This document shows positions 1 through 52,795 of a DNA stretch of 52,795 nucleotides, piece by piece (position 1 is the first letter of the stretch; each line of letters begins with the position of its first letter). Origin of the DNA: Candidatus Kapaibacterium sp. (GTDB lineage: Bacteria > Bacteroidota > Ignavibacteria > Kapaibacteriales > WFXC01); NCBI GenBank assembly GCA_015490805.1, contig WFXC01000024.1, positions 1 through 52,795 of the forward strand, written 5' to 3'. Made by a program: the position numbers and the translations under genes. The notes beneath the pieces are model-generated. The model did no database searches, had not been told where the DNA came from, and was given only the letters and a program-made list of their open reading frames with translations.

Positions 1-1680
1 CTGATCTATCTGGCGAGGGTTATCGTTGGGTTTACCGTTGCGCTCTTCCCAAGCAGTAAAGTCATAATCGCCACAGTCCTCTACAAACTCCAGCACTGGC
101 TCTAAGGTATCCAGCTCATCGATCTTATTGACGGCGGTCGCGGCGGGCCATCCATAGGATTCCACCACTGTATAACCGTAGATATAACCTCCAAAGGGAG
201 CATCACCTTCAATATAATGGGGACCCGGTGTCACCTGAAGTACGGAATAATACACATCCGTTCCCGGCACCTGACGCACCAAAAATCCGGGGTCTTGTTG
301 CCATACCGGCTGGCCATCAATTTTGATTGATTTCAGTCCCTGCTTGCTTTCGTCATTTGGATCACTGATAGCTAACAAGTTGAAATAATTTTTGGAATAT
401 CGCACCCGCGCGGGTGTTTCAAATACTGTCCCTTTGGTATATTGTTCAACAGGTACAACCCAGAAGTAGAAGGGGTCATATTCATTGGCACCATCCCACG
501 GAGCAGAATAGGAGTACTGAAGCACCATCACCGGTTTGTCAGCTTTCCAAACAGAAAATCCCCGGATCGATCTAATATTCGGCGGATTCCAATCGTTGAG
601 ATAATCAAAGAATTCCCCTGCCTTCCGCAACAGTCCAGACAACTGTCCTAAAAGCTCTCCCGTTTGCTTGTCGTACCATTTGACTTCCCACTGGGTGTTA
701 TCCTCCGCCGCAATAATGCGGAAGTAATCTCCCCGATTTTCTCGCAGTAATTCCCCGGTGATATATTGTCTTCCCCACGCGTGCACAGGTGGCAACATTG
801 TGGAAAGGTGATCCCGTGGTGCCCAGGGTGCTGCCAGCGGCATCTGGGTTCGCACGTGGAAAGAAATAACACCCACTGGTTTATTCGCAATAATCTCTGT
901 TCCACTGATATCAAATAGCCCGTACTGAAAATCGCCGCGGGTTTGAATCACATACGCATCTCCCTCGTTCAACGTAATAGTGTAAGTTTTCCCCCAGTCC
1001 CGCGGAAATTGGATCATTTCTTCCCTGCCATTAGGCGGGGCATAGAGAATACCCGTACCGGTCCCTTTCAGCCGAATTTGCACCACGGTACCATTAAACT
1101 TTGAGAGCACAATAAACCCCGATCCTCGCTTCCACTGAACATTGCTGCCCGGAGAGCAACCATCGCAGAAGTCATAATACCCAACATGGATATACTTTTT
1201 TCCCCACACTTCTGTGGGCAGCGCCATATATCCTTCGGCCGTCGTGGAAATCGCTGACAAGACGTAAACGGCTATTGGCTGATCTGCTGTAATATGAATG
1301 GCTTTGTCCGTCTTCTTGCCACCTTCATCTCGAACTTCCAGTGACCATGGCAATTGAGGAAAGTGTTGTGTCGCTTCTTTGGTACTGGCAATAGCAACTT
1401 CCATTGGTTTCAACTGAGCAGTGTAGGGACCCACTCCCGCATTAGGAGCATAGATAGTAACCTTGGTTTCGTAGGCAGAAGCTATGTAGATCTCAATGAT
1501 ATCTCGAGCACTTCCCCAGCGCCTATATTCATTCTGCGGTATCGCAATCCAGAATTCCCGTCCGTTCGTTCCATTACTCAACAATTCGGCGGCACTAGGA
1601 ACCCTGTACGGTGAAATCTGCGCGTTTAACAGCGATACAACGAAAGACAACACTGAAAAAATCCACACTGTTTTTTTCAT
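1..1680 (-). CDS. Secreted IgGFc-binding-type protein, C-terminus beyond the left edge
   Basis: An uninterrupted minus-strand frame of 560 codons runs from ATG at 1680 to the window edge, so the gene is partial. The first ~20 residues (MKKTVWIFSVLSFVVSLLNA) are a typical Sec signal peptide. The mature protein opens with NGREFWIAIPQNE and continues with long beta-strand-rich stretches (for example TADQPIAVYVLSA, ANKPVGVISFHVRTQMPL). This arrangement matches the IgGFc-binding N-terminal domain (PF17517-like) common in large secreted proteins of Bacteroidota. A purine-rich site (GGTGGAG) precedes the ATG. The gene starts 46 nt after the stop of the OmpA/PD40 gene and may be co-transcribed with it. 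Family assignment is from memory of the motif pattern; ligand and function are unknown. The missing C-terminus would show whether it carries a sorting domain or repeats. Confidence 0.85.
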   Translation of the reverse strand, partial: MKKTVWIFSVLSFVVSLLNAQISPYRVPSAAELLSNGTNGREFWIAIPQNEYRRWGSARDIIEIYIASAYETKVTIYAPNAGVGPYTAQLKPMEVAIASTKEATQHFPQLPWSLEVRDEGGKKTDKAIHITADQPIAVYVLSAISTTAEGYMALPTEVWGKKYIHVGYYDFCDGCSPGSNVQWKRGSGFIVLSKFNGTVVQIRLKGTGTGILYAPPNGREEMIQFPRDWGKTYTITLNEGDAYVIQTRGDFQYGLFDISGTEIIANKPVGVISFHVRTQMPLAAPWAPRDHLSTMLPPVHAWGRQYITGELLRENRGDYFRIIAAEDNTQWEVKWYDKQTGELLGQLSGLLRKAGEFFDYLNDWNPPNIRSIRGFSVWKADKPVMVLQYSYSAPWDGANEYDPFYFWVVPVEQYTKGTVFETPARVRYSKNYFNLLAISDPNDESKQGLKSIKIDGQPVWQQDPGFLVRQVPGTDVYYSVLQVTPGPHYIEGDAPFGGYIYGYTVVESYGWPAATAVNKIDELDTLEPVLEFVEDCGDYDFTAWEERNGKPNDNPRQIDQ

Positions 1681-1726
1681 TGCTCCACCCTTTGCTTTAT
1701 TTTACACACTGTTGTGTTCCCATTTT

Positions 1727-4378
1727 CTATGGCTGCTGTTGTTGCGCTTTTTGAATATCCTCTAAGGGCGTTTGAATGATGATCTGGACAGTTCGGTTAT
1801 AGAATCGACCTTCTGGCAATAGGTTAGTATAGAGCGGATCGTCTTCTCCCACCCCTCGCACTTTCAATTCCTTGTATTTCCCTTTTGCAAACCGTCGAAT
1901 GGCCTTCGCTACTGCTTTTGCCCGATTCTCCGAAAGACGCTTATTGTGATCATACAACCCAACAACATCGGTATGCCCGACAATCTCAATTTCCGAGGAA
2001 GGAAAGATGCGAGGATAAATGTATTCCTTCAGAATGCGCTCGTTTAAAGGTCCGGGATCATAGCGATCGAAAGGAAAGAGAATAAGGTTATACTTTTCCA
2101 AGGTCTTGGTGGCAACTTTCTGTGCCAACATTTCTTCCGTCGTCACTTGCTTAACCTTGATATAAATAGGCAACGATTCACACGTGCTATTGTTTTTGCT
2201 AATAACCACTAACTTTGCTTTAAAGGGTACTTCGTCTTCCGGATACGTTCCTTCCCGGCTTTGCCAATCCCACACATACGATTTTTCAGTTGTACCAATA
2301 TCCGTCAACTCATTCCAGGGTTTATCACCTCGAGTAATGACAATCTTGCGGGCTGCTACCAGTGCATCTTCGATCCCATTGTCCATAAAGAAGGTCATTT
2401 CCTCCGGTGACGGGAAGCGCGTCTTGTCTACATCCAGAATCGGTTTGAGAATTTCCCAGTCATTCGACAGAATTTCGACCCGCCGGTTTTCCTTGATTCC
2501 AGCAGTATCACGCAAATTCGAGTACACCTTTGGAAGATTACGCACTTTGATCTTCATTCGGTCAGGACTAATGCCCCAAATGTTTTTCAGATAGTTAAAC
2601 ACCGCTTCCGCTCGCGCACGGGACAACTTCTTTCCGCCCTTTTTCTCCTCCGGTGTCGTATTGTCATTACAACCAACAATTTCGATTTTCGCTTTCGGAT
2701 GTTTCTTCAACCGATACCCGATGATATTGAGAATGTGGTAATACTTTTCCAGTGTCCCACCAGGAATCGTCTCGTCAGTGAAATCCCGCGTCTCCTCTGG
2801 CGATTTGAACAAAATGTACCGATCAGGAATTTTTGCAGAGCCCAGATCAAAAAAGACATAATTCAACAGTGGATGGAGTGATCGCACAACGACCTCTTCC
2901 ATCACCAGCCCTTTAAAGGTTCCGCCTGTCCGCTTAATGTAATCGGCAAAATCCATTTCCGCTTCCAGCCTGGGTCGCTGTCCAAGATACAGAACAGCGG
3001 GTGGCAAATCGATCGCCTGCTTTGCTTTCTCCTCATCCTGCACTGCCTTGGGGCGATCGACATAGACAGTATCAACCGTTTTGCCATACCGTGGGTTAAA
3101 AGCCGTAATCACCAGCCCAATCCGCTGGATAGAATCCTCTCGAGGACCAAAATCCTGATCCCGGATCACCAGTTCTACCTGTTTTCGCCGCTCTCCATCG
3201 ACACTATCCTCAACGGTCCGATTCGTTACCGGATTAAAAATGGTTACCTTTGCCGGAATATCTGCGCCCGTACATTCATCTTTGACCTGTACAACTAAAT
3301 TGACCGTGCGGAAGTACGTCGGAACAAACGCCATAAAGATGTCAAAATCTCCCTGGAACCCTGGCAAATCTTCGCGTTTTGAAGCAAAGTAGATAATATC
3401 GCCCGATCCTGGCAAAGAAATAAATGCCTCATCTTCTTCCGTGTTGATCGGTGGTCCCAGATTGACCGGCTTAGACCAATTTCCCTGATCATCGAGGCGA
3501 GAATAATAGAAGTCCAGACCACCCAGGTTCGGTTCGTGCCCATTTGAAGAGAAAAATAACGTTCGATCATCAGCGGCGATAAAAGGAGACCAATCCATCC
3601 CTGGCGTGTTAATCACCGGTCCCAGATTCTTCGCTGGTTTCCATTCATCGAATTCAAAATCGTAATCCGAGTACCAGATATCAATGCCGCCCTGACCACC
3701 GGGGCGATTGGATGCAAAGTACAGTCGGCTCTTGTCGCTGGTGATCGTCGGTTGCGATTCCCAGTGTTCTGTATTCACATTAGGTCCTAAATTCTTCGGT
3801 TTCCCCCATTTATCCCCTTGAATTTCCGCAACATAAATATCACAGGAACCCAACCCGTCAGGGCGATCGCAGGCAGTAAAAAAGATCATCTGCTGATCTG
3901 CCGTAATCGCCATTACCCCCTCATTACGCCACGTATTTAAACCAAATTCTCCATAAGGTGAGTTAGGATCAATGTTAAAGGGCTTATGGAAAACTGTATC
4001 GTACCGGTTTTCTTTGGTCGCTGCCCAGAAATCGTGCGACGGCTCTCCATCAGGATTTGGAATGCTGCCGGGACGATTGGAAACAAAATACAACGTCTTA
4101 CCATCCACACTAATAGCAGGAGCATACTCCAGGTATGGTGAGTTCACAATTGGTCCCAAATTAATAATGCGAATCTTCTTGCTAATGGGCTGCTGATCCT
4201 CATCCCCCAATGCTTCCGGAGGAGCCACAATTTCCGCAGCGTACAAATAGAAAGCGGGAACCTGCGTATCTTCTGACACCTTCTCAGGTTGCCGCTTTTT
4301 CGCTCCCACAGCGGTAGGCCCCAGAAGAACGCACAAGATCAGCATACAAAAGAAAAAGATTCGCATCTGCTGCATCAT
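1727..4378 (-). CDS. Outer-membrane/periplasmic protein with PD40 propeller repeats and two OmpA-like domains
   Basis: The 883-residue protein has a signal peptide (residues 1-26). Residues ~85-350 hold about five PD40/WD40-like blades, each with a D..LYF.SNRPG-type core (for example ISVDGKTLYFVSNRPG, ITSDKSRLYFASNRPGG). Two OmpA-C peptidoglycan-binding modules follow. The first is at ~507-640 (helix motif LSRARAEAV). The second is at ~765-872 (IVGHTD, then LSENRAKAV, keeping the Asp and Arg that contact diaminopimelate). PD40 plus a single OmpA domain is usual in Bacteroidota; a second OmpA domain separated by a ~100-residue Ig-like stretch is less common. The likely role is anchoring an envelope assembly to peptidoglycan. 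The start at 4378 is supported by AGGAG just upstream. Neighbours are an outer-membrane barrel protein upstream and a large secreted protein downstream, suggesting an envelope gene set. Confidence 0.93.
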   Translation of the reverse strand: MMQQMRIFFFCMLILCVLLGPTAVGAKKRQPEKVSEDTQVPAFYLYAAEIVAPPEALGDEDQQPISKKIRIINLGPIVNSPYLEYAPAISVDGKTLYFVSNRPGSIPNPDGEPSHDFWAATKENRYDTVFHKPFNIDPNSPYGEFGLNTWRNEGVMAITADQQMIFFTACDRPDGLGSCDIYVAEIQGDKWGKPKNLGPNVNTEHWESQPTITSDKSRLYFASNRPGGQGGIDIWYSDYDFEFDEWKPAKNLGPVINTPGMDWSPFIAADDRTLFFSSNGHEPNLGGLDFYYSRLDDQGNWSKPVNLGPPINTEEDEAFISLPGSGDIIYFASKREDLPGFQGDFDIFMAFVPTYFRTVNLVVQVKDECTGADIPAKVTIFNPVTNRTVEDSVDGERRKQVELVIRDQDFGPREDSIQRIGLVITAFNPRYGKTVDTVYVDRPKAVQDEEKAKQAIDLPPAVLYLGQRPRLEAEMDFADYIKRTGGTFKGLVMEEVVVRSLHPLLNYVFFDLGSAKIPDRYILFKSPEETRDFTDETIPGGTLEKYYHILNIIGYRLKKHPKAKIEIVGCNDNTTPEEKKGGKKLSRARAEAVFNYLKNIWGISPDRMKIKVRNLPKVYSNLRDTAGIKENRRVEILSNDWEILKPILDVDKTRFPSPEEMTFFMDNGIEDALVAARKIVITRGDKPWNELTDIGTTEKSYVWDWQSREGTYPEDEVPFKAKLVVISKNNSTCESLPIYIKVKQVTTEEMLAQKVATKTLEKYNLILFPFDRYDPGPLNERILKEYIYPRIFPSSEIEIVGHTDVVGLYDHNKRLSENRAKAVAKAIRRFAKGKYKELKVRGVGEDDPLYTNLLPEGRFYNRTVQIIIQTPLEDIQKAQQQQP

Positions 4379-4417
4379 TTCACTCTCCTGTCTTGTTTAT
4401 TTATTCCTCTCGTTTTG

Positions 4418-4425
4418 TATTTTTG
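4418..4425 (+). promoter_or_regulatory. Candidate -7 element TATTTTTG
   Basis: TATTTTTG matches the Bacteroidetes -7 consensus TAnnTTTG and ends 33 nt before the ATG of the small membrane-protein gene at 4459. A TTG lies 22 nt upstream (4393-4395). It is the only plus-strand promoter candidate seen for that gene. Confidence 0.4.
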
Positions 4426-4458
4426 CATTTGATCAAGCAAACAATGGAACAGTGCATA

Positions 4459-4590
4459 ATGACAACCGGCGGTTTATTACTCTGGTTCATAAGCTGGTCA
4501 ACCGTCACTGCGCTTGCCATTTTTACTCTGTCTCGCGTTCTGAAAGCAGAAAAGCATAAACGCTCATCCGAACATCCAACCACTTCCTAA
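4459..4590 (+). CDS. Small single-pass membrane protein (43 aa)
   Basis: This short frame starts MTTGGLLLWFISWS and has one clear hydrophobic helix (residues ~4-27) followed by a basic tail (LKAEKHKRSSEH). It resembles the small one-helix proteins beginning MTxGGWxFxxxSW that I recall next to sodium:solute symporters in other genomes, but no transporter is adjacent here and the match is from memory. An upstream in-frame ATG at 4444 would add five residues. A TAnnTTTG element sits at 4418-4425. The stop overlaps by 4 nt the 3' end of the convergent gene ending at 4587. It could be a chance frame; the promoter and the hydrophobic-then-basic layout favour a real gene. Confidence 0.45.
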   Translation: MTTGGLLLWFISWSTVTALAIFTLSRVLKAEKHKRSSEHPTTS

Positions 4591-5369
4591 AACAGGTAAC
4601 GACCACCAATCATCCCCAGCACCGACGCCAGGCGCAACTGCTGTGCATCCAACGCCGTGAGAACATAACCAGCTACAACCGCTGCCCGAAAATACCATCG
4701 CCGTGTAACCGGCATTTCTATTCCCAGCGTCGCGGTTAGCCCTATGGTTATCGTCGACATCGATTCGAATGGGCCATTTTCCACAACCTGCACTTTTGTT
4801 CCATTCTCCCAGGTGACCCATACCTCCTCTCCAGAAGCAGTTCGTGCAAGCGGTGTTTCCAGGGTTTGCTGATGCCGCCGATTCGTTCGCAGCCACCATT
4901 GCAACTGTGGCCCAATTTGGAAAAAGACCGGCTTGAAGGGGTAGATAACACCCCGCACAGAGAGAATCATCCCCTGCAAACTTGCCCAGGCATCATTTCG
5001 AACCAGCACATTCACAACTTCTGATTGCTGCGTTGCAGGATCCCGAAAGGGAATATACTCGTATTCCCGGTATGCTGCATGCCAACGCCACAAGGTCATC
5101 CCGGCTGTAATAGCCGCTCCCCACCAACGACCATACCGAACAACATATCCCATCTGAACTTCATATTGCTCTCCAACACCGTTGTCAAACTGGCAGCGAC
5201 AAGCTGTCTGAAATACTCCCACTTGCCAAAGTCCCCCGATTCCTATTTCACCAAATACAGAGTGGCTCACATCAGAGCCTGGTACCAACGGTGTAGCCTG
5301 TCGGAATTGCCCATAGCACGCCACTACTGCTCCGACGCTGATTGCTACTAGAACCTTAACAATCCACAT
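4587..5369 (-). CDS. Predicted outer-membrane beta-barrel protein, family unknown (260 aa)
   Basis: The protein has an N-terminal signal peptide (hydrophobic residues ~4-18), then alternating hydrophobic/polar strands with many aromatic residues. It ends in GGRYLF; a terminal aromatic residue is the usual recognition signal for the BAM machinery. No enzymatic motif is visible. Such barrels often sit beside OmpA/PD40 genes in Bacteroidota, and here the OmpA gene follows 208 nt downstream on the same strand. I do not recognise a named family; 'outer-membrane barrel' is inferred from the signal peptide, strand pattern and C-terminus. Confidence 0.7.
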   Translation of the reverse strand: MWIVKVLVAISVGAVVACYGQFRQATPLVPGSDVSHSVFGEIGIGGLWQVGVFQTACRCQFDNGVGEQYEVQMGYVVRYGRWWGAAITAGMTLWRWHAAYREYEYIPFRDPATQQSEVVNVLVRNDAWASLQGMILSVRGVIYPFKPVFFQIGPQLQWWLRTNRRHQQTLETPLARTASGEEVWVTWENGTKVQVVENGPFESMSTITIGLTATLGIEMPVTRRWYFRAAVVAGYVLTALDAQQLRLASVLGMIGGRYLF

Positions 5370-5716
5370 TCTACTTCTGCTCGTACTTCATCTTTTAAGA
5401 ATTCCGAAATTTAACAAACAATTCTCGAACAGCGAAAGAAAACATCCAATCAATCTACAGAGCCGTTTTTCTATTCCTTTGAAAGTGCGCAACACAAACT
5501 GTGTTTTTTCCTCACACAACAGCATCTGAAAGCACATTACGCCTGATATGGGAATTATATCCGCGCCAGATTCTAACCCTACTATGAACGAGCTGCCCCC
5601 TAAGGCTTACGTTCATTGATTCCAAACTTGAACGCAGCGAGATTCTTTTGCTGTGAAATTTTTCGTAGTTTTGAAATTTCGGAAAACAGAGTTAAACAAT
5701 CGATATCTAACAGCCT
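5370..5716. other. Intergenic region between divergent genes, upstream of dnaE
   Basis: This 347-nt AT-rich spacer separates the divergent barrel gene and dnaE. It contains the dnaE promoter candidate (5647-5673). A near-match to the same element on the minus strand lies around 5405-5412 (TAAATTTC) for the barrel gene. A short hairpin with a T run at 5491-5509 has no plausible gene to terminate. I see no coding frame or RNA gene. Confidence 0.5.
5647..5673 (+). promoter_or_regulatory. Candidate dnaE promoter: TTTG-N15-TAGTTTTG
   Basis: TTTG (5647-5650) and TAGTTTTG (5666-5673) match the Bacteroidetes -33/-7 pair TTTG / TAnnTTTG, although the 15-nt spacer is shorter than the usual 17-23. The -7 element ends 43 nt before the dnaE ATG. 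Confidence 0.5.
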
Positions 5717-8700
5717 ATGCCGCAATTCGTACACCTGCACAATCACTCACACTATTCCATTTTAGACGCTGCCTGCACCCCAGCCGATTTGATCGCCGCG
5801 GCGGGAGAACACAATCAACCCGCTATTGCCCTGACGGATCACGGCGTAATGTTCGGCATCGTTGAATTCTATCGCAAAGCGCACGCTGCGGGAATCAAAC
5901 CGATCTTAGGGTGCGAAGTTTATCTAGCAACCGGCAGTCGATTTGAGAAGATTGCAACAAACCGCCAGAAAAACCAGCGCAACTATTATCATCTGCTCCT
6001 GCTGGCAAAGAATGAAACTGGATACCACAACCTTGTGAAACTCACTTCTTACGCCCACTTAGAAGGGTTCTACTACAAACCCCGCATCGATAAAGAACTG
6101 CTGGAGAAATATCACGAAGGGTTGATTGCAACCTCCGGCTGTTTAGCCAGCGAGATTAACTCCTATTTGCTCAAAGGCGATTTTGAGGGTGCTTACCGGG
6201 CTGCCGTTTTCTACAAAGACCTATTCGGCGATGATTTCTATATCGAAATCCAGAACCACGGACTTCCGGAAGACGAAATCATCCTGGAATATGCGCCCAA
6301 ATTAGCCAGAAAATTAGGTGCAAAGCTGGTAGCAACGAATGATTGCCACTATATCCGCAAAGAGCACGCCCAGGCTCACAACGTGTTTCTGCACATTCGA
6401 GACGCCAGCTCCAGCAACAAAGTTGATCTGAAGAAACTGCGCTACCGGGTACCCGAAATGTATGTGAAATCGACCGAGGAAATGGTCGAATTGTTCCGGG
6501 ACTATCCAGAAGCAATTGAAACCACCTTAGAAATTGCTGAGAAATGCAACGTTACGCTGAACCAAGAACCATTACTCCCCAAATTTGAACTTCCTCCGGA
6601 ACACGCGGATAAATCTCTGGATGAGTATCTGCAATTCCTTACGTACGAAGGGCTTCGCCGCCGCTATGGGGAAATCACGCCCGAAATTCAAGAGCGTGCA
6701 GACTTTGAACTGAGTATTATCCGGCAGATGGGATACGCAGGTTACTTCCTCATCGTTCAGGATTTTATCAACGCGGCTCGCCAAATGGGCATCCGCGTGG
6801 GACCGGGACGTGGATCTGCTGCTGGCAGCCTGGTTTCTTATGCAATCGGCATCACGGATATTGATCCGCTCAAATACAACCTGCTTTTCGAACGCTTTCT
6901 GAATCCGGAACGGGTCACAATGCCTGACATCGACGTCGATTTCAGCGATGACAAGCGGGATCAGGTGATCGAATACGTGCGACAGCGATATGGAAGCGAC
7001 GCCGTAGCGCAGATTATTACCTTTGGCACACTCTCCGCTCGCGCCGTGCTCAAAGATGTCGGTCGAGTCCTGGGCATTCCGCATACAACGATCAATAACA
7101 TTACCAAACACATTCCAGTCGTGTTTGGCAAAGTAACGCCCTTAAAGGAAGCGCTGGAGCTTCCAGAACTCCGGTGGCTCAAAGACACCGATGATCCGAA
7201 AATGCAGCAGTTAGTGGAATATTCACTCATTCTGGAAGGTCTGTGCCGCAATGTCTCGCTCCACGCTGCTGGCGTCGTTATCGCGCCGGGGAAGTTGATC
7301 GACTACGTTCCCCTTTACAAATCCCCGCAAACGGAAGTGGCAACGCAGTACAATATGAAAGATCTGGAAGCGGTTGGTCTTTTGAAAATGGACTTTCTGG
7401 GACTCCGCACCCTGTCCATTATCGACCGCACCTTAGACCTTATCCAGCAGAACTACGATGTTCAGATCGATATCGACCACGTAGACTTAGAAGATGCAAA
7501 AACGTACCAGCTCTTAGGCGAAGGGAAAACCACAGCGATTTTCCAATTTGAAGCTCCTGCTATGCAGAAAGCGCTTCGCGAGCTCAAGCCAACTTCGATC
7601 TACGATCTCATTGCAATGAATGCTTTGAACCGACCAGGACCGATGGCAAATATTCCTGAATATATCGCCCGCAAACACGGAAAAAGCCCGGTTACTTATC
7701 TCCACCCGGTAATGGAAAAAACACTCAAGGAAACATACGGAATCATCATCTACCAGGAACAGGTGATGCAATTGGCGCGTGACATCGCTGGCTTTTCCTT
7801 AGCCCAGGCAGATTTGATGCGGCGCGCTATGGGGAAAAAAGATGCTGCGTTGATGGAAAAGCAGCGTTCTGCTTTCATCGAAGGGGCGGTCAAAAATGGC
7901 TTTGATCGGAAGCTGGCAGAAGAAATTTTTGAATTGATCGAGCGCTTCGCCCAGTATGGCTTCAACAAATCCCATTCTGCTGCCTACGCGTATCTGGCTT
8001 ACCAGACTGCCTGGCTGAAAGCCCACTATCCCGCAGAATTCTTAGCCGCGAATATGTCGGCGGAATTTAACAATCTGGACACGGTGGGAATGCTGATTGA
8101 AGATGCGCGTTCCTTCGGCATCGAAATTCTTCCACCCGATGTCAACGCCTCTGATGTGTTTTTCACCGCACAGGACAATACGATCCGTTTCGGATTGGCA
8201 GGAATCAAAAACACCGGGGTCGCCGCCGCCCAACTGATCGTCCAGGAACGCCACGACCACGGTCCCTATCAATCCTTCTTCGATTTTGTCCGCCGCCTGG
8301 ACAATCGCTTGATCAACAAGCGGGTACTGGAAGCACTGGTATGTGCTGGAGCTTTTGATAGCATCCATCCCGGTAAACGCGCGCAATTATTCGCTGCTAT
8401 CGACAATGCACTGGAATATGCTCACGCTTACCAACAAGCACAGGCAAACCAGACCAATACGCTTTTTGGCAATCAGGATCTGCAAGCAATGATCAAAGAA
8501 CCGTCGCTACCATCCGTAGAGCCGTGGTCACTGCTGGAACAAATGCAGCGGGAGAAAGAGTATCTGAAAATTTTTCTTTCCGCTCACCAACTCCAGCGCT
8601 TTTATCCTGTCGTTCAATCTTTCCGTACCTTCTCACCCAAACCAGAAGCGATGCAGCGGCTCAAAGGACAAACAATTAAAGTGTGCGGGGTCATTTCTAA

Positions 8701-9166
8701 CATTCAGGAAAAACGGGATCGCAGAGAAAAGAAAATAGCCTTTTGCACCCTGGATGATTTTCACCACAAATATGAATGCGCTTTCTGGAGTGATGCCTAC
8801 GAACGCGCAGCGTTTCTGCTACAGGAAAACAACTTTGTCGTGATTCAGGGAACCTTAGAGCTGAACAACGGCACACCTCGAATCCGGGTAGATCAGATCT
8901 GGGAATTACAGGACGCTATCCGGCGTTTCATTAAAGGAATCCATATTCGCATCGCTGCCGATCAACTCACCGATCCGCTGGTGGAACAACTTCAAGCCTT
9001 AGCCCAGCAGGCGACAGGCAATTGCAAGCTTTACTTCAGCATCCACAAAAATGGAACGGTGGAGCGATACGAAGCGCAGCAGCACCTGCTTTCAGCAGAC
9101 CTTCAAACAATCGACAAACTTGTTCGACTATTTGGACCGAAAAACATCCGATTGTTAACCCAATAG
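5717..9166 (+). CDS. dnaE: DNA polymerase III alpha subunit
   Basis: This is the catalytic subunit of the replicative polymerase (1149 residues, normal for DnaE). The N-terminal PHP domain starts HLHNHSHYS (residues 6-14) and keeps the other expected metal-ligand motifs (LTDHG, GCEVYL, TSGC, TNDCHYI). The polymerase core shows GPGRGSAAGSL and the palm aspartates PDIDVDF (~402-408). A C-terminal OB-fold lies at ~985-1065. It is the first gene of a tight run dnaE-glmS-nupC (gaps 12 and 5 nt). The start follows the family's usual N-terminus (MPQFVHLHNH). No separate dnaQ is nearby, and the intact PHP site could provide proofreading as in Thermus-type enzymes; that is inference. Confidence 0.98.
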   Translation: MPQFVHLHNHSHYSILDAACTPADLIAAAGEHNQPAIALTDHGVMFGIVEFYRKAHAAGIKPILGCEVYLATGSRFEKIATNRQKNQRNYYHLLLLAKNETGYHNLVKLTSYAHLEGFYYKPRIDKELLEKYHEGLIATSGCLASEINSYLLKGDFEGAYRAAVFYKDLFGDDFYIEIQNHGLPEDEIILEYAPKLARKLGAKLVATNDCHYIRKEHAQAHNVFLHIRDASSSNKVDLKKLRYRVPEMYVKSTEEMVELFRDYPEAIETTLEIAEKCNVTLNQEPLLPKFELPPEHADKSLDEYLQFLTYEGLRRRYGEITPEIQERADFELSIIRQMGYAGYFLIVQDFINAARQMGIRVGPGRGSAAGSLVSYAIGITDIDPLKYNLLFERFLNPERVTMPDIDVDFSDDKRDQVIEYVRQRYGSDAVAQIITFGTLSARAVLKDVGRVLGIPHTTINNITKHIPVVFGKVTPLKEALELPELRWLKDTDDPKMQQLVEYSLILEGLCRNVSLHAAGVVIAPGKLIDYVPLYKSPQTEVATQYNMKDLEAVGLLKMDFLGLRTLSIIDRTLDLIQQNYDVQIDIDHVDLEDAKTYQLLGEGKTTAIFQFEAPAMQKALRELKPTSIYDLIAMNALNRPGPMANIPEYIARKHGKSPVTYLHPVMEKTLKETYGIIIYQEQVMQLARDIAGFSLAQADLMRRAMGKKDAALMEKQRSAFIEGAVKNGFDRKLAEEIFELIERFAQYGFNKSHSAAYAYLAYQTAWLKAHYPAEFLAANMSAEFNNLDTVGMLIEDARSFGIEILPPDVNASDVFFTAQDNTIRFGLAGIKNTGVAAAQLIVQERHDHGPYQSFFDFVRRLDNRLINKRVLEALVCAGAFDSIHPGKRAQLFAAIDNALEYAHAYQQAQANQTNTLFGNQDLQAMIKEPSLPSVEPWSLLEQMQREKEYLKIFLSAHQLQRFYPVVQSFRTFSPKPEAMQRLKGQTIKVCGVISNIQEKRDRREKKIAFCTLDDFHHKYECAFWSDAYERAAFLLQENNFVVIQGTLELNNGTPRIRVDQIWELQDAIRRFIKGIHIRIAADQLTDPLVEQLQALAQQATGNCKLYFSIHKNGTVERYEAQQHLLSADLQTIDKLVRLFGPKNIRLLTQ

Positions 9167-9178
9167 GAAGTATGTGCA

Positions 9179-11014
9179 ATGTGCGGCATTGTTGGATACA
9201 TTGGCTACCGCCCGGTTGTTCCGATTCTAATTCAGGGCCTCAAACGCCTGGAATATCGCGGATATGATTCAGCAGGTATTGCCGTACTCGATGACCGGCA
9301 ACAGCTCCACGTAATCAAGCGAGCAGGAAAAGTCAACGATTTAGCTACGACCGTTGAATCCTTACCAATTCCCAGTACTATCGGCATTGGGCATACGCGA
9401 TGGGCAACGCATGGTGTTCCCAATGACACCAATGCCCATCCCCATACCGATCAGGATCGTCGATTGGCTTTAGTCCACAACGGCATCATTGAAAATTACC
9501 AGGCGATTCGAACGCAGTTGTTGCGGGAAGGCTACCAGCTCAAGACGGAAACCGACACGGAAGTACTGACGGTCTTCATCCGATCTTTCTACGACAAAGT
9601 CGGCGACCTGCGGGAAGCTGTTCGTCTGGCACTGGCAGAGGTTGAGGGAACTTTTGGCATTGCTATTGTTTCACCTTTAGAACCTGATCTACTGATTGCT
9701 GCTCGCCGGGGAAGTCCCCTGTTGATTGGCTTAGGCAACAATGAAAATTTTGTTGCTTCAGATGCTGCGGCGGTCATTCAATACACCCGCAACGTGATTT
9801 TTCTCCAAGATAACGAAATAAGCTTCATTCAGCAGGGCGAATATGAAATCCGCACCATTGACAACCAGCCAAGTGCTCCAGAGATTTTCAAAATCGAGTA
9901 TGATCTGGAGCAAATCGAAAAAGGTGGGTACGAACACTTTATGCTCAAAGAAATTTTTGAACAACCCACCACCTTCCGTGACGCCTGCCGGGGACGAATC
10001 CTTCTGGAAGATGGGAATGTCCGTCTTGGAGGATTACGTCCTGTTGCCGACAAATTACAGCGTGCACAGCGACTGATCTTCACTGCCTGCGGTACCTCGT
10101 GGCACGCAGCACTGGTAGGCGAGTACCTCATCGAAGATCTTGCCAGAATCCCGGTAGAAGTAGAATACGCCTCCGAATTTCGATATCGCAATCCGGTGCT
10201 GTCCAAGGACGACATTGTCATTGCTATTTCCCAGAGTGGAGAAACGGCTGATACACTGGCAGCTATTCGGGAAGCCAAACTCCGTGGCGCCACAACATTG
10301 GGTATTGTTAATGTCGTTGGCAGCACTATCGCTCGTGAAACAGATGCCGGTGTTTATATCCACGCTGGTCCAGAAATTGGAGTGGCTTCCACCAAAGCCT
10401 TTACCTCGCAATTAGCTGTACTTTCGCTACTGGCGATCTATCTGGGGCGGATGCGACATCTTTCGCCAGAAGATGGACGTACCCTGCTTCGTGAGCTACA
10501 GGCTATTCCAGAGAAGATCCAGCAAATTCTGCAGCAGGCAGAGTTGATCCAGCACGTGGCTCTTCAGTACAAAGATGCGGCAAACTTCCTCTACCTGGGA
10601 CGCTCTTACAACTTCCCGGTTGCCCTGGAAGGAGCTCTGAAACTGAAGGAAATTTCCTACATCCACGCTGAAGGATACCCTGCGGCTGAGATGAAACATG
10701 GACCGATTGCGCTGATCGACGAAAATATGCCAGTGGTGTTCATTGCTCCTCGAGATGAGCTATATGAGAAAATCCTTTCCAACATCGAAGAAGTTCGAGC
10801 GCGGGGAGGAAAAATCATTTCAATTGCAACCGAAGGTGATCACAAAATCGCTGACGTTTCAGATCACACCATCTACATTCCCAGAACGCTTCCGTATTTC
10901 ACCCCGGTGCTGAGTGTTATTCCACTGCAACTCTTGGCGTATTACATTGCTGTTGAACGGGGCTGTAATGTGGATATGCCCCGGAATCTAGCAAAGAGTG
11001 TGACGGTGGAATAA
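9179..11014 (+). CDS. glmS: Glutamine--fructose-6-phosphate aminotransferase (isomerizing)
   Basis: The enzyme makes glucosamine-6-phosphate from fructose-6-phosphate and glutamine, the first step toward UDP-GlcNAc for peptidoglycan and LPS. At 611 residues it is full length. MCGIVGYIG exposes the catalytic Cys2 after Met removal. The glutaminase domain has LEYRGYDSAG and GHTRWATHG. Two SIS sugar-isomerase domains follow (TACGTSWHA and SQSGETADT in the first, AEGYPAAEMKHGP in the second), with the conserved C-terminus DMPRNLAKSVTVE. GGAAG lies 8 nt before the ATG. No glmS ribozyme is seen in the 12-nt gap after dnaE. Confidence 0.98.
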   Translation: MCGIVGYIGYRPVVPILIQGLKRLEYRGYDSAGIAVLDDRQQLHVIKRAGKVNDLATTVESLPIPSTIGIGHTRWATHGVPNDTNAHPHTDQDRRLALVHNGIIENYQAIRTQLLREGYQLKTETDTEVLTVFIRSFYDKVGDLREAVRLALAEVEGTFGIAIVSPLEPDLLIAARRGSPLLIGLGNNENFVASDAAAVIQYTRNVIFLQDNEISFIQQGEYEIRTIDNQPSAPEIFKIEYDLEQIEKGGYEHFMLKEIFEQPTTFRDACRGRILLEDGNVRLGGLRPVADKLQRAQRLIFTACGTSWHAALVGEYLIEDLARIPVEVEYASEFRYRNPVLSKDDIVIAISQSGETADTLAAIREAKLRGATTLGIVNVVGSTIARETDAGVYIHAGPEIGVASTKAFTSQLAVLSLLAIYLGRMRHLSPEDGRTLLRELQAIPEKIQQILQQAELIQHVALQYKDAANFLYLGRSYNFPVALEGALKLKEISYIHAEGYPAAEMKHGPIALIDENMPVVFIAPRDELYEKILSNIEEVRARGGKIISIATEGDHKIADVSDHTIYIPRTLPYFTPVLSVIPLQLLAYYIAVERGCNVDMPRNLAKSVTVE

Positions 11015-11019
11015 CGCCG

Positions 11020-12270
11020 ATGCAACTTATTGGGCTGGCAGGTATCGCACTGATCTTACTGGTTGCCTGGAGTTTGTCAGAAAACCGCCGAGCTTTTCCT
11101 GTGCGAGTGGTACTCTGGGGCTTTGCTCTCCAGTTTCTCTTTGCCTTCGCGGTTCTGAAAGTTCCCGGTATTGTGGATGGGTTCCAGTGGTTGGGCGATG
11201 CAGTGACCAGATTCTTAGGCTTTGCGCAGCAAGGAGCGCAGTTTGTCTTTGGTCGCCTGGTAGACCCTGCTTATCGTGAAACTTTCGGGTTTATCTTTGC
11301 CTTCACCATTCTGCCCACGATCATTTTCTTCTCCGCGGTGATGGCAGTGCTCTACCATTTAGGCATTATGCAAAAGATCGTCTACGCAATGGGATGGCTG
11401 ATGCAGAAGACGCTCCGCACCTCGAACATTGAATCGCTGGCAGCAGCGGCGAACGTGTTTTTTGGACAGACCGAGGCGGTACTCACCGTCCGCCCGTACC
11501 TTTCCGTTGCAACGCGCTCGGAGCTTTTTGCAATGATGGTTGGTGGTTTTGTGACCATCGCTGGTGGCGTGCTGGCAGGGTACATTCAGATGGGCATCCC
11601 GGCTACCGACCTGATCGCTGCCAGCATCATCTCCGCCCCCGCTGGTTTGATGATTGCCAAAATTCTGGTGCCAGCAACCGGACAGGAGCTGGATCGAGAA
11701 GCAGCGATACCGGAAAACATCTATGCACAATCGCAGAACGTGCTGGAAGCAGCGGTCAATGGCACAACAGAAGGGGTCCGTCTGGCAGTCAACATCGCTG
11801 CTATGCTGATCGTTTTCTTAGCATTTATCGCACTGGCAGACGCCTTTTTCCACTTTCTCTACATCCACGCTGCCCTACCACTGGGCTGGAACGGGTTTCC
11901 AAAATCGCTTCAGGAATTCTTTGGCATACTATTCTCCCCAATTGCTTACATTATCGGCGTTCCCAGTCAAGATGCAGCACTTTTTGGTGGGCTGATAGGA
12001 ACCAAAATTGCTCTCAACGAATTCGTTGCCTATGCTCAACTCAGTGAATATATCCAGGCAGGCACCTTGTCTGAACGAACTATTCATCTGGCAACCTTTG
12101 CGCTTTGTGGCTTTGCAAACTTCGGCAGTATCGCTATCCAGATCGGCGGAATTGGAGGATTGGTTCCAGAACGCAAAGCAGAACTGGCGCAAATCGGAGT
12201 GAAAGCAATGTTCGGGGGTGTCTTAGCAAACCTCCTGACCGCTGCCGTTGTTAGCCTACTTCTTCCATAG
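11020..12270 (+). CDS. Concentrative nucleoside transporter (NupC/CNT family)
   Basis: This 416-residue inner-membrane protein has many hydrophobic helices and CNT-family motifs: FFGQTEAVLTVRPYL in the first pore half, and SQDAALFGGLIGTKIALNEFVAY followed by CGFANFGSIAIQIGG in the second. CNT proteins import nucleosides with H+ or Na+. The gene begins 5 nt after glmS and is probably co-transcribed with it. Its stop faces the DUF1232 gene 16 nt away. The exact substrate cannot be read from sequence. Confidence 0.94.
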   Translation: MQLIGLAGIALILLVAWSLSENRRAFPVRVVLWGFALQFLFAFAVLKVPGIVDGFQWLGDAVTRFLGFAQQGAQFVFGRLVDPAYRETFGFIFAFTILPTIIFFSAVMAVLYHLGIMQKIVYAMGWLMQKTLRTSNIESLAAAANVFFGQTEAVLTVRPYLSVATRSELFAMMVGGFVTIAGGVLAGYIQMGIPATDLIAASIISAPAGLMIAKILVPATGQELDREAAIPENIYAQSQNVLEAAVNGTTEGVRLAVNIAAMLIVFLAFIALADAFFHFLYIHAALPLGWNGFPKSLQEFFGILFSPIAYIIGVPSQDAALFGGLIGTKIALNEFVAYAQLSEYIQAGTLSERTIHLATFALCGFANFGSIAIQIGGIGGLVPERKAELAQIGVKAMFGGVLANLLTAAVVSLLLP

Positions 12271-12286
12271 GTACCAGAGTTTCCTT

Positions 12287-12721
12287 CTAAGCAACAATCT
12301 CCAGAGGAATGCCTCGGAACTCTGCGTACCGCCGAATTTCCTCATTGAGACTGCTGATGACCAACCCGATCACAAAAGCATCATCAACATAACCAATCAA
12401 AGGCAGCACATCTGGCACCATATCAAAAGGGTTGATGAAATACACTAAGGCTGCCAAGATCAGCGCTTTTGTTGTCCATCGGAGGGTAAAATCCGGATCC
12501 TTCAGCAAGGAGTACAGGAGTTGTACCCGCTGAATCAACACTCGCAACTTCTGGGATACCATCGCGGATCCAGACAACAGCGACTGGATCTTCTTCTCTA
12601 ATCGCCCATCAACCAATCGTTCATCGTCCGGATGCATGCGATCTGCCCGGTTATACAATGAACGCTCTAATTCCTGCTGCAATTCCGAGGGCAATCCATT
12701 TTGTTCTTCAGTCGTACTCAT
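12287..12721 (-). CDS. DUF1232 (YkvA-like) membrane protein
   Basis: The protein has 144 residues. A hydrophilic N-terminal half precedes the DUF1232 core (residues ~80-125: ALVYFINPFDMVPDVLPLIG, then DDAFVIGLVI), with the family-typical P.D..PD..P..G.vDD pattern. Function is unknown; members are small membrane-associated proteins. The ATG overlaps the lgt stop in an ATGA, so the two genes are translationally coupled. Confidence 0.9.
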   Translation of the reverse strand: MSTTEEQNGLPSELQQELERSLYNRADRMHPDDERLVDGRLEKKIQSLLSGSAMVSQKLRVLIQRVQLLYSLLKDPDFTLRWTTKALILAALVYFINPFDMVPDVLPLIGYVDDAFVIGLVISSLNEEIRRYAEFRGIPLEIVA

Positions 12722-13569
12722 CGCACTCGCTCCTTCTGTGTTCTTGACTCTCGAGGTGAAGAACGGGTAGCGGCAGACGGAATTGCCTTCGGCGACCGAA
12801 GCACGAAATACAATCCCACCGCGATGAAAGGAATGCTCAGGATCTGTCCCATATCCAGTGGCAGCGAGGCTTCAAACGGCTCCTGCACTTCTTTGACAAA
12901 CTCGATCAAAAAGCGGGCAGTAAAAACCAGAACCAGAAACCATCCGAAAAGTTTACCCGGCTGAAGTGAACGGCGGTGTCGGCGATAATACCGCAGGAGG
13001 AATACAAAAACCGCCAGATATGCTAGCGCTTCGTAGATCTGCGATGGATGACGTGGAATGGAATCAACCCGCGCAAAAACAAATGCCCACGGCAAATCAG
13101 TCGGTTTACCAAGGATTTCAGAATTGAAGAGATTGCCAATACGGATAAAAGCACCACCCAGCGCCGTTGGGATCACCAAACGGTCTAACAACCACAGCAT
13201 CGATATTTTCCGATATTTCCGGGTAAAGAGCCACAGTGCAATCAGAATGCCAATAGCTCCGCCGTGGCTGGCTAATCCCCCCTTCCAGATCTCCAGAATT
13301 TCAACTGGATGTGCAAAATAATAATCCGGAGCGTAGAACAGCACATGTCCCAGCCGGGCGCCAACGACGGTGCCAACGACGACATACACCGTCAGGGCAT
13401 CCAGATACGCGAGTGGCACCCGCTCCTCCTGGAAGAACTTTTTCATCAAGAAATAGCCGATAAAAAAAGCGGTAGCAAACAGGAGTCCATACCATCGAAG
13501 ATGAAAAATCCCGATCTGGAGAATTTCCGGATCAACATCCCACACAATGTACAGGAAGGAAGCTGGCAA
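12718..13569 (-). CDS. lgt: Prolipoprotein diacylglyceryl transferase
   Basis: Lgt transfers diacylglycerol from phosphatidylglycerol to the lipobox cysteine of prolipoproteins at the inner membrane. Signature motifs are present: HLRWYGLLFA near the N-terminus, GGLASHGGAIG, RIGNLFNSEILG and RHPSQIYEA. The 283-residue length and about seven hydrophobic segments fit the family. The apparent start is TTG at 13569, supported by GGAG eight nt upstream. The gene would serve the lipoproteins encoded nearby (13781-14263, 33556-34533 and the broken gene at 30600-31512). Confidence 0.96.
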   Translation of the reverse strand: MPASFLYIVWDVDPEILQIGIFHLRWYGLLFATAFFIGYFLMKKFFQEERVPLAYLDALTVYVVVGTVVGARLGHVLFYAPDYYFAHPVEILEIWKGGLASHGGAIGILIALWLFTRKYRKISMLWLLDRLVIPTALGGAFIRIGNLFNSEILGKPTDLPWAFVFARVDSIPRHPSQIYEALAYLAVFVFLLRYYRRHRRSLQPGKLFGWFLVLVFTARFLIEFVKEVQEPFEASLPLDMGQILSIPFIAVGLYFVLRSPKAIPSAATRSSPRESRTQKERVR

Positions 13570-13608
13570 GGGAGTTACTCCAACTTACGGTACATCCATT
13601 GAAAGGGA

Positions 13609-13699
<91 letters not shown>

Positions 13700-13739
13700 A
13701 CCGTCTGCTGTCAAACTACAAATTTACAGGAAACACCTC

Positions 13740-13775
13740 AAAAGAACAACCGCCAGATGGAGCAAATTGTTGTTC
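13740..13775 (-). terminator. Candidate intrinsic terminator after the YHS lipoprotein gene
   Basis: On the minus strand GAACAAC and GTTGTTC form a 7-bp stem with an 18-nt loop, followed directly by TTTT. It starts 6 nt past the lipoprotein stop and lies before tRNA-Ser. The short U tract and long loop make it a weak candidate. Confidence 0.35.
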
Positions 13776-13780
13776 AATGC

Positions 13781-14263
13781 TTAGTATTGGACGTTTTCCT
13801 TTGCTTCTTCTTTTGTCCCCGTCTTCATTTTGTGCTCGTTCTCTCCCATTTTATGCTCGTGCCCTTCGCCCTCGCCCATCTTGTGTTCATGTCCTTCCAT
13901 ATGCCCACCTTCCATATGTCCACCTTCCATCATCCCTTTCATCATCTCCTGGTGTTGCTGCATGTACTTCGCCGGATCACTCATAAACTTCTCGCGATCC
14001 TCCGCGGAACAGAACCCATACAGTTTGCCTTCGTACCGTGCAGTGTCCATTACCATATGCTTGGTTAAATCCATTCCACAGACTGGACACTTCGTTGACG
14101 CTAACTGCGAAATGTCAACTTGTACACCACCTTGCTGTGTCGTTTGTTCCATCGTTTGCTGTGCTGCTTTCTCTTCTTGTTGCGGTTCCTGTTGCTGTTG
14201 GTTCCCACCACAACCAAGCGCAAAGATAACCACAAGACTCATCAAGAACGCGGAAAACTTCAT
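13781..14263 (-). CDS. YHS-domain lipoprotein with His/Met-rich C-terminal tail
   Basis: The 160-residue protein has a lipoprotein signal ending FALGC (Cys18), a Gln/Glu-rich linker, then a YHS metal-binding domain (CPVCGMDLTKHMVMDTARYE, with GFCSAEDREKFMSDPAKYM following). The last ~55 residues are repetitive and rich in His, Met, Glu and Gly (MEGGHMEGGHMEGHEHKMGE and similar). YHS domains are linked to copper, silver or other heavy-metal proteins, and His/Met clusters commonly bind copper, so a periplasm-facing metal-binding or chaperone role is inferred. No metal transporter is adjacent. An AAGGGG site lies ~10 nt before the ATG. Confidence 0.85.
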   Translation of the reverse strand: MKFSAFLMSLVVIFALGCGGNQQQQEPQQEEKAAQQTMEQTTQQGGVQVDISQLASTKCPVCGMDLTKHMVMDTARYEGKLYGFCSAEDREKFMSDPAKYMQQHQEMMKGMMEGGHMEGGHMEGHEHKMGEGEGHEHKMGENEHKMKTGTKEEAKENVQY

Positions 14264-14363
14264 TAGGAAGCCCCTTTTTTGTTAAACAAAATCACTCTGA
14301 TAAGAATCACCCCGATAACTGGCAAAGACGTATGTTGAAAAAGAGTTATTTTAGATCACCCGC

Positions 14364-15704
14364 TCACAATTTCTCCTTGTTTTGCTTCTGACATTCGGTC
14401 CCTGCATCATATCGTTGTTGCCAGCGCTCCCGCAACCGCTTTGCCACTTCCTTTTCCATTCCCTGATCGGTTGGAATGTAAAATCGCTGTTCGACAACGT
14501 TTTCAGGGAAATAGGAAACGTTGACAAAATGATCTGGAAAGTCGTGCGGGTACTGATATTCACGCCCATACCCTACTTGCTGCATCAGAGTTGTTGGGGC
14601 ATTACGCAGATGCAACGGCACCGGCAGATGCGGATGGGCACGCACAAACGCCTGAGCATCATTGATGGCTTTATACGCCGCATTGGATTTGGGTGCTGCG
14701 GCTAAATAGGTAGTGGCGTGAGCTAAAACAATACGTGCCTCCGGCATCCCAATAGCTTGCACCGCTTGCAGCGCAGCCGTTGCTAACAGCAGTGCCTGTG
14801 GATCAGCATTCCCAATGTCTTCACTGGCAAAGATCACCAACCGTCGGGCGATAAACAGTGGATCTTCACCCGCTTCCAGCATCTTTGCCAACCATAACAA
14901 TGCAGCATCAGGATCCGATCCCCGGAGCGACTTAATAAAGGCGGAAATGGTATTGTAATGCTCCTCCCCGCTGCGATCATACGCCGGGAAAACCTGCTGA
15001 ACAAGCCGCTGAATAACCTGATGGGTGAGACGAATAACGCCCTTTGTTTCCTCCCCACCGGTAGTGATAGCCAGTTCCAGCAGATTTAACGCTTTGCGTG
15101 CATCACCACCACTATATCGATACACACTTTCCCAGTCAGGAATTTCAATTGTGTAACGCTGCAATACGGCATCGGTCCGGAGCGCCCGCTCGACAATCTG
15201 GCGGATCTGCTCAGGCGTCAACGGATGGAGTTGATAGACCACGCACCGACTGAGCAAAGCGGGAATAACGCTAAACGACGGATTTTCGGTGGTAGCGCCC
15301 ACAAGAGTAATCAATCCTGTCTCAACAGCTGGCAACAATGCATCCTGCTGTGCTTTAGTAAAGCGGTGAATCTCGTCCAGAAACAACAGGGTACGGCGTT
15401 GTCGTTGTTGACGCTGCCGCGCCCGTTCCAGCACCACCCGAACATCCTTGACAGTCGCCGAAACGGCAGACAATGCCTCAAAATGATACGCCCCTTCGCT
15501 CGCCAGCAATCGGGCAATCGTCGTCTTCCCACTGCCCGGTGGTCCCCAGAAGATCATCGATGGAAGTTGCTTCTGTTTCAGCAATCGCTGGAGAAGTTGT
15601 ACTACTGCTTCCTGCCCGACCACTTCAGAGAGAGAGCGAGGGCGCATCCGCTCTGCCAGAGGCTCAGCAATGCCAGATGGAGAGTCAAACAACGTATCCA
15701 TCAT
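14364..15704 (-). CDS. rarA: Replication-associated recombination protein A (RarA/MgsA AAA+ ATPase)
   Basis: RarA acts at stalled replication forks as a clamp-loader-like AAA+ ATPase. The protein shows [17 protein letters not shown], Walker [10 protein letters not shown], Walker [11 protein letters not shown], sensor [12 protein letters not shown] and a helical C-terminal tetramerisation region ([18 protein letters not shown]). The ATG at 15704 gives 446 residues; a TTG three codons further upstream is possible. No Shine-Dalgarno site is seen for either. It is divergent from the DUF1992 gene, sharing a palindromic promoter region. Confidence 0.96.
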
Positions 15705-15712
15705 CTGCGACA

Positions 15713-15727
15713 AAAACTATAGTTTTG
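15713..15727. promoter_or_regulatory. Palindromic promoter region between rarA and the DUF1992 gene
   Basis: The perfect palindrome AAAACTATAGTTTT lies in the 52-nt gap between the divergent ATGs. On the plus strand it carries TAGTTTTG (15720-15727), a match to the -7 consensus TAnnTTTG, ending 29 nt before the ATG at 15757. The minus strand reads TAGTTTTTG, one base longer than the consensus, and would leave rarA an almost absent leader. Confidence 0.45.
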
Positions 15728-15756
15728 CAGGTTCACAAAACGCACCCGGTACAGCA

Positions 15757-16137
15757 ATGTTGTGGAAATTAGCAGAACAAAAAATTCAGGAAGCCATTCA
15801 ACAGGGAGCTTTTGAGAATCTTCCGGGCTTTGGTAAGCCGCTGAAAATCGAGGACCTGTCCCATTTGCCCGCTGAACTGCGTCTGGCATACCGCATTCTC
15901 AAAAACAGTGGCTATTTGCCGCCGGAGCTGGAACTTCGCAAGGAGCTCCTCACAATGGACGATTTGCTCCAATGCTGCCAGAGCGAGGAGCGCCAGCAAA
16001 CGCTTCGCAAGCAGCGCAATGCAAAACTTTTACAATTTGAGTTGCTGATGGAGCGTCGACGAACCGCTCCGATTCCACCGCACTATTGGACTCGGATCGC
16101 TGAACGATTAACTCAGGACCGTCAAACGAGAAAATAG
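15757..16137 (+). CDS. DUF1992 protein (DnaJ-C28-like conserved domain)
   Basis: The 126-residue protein starts MLWKLAEQKIQEAIQQGAFE and contains LPGFGKPLKIEDL and LAYRILKNSGYLPPELELRK, the diagnostic motifs of DUF1992, found in small bacterial proteins and in eukaryotic DNAJC28. Molecular function is unknown. The ATG at 15757 begins exactly at the conserved domain. trpS follows 9 nt later and is probably in the same transcript. Confidence 0.92.
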   Translation: MLWKLAEQKIQEAIQQGAFENLPGFGKPLKIEDLSHLPAELRLAYRILKNSGYLPPELELRKELLTMDDLLQCCQSEERQQTLRKQRNAKLLQFELLMERRRTAPIPPHYWTRIAERLTQDRQTRK

Positions 16138-16146
16138 CAAGCAACG

Positions 16147-17166
16147 ATGGAACAGCAACAAGCGACCAGGAGAAAGAAAATTATTTTGAGTGGAATGCAG
16201 CCGACCCACCGTCTGATGATCGGGAACTATGTAGGGGCACTGCGACAGTGGGTGCAACTGCAAGAGGAATATGATTGTTTATTTGCCATCGTGGATCTGC
16301 ACGCTTTAACGGTCCCGCAGGATCCGGCAAAGCTGCGTCAGCGCACGCTGGAGGTTGCCGCTCTCTACTTAGCAGCAGGCATTGATCCTGAAAAAAGCAT
16401 CATTTTTGTCCAGTCTCACGTTCCAGCGCATACCCAACTGACGTGGGTTTTGAGTTGCTTCACCTATATGGGCGAATGCAGCCGGATGACCCAATTCAAA
16501 GAAAAGTCGGCAAAGCAGAAAAACATCAATGTTGGGCTGTTTACGTACCCCATTCTGATGGCTGCCGACATTCTCCTGTACCAGGCGGATCTGGTTCCTG
16601 TTGGAGCTGATCAAAAGCAACATCTGGAGTTGACCCGTAATTTAGCTCAGCGATTCAACCATTATTATCCCAACACCTTCACCGTTCCCGAACCCTACAT
16701 CCCCCCCATCGGAGCAAAGATTATGAGTCTGCAAAACCCACAAAAAAAGATGTCAAAATCAGATCCTGAGGAAAAAGCCACGCTGTTTCTAACAGATCCA
16801 CCCGACGTCATCCGGAGCAAGATCCGGCGTGCGGTCACGGACTCAGAACGTACCATTGCGTATGATCCCGAAAAACGCCCTGGCATCAGCAATCTGATTA
16901 CGCTGTACCACGTTGCTACTGGCAAACCCATCGAAACCATCGTAGCTGAGTTTGAAGGCAAAGGATACAAGGAATTTAAAGAAGCACTGGCGGAAGCCCT
17001 GATCGAAATGCTTCGCCCACTCCAACAGCGTTTCCACGAACTGATGGCGGAGAAAACCGAACTCAAAAATATCCTGCGTAAAGGAGCGGAAGCAGCCGGA
17101 CAACGGGCACACCGAACCCTGCGGAAGGTGTATAAAAAAGTTGGTCTCCTTCTGCCCGATACTTAA
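16147..17166 (+). CDS. trpS: Tryptophanyl-tRNA synthetase
   Basis: This class I aminoacyl-tRNA synthetase charges tRNA-Trp. The HIGH-type motif appears as PTHRLMIGNYVGAL (residues ~19-32) and the KMSKS loop as KKMSKSDPEE (~198-207). The tryptophan-pocket motif PILMAADILLY and GADQKQHLELTR are also present. The 339-residue length is normal. It follows the DUF1992 gene by 9 nt. Confidence 0.98.
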   Translation: MEQQQATRRKKIILSGMQPTHRLMIGNYVGALRQWVQLQEEYDCLFAIVDLHALTVPQDPAKLRQRTLEVAALYLAAGIDPEKSIIFVQSHVPAHTQLTWVLSCFTYMGECSRMTQFKEKSAKQKNINVGLFTYPILMAADILLYQADLVPVGADQKQHLELTRNLAQRFNHYYPNTFTVPEPYIPPIGAKIMSLQNPQKKMSKSDPEEKATLFLTDPPDVIRSKIRRAVTDSERTIAYDPEKRPGISNLITLYHVATGKPIETIVAEFEGKGYKEFKEALAEALIEMLRPLQQRFHELMAEKTELKNILRKGAEAAGQRAHRTLRKVYKKVGLLLPDT

Positions 17167-17341
17167 GTAACAGCTCTCGTCAAGCTGTATGCATAAAGTG
17201 CCAGATCGGGACAACGGGATTCCTGTTTTCGCACCTATCATCGGGCATAAGTCGCTTTCGTCCGGAACATCGATCGCTGACTGACATTGTTGTACACACT
17301 GACACAAGCTGCTTCTCACCAGCACTTGCTGGAAATTTTCG

Positions 17342-17349
17342 TATATTTG
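17342..17349 (+). promoter_or_regulatory. Candidate -7 element TATATTTG
   Basis: TATATTTG matches TAnnTTTG and ends 29 nt before the ATG of the DUF3098 gene, within a 212-nt spacer after trpS. A TTG lies ~13 nt upstream, closer than usual. Confidence 0.45.
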
Positions 17350-17378
17350 TACGCTCGTAAAACGACGAAACAGGGTCA

Positions 17379-17663
17379 ATGGCAAAGCGGTCTCGGCGCA
17401 CACAGGTAAAAAAAACTCGATGGACCTTTACTTTAGGTCCACTCAACTTCCGCTGGTTAGGAATTGGAGTTCTGCTAATGGTGCTCGGTTATGTCCTGAT
17501 GGCAACGGCGATCACAGATGATCCTCAAAAGATTCCAGAAGTGTGGAACAATTTCTTAGCGGTCACCGTCGCCCCTTTTGTCCTGGTCATTGCCTACTGT
17601 GCGGTTGTCCCATACGCCTTATGGCTGCGGAAGCGTAAAGTCCGGGAAGAACAGGCATCGTAG
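17379..17663 (+). CDS. DUF3098-like small membrane protein (94 aa)
   Basis: A basic N-terminus (MAKRSRRTQVKK) precedes two hydrophobic segments (residues ~25-45 and ~65-85), ending in a basic tail. The stretch WLGIGVLLMVLGYVLMA and the following VTVAPFVLVIAYC fit DUF3098, a two-helix Bacteroidota family of unknown function. It has its own promoter candidate and precedes the aspartate kinase by 43 nt. Confidence 0.8.
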   Translation: MAKRSRRTQVKKTRWTFTLGPLNFRWLGIGVLLMVLGYVLMATAITDDPQKIPEVWNNFLAVTVAPFVLVIAYCAVVPYALWLRKRKVREEQAS

Positions 17664-17706
17664 CGCTCCAACATAGAACCATTACTGCAATTTCCAGACA
17701 AATGGA

Positions 17707-18936
17707 ATGCCGCCCAGGGTTGTTAAAATTGGTGGATCTATTCTTCAAGCACCAGAAGATTTCCAGACCGTTTACCAATGGTTGCAGCCATTCTCCAGCC
17801 CTCACCTTCTGATTATCTCTGCTCTTGGCTCTACCACCCGCAATTTAGAGCAGGCTGCCCGGTTAGCGGAACAATCGAATCTGACCCGCGCACTGGAAAT
17901 CCTCGATCGCATTTTCACCTTCCACACCCAGCTTACTGTAAAGCTCAACCTCAACGCACACTTATCGTCCATTCACCCAACCTTTGACCAATACTACCAG
18001 GAACTCCAGCATCTGCTGACCGGTGTTGCCATTACGCAGGAGCTTACGTCTCGAACGCTCGACCGCATCCTCCACTATGGCGAACACCTTGCAACGCACG
18101 TATTTGCTGCTTTCCTCAAATCCAGGGGAGTATCGCCACAGATTGTTCCCGCCACCACCCTGATTGCAACGGATCAGCAGCACTTAGCAGCAACCGTAGA
18201 TCTGGAAACCACCATTCGCAACGTACAACAGCACCTTATCCCCGTTTTGCGTCAATCCTCGGTGGTGCTCACGCAGGGATTTATCGGCGAATCCTCGACT
18301 GGCGAGATCACCACTCTGGGATTTGAAGGATCCAACATTACCGCCGCTGTATTAGCAACAGCGCTCAATGCACCGACACTGTGGATTCTCACGAAGGTAG
18401 CAGGTATTCGTACTGCCGATCCTGATCTGGTTCCTGACACCAGAGCTGTTCCCCAGCTCTCCTACCAGGCTGCTTTTTTCCTGGCAACGCTGGGACTGAA
18501 AATTCTCCATCCCCGGATGATTCAACTGGCAGAGGCTGCACAAACAACCATCGAAATATTATCACCCTTCCACCCGGAAAGAACTCGCATTAACGCTACT
18601 GCTGATTCCCAGTTTCCCATTCTGCTCTGTGTCCCTTACGAACGATGGATTTACGAAGAGCAGCGAGCCTTTCGCCCCATTCGTTGCCTGCTTCCCGATG
18701 AATCTTCCACCATCTTCAAACCGGATCCCCAGCACAGCCTGGTCATTGTATGGGGACAATCGCTTCCTCAGGTACTCCCGCATCTGCCACCTTTTCACTT
18801 ATCCATTACCCATCTCTACGCCACTACCCAGCCCCCCCTGACAGCAGCCCTGATCCAGCGGCAATCCCTTGTCGACTTTTTGATTCATCTCCATCAGCAA
18901 CTGCTCAAAGAAACTGTTCCACTAAATGCAGGATAA
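17707..18936 (+). CDS. Aspartate kinase-like protein, divergent active site and no visible ACT domain
   Basis: The 409-residue protein aligns by motif with Bacteroidetes-type aspartate kinases: VVKIGGSIL, IISALGSTTRNLE, HYGEHLATHVFAAFL, VVLTQGFIG, TTLGFEGSNITAAVLA and LGLKILHPRMI. The usual REGSDYTA reads FEGSNITA, so Arg is replaced by Phe and Asp by Asn, and KFGGTS reads KIGGSI. The last ~110 residues show no GTxI-type ACT motif. It probably catalyses the first step of the aspartate pathway, but the changes leave room for altered activity or another substrate. The neighbour is a cystathionine gamma-synthase family gene, whose start overlaps or nearly touches the stop, consistent with a methionine-related operon. 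Confidence 0.75.
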   Translation: MPPRVVKIGGSILQAPEDFQTVYQWLQPFSSPHLLIISALGSTTRNLEQAARLAEQSNLTRALEILDRIFTFHTQLTVKLNLNAHLSSIHPTFDQYYQELQHLLTGVAITQELTSRTLDRILHYGEHLATHVFAAFLKSRGVSPQIVPATTLIATDQQHLAATVDLETTIRNVQQHLIPVLRQSSVVLTQGFIGESSTGEITTLGFEGSNITAAVLATALNAPTLWILTKVAGIRTADPDLVPDTRAVPQLSYQAAFFLATLGLKILHPRMIQLAEAAQTTIEILSPFHPERTRINATADSQFPILLCVPYERWIYEEQRAFRPIRCLLPDESSTIFKPDPQHSLVIVWGQSLPQVLPHLPPFHLSITHLYATTQPPLTAALIQRQSLVDFLIHLHQQLLKETVPLNAG

Positions 18937-18940
18937 CACA

Positions 18941-20218
18941 ATGGCACGTGATCGAAGCAAAGAACAACTGGCCGGTAAGCCGTTAAGGCCCGAAAGTTTG
19001 ATGATGAGCTATGGCTACAAGCCGGAACTTTCCGAAGGAGCGTTGAAGTGTCCGATATTTCAGACCTCAACGTTCGTGTTCCAGACGGCTGAAGAAGGAC
19101 AGGCTTTCTTCGAACTTGCGTATGGACTTCGGGAGCAGTCGGAAGGAGAAGAGCTGGGGCTCATTTATAGCCGTTTGAACAATCCTGATCTGGAAATCTT
19201 AGAAGACCGTCTCACGCTCTGGGATGATGCGGATGACGCAGCGGTTTTCGAAAGCGGAATGGCTGCCATTACAACCACGCTCTTGCAATTTTTAAACCCT
19301 GGCGATGTGCTATTGCATAGCGTTCCCCTCTATGGCGGTACGGAATACTTCATTGCGAACGTTCTTCCTCGATTTGGCATTCATCCTATCAGTTTCTACC
19401 CTACCGATCCAGAGCGGTCGCTGGAAAAAGCCCTGGAAGATCCACGAATCCCCGATCATCTGCGAATGATCTACATTGAGACTCCTGCAAATCCTACCAA
19501 CGTATTGGTGGACATCGAGCAGTGTGCCACTATTGCGCAGCAGTTTTCAACCGAGGAACGTCCAGTTTTGCTGGTTGTCGACAACACTTTTTTAGGTCCC
19601 CTGTGGCAACGTCCTCTAAAACACGGGGCGGATCTGGTTGTCTACTCCGCTACCAAATTCCTGGGTGGCCATAGCGATCTCATTGCCGGTGTTGTGCTGG
19701 GCAAAGCACCGCTAATGAAACAGGTCAAGCAATTCCGAACATTTGTCGGCAATATGGCATCGCCGTGGACTGGCTGGCTGCTGATGCGCAGTCTGGAGAC
19801 CTTGAAACTCCGAATGACATCGCAAATGAAAAATGCCCGATACGTCGCTGATTTTCTGGCTGACCATCCAAAAGTTGAAAAAGTCTTCTACCTGGGTCAC
19901 CTTAGCGAAGAAGATCCGCAATATGCGATCTACCGCAAGCAGTGTCTGGCACCCGGCTCGATGATTTCATTCAACATCCGGGGAGGCAAAAAAGAAGCCT
20001 TCCGCTTTTTGAACCATCTCAAACTCATCAAGTTAGCTGTCAGCCTGGGCAGCACGGAATCCTTAGCAGAGCACCCTGCAACAATGACTCATTCTGATGT
20101 GCCACCAGAAGAACAGCGCCGAATGGGCATTTCGGAAAAGATGATCCGCCTTTCCATTGGCGTCGAACATCCAGAAGATCTCATCGCAGATATTGAGCAG
20201 GCATTACAGGCAGTGTGA
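18941..20218 (+). CDS. Cystathionine gamma-synthase family PLP enzyme (possible methionine gamma-lyase)
   Basis: This fold-type I PLP enzyme belongs to the Cys/Met metabolism family. It has IYSRLNNPDLEILEDRL, FESGMAAITTTLLQF, IETPANPTNVLVDI, DNTFLGPLWQRPLKHGADLV and the PLP-lysine motif YSATKFLGGHSD. The 425 residues start at ATG 18941, preceded by AGGA; an in-frame ATG at 18926 overlaps the kinase stop. This subfamily begins with ..PESLMMSYGY, as seen here. Whether it performs gamma-synthesis, O-acylhomoserine sulfhydrylation or gamma-elimination cannot be decided from sequence. Confidence 0.9.
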   Translation: MARDRSKEQLAGKPLRPESLMMSYGYKPELSEGALKCPIFQTSTFVFQTAEEGQAFFELAYGLREQSEGEELGLIYSRLNNPDLEILEDRLTLWDDADDAAVFESGMAAITTTLLQFLNPGDVLLHSVPLYGGTEYFIANVLPRFGIHPISFYPTDPERSLEKALEDPRIPDHLRMIYIETPANPTNVLVDIEQCATIAQQFSTEERPVLLVVDNTFLGPLWQRPLKHGADLVVYSATKFLGGHSDLIAGVVLGKAPLMKQVKQFRTFVGNMASPWTGWLLMRSLETLKLRMTSQMKNARYVADFLADHPKVEKVFYLGHLSEEDPQYAIYRKQCLAPGSMISFNIRGGKKEAFRFLNHLKLIKLAVSLGSTESLAEHPATMTHSDVPPEEQRRMGISEKMIRLSIGVEHPEDLIADIEQALQAV

Positions 20219-20400
20219 GTTCCTCTGCTTTCTGGATCGCAAGCAGTGGCACAAAACACCATTGCTATCTCCAACAAAGAGCAGCCATCCGCCCACCGTT
20301 GCTGGAGGGACCTTTAGAGCAATCTTTGCTATATGCACTGCCAGCACACCGGCAAACAGAAACCGGAGCTACCGCCACAGCGGCAGCGCCGGCAGTACAC

Positions 20401-21459
20401 TTACGCGATGGTTACCTCCGGGCACAGGTAGACGTCCTGGATTGCATTGAGCAGCTTGATTCCCTCTTCCATTGGGCGTTGAAACGCTTTCCGCCCGGAA
20501 ATCAACCCCATTCCCCCGGCGCGTTTGTTAATCACCGCCGTTGTCACTGCTTCCTGAAAGTCGTTTTTGCCCGAAGGACCACCGCTGTTGATCAATCCAA
20601 CTTTGCCCATATAGGCGTTGGCAACCTGATAGCGGCAAAGATCAATGGGATGATCGGACGTCAGCTTTTCGTAGACCAATTTCGAGGTCTTTCCAAATTT
20701 CAACGCGACAAATCCACCGTTACGCTCCGGCAGCTTTTGCTTGATAATATCTGCCTGAATCGTAGCCCCCAAATAATTCGCCTGTCCGGTTAGATCGGCT
20801 GCCGTATGAAAATCTCCTTCCTCTGTTTTAAAAGCAGAATTGCGTAAATAGCACCACAAAATAGTGACCATTCCCAGTTCGTGTGCATACGCAAATGCTT
20901 CCGAAATTTCCTTGATTTGCCGGCGACTTTCTTTCGACCCAAAGTAAATCGTTGCTCCAATCGCAGCCGCTCCCATATCCCACGCCTGTTTGACCGTGCC
21001 AAACAGTGTCTGGTCGTAGAAATTCGGATAGGACAATAGCTCGTTGTGGTTGATCTTGACAATGAACGGAATTTTATGAGCATATTTTCGCGCCACGCTG
21101 CCCAAAACCCCGAACGTCGAAGCAACCGCATTACATCCTCCTTCGATGGCTAATTTCACAATGTTCTCCGGATCGAAATAGGCGGGTTCTGGCGCAAAGC
21201 TGGCTCCCGCCGAATGTTCCACCCCCTGATCAACCGGCAGGATAGAAAGATAACCGGTTCCTGCCAGACGTCCTGTATTGAAAATTCGCTGCAAATTCTG
21301 CAACACTCGGTTATTGCGATCAGAATTCAACCACTCACGGTCAACAAAATCGGGTCCTGGCAAATGAAGCATTTCTTTCGGAATCGTCTTGCATTCGTGC
21401 TGAAGCAAATCCTCGGCTCGGTCACCTAAATATGTCACAATCTGATCGATCAACGCCAT
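20401..21459 (-). CDS. Fructose-bisphosphate aldolase class I (DhnA/FbaB type)
   Basis: The 352-residue protein interconverts fructose-1,6-bisphosphate with DHAP and glyceraldehyde-3-phosphate via a Schiff base. It has the archaeal/bacterial DhnA-type TIM barrel: [18 protein letters not shown] near the N-terminus, [41 protein letters not shown] and [17 protein letters not shown] at 21459 is preceded by AAGGA and by a promoter candidate. A longer upstream reading frame is open but has no ribosome site. Its 3' end faces the PLP-enzyme gene, with 182 nt of apparently non-coding spacer. Confidence 0.93.
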
Positions 21460-21500
21460 TTCCTTCACGCCTCGGTCGTTCAACATCGGTCTCCAAAGTG

Positions 21501-21527
21501 CAAAAATACAGCAAATTTTGCTTGCAA
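21501..21527 (-). promoter_or_regulatory. Candidate aldolase promoter: TTG-N16-TATTTTTG
   Basis: On the minus strand TTG (21527-21525) is followed after 16 nt by TATTTTTG (21508-21501), matching the Bacteroidetes -33/-7 pair. The -7 element ends 41 nt before the aldolase ATG. Confidence 0.5.
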
Positions 21528-21615
21528 GTGATCTCCGTCCAACCACGCTTCGCCTTGGCTGAACAGACCTGCTGTGAAAGCAACTCTCCTCTGCGCCCGA
21601 CCCTGCATAATATGA

Positions 21616-23598
21616 TCAGGGTGAAGGAAGAATCAGCAACGCTCCCCGCTGCAATTGTGGCAGAACAATAGCAGTATCGATCCGCTTTCCGTGGAACTCC
21701 AAGCGATTATGAGCAATAGCATACTGAACCACAGAATCGCAGTGCCACACAGAATCCCGCACCCTGCGCAGCGGGATACGCCAGGAATCGATGGAATCCA
21801 CCGCTTGCCAGAAAACTTCGGAGGGAAAAACAAACGTTGGTACCAGAACAGTATCCACGGAGGCAACCGGCACAAAGCGCAGATGTGCCATTGCGATTGG
21901 ACCACCCGCATAAACCGTTGTGGAATCCGAAAGAAGCGACAGATAACGCGCCAGTCCGAGATCCAGGCGGAATGGCTGCAAGGGTCGCCGATCCTGCAGT
22001 AAAAGCCACTGCTGCTGACTATTATGGACGACGATCATCTGGTCCCTGGCGGCAACGATCGTTACAGCTGGTACCCTCAAGGAAAGAGCAAGCAGGATCC
22101 CTATTGCTATCAATGCCCCAGCCAGGGTTCGGAATGAAGGGAAGAACAACAATGCAGTGAAAACAAGCACAGCGCCAACAGCGATTTGAAAGGCTGTATC
22201 ACCCTCAATGGCCACTGGCAACCGGCTGATTCCTGCCAAAAGCGAATGGGACAGAGAAAGGAGCATCGACGCAGTGGCACTATAGAGATGCGCAAGGCTG
22301 AGAGAAAGAACAGACATCCCCAGGGCACAAAGAGCAAAAATGATAGCAAGTGACAAAAGCGGCAGCGTGAAAACATTGGCAATCGGCGCAATCCACGAAA
22401 ATTGATGAAAGTAGTATGCAAGCACTGGAGCAGTAGCAAAGGATGCTGCCAGCGACACTGCCAGCGGGACTGCTATCCTGCGTCCAGATGCCGGAAACCA
22501 GCGCCATTGGCGCAATCGATCTAAAAACACTGGATATAGCAGGGCAATGCCGAAGACAGCCGCAAAAGAGAGCTGGAAACTCACACGGAGTAATTCAGCA
22601 GGTTCTGCTAACGCGAGCACGATGGCAGCGAACGCTACTACATTAAGCAAGGATGCCGGGCGCTCCAGATACAGCAGCCACACAAACAAACTGGCCATCA
22701 ACGCTGCTCGCACCGTTGATGGCTGTGCTCCGGTAACAGCCGTAAACATTCCCAGCGCAACAGTGAAAAGAACCGGGAACCACCAGGAACCTCGCAGAAA
22801 GCTCAATAGTGCAAAAAGAACAACGGCAATAATTCCAACGTGAAAACCACTGACAGCAAAAACATGGGCCACCCCGGTGGTCTGGTACAGCCGCCGCTGC
22901 GCATAGGGCAGCCACGACTTATCACCAGTGAGCAGTGCCACTACTACTGGGGCAGTAGCAGTATCGAAGAGCCGAAATATCCGCTGCTGTATCGCACGAC
23001 GCCACTGCCACACAATCGGCTGCTGCTCAGCCACAGCAGAAACCCGGTTCCCCTCCGCTTCTGCATACCAGTGGAAACGATAGGCTCGGGCATAGTGAAT
23101 CTCATCAAAATCTGTAAAGAGCTGAGGTGGTCGGGGCGGGCGGAAGAACCCCGATCCGTATAGCTTTGCACCCGGTGCAATGGTACCAGTAATCGAGTCA
23201 ACTTTCCAGATAGTCACCAATACACTACCGGAAACTGGTTTGCCCCCTTGTGGGAATAACTGTCCATCAACGATGCATCGAAGCTGCTGCGTACTGGCTC
23301 TGAGGATTGTCCGAACAGTTCCTTTGATCGTTGCTGGCACTGACGGATACCATCCAGTCATTGGCGACACAGGTGGCAACTGCAAAGCGACAGCACAGCC
23401 GCAGCTCAGCGCACTACACCAGAAAGCGAGACCATAGTGATGTCGCCAGAAGCTCAACGCAGCACTAACAATGCCAATTCCAAGAAAGATCCAAATCCAC
23501 AACAGGGGGACCAGTCCAGCAACAATGAGACCAACAAGAAACCCCAGCAAGAAACGAAACGCTGGAAGACTACCGGGCTGTATCCGGTGACGTTGCAT
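21616..23598 (-). CDS. ComEC/Rec2 family DNA-uptake channel protein without a beta-lactamase domain
   Basis: ComEC forms the inner-membrane channel for transforming DNA. The protein has N-terminal helices, a DUF4131-like OB region (residues ~85-200), then the competence domain with VVALLTGDKSWLP, TGVAHVFAVSGFHVGIIAVV and GAQPSTVRAALMAS. About ten membrane segments are visible. The C-terminal ~170 residues contain no HxHxDH motif, so the metallo-beta-lactamase-like nuclease domain is absent, which is common in Bacteroidota ComEC. ATG 23598 overlaps the end of the upstream antiporter gene by 29 nt; a TTG start 12 codons earlier is also open. No Shine-Dalgarno site is clear, so coupling to the upstream gene is likely. 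Confidence 0.93.
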   Translation of the reverse strand: MQRHRIQPGSLPAFRFLLGFLVGLIVAGLVPLLWIWIFLGIGIVSAALSFWRHHYGLAFWCSALSCGCAVALQLPPVSPMTGWYPSVPATIKGTVRTILRASTQQLRCIVDGQLFPQGGKPVSGSVLVTIWKVDSITGTIAPGAKLYGSGFFRPPRPPQLFTDFDEIHYARAYRFHWYAEAEGNRVSAVAEQQPIVWQWRRAIQQRIFRLFDTATAPVVVALLTGDKSWLPYAQRRLYQTTGVAHVFAVSGFHVGIIAVVLFALLSFLRGSWWFPVLFTVALGMFTAVTGAQPSTVRAALMASLFVWLLYLERPASLLNVVAFAAIVLALAEPAELLRVSFQLSFAAVFGIALLYPVFLDRLRQWRWFPASGRRIAVPLAVSLAASFATAPVLAYYFHQFSWIAPIANVFTLPLLSLAIIFALCALGMSVLSLSLAHLYSATASMLLSLSHSLLAGISRLPVAIEGDTAFQIAVGAVLVFTALLFFPSFRTLAGALIAIGILLALSLRVPAVTIVAARDQMIVVHNSQQQWLLLQDRRPLQPFRLDLGLARYLSLLSDSTTVYAGGPIAMAHLRFVPVASVDTVLVPTFVFPSEVFWQAVDSIDSWRIPLRRVRDSVWHCDSVVQYAIAHNRLEFHGKRIDTAIVLPQLQRGALLILPSP

Positions 23599-26500
23599 TG
23601 CCGCGAACGTTAAACTGTGGTGATTCTTCAGCAACTGAAAGCATTGCTTCGTAGTGATCCGTCGATCCAGTTACGAAGGTCCATTGATCCGGACTGAGAT
23701 AATGGGCAAGCTGTTGGGTTAATTGTTCCCGAATGCGCTCTGGATCTTCCAATCCTGCTGGCAAATAGAGTGTCAGGTGGAGCGAACGATAAAACCGCAA
23801 AACTTCCACCAATCGAGTATTCTGCATAGGATTGCGAAACTCGGTAATTTGTGGCTCTGCACTGGTATAGTAATCCGGGATCCAGCGCAAAATCACGTTA
23901 TAAACGGGCACCTGTAACGATTGAGCAATTAGAGATTTCACCAATGCTGCTGTTTCTTCCGATAGTGGCTGATGCCGCAAGTACACAACTTCCAGGACTG
24001 TCTGCCGCGTTGCCGGAATAAATCGAGGACCGATTTCCAGAATCTGAATTCCTGAAGCTGTTGGAATAGCTGCCACAGCCGCCTCTAAATCACTGAGCAG
24101 GTAATTTAACCGTTCAGGGAAACTCTCCAATTTCGATTCGCCAAGAGATAATGTTTCCGGTGCTGCTCCAATGCTGCCCGGACTCTGAATCAAATGCAAC
24201 TCTACAGGCATACCCAACGCCATCTCGACGGTTCGCTCAAATTCTGCAATTTCCTTTTGAGTAAAAAACTGCGACGTAGCAATCCGAATGCGAGCAATCA
24301 CTCTGCCTCCTTGCAGCTCATACTCCACCGCCAGCACACTGGAACGCTCAGGCTGCTCAAAAAACGAACTCGCCGTTTCATTCAGCACCTTCGATACTTT
24401 GTAGCGGAGCGTAATTTCATCGACGGTCCGCTGCAACGGAATTGTCAAAATCAATGCAATCACCATCAACACAAAGAGTCGAGCACGCACTGTCCCTGTT
24501 GCTCCTAACCACCGGGCAATCCGCGACTCTACAAACAACTTCCGAAGCCAGCGACTACCCAGCTCTTCCTGCTTCCACTCTGCAATATATTCTGAAGCAA
24601 CGTGATGGGTTACGCCCAGAAGAAGCAGGATCAAAGAAGATCCCAGCAGCAGCCCAGTAAGATTGGTGGTAAAAAAGAGGAAACTGCCGGTAATGGCGCG
24701 GAGTAACTGCGACATCTCGCCGGCTGACCCCAGGCTGAAGCCCAGGGTAATCACAGGCACAAAAACCAGGTATGCAGTGAGCGGAGCGATCAACATCTGT
24801 TCAGTCGATCGCCCGCGCAAAATGACCAGTGCAAGAAACACTCCTGCCGCCAATGCCAGCGCAAAGTCCAGCAAGGTAGGATTGATTACCTGATTTAAGA
24901 GAGCAGGTACACCAATAAATGGCAGCACCAGACTTACAACCAAGCTCAAGAAAAATGCCAGCAGAATCGTAGCAATAAATTTGGTTAATGATTTCAAAAA
25001 CAGATAGACATCACCTGTCGTCAACGAAAAGCTCAACGTATTCATCAACGGAGCAATAGGTGAAAAAAATAATCCAATGGTGACAACGATGGAAGAATCC
25101 AACATTAAGCCAAGTGTGGTGGTCAGTGTAGTCGCCAGCACTTGAAACCAAAACAGTGTATCGCGGAAACGCACTGATTGGATTGCGATATAGTCCAATT
25201 CCTTAAACCGGAACCAACTGATTCCAAACCACTGCATCAGAAGTTCGGAAAGTGTCGTGGGATGTGCCTTTTCCTGCTGCTCCAGAGCTGGAAAGATGCT
25301 GGGTTCTTCCCGATCCTCAACGGTTGTGTGGACCGCCTCACCGGTTTCAGGTATTTCCCCAGATTGCGGCGACTCAGCAGTAACCAGAGATGTTGCGGTG
25401 GCATCAGTTTGCTGGGGAGATTCTACAGATTCAGCAGGGAAGCGTAGCTCGACAAATGCTACCAGTCCACTCATAATAAAGCTGGTGAGCACGATCGTAC
25501 CAAGAGCATAGAGGATAAAATTTTCCGTCCCCTCAATTCCCAGGGAGATAGGGATAAACGCCATCACCGCTGTTGCCAGTCCCCGGGGAACCATTGCAAC
25601 TGTGAGCCAACGCTCCCGAGCACTGAAGTGAGGACGGAGTTTAAACAAAAATTGGGCACCCAAAAACCGTCCCAGCAGCAGGAGCGCGGTCAGTCCAACA
25701 ATCACCAGCACCGCTTCCAAAGAGAAGCGTTTAAAATCAATTAAAAGCCCCAGGAATACAAAAAAGAACGTACGTACAAGAAAAGAGATTTCCACTGTGA
25801 TATTATGCACAAACTGATCGAGTGCGTACTTTGTCGCATCAATTTTCACTCCTAAAAACCGCCGAATTTTCCCGCTGACCTGGCGTACAATGCCCTCAAC
25901 ATTTGCCAGAATAACACCAAAAAACAAAATTCCGACAGCGCCGTTACCGCCGCTATGCTCAAAAGCAACATAGAGCAGAAAAAGGAATCCCAGTGTCAAC
26001 ATATAGGACACTGCCTCACCTCGGAGAGTTGAAATAAACCGTGCCCACAGCACTCCGGCTAAACCAGCAATCAGAATGGCAATCAGGAAAGACCCCACGA
26101 CACTTTGCATAATATTCCAGAAACTGGCTGCCTGGGCTTGGTGAATCTGAATTGTGAGCAAAACAGAGACGATAATCAGCGCATCCGCCAACGCTGGTTC
26201 AATACTGAGCATTGTCCGCAAATTACTGGAGATCCGCAACTGGGAGACTACCGGCAAAATAATTGCGGGACTGGTTCCCCCCAGCATCCCTGCTAAAATC
26301 AGGGCGGCAACCAGGGGGAATTCCAAAATAAAAAAAGCAAAAAGGAACACCAGAATGTAAGAACACATAAAAGTTGCAATTGTCAACAGCAAAGTTGCTC
26401 CGGCTTCTTCGATCACTTTGTGAATCTCTAAATCCAATCCCCCTTCGAACAGAATAATCAACAATGCCAGCGTGCCGAAATAGGGAGCAATATCCAGCAA

Positions 26501-26659
26501 AGGATCCGTTGGCACAATCTGGAAGATGGGTCCCAATAACAACCCCAGTCCGATCAACAGGAAGACTGAAGGAATCTTAAACAACCGAAACACCAGATTC
26601 CCGATAAAACCGGCAACAATAATGCCACCAAGCAGAAGCAGAAACTGATCAACATTCAT
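23570..26659 (-). CDS. Cation/proton antiporter fused to a DUF389 membrane domain
   Basis: This is a 1029-residue, three-part membrane protein. Residues ~1-405 form a CPA-type Na+(K+)/H+ antiporter (FEGGLDLEIHKVIEEAG, MLGGTSPAIILPVVSQLRI, IEPALADALIIV and VPRGLATAVMAFIPISL). Residues ~405-480 are an acidic, Thr/Pro/Glu-rich linker. Residues ~490-690 match DUF389 (LDSSIVVTIGLFFSPIAPLM, TTGDVYLFLKSL, DFALALAAGVFLALVILRG). After one more helix (~728-745), a ~285-residue soluble tail follows. Both halves are known separately; I do not recall the fusion as common. The role is probably ion homeostasis, with the linker and tail as possible sensors (inference). The start MNVDQFLLLLGG fits the family's first helix. 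Confidence 0.88.
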   Translation of the reverse strand: MNVDQFLLLLGGIIVAGFIGNLVFRLFKIPSVFLLIGLGLLLGPIFQIVPTDPLLDIAPYFGTLALLIILFEGGLDLEIHKVIEEAGATLLLTIATFMCSYILVFLFAFFILEFPLVAALILAGMLGGTSPAIILPVVSQLRISSNLRTMLSIEPALADALIIVSVLLTIQIHQAQAASFWNIMQSVVGSFLIAILIAGLAGVLWARFISTLRGEAVSYMLTLGFLFLLYVAFEHSGGNGAVGILFFGVILANVEGIVRQVSGKIRRFLGVKIDATKYALDQFVHNITVEISFLVRTFFFVFLGLLIDFKRFSLEAVLVIVGLTALLLLGRFLGAQFLFKLRPHFSARERWLTVAMVPRGLATAVMAFIPISLGIEGTENFILYALGTIVLTSFIMSGLVAFVELRFPAESVESPQQTDATATSLVTAESPQSGEIPETGEAVHTTVEDREEPSIFPALEQQEKAHPTTLSELLMQWFGISWFRFKELDYIAIQSVRFRDTLFWFQVLATTLTTTLGLMLDSSIVVTIGLFFSPIAPLMNTLSFSLTTGDVYLFLKSLTKFIATILLAFFLSLVVSLVLPFIGVPALLNQVINPTLLDFALALAAGVFLALVILRGRSTEQMLIAPLTAYLVFVPVITLGFSLGSAGEMSQLLRAITGSFLFFTTNLTGLLLGSSLILLLLGVTHHVASEYIAEWKQEELGSRWLRKLFVESRIARWLGATGTVRARLFVLMVIALILTIPLQRTVDEITLRYKVSKVLNETASSFFEQPERSSVLAVEYELQGGRVIARIRIATSQFFTQKEIAEFERTVEMALGMPVELHLIQSPGSIGAAPETLSLGESKLESFPERLNYLLSDLEAAVAAIPTASGIQILEIGPRFIPATRQTVLEVVYLRHQPLSEETAALVKSLIAQSLQVPVYNVILRWIPDYYTSAEPQITEFRNPMQNTRLVEVLRFYRSLHLTLYLPAGLEDPERIREQLTQQLAHYLSPDQWTFVTGSTDHYEAMLSVAEESPQFNVRGNATSPDTAR

Positions 26660-26841
26660 CGCTCACTGCACTATCTCTTGCAAATTCCAGATAGCAATAT
26701 AACAATTTTTCAAGGATTGAGTGTGAAAGCACTACTCACCCTTTCTTTCCTACACCACTGCGCTTTTGTCTCTGTGACATCTGCTATTTACTCCAACTTT
26801 TGTAATTTAGCGAAGGTTTGGCATTAAAATTGCAGCAATCG

Positions 26842-27423
26842 ATGTTGATTATCGAAAACATTCTGGTAGATGACCAGGTTGCATCGGCGCACTTCCAGTG
26901 TGATCTCGCCCGATGCAAGGGTGCCTGCTGCACGTTCGCTGGTGGCAGTGGCGCTCCATTAGAACCAGAAGAGGTTGCAGAGGTTGAGGCAGTCCTTCCT
27001 ATCGTATGGAATCAATTATCCAGTGCTGCCCAAGGAGAAATTCGACAGTATGGCGCTATAGAGTGGGAGGATCGCACACCTGTTATCCGATGCGTTGATG
27101 GGCGAGCGTGCGTGTTTGTCGTAGAAGAACAGGGCATTGCTCGCTGTGCCATTGAAAAAGCCTATCACGCAGGCAAAACAACATTTCGCAAACCCATTTC
27201 CTGTCACCTATTCCCTATTCGCGAAATCCGGCGTGGCACATTGACAATACTCCTCAGCGAATACATCCTGGAATGCCAGCCAGGATGGGAACGCGGACGC
27301 CGAGATCAGGTCCTGCTGACGGAAACGGTGCGAGATGCTTTAATCCGTCGATTTGGACCTCAATGGTATGCTGCTCTGCAAGAGCTTCAACAACAAACAA
27401 TGACAGTACAACAGGGGCAATAG
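26842..27423 (+). CDS. DUF3109 cysteine-rich protein
   Basis: The 193-residue protein contains CDLARCKGACCTFAGGSGAPL near the N-terminus in short pieces (CDLARCKGACC, GSGAPLEPEE), then DGRACVFVVEE, ARCAIEKAYH and KPISCHLFPIR. These Cys-rich motifs define DUF3109, a Bacteroidota family related to Fe-S/zinc (YkgJ-like) proteins; function is unknown. ATG 26842 opens right at the conserved MLIIENILV; an in-frame TTG at 26818 is an alternative. rpoN follows after 4 nt. Confidence 0.9.
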   Translation: MLIIENILVDDQVASAHFQCDLARCKGACCTFAGGSGAPLEPEEVAEVEAVLPIVWNQLSSAAQGEIRQYGAIEWEDRTPVIRCVDGRACVFVVEEQGIARCAIEKAYHAGKTTFRKPISCHLFPIREIRRGTLTILLSEYILECQPGWERGRRDQVLLTETVRDALIRRFGPQWYAALQELQQQTMTVQQGQ

Positions 27424-27427
27424 AAGA

Positions 27428-29158
27428 ATGGCACTCAAAGCTACAACGGCAATATCGCAAAAACCTGAAACGAAGATAACGACCAAACCAAAGCTTCAGC
27501 CATTTCTTGTTGTCTTTCTCAGCGTACTCCAGAAGCCGATCCACACTTTGCAACAGTATGTTGAGGAAGTAGTAGAAACCAATCCGTTCATCATCGCATC
27601 CGCAGAAGTTGAGGACTATCAATCGCCGGAAGAAGCTGAAACGACCGTTGACGAAGATTTTATGGAATTTGAGGATTTGCCTGAAGACAGTGAAATGACG
27701 GGAGAAACCAATTCCTTAGAAGAACCGGATCTTCAAGCTGGCCTCAGCGATCCGGAGATCTGGGGTGACGACGTTGATGAAGAATTCGGAGGAATATCGT
27801 ACTCTCCTTCTGATGAAGAAGATGACTGGAAAAGCAACATTGCAACACCGCAAAGCTTCATCGATGCGCTAATGGAACAACTGCATCTCCTTCCTCTTCA
27901 GCCAGCAGAACGCATAGCCGGAGAAATTATCCTGGAAAACCTGAATTCTCGAGGCTTTCTTGACGAAAAACTTTCCATTATTACAGTTGAAGCAAACCTG
28001 ACTATTCTGCAAGAAAACCTGCGCCGTCTACAACAGCACATAGCGTCGAGAAATTCTGAATGGAAAATTTACCAACAGGAATTACAACTACTGGCGCAGC
28101 GGTTGGAGTCCATCCGAATAGGAGACAACGAATACCTGCCAATTGAGGGATGGTATCAACAGCTTCTGCAGTTAGCTCGCCTGGTGAACTTTTCCGATTT
28201 GCTTCCACTATTGCGGGAAACGGATGTTGAACGCGTTCGACAGCAAATCCTCTACCAAATTGATCCACCGGGCGTTGCTGCCACAGGCTTTCAGGAAAAT
28301 TTTATCGTCCAGCTAAAGCGCAAGCATACGCAAACGCCAGCCACGAAAACTGCCATCCAGATCCTGGAACATGCCTATGAAGACTTCCTCCATAAGCGGT
28401 TTGACAAAATCATCGAAACATTGAACATTACCCAGGAGGATCTCCGGCTGGCACTGGCAGAAATTAAACATCTGGAACTTTATCCAGGAGGGGGACCGGA
28501 AACGACTGACTCCTCAGTTATTGTTCCTGATTTTATTGTTCAATGGAACGAAGCGATCCAGGATTTTACAATTCGGCTGGCGAACGATTATCTGCCGGAA
28601 ATCCAGTTGAATCCTGCGTACGTGGAAATGCTCAAGCAGGTAGAGCAGGGAGGGCGCAAAAAGGAAATTCAGTGGCTGCGGAAGCGGTATTATGAAGCCG
28701 ACTTCCTCATCAAAGCGCTAGAACTTCGCCGCAAAACACTTCTACGTATTATGATGGTCATCGTCAAGCGACAATATGATTTCTTCCGTACCGGCGACGT
28801 ATATAAGCTCAAAGCGCTGGTTTACAAACACATTGCCCAGGAAACTGGTTATGAAATTTCGACGATCTCTCGAGCTGTTGCAGAGAAGTATGTTCAAACC
28901 GACTTTGGCATTTACCCATTGCGATTTTTCTTCTCCGAAGGCGTCAAGACTACAGATGGACATATCGTATCGCAGGCAGCCGTCAAAGCAGCGCTTCAGG
29001 AACTTATTAAAAACGAACCCAGGGATAAGCCGTATTCAGATGAGGTTTTAGCACAAAAATTAAAAGAAAAAGGCTACAACGTAGCCCGACGAACCGTGGC
29101 AAAATACCGGCAACAACTGGGCATCCCTTCTGCACGGGCAAGGCGACAACTGATATGA
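27428..29158 (+). CDS. rpoN: RNA polymerase sigma-54 factor
   Basis: RpoN directs transcription from -24/-12 promoters with the help of AAA+ activators. The 576 residues include the N-terminal activator-interacting region (FLSVLQKPIHTLQQYVEEVV, TNPFI), an acidic region (~65-125), the core-binding domain, the helix-turn-helix segment (ETGYEISTISRAVAEKYV) and the C-terminal RpoN box, here ARRTVAKYRQQLGIPSA. A ~90-residue helical insertion around residues 180-265 lengthens it relative to typical ~480-residue proteins. No sigma-54 activator gene is in the window. The ATG is preceded by AGAAG. Confidence 0.96.
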   Translation: MALKATTAISQKPETKITTKPKLQPFLVVFLSVLQKPIHTLQQYVEEVVETNPFIIASAEVEDYQSPEEAETTVDEDFMEFEDLPEDSEMTGETNSLEEPDLQAGLSDPEIWGDDVDEEFGGISYSPSDEEDDWKSNIATPQSFIDALMEQLHLLPLQPAERIAGEIILENLNSRGFLDEKLSIITVEANLTILQENLRRLQQHIASRNSEWKIYQQELQLLAQRLESIRIGDNEYLPIEGWYQQLLQLARLVNFSDLLPLLRETDVERVRQQILYQIDPPGVAATGFQENFIVQLKRKHTQTPATKTAIQILEHAYEDFLHKRFDKIIETLNITQEDLRLALAEIKHLELYPGGGPETTDSSVIVPDFIVQWNEAIQDFTIRLANDYLPEIQLNPAYVEMLKQVEQGGRKKEIQWLRKRYYEADFLIKALELRRKTLLRIMMVIVKRQYDFFRTGDVYKLKALVYKHIAQETGYEISTISRAVAEKYVQTDFGIYPLRFFFSEGVKTTDGHIVSQAAVKAALQELIKNEPRDKPYSDEVLAQKLKEKGYNVARRTVAKYRQQLGIPSARARRQLI

Positions 29159-30057
29159 CTGTTTTTCGCTCCATCTGTCTGATCCTCGTTGTTGGAGGGT
29201 GGGGCTTGACCATTGCGACCCTCCAAGCTCAACGGCTACTGGACCGATTTGTACCCTACGTCATACAACAACGTAATGGATCGATTGCCAGTAGCTTGCG
29301 CGGATGGGGAAGCTTCGAAGGATATCTTTTTCAAACCGATTCCCTCCACGGTTGGCGGCAGGTGATGGGTGCTATGGTCGATTTCTGGCGCCGCGATTCT
29401 ACTATATTGCTCAGTTTCGTAGCAACAATCGAATTCCACGCAAACTTTAACAATGACATCTTTTTTAATCCACGAGCCCAGTTCTGGGAAGAAGGAATCA
29501 TATTGAGTTTTTACACTTCACAGTGGATTTTGCAAACGGGATACCTCCATAGATGCAAACATGACATTGATAATCTTGCACTGGGACAGGAGCGGGTACT
29601 CATCTATGGTAGTTTTTTCAGCAACTGTTTCTACGAAGCAGTACCGAAGACCGATTCGACCGGGATTTTGCTAGGACTTAGCTCTCACTTGTTTGTCATC
29701 CACGAAGACTACCGGGTACCTGCTGACCTCAGTCGTTTCGACCCTCGAATCTCTACATTGTTTAGCACAAACGCTCTATCATTACAAGCGCGCTTTCCTA
29801 TTTTCGGAAACATCATTGCGCTTCGTGCGCATATACAGGCTGCCAGCTTCTCCCAGAGTGACCAATTCACCGAGCGGTTACGTTATCCTCTTACCTGGCG
29901 ATTTTCCTTCTATGGTGCCATAGAACTCTTTCTCAGCTCCATTGCTCGATTACGTCTCAGCATCGAGCGATTGCACGATACGCTGATTCCCGCCATACCG
30001 GAAAGCGCTACCCAAATACAATTGGGACTTAATTTTGTACCGAAAGAAATGTGGTAA
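29155..30057 (+). CDS. Predicted exported outer-membrane-like protein of unknown family (300 aa)
   Basis: The start codon overlaps the rpoN stop (ATGA), so translation is coupled to rpoN. A signal peptide covers about residues 1-26 (LILVVGGWGLTIATLQAQ). The rest is strand-rich, with alternating aromatic/hydrophobic residues (SFVATIEFHANF, ILSFYTSQWILQTGYLHR) and a short His/Cys motif GYLHRCKHDIDN. The last residues read LNFVPKEMW, an aromatic end. A beta-barrel is inferred. I recognise no family. Confidence 0.7.
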   Translation: MTVFRSICLILVVGGWGLTIATLQAQRLLDRFVPYVIQQRNGSIASSLRGWGSFEGYLFQTDSLHGWRQVMGAMVDFWRRDSTILLSFVATIEFHANFNNDIFFNPRAQFWEEGIILSFYTSQWILQTGYLHRCKHDIDNLALGQERVLIYGSFFSNCFYEAVPKTDSTGILLGLSSHLFVIHEDYRVPADLSRFDPRISTLFSTNALSLQARFPIFGNIIALRAHIQAASFSQSDQFTERLRYPLTWRFSFYGAIELFLSSIARLRLSIERLHDTLIPAIPESATQIQLGLNFVPKEMW

Positions 30058-30348
30058 GCAAGCAATTTACAAATCGTAGCAAAAGATAAGGATTGAACCA
30101 TTGTCTACCGATCCCTACCTTAGCTTATGTAACGCAGCGTGCATATCCAGAAATTCTTTGATTTCGTACAACAGTTACGCTGGTGCTTGAATCACAGATA
30201 CTGCAATTGCGGCAATACTTCGCTGCATTCATATCCCTCGATTTTCACCCCCTGCTGGGAGTGAAAAACAGCCACGTTCGATGTGGAAAAGTCGCACAAC
30301 TTCTCCGATGGTACGATGATAAATGCGTGCTGTATACTGGGAACCTAC
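30058..30348. other. Spacer with no recognisable gene
   Basis: This 291-nt spacer lies between the converging 300-aa protein gene and the 82-aa peptide gene. Short frames exist on both strands, but none has a family motif, a ribosome site or a promoter candidate. Confidence 0.5.
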
Positions 30349-30597
30349 TCATTCTTTTGCTAACACCCATCGACAATATGCCCAACGGCATAACCGCTTG
30401 TGGCTTTCGCCGTTAACTCTTCGTGTCCACTCCGTTTCTGTGACACAAATAGCGCCTTCTACTCCCTCTACACGGGTTGGTACCCCTTCCAGTGGCGGTG
30501 CTTGCGCCAGCGCTGCTTCAGCTACAATGATACCTTCCTTGATCACTTCAGGTTTCGAATATCCCTCAGTCCCCGCTGTAACGTTTTGTTGTTTCAT
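30349..30597 (-). CDS. Small orphan protein (82 aa) with a RiPP-leader-like motif
   Basis: The ATG at 30597 lies 2 nt after the stop of the broken lipoprotein gene. The N-terminal region holds GYSKPEVIKEG, which fits the YxxPx(L/V)xxxG pattern of lasso-type leader peptides and related RiPP precursors. The middle is acidic and the C-terminus is basic and aromatic with paired cysteines (HKRLCRWAYCRWVLAKE). No B/C cyclase, radical SAM or transporter gene lies in the window, so a peptide product is only a guess. It may equally be an ordinary small protein or a fragment. AGAGGGG is ~13 nt upstream. Confidence 0.45.
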   Translation of the reverse strand: MKQQNVTAGTEGYSKPEVIKEGIIVAEAALAQAPPLEGVPTRVEGVEGAICVTETEWTRRVNGESHKRLCRWAYCRWVLAKE

Positions 30598-30599
30598 CG

Positions 30600-31512
30600 T
30601 TATTGTATCCCCTCTCCGATTGTTTGCTTGCGGACAACGTTGCTGCTGTCCTGGACAGCATAACGGAGCAAATGCTGCACCTCCCCACCGAGAAAAGAGC
30701 GACGAGAAGAACCGGCCGGCTGTACCATTTGAGCCCACAACTCGTTGCGCGCCTGGACCACTCCAACTCCCCGTGCATACCAGTCATGCATTTGCAGATC
30801 CAGAGTCATCGGGATTCGCTGATCCAGTATTTCCAGGTTACCAAAAAGCTGGAACCGGTAAAGAAAATAGAGCGCACGCACCGAACGCCCAGCGAACGTT
30901 ACCGCTTCTTCACCCTGCCGCAGAGCAGTGACTGCTACCGAGTCGACGATGAAGTCAGCGTTTTTGCCAAAATCTACCGTATCAACCCAATGCTGGTCCA
31001 GAATCTCCACTCGCCAGTTCGGCACCTGAAAATTCGCCACTGGAATCCATTCCGGCAGGCAGTTGATCGCAGAGAACCGGAAGCTGCTGTCGGAGAAAAT
31101 TCGCCACTGGAATCCATTCCGGCAGTGGCAATTGGAGATCCTGCAATCGATTCAACAAATGGCGACTACTGAGCCAGAACGTCTCATTTTCCAGAGCAAC
31201 CACGAACGTGTCAACTCGAACCTGTCGTCCACTCGTGTCTGTCCAGAAAGACAACAGCGTAAAAGTAGGTCGTCCATTAACCATAGTGCGAGTTACTGTG
31301 ACGGTTGAGTCGAAATACTGATAGCCTGAAACCACTATGTTGCCCGTTGAATCAATTTGTCGCGTATCAAAGATCCACCAGTTACCAACGCTGAGCGGGA
31401 CATATGTTAGGGATGAAGAAGCGGAAGGTGTTGTTGCCTGTTCGCATCCGGCAAAAAGCAATAGCACCACAATGAGCACAACCATTCCTTTGAAGCACTC
31501 CTGCAGCCTCAT
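30600..31512 (-). pseudogene. Lipoprotein gene frameshifted by a 67-bp partial duplication
   Basis: From ATG 31512 the frame encodes a lipoprotein: signal with lipobox LLFAGC (Cys23), then a strand-rich domain (LTYVPLSVGNWWIFDT, FDSTVTVTRTMVNGRPTF). Just after LPEWIPVANF the frame is lost into unrelated residues and stops at 30982. The rest continues in another frame (ANFQVPNWRVEILDQHWVDT to GEGIQ, stop at 30600-30602). A 31-bp block at 31095-31125 recurs at 31028-31058, an offset of 67 bp. Removing 67 bp restores one frame of exactly 282 codons. The product would be a ~281-residue envelope lipoprotein of unknown function. It may be a real mutation, a strain variant, or a 66-bp in-frame insertion plus a one-base sequencing error. 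The promoter candidate upstream is intact. Confidence 0.85.
31028..31125. repeat. 31-bp direct repeat pair with 36-bp spacer
   Basis: Two identical 31-bp copies lie at 31028-31058 and 31095-31125 (both begin GAAAATTCGCCACTGG and end ATTCCGGCAG). The 36-bp spacer is partly similar to sequence flanking the second copy, suggesting an imperfect tandem duplication rather than an element insertion. It breaks the lipoprotein frame. Confidence 0.9.
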
Positions 31513-31537
31513 AGCACTCCCCGTGTTTGGTGTACCC

Positions 31538-31545
31538 CAAATTTA
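31538..31545 (-). promoter_or_regulatory. Candidate -7 element TAAATTTG for the lipoprotein gene
   Basis: On the minus strand TAAATTTG matches TAnnTTTG and ends 25 nt before ATG 31512. No clear TTG partner is seen upstream. Its preservation suggests the broken gene was inactivated recently or is still transcribed. Confidence 0.45.
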
Positions 31546-31583
31546 AAAAAGAGATGAGAAACGAAAAAGGTTTTTTGTCTATG

Positions 31584-32180
31584 TTACCGGGTTGTTTTGA
31601 GCAAATGCTGGAACTTTTCCCGAAACTTTTGCACTTTCGGTTGAATCACCAACTGACAATAGGCTTGTTCCGGATGGCGGGCAAAATAATTTCGGTGGTA
31701 TTCTTCGGCAGGATAGAACTTGTCCAGCGGCTTGATTTCAGTCACAACAGGCTTTTCCCACAGGGGAGCTGCAAACGTTTCTCGCAATCGTTCAGCAATC
31801 GCCTGTTGCTGTGGCGTCCGATAGAGAATGATCGACCGATACTGCGATCCTACATCGTTGCCTTGCCGATTCGGTGTTGTCGGATCGTGAACGGTCCAGA
31901 AAATCTTCAACAGGGTCTCATAAGAAATCTTCGCTGGATCAAAAACAATACGCACCACCTCGGCATGACCCGTCGTATCGCTGCACACCTGTTCATATGT
32001 TGGGTTTTCCACAAAGCCCCCTGCATAGCCGGGCAGTACCTCTTCCACTCCGACCACCTGCTGAAAAATAGCTTCCATACACCAAAAACAGCCACCACCC
32101 AAAACGGCAGTATCCAGCGTTGTTTCTCCCATCGTGTCCTTCCCCAACAAACTCACCAATAAAAGAACTGCCAATTGCAT
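31584..32180 (-). CDS. msrA: Peptide methionine sulfoxide reductase MsrA
   Basis: MsrA reduces methionine-S-sulfoxide in proteins. The catalytic motif GGGCFWCMEAIF carries the nucleophile Cys; GYAGGFVENPTYEQVCSDTT, HAEVVRIVFDP and GSQYRSIILY complete the fold, and YFARHPEQAYCQLVI lies at the end. The start is uncertain. ATG 32180 (AGGAAG six nt upstream) gives 198 residues with a hydrophobic N-terminus (MQLAVLLLVSLLG), suggesting export or anchoring. ATG 32132 (GGAAGGA upstream) gives a 182-residue cytoplasmic form. The frame is open further upstream from a non-canonical codon. Confidence 0.94.
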   Translation of the reverse strand: MQLAVLLLVSLLGKDTMGETTLDTAVLGGGCFWCMEAIFQQVVGVEEVLPGYAGGFVENPTYEQVCSDTTGHAEVVRIVFDPAKISYETLLKIFWTVHDPTTPNRQGNDVGSQYRSIILYRTPQQQAIAERLRETFAAPLWEKPVVTEIKPLDKFYPAEEYHRNYFARHPEQAYCQLVIQPKVQKFREKFQHLLKTTR

Positions 32181-32363
32181 TGCAATCTTCCTGGACGGTA
32201 CCCTCACTGCAAAAACGATATCTATAAGGCTTTCGTGCAGGTTTACCTGCTTCTTCACTCCGTTCTGCCGCTATCTGGAGCAGATATCTCTCCAGCGATC
32301 AACGGTGCGCTTCCATTTCCTTGGAAAGCTCGGAGAAATTGAGTAAATTCGTAGTATGCGTTA

Positions 32364-32939
32364 ATGAGCTCAACAAAAACACCGACAGCAATGCAATCAT
32401 CAGCTTCATTCGATGCTTCGACGGTAACGGTGGAATATCTGCAGAGCTTAACATACGACATTCAGCCTACCGTCAACGGTCCCACCATTGAGGGAATGTA
32501 TTGGAAGCATCTCCGTCCCATTGTTGACGGACGGGGCGAATTGATCGAGCTCTGGAGCGAGCCCTGGCTTCAAAACGAACCGCTGATCATCCCGCAGCAT
32601 ATCTACCAATCTGCAACGGATTTTGGCGTTGTCAAAAGCTGGCATTTACACCAGCACCACACCGACCAGTTTGTTGTTACCCGAGGGAAACTCCAGGTGC
32701 TATGCGTTGACATTCGCCCGTCATCTTCAACGTTCCGGCAGGTCAATTCATTTATTCTGGGAACCAACCAGCCTTCGCTGCTGGTCATTCCACCGGGAAT
32801 TCTGCACGGCTGGAAAGCCCTTTCTTTCCCGGAAGTGCTGGTGGTCAATCTCCAGTCTCACCCATACGATCCAGATGACGAGTTCCGTTTTCCGTGGGAT
32901 TGCATTCTCAAAGATTTGTGGGAACCACGATTTGGATAA
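32364..32939 (+). CDS. RmlC-like cupin (dTDP-4-dehydrorhamnose 3,5-epimerase family)
   Basis: The 191-residue protein has cupin motifs typical of RmlC-like sugar epimerases: GVVKSWHLHQHHTDQFVVTR, then KLQVLCVDIRP, LLVIPPGILHGWKAL and a tail YDPDDEFRFPW. True RmlC acts on dTDP-4-keto-6-deoxyglucose, but no other rhamnose or nucleotide-sugar genes are nearby, so the substrate is unassigned. The first ~40 residues are poorly conserved. purN begins 2 nt after its stop. Confidence 0.85.
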   Translation: MSSTKTPTAMQSSASFDASTVTVEYLQSLTYDIQPTVNGPTIEGMYWKHLRPIVDGRGELIELWSEPWLQNEPLIIPQHIYQSATDFGVVKSWHLHQHHTDQFVVTRGKLQVLCVDIRPSSSTFRQVNSFILGTNQPSLLVIPPGILHGWKALSFPEVLVVNLQSHPYDPDDEFRFPWDCILKDLWEPRFG

Positions 32940-32941
32940 CG

Positions 32942-33559
32942 ATGAGTAATGCCAGAATTCGCATAGCAATTTTTGCTTCCGGCAGTGGAACCAACGCTGA
33001 AGCGATCATCCATCGCTCCCTCCAGAGCGATGCGGCTTTCACCGTCGCCTGTGTCATCAGCAACCGCAAAGATGCCGGGGCGCTCAAACGCGCGGCATTG
33101 TTTAACATTCCGGCTGAATACTGCAATCCAGCAGATTTTGCGACAGAAACGCAATATGTAGAAGCGCTCCAGCAACTACTGGATCAGTACGGAGTGCAAA
33201 TGATCGTTTTAGCAGGATATTTGCGCAAAATCCCTCCAGCAATCATCGAACGCTACCGTGGGCGTATTTTCAACATCCATCCAGCACTGCTTCCAAAGTT
33301 TGGCGGGAAAGGAATGTATGGACGTCGAGTTCATCAAGCAGTTCTTCAGGCAGGCGAAACAGAAACAGGCATTACGATCCACGAAGTTACTGAAGAATAC
33401 GACGCTGGGCCCATTCTACTTCAGAAAAGCATTCCCATCGACAAAGAAGATACGCCGGAGCGGCTGGAAATGCGGATCAAAGCAATTGAGCATCAAATTT
33501 ATCCTGAATTCATCCAGCAAAAAGCGATGGAGTTCCAGAAGCTTCAAACAGTACAATGA
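32942..33559 (+). CDS. purN: Phosphoribosylglycinamide formyltransferase
   Basis: PurN transfers a formyl group from 10-formyl-THF to GAR in purine synthesis. The 205-residue protein has IFASGSGTNAEAI at the start, the catalytic loop IFNIHPALLPKFGGKGMYG (with the Asn and His) and EEYDAGPILLQ (catalytic Asp). ATG 32942 begins right at the conserved N-terminus, 2 nt after the cupin stop. The next gene overlaps by ATGA. Confidence 0.97.
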   Translation: MSNARIRIAIFASGSGTNAEAIIHRSLQSDAAFTVACVISNRKDAGALKRAALFNIPAEYCNPADFATETQYVEALQQLLDQYGVQMIVLAGYLRKIPPAIIERYRGRIFNIHPALLPKFGGKGMYGRRVHQAVLQAGETETGITIHEVTEEYDAGPILLQKSIPIDKEDTPERLEMRIKAIEHQIYPEFIQQKAMEFQKLQTVQ

Positions 33560-34533
33560 CAACAGCACGATATACACTGGCTCTGCTTATTCTCGGGATC
33601 TGGAGCTGTACATCTCCTGTGGTAAGGCAAACCAGGCTGTCCCCCTTGCCGCCCTCTCCGGCAGATACGGCTATTGCTATAGCATCCCCTACAACAACCG
33701 ACCTTGCAGCACTGCCGCCTTTAACAGCCGCTTTGCCCTATGCTCCGGTTTTGCAAAAGCTCCAGCAACGTGGCGTTCCGCAGGCGTTCATCCAGCTCCT
33801 TGCCACCCATCCTAAGGTACGATTCGACGAGAAATTTACGCGGATTAACGTGCTGGGCACTTCCAGAAAGCCAGACTACTCTCATTTCTATAGTGAACGA
33901 GCAGTGCAGCGATGTCTCCGCTTCTTGAAGCAGCACGATTCGCTTTTGCAGGCAGTGGAACAACAGTACCACGTACCGAAGGAGATCATCGTTGCTATCC
34001 TGTACGTAGAGACAAAACTGGGCAGCTACACGGGCAAACATCATATACCCAGCGTTTTCCTCTCCGTTGCAATGGCAGATGACTCTATGTACTTAGCCAA
34101 GAACCGGGAGCGACTGCGTGCTCAATTTCAGGGATCACCGACTGAATTAGCAGCTTTGGAACAGAAATTAGTCAAGCGATCGCGGCGCAAAGCCCAGTGG
34201 GCATTGCAAGAATTAGAAGCTTTATCTCAACTCTACCTCCAGCGTGGTATCGATGTATTTTCCCTCTATGGTTCGTGGGCTGGCGCATTTGGCTATGCTC
34301 AGTTTCTCCCATCCAGCTTTTTGCGGTGGGCAGTGGATGGGAACCAGGATGGGCAGGTCGATCTGTTCTCCTTTCCGGATGCTACGCATAGCATCGCGGC
34401 ATACCTGAAGGCGCACGGATGGGGAAAATCGGCTCGTCAGCAGCGGAAAGCGATTTACGCATACAACCATAGCCAGGACTATGTTACCGCTGTACAAACC
34501 TTAGCAAAAAAGTTGAGCGATCGATATCCATAA
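33556..34533 (+). CDS. Lytic murein transglycosylase (MltB/SLT_2 type), probable lipoprotein
   Basis: The enzyme cleaves peptidoglycan glycan strands to form 1,6-anhydro-muropeptides. The signal ends GIWSC, a probable lipobox with Cys18. A Pro/Thr-rich linker of about 40 residues follows. The catalytic domain shows EIIVAILYVETKLGSYTG (catalytic Glu), GSWAGAFGYAQFLPSSF and DLFSFPDATHSIAAYLKAHG, matching MltB. The start overlaps the purN stop by ATGA, so it is coupled to purN. Confidence 0.93.
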   Translation: MTTARYTLALLILGIWSCTSPVVRQTRLSPLPPSPADTAIAIASPTTTDLAALPPLTAALPYAPVLQKLQQRGVPQAFIQLLATHPKVRFDEKFTRINVLGTSRKPDYSHFYSERAVQRCLRFLKQHDSLLQAVEQQYHVPKEIIVAILYVETKLGSYTGKHHIPSVFLSVAMADDSMYLAKNRERLRAQFQGSPTELAALEQKLVKRSRRKAQWALQELEALSQLYLQRGIDVFSLYGSWAGAFGYAQFLPSSFLRWAVDGNQDGQVDLFSFPDATHSIAAYLKAHGWGKSARQQRKAIYAYNHSQDYVTAVQTLAKKLSDRYP

Positions 34534-34580
34534 CAATGTAACCGCTCAGTGAAATATTGTGTTTTTGGACAAGAATAGCA

Positions 34581-35156
34581 ATGGAAACGCCGGATCAATA
34601 TCGGTCGTTATCGGATGAAGAACTGTTTGAATTGCTGCGTGGGAACAATGATCTATCGGCTTTCGCAGTGCTCTATGAGCGGTATTCCCGAAATGTGTAT
34701 ACCTACTGCTTGAAAATGCTGGGCAATAAAATGGAAGCGGAAGATTTGTATCAGGACATCTTCTTGCGAATGTACGACTACCGCCATTCTTTCCGCGGTG
34801 GCAGCTTTGCGAACTGGCTCTTTACTATAGCTCGAACGCAGTGTTTGAATCAGATTCGCCAGCGCAAGCACACCGTGGACGAAACGATCTTAGAAGAGAT
34901 GCGCTTTGCCGTATCACCGACGTGGGAAGAGTCTTTGCTGCTGCGAGAACAGATTGACCAGGCGCTTCAACAACTGCCAGAATCCTTTCGGGAAGTCATT
35001 ATACTGCGTTTCTATCAGGATCTCAGCTTTGCTGAAATCGCAGAACGGCTGGGAATTAGTGTTTCCTTAGCAAAGGTGCGGAATTTTCGTGCACTTCAGA
35101 TGTTACGCAAGTTGTTAGCCCCAATCTTAAAGGAGTACCGGTATGACAAGGGCTGA
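34581..35156 (+). CDS. ECF-type RNA polymerase sigma factor
   Basis: The 191-residue sigma-70 family protein has only regions 2 and 4. Region 2 includes EAEDLYQDIFLRMYDYRHSF and FANWLFTIARTQCLNQIR; region 4 is LPESFREVIILRFYQDLSF with the helix-turn-helix AEIAERLGISVSLAKVR. ATG 34581 is chosen over a TTG 8 codons earlier. The next gene overlaps by 14 nt and encodes its likely anti-sigma factor. Target promoters and stimulus are unknown. Confidence 0.95.
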   Translation: METPDQYRSLSDEELFELLRGNNDLSAFAVLYERYSRNVYTYCLKMLGNKMEAEDLYQDIFLRMYDYRHSFRGGSFANWLFTIARTQCLNQIRQRKHTVDETILEEMRFAVSPTWEESLLLREQIDQALQQLPESFREVIILRFYQDLSFAEIAERLGISVSLAKVRNFRALQMLRKLLAPILKEYRYDKG

Positions 35157-36231
35157 GGAGCTGCTGAACAAATTCCTTGCAGGTGAACTATCGCCAGAAG
35201 AGCAGCAGGAATTTGAGCACCTGCGTCAGAACTCTCCCGAATTTGCCCGGGAAGTCGAAGAGTATACACAGGTCATCAACCTGCTCGAGCAGGAAGCAGA
35301 CGAAGCGAAGCAAGAGGCAGAACGGGCAGCGGTGATTCCTGACACCTATAAAAAATTAGCAGCTATTATCGCGGCTGGCGTTGGTACCACTGCCCTTACC
35401 TCTTCGGTTGTAAGCTCTGGTGGATCTTCTATATTTGGCTCGCTAATCACGTGGGTTACCACCAGCATTTTTGCCCTTACCATCGGTGCTCTTGTTGTCT
35501 GGAACGCCTTTATCCGCCCCCACACCGTTGTGAAACCCCCATCGATTGCAAAACAGGACACGGTTACCCCGGTATCGGAAGCTACCGCTGCGGATACACT
35601 GATCCTCACTGTACCTCCTCCTGTTGATGCAACCAGCAATACTGCGGTCGAAAAAGAGCTGCAGGAACAGGCAAAGCAGCACGCATCGAGCCAGACGAAC
35701 ACTTCTTCAGCGAGGGAAACAGAACGTACGCAGTTATTAGCGCTGGCACCATCTGTGGATGTGACCAGTGAACGAACGATCCAGCAGTATTATCGAACGC
35801 AACTGCAGCGCTATCAGCAACAACGCAATGACTCTGCTTATATCCGTACGGCTGTACAGTTGGCAGAATCGTACGTTCTGACCCGAGATTTCGTTCCAGC
35901 GTCTCAGTTACTGGATCAGCTCCAACGCCAGTTTGCTACCCAACTAACGCCGGATACCGAGGCGCGCATCGAGTTGCTCCGTAGCCAGATCGCTCGATAT
36001 CAGAAGAACTTCGCTGTGGCGATGGATCATCTGGAATCAGCCCTTCAGCACGTTCAGGATACGAAGCTCCGCGCCCAGATTCTTGCCGAGCAAGCGTTCG
36101 TATTGTATTCCATCGGGAATGACCGGAAAGCAGTAAAAGCAGCACGCCAAGCGCTGCAACTACCGGGATTACCTCAACCAACAGCTCGCCAACTGCGCCA
36201 GCTACTTCAGGCGCTTGCAGCACAACCGTAA
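35143..36231 (+). CDS. Probable membrane-bound anti-sigma factor with helical repeat domain
   Basis: The gene starts inside the sigma-factor gene (14-nt overlap) with a strong AAGGAG site. The cytoplasmic N-terminus (residues 1-~65: ELLNKFLAGELSPEEQQEFE) resembles the anti-sigma helices of Bacteroidota regulators but lacks a zinc HxxxCxxC motif. One transmembrane helix lies near residues 103-125. A Thr/Ser/Pro-rich linker and a C-terminal region of TPR-like helices (~200-360) follow, probably periplasmic. The sigma/anti-sigma pairing is inferred from context and layout. The sensory partner is unknown. Confidence 0.8.
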   Translation: MTRAEELLNKFLAGELSPEEQQEFEHLRQNSPEFAREVEEYTQVINLLEQEADEAKQEAERAAVIPDTYKKLAAIIAAGVGTTALTSSVVSSGGSSIFGSLITWVTTSIFALTIGALVVWNAFIRPHTVVKPPSIAKQDTVTPVSEATAADTLILTVPPPVDATSNTAVEKELQEQAKQHASSQTNTSSARETERTQLLALAPSVDVTSERTIQQYYRTQLQRYQQQRNDSAYIRTAVQLAESYVLTRDFVPASQLLDQLQRQFATQLTPDTEARIELLRSQIARYQKNFAVAMDHLESALQHVQDTKLRAQILAEQAFVLYSIGNDRKAVKAARQALQLPGLPQPTARQLRQLLQALAAQP

Positions 36232-36302
36232 GAACGCATCAGCAGGGCAAACAGCCACTGCCATCGCTGTGCCATACTCTCTTTCCGGATCATCGCCATC
36301 AA

Positions 36303-36344
36303 TAACTTTGTGTCTTTCCTGTGTATTTTGTGGAGAATATTCTC
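36303..36344 (+). promoter_or_regulatory. TAACTTTG element followed by a 12-bp palindrome
   Basis: TAACTTTG (36303-36310) matches TAnnTTTG. A perfect palindrome GAGAATATTCTC follows at 36333-36344, about 17 nt after the expected transcription start, where an operator could act. The next start (36513) would then have a ~195-nt leader with no recognised structure. Confidence 0.3.
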
Positions 36345-36512
36345 TCCATCGAATTCCGCCAAAAACTCCTATTGTTGAAAAAACTCCATTTTCTCGATTT
36401 TTTCTGCGATCACCAAGATACTGGCACCATTGTTGATTCATTACGCTGTACCGCCGGCAGCGCCGCGGTCCTTGCAACAACAAAAGTGCAACAAGTGAAA
36501 GGGAAGGGAGCA

Positions 36513-36941
36513 ATGATGTTTCTTCGGGCGCAGGAGTTATTTAAAAACTCCATCGATCGATCATACGCCGTATTATCGCGCATTTCCCGCATCCTCCAAA
36601 CGGGCAATCAAGTGCATCTCAGCGCCGTTTTCGTCCAGAATGTATTCGCTCTCTGGCGACAGTCTTTTGATCAATCTCAGGAACTTGCGGTTTTCCACAA
36701 ATTAACACCATTTTTCCAGTATCTATACACTGCTCCGCTGGAGAATCCGCCAAAGTCGCTCCGAATGTTTTTCGAGAACCTGCCACCGGAGTTGCAAATC
36801 ACAATGCCAACGTATGAGGCTTTTCTGCTGAAGTTCCAGGAAGTTGAGGATACACTGATCGCTGCTTTCCAGTTAGATCGATCAATCCTGCCGCAATTAC
36901 TGCCGAAGGATACATCGCTGAGCACAGACAAAGCTGCTTAA
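36513..36941 (+). CDS. Hypothetical helical protein (142 aa)
   Basis: ATG 36513 is preceded by AAGGGAG at ideal spacing; the frame is open further upstream but without a ribosome site. The protein starts MMFLRAQELFKNSIDRSYAV and is predicted mostly helical from its residue pattern, with no signal peptide, membrane helix or motif I recognise. It lies alone after the anti-sigma gene (281-nt gap) and faces the coiled-coil gene ending at 37113. Confidence 0.6.
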   Translation: MMFLRAQELFKNSIDRSYAVLSRISRILQTGNQVHLSAVFVQNVFALWRQSFDQSQELAVFHKLTPFFQYLYTAPLENPPKSLRMFFENLPPELQITMPTYEAFLLKFQEVEDTLIAAFQLDRSILPQLLPKDTSLSTDKAA

Positions 36942-37112
36942 CAAGCTGCCCTCTTGGAACACAGGGAGTGATTCGTGCCCACGGACGGGCAGAGAGGGCA
37001 TATCTTAGAGGACGCAACAGCAGATCCACAGGAGTACGCTGGCAACAAAGCTTGCTTAAGGCTGCTATCGGCAGGGAAGAAGTTTTCAAGGAAGACGCCG
37101 TGCCGCCAGCTT

Positions 37113-37970
37113 TCACGCCTGGTACTGGTAGGAAAGAAGATGAACCCTTTGCTGCTGTGCTGTTTGCTCTATTCCTTTAGAAGCCCGGTCACACACAACG
37201 ACCGGGACTGCTTTGATGCCAAAGGCTCGTTGGAGAATTTGGGCACGCTCCGCTGCTCGATGAACATCTTTTTCAAATGCGGTAACGGAAGCTTCTACTG
37301 CCAGTACAACCGGTTCCCCACTGTGCCAATCTCGACCTTCTATGACAGCGTCTAATTCCATTACATCGCGATAATCTTGCTCATTGATGGTCCCAGCTTC
37401 CACCGCTTCGTCAAGCCGATCTGCCAATTTCTGCGTCGAGAGAATCCTGCTTTTCCGGACTACTCGCCAGACAATCGCTGGATATCGTTCTCGAACCGCT
37501 CGTTCATAGTCCTTTCCTCTCAACCCTCCTACCTGATCTTTGAGTGTCTCAACATCGTCCTTAAGCCCTGCAACGTCCTGCTTAAGCCCTGCAACGTCCT
37601 GCTTAAGTACCGCGACATCCTGCTTAAGCCCTGCAACGTCCTGCTTGAGCACCGCAACGTCCTGCTTGAGCACCGCAACGTCCTGCTTGAGCACCGCAAC
37701 GTCCTCTTTGAGCACCGTAACGTCCTCCTTGAGCACCTGGATATCCTGTTCTACCCGAGTCAGACGCCTGTCGTGTTCCTTCAGCAATTCCCCGTGCTGC
37801 TTAACCAACCGAATTAACTCATCCACCTTTCGTGGCAACTCTAAAAGTTCAGTCGTGAGAATGAGTTTGCGCAACTCCTCCAGCCACTCTGGGTGCGCTT
37901 TCAGGGCTCGCAACAAGTCGCCGAACGTACGAACCCGATATTCGTCCATCTGTTTTTCAAGCGTTTCCAT
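37113..37970 (-). CDS. Coiled-coil protein with nuclease-like C-terminus (DUF3782-type)
   Basis: The 285-residue protein has three parts. The N-terminal part has FGDLLRALKAHPEWLEELRK and TTELLELP, typical of a family I recall from cyanobacteria and Chloroflexi. A long coiled coil follows, whose core is about ten near-identical heptads (LKQDVAV/LKQDVAG) encoded by 21-bp tandem repeats. The C-terminal domain (YPAIVWRVVRKSRILSTQKL, ELDAVIEGRD, VVLAVEASVTAFEKDVHRAA) looks like a PD-(D/E)XK nuclease-like fold. Function is unknown. ATG 37970 is preferred over a TTG three codons upstream. Confidence 0.8.
   Translation of the reverse strand: METLEKQMDEYRVRTFGDLLRALKAHPEWLEELRKLILTTELLELPRKVDELIRLVKQHGELLKEHDRRLTRVEQDIQVLKEDVTVLKEDVAVLKQDVAVLKQDVAVLKQDVAGLKQDVAVLKQDVAGLKQDVAGLKDDVETLKDQVGGLRGKDYERAVRERYPAIVWRVVRKSRILSTQKLADRLDEAVEAGTINEQDYRDVMELDAVIEGRDWHSGEPVVLAVEASVTAFEKDVHRAAERAQILQRAFGIKAVPVVVCDRASKGIEQTAQQQRVHLLSYQYQA
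37532..37741. repeat. 21-bp tandem repeats encoding coiled-coil heptads
   Basis: About ten units of 21 bp, with plus-strand consensus close to CTTGAGCACCGCAACGTCCT plus G, or CTTAAGCCCTGCAACGTCCT plus G. Three adjacent units are identical or nearly so. Each encodes one heptad of the coiled coil. Such repeats can expand or contract in frame by slippage. Confidence 0.9.
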
Positions 37971-38127
37971 TGCCACCAATTGAGCCTGCGCTAATGAACT
38001 TTTCCTTCAAAGGGACGTTCTACCATAACAATTCGTTTCCAGATGTGCCCAATATTAAACACTGGAAGCAGTGCTCTGCTTACCACCACATTTCCATCGA
38101 TAGCAGTATCAGTTTTCGCATTGCCAC

Positions 38128-38418
38128 TCACATTTTCTTGCCGGACGAAGGAGGAGAAACCGCTTGAGCGCCATTGCCCAGTGGAGATCGTGAAACGCTG
38201 CTCTCAGGCACGGTCCTGGAGACCTCGTTGCTTTCTGTCGCCTGTTGAATTTCCTCACTGATCAGGTTGAGATTACGGTGAAACTCCGCCTGTGCCTTGC
38301 GAACCTGTGCCAGTCCTTTTGCAATGGTGCGCGAGACATCCGGCAATTTCTTGGGACCAAAGAGTAACAGAATGACCAGTACTATCAGGAGGAGTTCGCC
38401 AAACCCAACGTCGAACAT
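38128..38418 (-). CDS. Sec-independent translocase subunit TatA/TatB (TatB-like)
   Basis: The 96-residue protein starts MFDVGFGELLLIVLVILLLF and continues GPKKLPDVSRTIAKGL: one membrane helix, the hinge FGPKKLP and an amphipathic helix. The MFDVGFGELL opening and Pro after Gly resemble TatB more than TatA. A polar tail follows. It starts 4 nt after tatA. tatC is not in the window. Confidence 0.88.
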   Translation of the reverse strand: MFDVGFGELLLIVLVILLLFGPKKLPDVSRTIAKGLAQVRKAQAEFHRNLNLISEEIQQATESNEVSRTVPESSVSRSPLGNGAQAVSPPSSGKKM

Positions 38419-38422
38419 TGCT

Positions 38423-38674
38423 CTACGAAGTACTTGTCTGACTGCTGTGCGACTGGTGCTCCGGGGAAGCTGGTGCACTCTGCGATCCTGAGGATTCCAA
38501 TGCCTGACGATGCACCGGAGAGGTTTCTTCCGGTTCGTCCATCTGCGCTGCTTTCTTAAACTCTCGAATGCCCGATCCCAGTCCGCGCATGAGTTCCGGA
38601 ATACGGCGAGCGCCAAAAAGGACGACGATGATCAAAAAGATGATGACTAATTCTGTGATGCCAATGGTTCCCAT
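38423..38674 (-). CDS. tatA: Sec-independent translocase subunit TatA
   Basis: The 83-residue protein has the hinge motif [20 protein letters not shown] after a single membrane helix (residues ~5-22), then an amphipathic helix and a Ser/Gln-rich tail. TatA forms the pore for folded (RR-signal) proteins. The start, supported by GGAG, lies within the last 28 nt of purQ, so the gene sits in the purine operon. Confidence 0.92.
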
Positions 38675-39381
38675 TGCCGATACTCCTGTTGTTGAACGAA
38701 AAAACGTAAGGATTCAAACACCACTTTTCCATCTTCAGATCCCAAAAGGACTTCAACGGCTCGCTCCGGATGGGGCATCATTCCGCACACATTACGACGT
38801 CGATTCACGATACCGGCGATATTGCCCAGCGAGCCATTGGGATTTGCTGCCTCGGTAACCTCTCCATCAGGAGTGGCATAGCGGAACAGAATCTGGTCCC
38901 CATCTTCCAGCGCTTTGAGCCCATCCGGATCGATGTAATACCGACCATCGGCGTGTGCAATGGGAATACGGAGCACCTGTCCAGCAGTCGCCGCCGCCGT
39001 AAACGGAGAGTCTACTGTCTCAACGCGCAGAAAGACAGAGCGGCAGATAAAACGCAGTGATGCATTCTGAAGTAATGCTCCCGGCAGCAATTGCGCCTCG
39101 GTCAAAATCTGGAATCCGTTGCAGATACCCAGGACATAGCCACCGCGATCGGCAAACCGTTTGATTTCCTGCATAATGGGAGAAAATCGGGCAATGGCAC
39201 CGGGACGTAAATAATCGCCATAGGAAAACCCGCCAGGCAGAATGACACAATCCAGATCAGAGGGAAGAGTACGATCCTTATGCCACAACGGCACTACGGC
39301 TTCACCCATCACATGCTCAATGGCATACAGCGTATCTCGATCGCAGTTGGAACCGGGAAAGATGACCACCCCGTATTTCAT
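38647..39381 (-). CDS. purQ: Phosphoribosylformylglycinamidine synthase subunit PurQ
   Basis: PurQ is the glutaminase subunit of FGAM synthase, delivering ammonia to PurL. The 244 residues include [36 protein letters not shown], the nucleophile motif [13 protein letters not shown] and the C-terminal [11 protein letters not shown]. Its ATG overlaps the purS stop (ATGA). The separate PurQ/PurS arrangement implies a short PurL, which is not in the window. Confidence 0.97.
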
Positions 39382-39653
39382 AGCTCACTCACTTCTGCCT
39401 CTTCTGGTGTCAGGGAAATAGAAAAGTCTTCGATCACGGGATTTGCCAAAAGTTTAACGCAGGCTTGCTCCACGATCTGCCGGGCTTCTTCTTCAGAAGC
39501 CGCCTGCACAGAAAAGTGGAAGAATTTGCCGACGCGCACATTGCGAATCTGCATAAATCCCAGGGAATGCAACCCATCTTCAATGGTTTTCCCCTGTACA
39601 TCAGCAATATTCTGGCGCAAGGTAACAATGACAGAAGCGGCAAACTGTTGCAT
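39378..39653 (-). CDS. purS: Phosphoribosylformylglycinamidine synthase subunit PurS
   Basis: The 91-residue protein matches Pur[39 protein letters not shown] and a C-terminal [16 protein letters not shown]. PurS bridges PurQ and PurL in the FGAM synthase complex. It is coupled to purQ and lies 21 nt after pssA. Confidence 0.95.
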
Positions 39654-39674
39654 ACTTTTATCCAGCGATTGCTT

Positions 39675-40439
39675 TTACAAATCGAAAGGACCGGCAACTG
39701 CTTCATCGTCCAGCTCTCTCCACCGTCGCAGCCGGTCAATGGTATGACGAATGACCGAGGCAAGGATATAGAGCACCATTACCGGAAATAGCAACACTCC
39801 TTTGGAAACAACGACCACAACCGTACCAAAAACAAGGAAAGCAAAGCGGAAGGGATATTCGCGCACTCCCTGTTTTGAAAGCTTCGGGATACTGAAAAAG
39901 CGAATGGTACTTGCCATTAAGGCAGAAAGAATGGCGGTGACGGCAAGGAATGCAGCGGTACGCCAGCGGTCAGGAATAAGCCCTGCCTGATCGTAAAACA
40001 GGACATACGACAGCAGTGTCAAAGCAGCAGAAGGAATTGGCATACCAACAAAGTACCGCTTATCTTCAAAATCGGTCAACTGGACGTTAAACCGGGCAAG
40101 TCGGAAAACCCCTGCTAAAGCTGGCAGCGCTGAAACCACCACTCCCCAGCCTTGAAACTGAGCAAAGTATGCGTGATAGATCAGGAACGAAGGGGCGACC
40201 CCAAACGAAACGGCATCGCAGAGCGAATCCAGTTCCACCCCCAGCTCACTGGTGGCTTTAATCAAACGGGCAACCATTCCGTCCAGCATATCGAACACGG
40301 CAGCTAAGACAATAAACCCTGCGGCTGCCCAGTAATGTCCAGCGCTGATTTGCACAATGGCATTGAACCCGCTGAACAGATTCATCAGGGTAAAAACGTT
40401 CGGAATGATTGAACGTGTGATTCGAAACCGTCTTTGCAC
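39675..40439 (-). CDS. pssA: CDP-diacylglycerol--serine O-phosphatidyltransferase
   Basis: This inner-membrane enzyme makes phosphatidylserine. The CDP-alcohol phosphotransferase motif is exact: DMLDGMVARLIKATSELGVE followed by LDSLCD (the D..DG..AR........G...D...D pattern). PNVFTLMNLFSGF near the N-terminus is typical of the PssA subgroup. The start is GTG at 40439, supported by AGGAG six nt upstream. It is the first gene of an apparent operon pssA-purS-purQ-tatA-tatB, with a promoter candidate upstream. Confidence 0.94.
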   Translation of the reverse strand: MQRRFRITRSIIPNVFTLMNLFSGFNAIVQISAGHYWAAAGFIVLAAVFDMLDGMVARLIKATSELGVELDSLCDAVSFGVAPSFLIYHAYFAQFQGWGVVVSALPALAGVFRLARFNVQLTDFEDKRYFVGMPIPSAALTLLSYVLFYDQAGLIPDRWRTAAFLAVTAILSALMASTIRFFSIPKLSKQGVREYPFRFAFLVFGTVVVVVSKGVLLFPVMVLYILASVIRHTIDRLRRWRELDDEAVAGPFDL

Positions 40440-40488
40440 TGGTACTCCTGCTTTGTTCCTGCCTTACCAGGGGTTTTGCTGCAAAATT

Positions 40489-40496
40489 CAAAGATA
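40489..40496 (-). promoter_or_regulatory. Candidate -7 element TATCTTTG for the pssA operon
   Basis: On the minus strand TATCTTTG matches TAnnTTTG and ends 49 nt before the pssA GTG start. No TTG partner is seen at the expected distance. Confidence 0.4.
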
Positions 40497-40528
40497 CGAA
40501 TTTTGGTGCTCACGCCATAGGCGTCCTG

Positions 40529-41050
40529 CTATTGCTGCAATCCCAGGAATCGGGATAATCGCTTCCACGTGGCAGCACGGGCAGTTTCATAGCGCTCAAA
40601 CTGCTTTCGATCAACTTCGCCCTGATCGATAAAGCGCTTCAACTCCCGAATCATTTCCCGTACACCATCGAAAATGAGTTCCATTTCGCCAATGACCAAC
40701 CGGCTCTGGGCTGAAACTGTAGCGCTGCTGCGCAGTTGCTGGAGCGATTGTTGTACCATCTCCACCAGATTTTCTGTTCCAGTCAACAAAGCAATGGCTA
40801 TGGAATCCGGCTGTAATCCCGCCATATAGGCATCGCCAACGAGCACAACATTGGTGTACGCTAAAAAAGCATTAGCAGCGCCCATCGTGCCAGCAAACTG
40901 GGGCAGAGAAAAGTACAGAGTATCAGGCTGGGACTGCATTTGTAGTCTGGATGTCGACGGTGTTGCCGATGGTACCTGGTGTGACTGCGCACTGCTGATC
41001 AACGGCAACCAGCCCAGCAACATCCCGATGAACCACAACTTTCCTTTCAT
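40529..41050 (-). CDS. Exported protein of unknown function (173 aa)
   Basis: ATG 41050 overlaps the stop of the threonine aldolase gene (ATGA). Residues 1-22 form a signal peptide ending near LISSAQS. The mature part is Ser/Thr/Gln-rich at first, then predicted helical (TENLVEMVQQSLQQLRSSAT, LVIGEMELIFDGVREMIREL), without cysteines or a known motif. I recognise no family; a periplasmic helical protein is inferred. Confidence 0.7.
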   Translation of the reverse strand: MKGKLWFIGMLLGWLPLISSAQSHQVPSATPSTSRLQMQSQPDTLYFSLPQFAGTMGAANAFLAYTNVVLVGDAYMAGLQPDSIAIALLTGTENLVEMVQQSLQQLRSSATVSAQSRLVIGEMELIFDGVREMIRELKRFIDQGEVDRKQFERYETARAATWKRLSRFLGLQQ

Positions 41051-42105
41051 TGTGACTCCTTTCGATCGTTCCATTGCTCAATAACCTGCTTTATTCTATC
41101 CACAGCGTCTTCCACATCACTGGCGGCAACATCCAGATGAAAGACCGCCCGAATGGCATCTTCCCGAATTGCATTGAACAACACACCCACTTTCCGACAC
41201 CGTGCAACAAACGTAGCAGCAGGCTGGAGAAACGGTGCCAGTTGGAACACCACAATGTTCGTATCCACGTGATCTGGATCAACAGAAATTCCCGGCAACT
41301 GGCGAATCTGCTCAGCAAAGCGTCTCGCATTGTGGTGATCCTGTTTCAGCCGTTCAATGTGGTGATCCAGCGCATACAAAGCAGCGGCGGCTAAGATCCC
41401 CACCTGCCGCATTCCACCGCCCCACACTTTCCGCCATTTATGCGCCCGTTGCACCATCGCTTGTGATCCCAACAGCATCGAGCCAATCGGTGCACCCAAC
41501 CCTTTGGAGAAGCACACAGAGAGAGAATCACAATAGCGGGCATAACGGGAAACCGGGATACCAGTTGCAACGCTGGCATTCCAGATCCGTGCGCCATCGC
41601 AATGGACAAAGAGCTGATGCTCATCTGCCACCGCTCGCACCATCTCAAAGAATTCCAATGGCAACACTGCACCGCCATACCGATTATGCGTCTGTTCCAG
41701 ACAAATGCCACGGGTTGGCGGTAAATAGTATGCACTGGGTCGAATAGCCCGGCGCAGCATCTCCTCACTCCACACCCCGCGCTGACTGGGCAATGGGTAC
41801 AACTGCAATCCTGAAAGCACCGCTGGAGCTGCCGTTTCGTAGTGGAAAATATGCGACTCACTGTCAACAATGACCTCATCGCCTGGTTGCGTTTGCGCCT
41901 TGAGGCACAGTTGATTTCCCATTACCCCTGTGGGTACAAACAGTGCCGCCTCTTTCTCAAACAGCTCGCACATTCGCTGTTCTAACTGCTGCACCGTTGG
42001 ATCCTCCCCATAGACATCATCGCCAACCGCAGCCGCTGCAATAGCATTCCGCATCGCAGCAGTTGGCTTCGTCACCGTATCGCTGCGCAAATCCAGAAGC
42101 TTCAT
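41047..42105 (-). CDS. ltaE: Low-specificity L-threonine aldolase
   Basis: This PLP enzyme cleaves threonine to glycine and acetaldehyde. The 352 residues show DLRSDTVTKPTAAMRNAI, GDDVYGEDPTV, GICLEQTHNRYGGAVLPLE, HCDGARIWNA and the PLP-lysine motif SVCFSKGLGAPIGS, all typical of LtaE. It is divergent from uvrA with 88 nt between starts and is coupled to the exported-protein gene downstream. Confidence 0.95.
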   Translation of the reverse strand: MKLLDLRSDTVTKPTAAMRNAIAAAAVGDDVYGEDPTVQQLEQRMCELFEKEAALFVPTGVMGNQLCLKAQTQPGDEVIVDSESHIFHYETAAPAVLSGLQLYPLPSQRGVWSEEMLRRAIRPSAYYLPPTRGICLEQTHNRYGGAVLPLEFFEMVRAVADEHQLFVHCDGARIWNASVATGIPVSRYARYCDSLSVCFSKGLGAPIGSMLLGSQAMVQRAHKWRKVWGGGMRQVGILAAAALYALDHHIERLKQDHHNARRFAEQIRQLPGISVDPDHVDTNIVVFQLAPFLQPAATFVARCRKVGVLFNAIREDAIRAVFHLDVAASDVEDAVDRIKQVIEQWNDRKESQ

Positions 42106-42193
42106 TCGTCACTGAGTTTTGTTTGTTCCTGTTTGCTTCCAGAACTTTTCAAATTCGCAAATTACAGCACGATCGGGAGATATCCACACAACG

Positions 42194-45100
42194 ATGGGAC
42201 GGAAAAAGAAGAACACGCAGAGCTGGTGGATTCCAGATGGTAATGGTGGGCTGGGGGCACCATCGGGTGAATACACCCACATTGTCGTCCGGGGCGCACG
42301 AGAGCACAACTTAAAAAACATTAGTTTGGAAATCCCTCGAGAAAAACTGGTCGTTATTAGCGGTGTCTCAGGTTCCGGTAAATCCTCACTGGCATTTGAC
42401 ACGCTCTATGTTGAAGGCAAGCGCCGCTATGTGGAGTGTCTATCACCGTACGCGCGACAGTTTCTCGGCATCTTAGAAAAGCCCGATGTGGACTTCATTG
42501 AAGGATTATCTCCCGCCATCGCCATTGATCAAAAAACAGCAGGCACCAATCCCCGATCCACGGTGGGAACAATCACCGAAATCTACGACTACTTGCGACT
42601 ACTGTTTGCGAAAATCGGAACGCAGTTCTGTGTCGATCATCCAGGCGTTGCGGTGGAAGCGCTCAATGAGGAAGAAATGGTGCAGACCGTAATGGCACTC
42701 CCGGAAGGTACCAAAGTACAGATTCTGGCACCGCTGGTCCGGGGGCGCAAAGGGCACTACCGCGCTTTGTTTGAACAACTGCGGAAAGCTGGATTTACCA
42801 AAGTCCGGGTGGATGGAACGATCGCAGAGCTGGAAGAGGGATATGAGGTCAGTCGATATAAAATCCACAACATCGAGCTGGTCGTCGATCGCCTGGCCAT
42901 CCGCCCCACCTTGCACCGCCGCATCGTGGATTCTTTACATCTGGCTTTGGATTGGGGCAAAGGTAGCGTCATCGTGCTGTGGTACAATGAACAGCAGCAG
43001 CGATGGGAAGAGCAATGGCTGAATCTGCATCTTGCCTGCCCCGTTTGTCAACGCTCGTATGAACCCTTAGCACCGCACCACTTTTCCTTCAACTCCCCAC
43101 GAGGCGCCTGTCCGGAGTGTGAAGGATTGGGCATTCGGCGGCAGTTTCATCCCGAACTGGTTGTCACAGCACCGGACAAATCTCTGGCGGACGGTGCTAT
43201 TGAACTTCTGGGGAAAAAGCGGCGCACGTGGCTGTGGCGCTTAATAGACGCTGTGGCAACAGAACATCAGATTGCTCTGTCAATCCCTTATGACCAGCTT
43301 GCCGAAGAACATCGGCACATTCTGCTCTACGGGACAAATCGAGAATACGCTGTCAAACTCCCCTTCGATCAACGACCATACGCGGTGCGTTTCCCTGGGT
43401 TGCTTCAGATCTTTCTGGAGGAGTACCAGCGGACTGAATCCACTCTCAGGCGGCGACGGTACGAACGCTTTATGGCAACATTGCCGTGTCCCGTTTGTCG
43501 CGGGCAGCGCCTCCGCCCTGAAAGCCTGGCAGTCCGCATCGCTGGCAAATCCATCGCAGACATTGCCGCAATGAACATTGAAGCGGCACTCCAGTTTCTG
43601 CAACAGGTGCAACTGTCACAGCGGGAACAAAAAATTGCTGGCATTGTGTTGAAAGAAATCGTTGAGCGACTGGGCTTTCTGGTCGACATTGGTCTTGGAT
43701 ACCTTTCACTGGATCGACCCGCAAATACTCTCTCCGGCGGCGAGGCGCAACGGATCCGCTTAGCCGCCCAAATTGGCGCGCAACTGGTCGGCGTGCTTTA
43801 TGTGCTGGACGAACCCAGCATTGGACTCCACCCTTCGGATAATCGCCGATTGATTCAAGCGCTTAAATCCCTGCGGGATCTGGGCAACACGATCATCGTT
43901 GTTGAACACGATCGGGATACGATCGAAGCGGCTGATTACCTGATCGATCTGGGCCCGGGCGCAGGCGTCCAAGGTGGAGACATTCTCTACGCTGGAACAC
44001 TCCGGCAATCGCTGAACAGGCAAAATGGGAAGTCGCTGACCTTGCAGTACCTGCAGCACAAACGAAAAATTCCGCTGCCCAAACAGCGGCGTGCTGGCAA
44101 TGGCAAAAAGCTCCGCTTGATCGGCGCAACGGGGAATAACCTTCGGAACATTACGGTGGAATTCCCACTGGGATGTTTCATCTGCGTCACCGGCAAAAGC
44201 GGCTCGGGAAAGTCAACGCTGATCAACGATACGCTGCACCCCATCTTAGCACGCCATTTCCACAGAGCGCAGATGCTTCCGCTACCCTACCGGGCGATCG
44301 AAGGGCTGGAGCATCTCAACAAAGTTGTGGTCATCGACCAATCCCCCATAGGTCGAACGACTCGATCGAATCCAGCAACGTATACGGGTGTTTTCACCGA
44401 GATCCGAAAACTCTTTGCGCAACTTCCTGAGGCGCGGGTCCGGGGATTTACTCCCTCCCGCTTTTCCTTCAATGTTCGTGGCGGACGGTGTGAACCCTGC
44501 CAGGGGATGGGCGTGAAAACCATTGAAATGCACTTTCTGCCCAGCGTGACTGTGCCCTGCGAGTTCTGCGATGGTAAGCGGTACAATACTGAAACGTTGC
44601 AGGTCCGGTATCAAGGCTACTCCATCGCCGATGTGTTAGAGATGACCATCACGGAAGCACGAACGCTGTTTCAGGACATCCCTGCCATCCGCCGCTACCT
44701 ACAGGTGCTGGAAGACATCGGTCTTGGATATCTCCGCCTGGGGCAGCCGGCGCCCACGCTTTCAGGGGGCGAAGCGCAGCGGGTCAAGTTAGCTGCTGAG
44801 CTTACCAAGGTCGCGACGGGCAAAACCCTTTATATTCTGGACGAACCCACGACCGGCTTGCATTTCGAAGACATTCGGATTCTACTCCATTTCCTCCACC
44901 AATTGGTCGATCGCGGCAACACGGTCATCGTCATCGAACACAATCTGGATGTGATCAAGACCGCCGATTGGATCATCGACCTGGGACCGGAAGGTGGTGA
45001 CAAAGGCGGAGAAGTGGTCGCCGTCGGAACACCAGAGGACATTGCCAGTAATCCCCGCAGCCTGACCGGACAGTATCTCCGAACAGCATTGCAGGAATAG
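42194..45100 (+). CDS. uvrA: Excinuclease ABC subunit A
   Basis: UvrA recognises DNA damage with UvrB in nucleotide excision repair. The 968 residues include two ABC ATPase modules (Walker [10 protein letters not shown] and GKSGSGKST; signatures [12 protein letters not shown] and [12 protein letters not shown]) and two zinc modules (CPVC...CPEC near residue ~285, and CEPC...CEFC near ~775). ATG 42194 is chosen; a TTG 25 codons upstream is open but less likely. The ~25-residue N-terminal extension ([16 protein letters not shown]) before the conserved core is longer than in E. coli. No uvrB or uvrC is nearby. Confidence 0.98.
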
Positions 45101-45185
45101 AGCATAGCTGCTCACCTTATGCCTCTTCTTCCGCTAACTTCCAGTGGAGGCAACAATCACAAACACGATTTAGCATACCGAGATC

Positions 45186-47126
45186 CTATTGGACATCGAC
45201 TATCCACGGTTGTGCCGTCAACACATACTCTCCTGAGGAGGCACACTGGAACAGATGCCACAAATGCAGCATTGAAGTACGAAGCGCAGGGGGCGCGAAT
45301 GCCAGCCACTCGGAGAGCATCGCGGGTTCAGAACGAACAGAAACACCCGCCAGCCAGTCCTGAAAGAATAACTCTAAGAGGCGTTCCAGTGGGTCCTTAT
45401 GCCGGGGATAAAAGCGGAGGCGCACCTGCTCACTATCAGGGATACCCAGCCGGGCTTTCATCAAACGAACGGCTGTATCAAAATTGCCGGTAACGTCCGC
45501 CAGCCCCAAGGTCACAGCCGTATCACCGGTCCATACTCGTCCCTTTGCTAACGCCCGCACGGTATCCAGCGGCAGTCGGCGCCCGCTGGCAACACGCTGA
45601 AGGAAGGTCTGATAGCTCTCAGTTGCCAGCCGATGGAGAATCTGCTTGTCGCGCTCCTTGAAAGGTAGCACCGTATTCAAATCAACGGCTGTGGGAGATG
45701 TTGCGATGGAATCCACGGTAATACCTAGCTTCTGAAACATCTGTGCTAAGGAAGGATAAATGATGATCACACCGATCGAACCAGTCAGGGTCAGGGGATG
45801 CGCGATAATCGTATCGCAACCGCTGGCAATGTAGTATCCACCGGAGGCAGCCAGATCGCTCAGCACCGCGTAAATCGGTTTGCGGGCTCGCACTTTCTGA
45901 ATTGCGCTCCAGATCCCATCCGATGCGGAGGCAGAACCGCCCGGACTATCAATGCGCAAGAGCACACCGGCGATGGTTGTATCTCGCGCAACTCGCTCAA
46001 GATACTCCACATAGTCTCGCTCCGCAATGACAGAAGGTTCTCGCAACTCCTTTTGACTTTTCGGAACAATACTCCCGGATGCAACGATCACAGCAATGGT
46101 CTTGCGTGCCGACTTCATCCGCTCTTTTGCTTCCAGAAAAGAGGTACTGGAAAGGTATTTCATAACGGAAATTTTTCGGAGCTTGTTCCGAATCTCAATT
46201 TTGCTGCCATTGACCGAAACACCAACGTTGACCTTTACCACTCCTTCGGCTTCAAGGGTATCGCCAATGACCCGCTTTCGCAAAAAGTCCACAAACTGGC
46301 TATACGTCATCAGACTATCGACCAGCCCATAGCGCCGAAATTCGGTGGGCGAATAAATCCCCGAATGGAGCAAAGCACGAATTGTGTCCGGCGGCAAATG
46401 GCGATATCGACTCACCGTTGCCACAAAACGATCCTCAATAGCCTGCAAAACAGCAGCATATTCCTCGCGTGCTGCTGGACTAAAATTGGTTCGTGAAAAA
46501 CTTTCGCCGGCAGATTTGTATTCCTCCAGCGCTTCAACGTGAAACTGAACACCCAGCTTTGACAGCGCCTTTTTGAAAAACAGCGACACGATCGCAAACC
46601 CGTTCCATTCCAGGATACCGTGAGCTGGCATAAAGATGGAATCCGCAACGGAAGCCAGGTAGTAATCTCGTTCATTACCGAATTCCAGAAAGGCATAAAC
46701 CGGCTTTCCGACGGCACGAAAAGAATCCAGTGCAGCAATGATTTCGGAAGTCTTGACCCACCCTGCCCGCAATTGCGATGCTTCAAAAGCGATGGCGGCA
46801 ATGTTTGGATCTTCCTTCGCAACTCGAATTGCCTGTAGGATCTCAAAATGGGTTGGAGCTACTGGTTCCGAGAAAATTGCCAGTGGAGACTCTGGCGCAC
46901 GCTCCCGTACTATTCCCCGGGCATCCAGCCACAGAATCGTATTGGATCGAACGATAACCGGCGATTTTTCAAAAGCAGAAATCGTCAGCGCAATTCCACC
47001 AACGAGCACAATGAGAATGACAGCGATAATAATGCCAATGATCAAAATCGGAATCCACCACCGCGAGGAACGTCGCTGCTGCATATACGCAGGTGGTGGT
47101 GGCGGCTGATACCCCTTCTGTTCCAT
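45186..47126 (-). CDS. sppA: Signal peptide peptidase SppA, 67K type
   Basis: SppA is a membrane serine protease that degrades cleaved signal peptides. A Pro-rich N-terminus (YQPPPPPAYMQQRR) precedes one membrane helix (~25-48). The tandem S49 domains follow. The catalytic Lys lies in EALEEYKSAGESFSR in the first domain and the Ser in SDLAASGGYYIASG in the second, the E. coli-type arrangement. ATG 47126 has AAGGGA seven nt upstream, and a GTG five codons earlier is possible. It is convergent with uvrA. Confidence 0.95.
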   Translation of the reverse strand: MEQKGYQPPPPPAYMQQRRSSRWWIPILIIGIIIAVILIVLVGGIALTISAFEKSPVIVRSNTILWLDARGIVRERAPESPLAIFSEPVAPTHFEILQAIRVAKEDPNIAAIAFEASQLRAGWVKTSEIIAALDSFRAVGKPVYAFLEFGNERDYYLASVADSIFMPAHGILEWNGFAIVSLFFKKALSKLGVQFHVEALEEYKSAGESFSRTNFSPAAREEYAAVLQAIEDRFVATVSRYRHLPPDTIRALLHSGIYSPTEFRRYGLVDSLMTYSQFVDFLRKRVIGDTLEAEGVVKVNVGVSVNGSKIEIRNKLRKISVMKYLSSTSFLEAKERMKSARKTIAVIVASGSIVPKSQKELREPSVIAERDYVEYLERVARDTTIAGVLLRIDSPGGSASASDGIWSAIQKVRARKPIYAVLSDLAASGGYYIASGCDTIIAHPLTLTGSIGVIIIYPSLAQMFQKLGITVDSIATSPTAVDLNTVLPFKERDKQILHRLATESYQTFLQRVASGRRLPLDTVRALAKGRVWTGDTAVTLGLADVTGNFDTAVRLMKARLGIPDSEQVRLRFYPRHKDPLERLLELFFQDWLAGVSVRSEPAMLSEWLAFAPPALRTSMLHLWHLFQCASSGEYVLTAQPWIVDVQ

Positions 47127-47211
47127 CGGGTTTCCCTTCACTATTGAACTATGCGCTCGCAGTTAAACGCTCAAACGGATGAAAAGTTGCGCTCCGGCAA
47201 TGTTCACAGCG

Positions 47212-47847
47212 TCAGGACTCCAGCAGAAAACTTTCCAGTTCTTCCATCCCCGCCCCCTCTCGAACAATGGTGAAAGGTTCAGCGGTCAGATCCAGCACGG
47301 TGGAAGGTTCGCCCAATGAAAAGTTGGGAACTTTGAGAATAACATCAGCAATCCCTTGCAATTCCCGAATCAAATCTTCAAAGGAATCAAAAACCACATC
47401 CTGAGCAAAAGCGGAAATCGATAGCAGCGGCTCCCCCAATTCTCGCAGCAAAGCCAGCGTCACCGGCTCATCAGGGATGCGGATTCCCACCGTGTGCCGT
47501 CGCGGATGCATCGCCTGCTTTGGCACTGCTTTCGTCGCTGGCAAAATAAAGGTATACGATCCGGGGATTAGTTGGCGGATGAGCTTAAACGCCGCATTCG
47601 ATACGTGGGCATACTCAGCGATCGGCGTCAAAGACTCGATCAGGAACGTCATATGTTTTTCTTCACTCATTTTTCGGTACTTCCGAATGCGTTCAATGCC
47701 CGCTTTGTTTTGTAAGCGGGTAGCCAGAGCGTAAACCGTATCGGTTGGAATGGCAACAATGCCGCCTGCCTGCAGTGCTTCAACGGCGCGACGTAATTTC
47801 GTGGGCTGTGGCGTTTGCGGATTCATCTCTAAAATCACAGCTTTCAT
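47212..47847 (-). CDS. Threonylcarbamoyl-AMP synthase family protein (Sua5/YciO/YrdC)
   Basis: The 211-residue protein has LQAGGIVAIPTDTVYALATR, KHMTFLIESL, LIPGSYTFILPAT and RRHTVGIRIPDEPV, diagnostic of the YrdC fold. Family members make threonylcarbamoyl-AMP for t6A37 of tRNA, but the length and KAVIL start also fit the YciO subgroup, whose role is less clear. ATG 47847 has AGAGGAA upstream and a good promoter candidate; the longer open frame to 48057 lacks both. Confidence 0.92.
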   Translation of the reverse strand: MKAVILEMNPQTPQPTKLRRAVEALQAGGIVAIPTDTVYALATRLQNKAGIERIRKYRKMSEEKHMTFLIESLTPIAEYAHVSNAAFKLIRQLIPGSYTFILPATKAVPKQAMHPRRHTVGIRIPDEPVTLALLRELGEPLLSISAFAQDVVFDSFEDLIRELQGIADVILKVPNFSLGEPSTVLDLTAEPFTIVREGAGMEELESFLLES

Positions 47848-48221
47848 CGGGGTGTTCCTCTGATTTTTTCGACAAATCTGCGGTAATTCAAATGTAGCAA
47901 ATTTTGGCTGAATTTCCAAATGACTACCTCCTTCCTCGAATTTGCCGATAGCCTTATCGATTACTGTTCCCCCAAGATTCCTCCAGCCCTGTGCGCTTTC
48001 CGGAAAAGCGCTGCTTTTGGCAAGTATTTGTGGACAAGCTTCACCTGCGTGCGGCACCCAACTTTCCTCTGGGAGAAAGTGCCGCCTTCGTCAAACTACC
48101 GATTTCAGCTATCTTCACCCTTGTAGCAGTGTTTTCCGGTAACGCTGGCAAGTCAAAAACCAGTATGGCTCCTTCAGAATGCCCCTTGCCGCAGTGTTGA
48201 GGGAGACTTCTCTACGGAAAC
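47848..48221. other. Intergenic region between speA and the Sua5/YciO gene
   Basis: This 374-nt spacer holds a promoter candidate for the downstream gene (47889-47920) and a 7-bp hairpin, GCGCTTT/AAAGCGC with a 5-nt loop, at 47993-48011. The hairpin lacks a T run on the minus strand, so it is a weak terminator candidate for the fumC-speA transcript. Several short open frames carry no recognisable motif. Confidence 0.5.
47889..47920 (-). promoter_or_regulatory. Promoter candidate TTTG-N20-TACATTTG
   Basis: On the minus strand TTTG (47920-47917) and TACATTTG (47896-47889) are separated by 20 nt, a full match to the Bacteroidetes -33/-7 consensus. The -7 element ends 41 nt before ATG 47847. It is the best-formed promoter in the window. 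Confidence 0.65.
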
Positions 48222-50198
48222 CTATGTTTCTGCCGATTTCACTTTGTGCGCTTGCCCGTCAACTGAAAGCGCCGGGACATCCGGCATCCGAAGCTGCTGC
48301 AAATACGTGTAACTATGGAGTCCGGATCGGTAGATCGCCAGAAACTCCCGACCCTGTGCTTCGGAAATCTTCCCGGCCTGAATCGATTGGTGCACCCATC
48401 GTTCCACCTTGCGTGCCAGCGCTTTGGGATTAAACTCCACGTACTCCAGCACGTCCGCGACGGTTTCCCCATCCAGAATTTGTTCCACAACGGGCTGACC
48501 ATCCTGAATCATAATGTGCACAATGTTCGTATCGCCAAACAAATTGTGCAAATCGCCCAGAATTTCCTGGTAGGCACCGACTAAAAAGATACCCAGAAAG
48601 TACGGTTCCCCCCGCCGCAGCGGATGGAGCCGGATGTAAGGTGTATGGCGGAACCCCTGGATAAACTGATCCAATCGCCCATCGGAATCACAGGTAATGT
48701 CCTCCAGCGTCGCTGCTACAGTGGGCGGCTCATTCAATCGATGGATTGGCACCACCGGAAAAAGATGGTCGATCGCCCACGCATCGGGCAGCGACTGGAA
48801 AATGGAGAAATTGCAAAAATATTTTGCCGTCAACTCCTCTCGCAACTCATCAAATTCTTCCTGCCAGTGCGGCAAGGGATGTTGTTGTGACAGCAGATCC
48901 ACCTTGCGGGCAATACTCCAGAACAGACTTTCGGCTAAAGCCCGCGTTCGCAGATCCAGCATTCCCAATGTGAACAGGCTGAGCATCTCTCGCTTCAACT
49001 GCAATGCATCGTGCCACGATTCCCGGATATTCCGTGGCTCTAAGTGGATGTATGTATCGTAAAGCGAATGGAGCAGCGGATGATCTTCCTGACGCAATGT
49101 CATCGATTCCTCCCACACCGGGAAGGTCGTGGACTCCATCACATTCACCACCAACACTGAGTGGTGAGCCGTCATCGCCCGTCCGGATTCGGTGACCACG
49201 TTCGGATGAGGAAGCTGGTGTTTTTCGCACAGTTCGTGGAGCGTGTAGATAATGTCATCCGCATATTCCTGCAACGTATAATTCACACTGCTGGGATGGG
49301 AGGAATGCGTGCCATCGTAATCGACCCCCAACCCGCCGCCAACATTCACATACTCGATATTGCAGCCATACTGCCGCAACTGGACATAGAAGGAAGCCAT
49401 CTCACGAAGTGCCGCTTTGATCGTGTGGATATTGGTAATCTGGCTACCCAGATGAAAATGGATCATCCGGATATGCTCCAGCCAGCCGTGCTGTTGCGCA
49501 AACTGTAACGCCTGCAAAAGCTCCGTCGCATTTAAGCCGAACTTGCTCTTATCCCCACCGGAGTGCGCCCACCGACCGCTTCCGGCAGTGCTGAGCTTGA
49601 TACGAATCCCCAGTTGCGGCTTGACCTGATGGTGCTGCGCAATGTCCCGAATCAACTGGAGTTCGTTCAACTTCTCGATCACAATAAACACCTGACGCTC
49701 CATCTTGCGCGCCAGCAACGCCAGCTCGATAAAATCGTGATCTTTGTATCCATTGCAAACCACCAGGGCATTGGGATCATCCAGAATGGCTAAAACCGCG
49801 TGCAACTCCGGCTTCGATCCAGCTTCCAGTCCAATTTTGCGTTTCGATCCATACCGCAACACTTCCTCCACCACTTCCCGTTGCTGATTCACCTTGATAG
49901 GATAAACAGCAAAAAATTCCCCCTGATATCCTGTCTCCGCCGACGCCTGTTCGAACGCTCGCCCCAGTTGCTCAATACGATCACCGATGATATCCGAAAA
50001 GCGGAGCAATACCGGCGGATGTACATCCTGTTCCAGAAGCTGGTGCACTAATGCCAGCAAATCAATTTCCACCGTAGCATCCCGCTGTGGTCGTACAACG
50101 ACATTACCTCGATCATTCACGCTAAAATACCCCTGCCCCCATCCTTCAATGTTATACAGCTCAATGGCTTTCTGGATGGACCACTGTTGTTGTTCCAT
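48222..50198 (-). CDS. speA: Biosynthetic arginine decarboxylase
   Basis: SpeA converts arginine to agmatine, the first step of polyamine synthesis. The 658-residue length and fold-type III PLP motifs fit: FFAVYPIKVNQQREVVEEVL with the PLP Lys, GYKDHDFIELALLARKM, IRMIHFHLGSQITNIHTIK, EYVNVGGGLGVDYDGTHS and VVTESGRAMTAHHSVLV. It starts 2 nt after the fumC stop, so the two genes are probably co-transcribed. No agmatinase or agmatine deiminase gene is in the window. Confidence 0.97.
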   Translation of the reverse strand: MEQQQWSIQKAIELYNIEGWGQGYFSVNDRGNVVVRPQRDATVEIDLLALVHQLLEQDVHPPVLLRFSDIIGDRIEQLGRAFEQASAETGYQGEFFAVYPIKVNQQREVVEEVLRYGSKRKIGLEAGSKPELHAVLAILDDPNALVVCNGYKDHDFIELALLARKMERQVFIVIEKLNELQLIRDIAQHHQVKPQLGIRIKLSTAGSGRWAHSGGDKSKFGLNATELLQALQFAQQHGWLEHIRMIHFHLGSQITNIHTIKAALREMASFYVQLRQYGCNIEYVNVGGGLGVDYDGTHSSHPSSVNYTLQEYADDIIYTLHELCEKHQLPHPNVVTESGRAMTAHHSVLVVNVMESTTFPVWEESMTLRQEDHPLLHSLYDTYIHLEPRNIRESWHDALQLKREMLSLFTLGMLDLRTRALAESLFWSIARKVDLLSQQHPLPHWQEEFDELREELTAKYFCNFSIFQSLPDAWAIDHLFPVVPIHRLNEPPTVAATLEDITCDSDGRLDQFIQGFRHTPYIRLHPLRRGEPYFLGIFLVGAYQEILGDLHNLFGDTNIVHIMIQDGQPVVEQILDGETVADVLEYVEFNPKALARKVERWVHQSIQAGKISEAQGREFLAIYRSGLHSYTYLQQLRMPDVPALSVDGQAHKVKSAET

Positions 50199-50200
50199 TC

Positions 50201-51619
50201 CTACGGTGCGGACTTTCCTTTGGGAGACTCAATATTCGGACCAATCATTTTTTCGGGACGAACGATTCGGTCAAACTCTTCTGCGGTCAAAATTCCCAGC
50301 TCAATCGCCGCCTGTTTCAACGACAAATTCTTTTCATACGCATACTTTGCGATCTTCGCAGCATTATCGTAGCCAATGTACGGGTTCAACGCTGTTACCA
50401 GCATCAGGCTGTTTTCCACATAAAACTTCAGTCGCTCCACATTGGGACGAATACCGACAGCGCAGTACTTATTAAACGACTGGCAGGCATCGGAGAGAAT
50501 CCACACACTTTGCAGAAAATTGTAAATGATCACTGGCTTGAACACATTGAGCTCAAAGTTTCCGGAACTCCCAGCAAAGTTGATCGTTGCATCATTGCCA
50601 AACACCTGCGCACACACCATCGTCATTGCTTCCGACTGCGTTGGATTGACTTTGCCCGGCATAATAGAGGACCCCGGTTCGTTCGCAGGAATAAAGATTT
50701 CCGCCAGCCCACACCGTGGACCGGAAGCCATCCATCGAATATCATTGGCAATTTTCATCAACGATGCTGCTAAGGTTTTCAAAGCGCCGTGGGCAAACAC
50801 TAAGGCATCGTGGGCAGCTAAGGCTTCAAATTTGTTGGGCGCACTGCGGAATGGATATCCAGTCAATTCAGCAATTTTCGCTGCAACGCGCTCTGCCCAT
50901 TCCGGATGCGTATTCAGTCCGGTTCCAACCGCTGTCCCGCCAATTGCCAGATCATAAAGCCGCTTCAATCCCTGATCAATGCGTTCCAGCGCCAGAGTAA
51001 GCTGCTGTACATATCCAGAGAACTCCTGACCTAAGGTAAGCGGTGTGGCATCCATCAAGTGTGTTCTGCCAATTTTGATAATGTCCTTGAATTCCTCCGA
51101 CTTCTGCGCCAGCGTATCTCGCAATGCTGTCACTGCCGGCAGTAATTTCTCGTGTATCTGCTGCACGGCTGCAATGTGCATTGCTGTCGGGAAAACGTCG
51201 TTAGAACTCTGCGACTTGTTCACATCATCGTTCGGGTGGATCGGATCTTTGCTCCCCAGTTGTCCCCCCGCAATCTCAATCGCCCGATTCGCAATAACCT
51301 CATTCACATTCATATTGGTCTGCGTCCCAGATCCCGTCTGCCAGACGTACAGCGGAAAATGCTCATCCAGCTTACCAGCCAGAATTTCATCTGCTACCTG
51401 GACAATCAGGTCTCGCTTAAACTCCGGCAACAGCCCCAGATCGGCATTCACGATCGCTGCCGCCTTTTTCACAATGGCTAAAGCATACACCACTTCCAGC
51501 GGCATCCGTTCCTTACCGATAGAAAAATGCTGGAGGGATCGGGCAGTCTGCGCTCCGTAATACCGATCTGCCGGCACTTCCACTGCACCCAGCGAATCGT
51601 ACTCCACACGCACGTTCAT
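50201..51619 (-). CDS. fumC: Fumarate hydratase class II
   Basis: FumC hydrates fumarate to malate in the TCA cycle. The 472 residues include [40 protein letters not shown], the signature [20 protein letters not shown] and a C-terminal [23 protein letters not shown] 51619 begins at the conserved [18 protein letters not shown] region with AGGGG upstream and a promoter candidate. A longer open frame to 51655 is less likely. Confidence 0.97.
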
Positions 51620-51659
51620 CGTTCCAGCCCCTTTCGTTTCAAAGGTTCCAACCAAACTA

Positions 51660-51689
51660 CAAAATTAAGAATCCAGCCGGTGATGGCAA
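51660..51689 (-). promoter_or_regulatory. Promoter candidate TTG-N19-TAATTTTG for fumC-speA
   Basis: On the minus strand TTG (51689-51687) and TAATTTTG (51667-51660) are 19 nt apart, matching the Bacteroidetes consensus. The -7 element ends 40 nt before the fumC ATG. Confidence 0.6.
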
Positions 51690-51885
51690 CTACGACGTTG
51701 CGACAAAAATAGCGTTCCCGGAACAAAGATGCTCCAATCAGAACACCACAGCTTCTCAACTTGAATTACTCCCAATTCTCAGCACGATAGGCTCCTGGGC
51801 TGACAAACTCACCTATGCTCAGCAACGCTACCTCCACGACTATCTGGCAGACACGGAAAGTATTCCTGAATTTCCACAGAGAATG
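51668..51885 (+). other. Coding-like stretch without a start codon
   Basis: One plus-strand frame is open here and reads like protein (SQLELLPILSTIGSWADKL, then TYAQQRYLHDYLADTESIPE), but has no in-frame ATG, GTG or TTG upstream before fumC sequence, and it runs into the palindrome cluster. It could be a gene remnant or chance. No family is recognised. Confidence 0.25.
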
Positions 51886-52530
51886 CACGCCGAAGGGTGC
51901 GAGGAGGGGCGCAGCGCTGCTGCGCCCACAGGCACCTGCCGATGCGATGCAGCGTGAGTGTAAGAGCCGGTTTGGAATCTATTCGTACGAAAAAAGGTAC
52001 GAACGGAATCTGCTGGTTCGGCAATGCGTGGTGGTAGGAGCATACCGGTGTGTCTGCCCTATGCCCGATGCAAGTCGGCTCTGCAGCTGCGGAAAGCGGG
52101 CGACCACACAGGATCGCCCTTACTCCGATGTGATAACAATGTCCAGAGATAGTTCCCACACCTGTTCTGTACTGGGAGCGTCGACTTTAGTCGGCAACGA
52201 ATGCACGCCTATGAGCATACGCGCCCAGCAAACGGAAACGCTCCACTGGCAGCCCCGGCTTTCGCCGGCAAAGAATTTAAAAACGCACCCTAAAGGGTAC
52301 GCTCCCAGGCATGCCTATGAGCGTGTGTTCCCAGCAATTGCACACTGAAGCGTACGCTCCCAGACACGCTGAAGCGTATGTCCCGCCGGAAGCGCCGACT
52401 TTCGCCAGCACATACTGGGAGCACCGACTTCAGTCGGCATCTTTGCACACGGAAGTGTGCGCTCCCAATGCACGGAGCAAAGCACCGGGTCGCCCCTCCG
52501 CAAAATGACTCACACACGCCGCAAAGCGGA
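51886..52530. repeat. Cluster of short palindromes interleaved with GCTCCCA motifs
   Basis: This non-coding stretch is packed with small hairpins of differing sequence but shared design (4-8 bp stem, 2-5 nt loop). Examples are GGGCGCAG/CTGCGCCC (51907-51927), CGACTTTAGTCG (52182-52193), CCGACTTCAGTCGG (52424-52437) and GCACACGGAAGTGTGC (52445-52460). GCTCCCA or its complement TGGGAGC flanks many of them (52173, 52301, 52356, 52416, 52461). The stems co-vary between copies, as in REP-like interspersed palindromic units. There are no constant-length spacers, so it is not a CRISPR array. Open frames through it are by-products. Confidence 0.8.
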
Positions 52531-52617
52531 CCCTCCCAGCAAACGAAAACGCCAACTGCTGTCAGCTAAAAATTCCTACTTCCTCCTCAGGAAAAAGCTC
52601 CAAAGAAACCCTCTCCC

Positions 52618-52795
52618 TTATGGCACCTGCGTCACCCAGAACGTGTTGTTCCGTATCATCGTCCGATCCGACGCATTCACCGCCCCGTCCAGCATTACGT
52701 CACTGCTCACGTAGCCAATTCCAAATAACGCGTTCCGACTCTTTACCCGATCCCTCGCATTGATAATCCCATCCCCATCTACATCCCCTCCAACC
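52618..52795 (-). CDS. C-terminal end of a protein with a dockerin-like calcium-binding domain
   Basis: Only the last 58 codons and the stop are in the window; the gene continues beyond the right edge. The first loop DVDGDGIINARD has all ligand positions of a dockerin/EF-hand-like loop (D1, D3, D5, N9, D12). The second, DVMLDGAVNASD, lacks the acidic residue at position 3. The spacing and the RxRN helices (DRVKSRNALF, DRTMIRNNTF) repeat in tandem, and the protein ends WVTQVP. Such C-terminal domains occur on large secreted proteins of this broad group. The role of the rest of the protein is unknown. Confidence 0.8.
   Translation of the reverse strand, partial: VGGDVDGDGIINARDRVKSRNALFGIGYVSSDVMLDGAVNASDRTMIRNNTFWVTQVP

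Follow-up and report, generated by a model that had tools for sequence, protein, structure and literature searches.

Fusion of a cation/proton antiporter to DUF389 in a class of Bacteroidota suggests a possible role for DUF389 in ion homeostasis

What might DUF389, a widespread membrane protein family of unsettled function, contribute to a protein that begins as a cation/proton antiporter? The question is raised by one gene in the window, i.e., the whole stretch of 52,795 nucleotides analysed here, which derives from a Bacteroidota metagenome-assembled genome (MAG) placed near records named Candidatus Kapaibacterium. A preliminary description had read this gene as a single frame of 1029 residues and had proposed that its DUF389 domain works with or regulates ion transport. 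The frame is present at positions 23570–26659, on the minus strand (the strand had not been given), and is divided as follows, with the basis of each assignment in parentheses:

23570–26659, minus strand: whole gene, CPA antiporter–DUF389 fusion of 1029 aa (reading frame, Pfam, full-length homologues)
25451–26659, minus strand: antiporter half, residues 1–403, with PF00999 at 18–401 (Pfam; solved relatives NhaP 4czb and 4cza)
25142–25450, minus strand: acidic linker, residues 404–506, poorly conserved and probably cytoplasmic (alignment of fusions, charge count)
24590–25141, minus strand: DUF389 membrane core, residues 507–690, with PF04087 at 535–672 (Pfam, AlphaFold, fold match)
24425–24589, minus strand: basic loop and seventh transmembrane (TM) helix, residues 691–745, common to standalone DUF389 proteins (alignment, AlphaFold)
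23573–24424, minus strand: soluble tail, residues 746–1029, probably extracytoplasmic, with strand-strand-helix-strand units (AlphaFold, profile comparison)

The complete antiporter claimed earlier corresponds to a nearly full PF00999 match (profile positions 5–370 of 375, 121.6 bits against a cut-off of 26.2, E = 4.7e-35), and the claimed DUF389 domain is likewise recovered above its cut-off by PF04087 (profile positions 3–137 of 137, 36.9 bits against 23.9, E = 4.4e-9). The linker is acidic, as had been described, with 18 D/E against 7 K/R at residues 397–509. Six TM helices are predicted in the DUF389 core, of which TM2 is broken at S-P-I-A-P. The description of a long soluble tail holds in part: about 285 residues do remain C-terminal to the last hydrophobic segment (residues 727–742), but the C-terminal region is for the most part not an addition to DUF389, since the seventh helix and at least the first soluble domain belong to the family itself. 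The first strand-strand-helix-strand unit of the tail is common to standalone DUF389 proteins, and model confidence is low past about residue 827.

The fusion is known from about a dozen genomes in four family-level groups, all within one Bacteroidota class. Two other MAGs carry full-length copies at 94–95% identity, and a profile search found more fusions in the window's order, in groups f60 (G421) and f62 (G562, G479 and a partial copy in G571). A class-level search added full-length fusions of about 1080–1130 aa in the family-level group f52, which share 44–47% identity with the window fusion over the antiporter and 27–29% over the DUF389 half. Both Pfam domains exceed their cut-offs in the window fusion and in the three full-length fusions of its order (L190, L191 and L192), as does DUF389 in the f52 fusions. 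DUF389 itself was present in 118 of the 296 genomes (40%) of a phylum-wide sample and was fused only in the window's own genome, where it occurs once; the concern that the fusion might be a common architecture is thus not borne out within the sampled phylum. A scan of viral contigs did not find the fusion. Two other long frames were rejected as fusions: an 896-aa open frame in G231, where the DUF389 protein is standalone and the N-terminal stretch is something other than an antiporter, and a 1217-aa frame in G592, which has DUF389 at its N-terminus and no antiporter match.

In separate trees of the two halves, antiporter and DUF389, the fusions fall together, with the same split between f52 and the window's order in each, and in the DUF389 tree they form a clade with support of 100/99. 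The simplest reading of both trees suggests one old fusion event, since inherited as a unit. Genomes of the group f57 (70–96% complete) carry the same antiporter gene, likewise upstream of aconitase, but not fused to DUF389, and they gave no DUF389 match anywhere. In G354 (L072) and G342 (L073) the antiporter occupies the syntenic position before aconitase, and the genome has no DUF389 match. The 3' end of the fusion gene is overlapped by a same-strand gene at 21616–23634 (minus strand), named from its sequence as a ComEC/Rec2-like membrane protein; this arrangement is kept in the sister genomes (L003, L071) and absent in the f60 and f62 fusions.

The antiporter half displays the motifs E154-P-A-L-A-D159, with an Asp at the catalytic position, R296 and P358-R-G. 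An acidic residue (D or E) occupies the catalytic position in all aligned fusions, and the residue preceding the catalytic Asp is Ala in the window fusion and Gly in f52. In the fusions of G335 and G296 (L065, L069), Glu replaces the catalytic-position Asp (ESALGE). Among solved proteins the NhaP antiporters 4czb and 4cza are closest, sharing with the fusion the nearly full PF00999 profile, the catalytic-position Asp, an Arg in a late TM helix and P-R-G. However, the Asn of the N-D motif of NhaP-type CPA1 antiporters is replaced by Ala or Gly: the window fusion reads A-D, and the other fusions read either A-D or G-D/E. The solved NhaP chains are about 425 aa long and devoid of DUF389. The nearest standalone antiporter relatives also lack the Asn, and the standalone antiporters adjacent to DUF389 genes have the classical N-D. 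The best NCBIfam match of this half is PRK05326, a K+/H+ antiporter family of the CvrA/YcgO type, from which the fusion differs in scoring far below the cut-off (76.1 bits against 355). The antiporter half is predicted to be a cation/H+ exchanger, with either Na+ or K+ as the possible cation.

The DUF389 half was compared with the standalone members of its family, which in Bacteroidota are about 430–480 aa long and consist of a six-helix core, a charged loop, a seventh helix and then outer domains. A profile of four f52 fusion C-halves with one standalone relative aligned to six standalone DUF389 proteins with a probability of 99.8%; the 316 aligned columns include the seventh helix and extend across the first outer domain, and the window fusion aligns with the f52 fusions through the same region. 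When the profile was restricted to the window's own near-identical sequences, it aligned to standalone DUF389 in the core only, because it is too thin. Conservation is weak and modelling poor beyond the first outer domain. The window fusion can be aligned to DUF389/TIGR00341/TIGR00271 proteins from the core to the first outer domain, seventh helix included, but differs from them in being tethered to an antiporter and in a divergent core that departs from the canonical DUF389 motifs and scores below both NCBIfam cut-offs (TIGR00271, 36.9 bits against 146.5; TIGR00341, 21.3 against 94.75). DUF389 was also found in archaeal and cyanobacterial control genomes and on proteobacterial and Bacillota plasmids.

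Sequence searches matched DUF389 to no solved structure. Structure prediction of the DUF389 half had been proposed as a check, and two AlphaFold models were computed from alignments that leave out the loci obtained by genome search, are therefore shallow (7 rows) and share some rows: one of the window C-half (pLDDT 54.5 on average and mostly 58–82 in the core blocks) and one of a canonical DUF389 core (pLDDT 67.1 on average, pTM 0.68). The best 50 structural matches listed for the canonical core were all aquaporins or FNT channels (Z 9.9–11.2; Z was 8 or higher for 148 chains but lay between 5 and 8 for only 16), and the core of the window model likewise matched FNT channels (best Z 11.8, with 201 residues superposed at 4.5 Å) and aquaporins first, values to be read against the Z of 13 that helical bundles can reach by chance. 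Foldseek TM-scores of the models were below 0.5. With the long window model Foldseek ranked zinc transporters (YiiP/ZnT) at the top, which we read as a mixed-domain match because of the very poor rmsd. An internal repeat is suggested within the core, whose halves TM1–3 and TM4–6 align in register (P = 7e-4), with a score of 23.9 against a best of 20.0 in 40 unrelated membrane windows and 17.6 for a reversed half, although one of 60 block shuffles reached 23.6. In its predicted fold DUF389 would resemble FNT channels and aquaporins, with six helices, a broken TM2 and two putative repeats, but it differs from them in lacking NPA motifs and in adding a seventh helix and an outer domain; a Pfam scan of the fusion and hhalign comparisons gave no sequence-profile link to FNT (PF01226) or MIP (PF00230). 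Both models are of moderate confidence, and we take the aquaporin/FNT-like fold of the core as a lead rather than proof. FNT-like frames of 680–709 aa were weak and under the family cut-off, and similarities of the outer domain to ribosomal S3/KH-like units and to the MamM CTD were too generic to be used.

Evidence independent of the fusion comes from gene neighbourhoods. In 100 Bacteroidota regions reaching about 5 kb to each side of DUF389 matches, in 95 of which the DUF389 profile found the gene, standalone DUF389 genes had CPA (PF00999) antiporter neighbours in 8 loci and NhaA neighbours in 6. Against a background of 257 PF00999 and 50 NhaA matches in 80 of these genomes, chance would give 0.83 and 0.16 such neighbours (Poisson P = 3e-6 and 2e-8, respectively, from counts not weighted for genome relatedness). 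Tight same-strand adjacency was observed three times for CPA (0.08 expected) and five times for NhaA (0.015 expected). The CPA cases span six family-level groups and the NhaA cases four, and in G080 genes for NhaA, DUF389 and a CPA antiporter stand in a row. The partnership cannot be obligatory, since more than 85% of the sampled loci lack an antiporter over some 5 kb. A 45-residue NhaA remnant in G174 (C4:220911–221048), less than 1 kb from a DUF389 gene (219733–220137), is possibly what is left of a decayed NhaA–DUF389 pair.

Pairing extends to plasmids of other phyla. An antiporter lies near DUF389 in 7 of 19 annotated plasmid regions and in none of the other 12, numbers that do not represent a rate since the regions were hand-picked. 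The arrangements include NhaA–DUF389–antiporter (Hymenobacter swuensis), nhaA–DUF389 (Sphingomonas insulae), DUF389–antiporter (Enterococcus raffinosus) and antiporter–MscS–DUF389 (Moraxella osloensis), with further cases in Hymenobacter DG25B, Spirosoma and Polymorphobacter; together they cover Bacteroidota, Alpha- and Gammaproteobacteria and Bacillota. On an IMG/VR contig (L182, 2699–5344), NhaA is followed by DUF389 after a gap of about 118 bp; a second contig of the viral collection (L183) encodes a DUF389 protein 91% identical to that of the first. These genes may be cargo of a phage or may belong to a host and flank a provirus. DUF389 on plasmids of Acinetobacter, L. sakei, E. faecium and Lactococcus (L175, L176, L177, L245) often lies near transposases or recombinases, with no antiporter nearby. 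Plasmid regions of Novosphingobium and Sphingobium have no antiporter, but MscS, SLC13, SulP or ClC beside DUF389. In Sphingomonadales (L188, L239, L240, L241) the recurrent neighbours of DUF389 are genes for SLC13, SulP, ClC, MscS or K+ channels, a grouping that may represent an ion-homeostasis island.

Co-occurrence of antiporter and DUF389 genes is by itself no proof of interaction. The adjacency to NhaA and CPA genes in Bacteroidota and the plasmid pairs in other phyla nevertheless lend support to the original proposal of a DUF389 function alongside, or in control of, ion transport. More specifically, DUF389 may act in pH and Na+ homeostasis as a channel-like membrane protein that partners H+-coupled cation antiporters, a reading we consider about evenly balanced. 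Its bolder form is more tentative: DUF389 may be an unrecognised family of the aquaporin/FNT fold, a gated channel that contributes, alongside Na+/H+ antiporters, to homeostasis of sodium and of pH under alkaline conditions, with exchanger and channel here forming one polypeptide. The C-terminus of CPA antiporters faces inward. In the fusion, a cation/H+ antiporter would be permanently joined, one to one, to its DUF389 partner, with the cytoplasmic antiporter C-terminus leading via the linker into the DUF389 N-terminus. The charge pattern and the general topology of CPA antiporters would place the linker in the cytoplasm and both ends of the DUF389 core inside, the seventh helix crossing to the outer domain. 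DUF389 would then be a six-helix aquaporin/FNT-like module extended by a seventh helix that bears an extracytoplasmic domain; together with H+-coupled antiporters it may serve cytoplasmic pH and Na+/K+ homeostasis. Most likely it would do so as a channel-like or permeation-controlling subunit, with the outer domain sensing or gating; such a subunit could supply a compensating flux (weak acid, anion or water) or tune antiporter activity.

One alternative is that DUF389 conducts nothing and is a purely structural or regulatory partner, acting in assembly, membrane stabilisation or envelope sensing by the outer domain; it would tune the antiporter much as cytosolic TrkA_C-type domains do in other CPA antiporters. 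Such antiporters carry regulatory domains at the C-terminus, and DUF389 occupies the place of the cytosolic regulatory domains of the PRK05326 family. This position, together with the conserved membrane-anchored outer domain and the pairing with two antiporter families, is in keeping with a regulatory function. However, the core helices are conserved and proline-broken, the best structural matches are channels, and DUF389 usually occurs away from any antiporter, so that we regard this alternative as possible but rather unlikely.

A second alternative places DUF389 in a general osmotic and ionic stress cassette of antiporters, MscS, ClC, SLC13, SulP and Usp, with neither physical nor direct functional coupling to the antiporter and with the fusion as a lineage accident. 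MscS (5 loci) and UspA (4 loci) do recur beside DUF389 in the sampled Bacteroidota loci, as ClC, SLC13 and SulP do on plasmids, yet tight adjacency involves two different Na+/H+ antiporter families, and a fusion retained in four family-level groups, with agreeing trees for its halves, has lasted longer than an accident would be expected to; we consider this explanation improbable. An error of assembly or reading frame that merged two neighbouring genes is a practically negligible explanation, as the same frame recurs in independent MAGs and in distant lineages.

In the open-access literature, with subscription journals mostly outside the search, we found no paper on DUF389 function, antiporter pairing or fold; true mentions give the name only, without a function, and some apparent mentions concern DUF3892 or DUF3893. 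The architecture may already be catalogued elsewhere. For a widespread family of unsettled function, the fusion and the operons propose a concrete role that can be tested, partnership with H+-coupled cation antiporters, and the predicted fold points to a physical activity of DUF389 that can be assayed.
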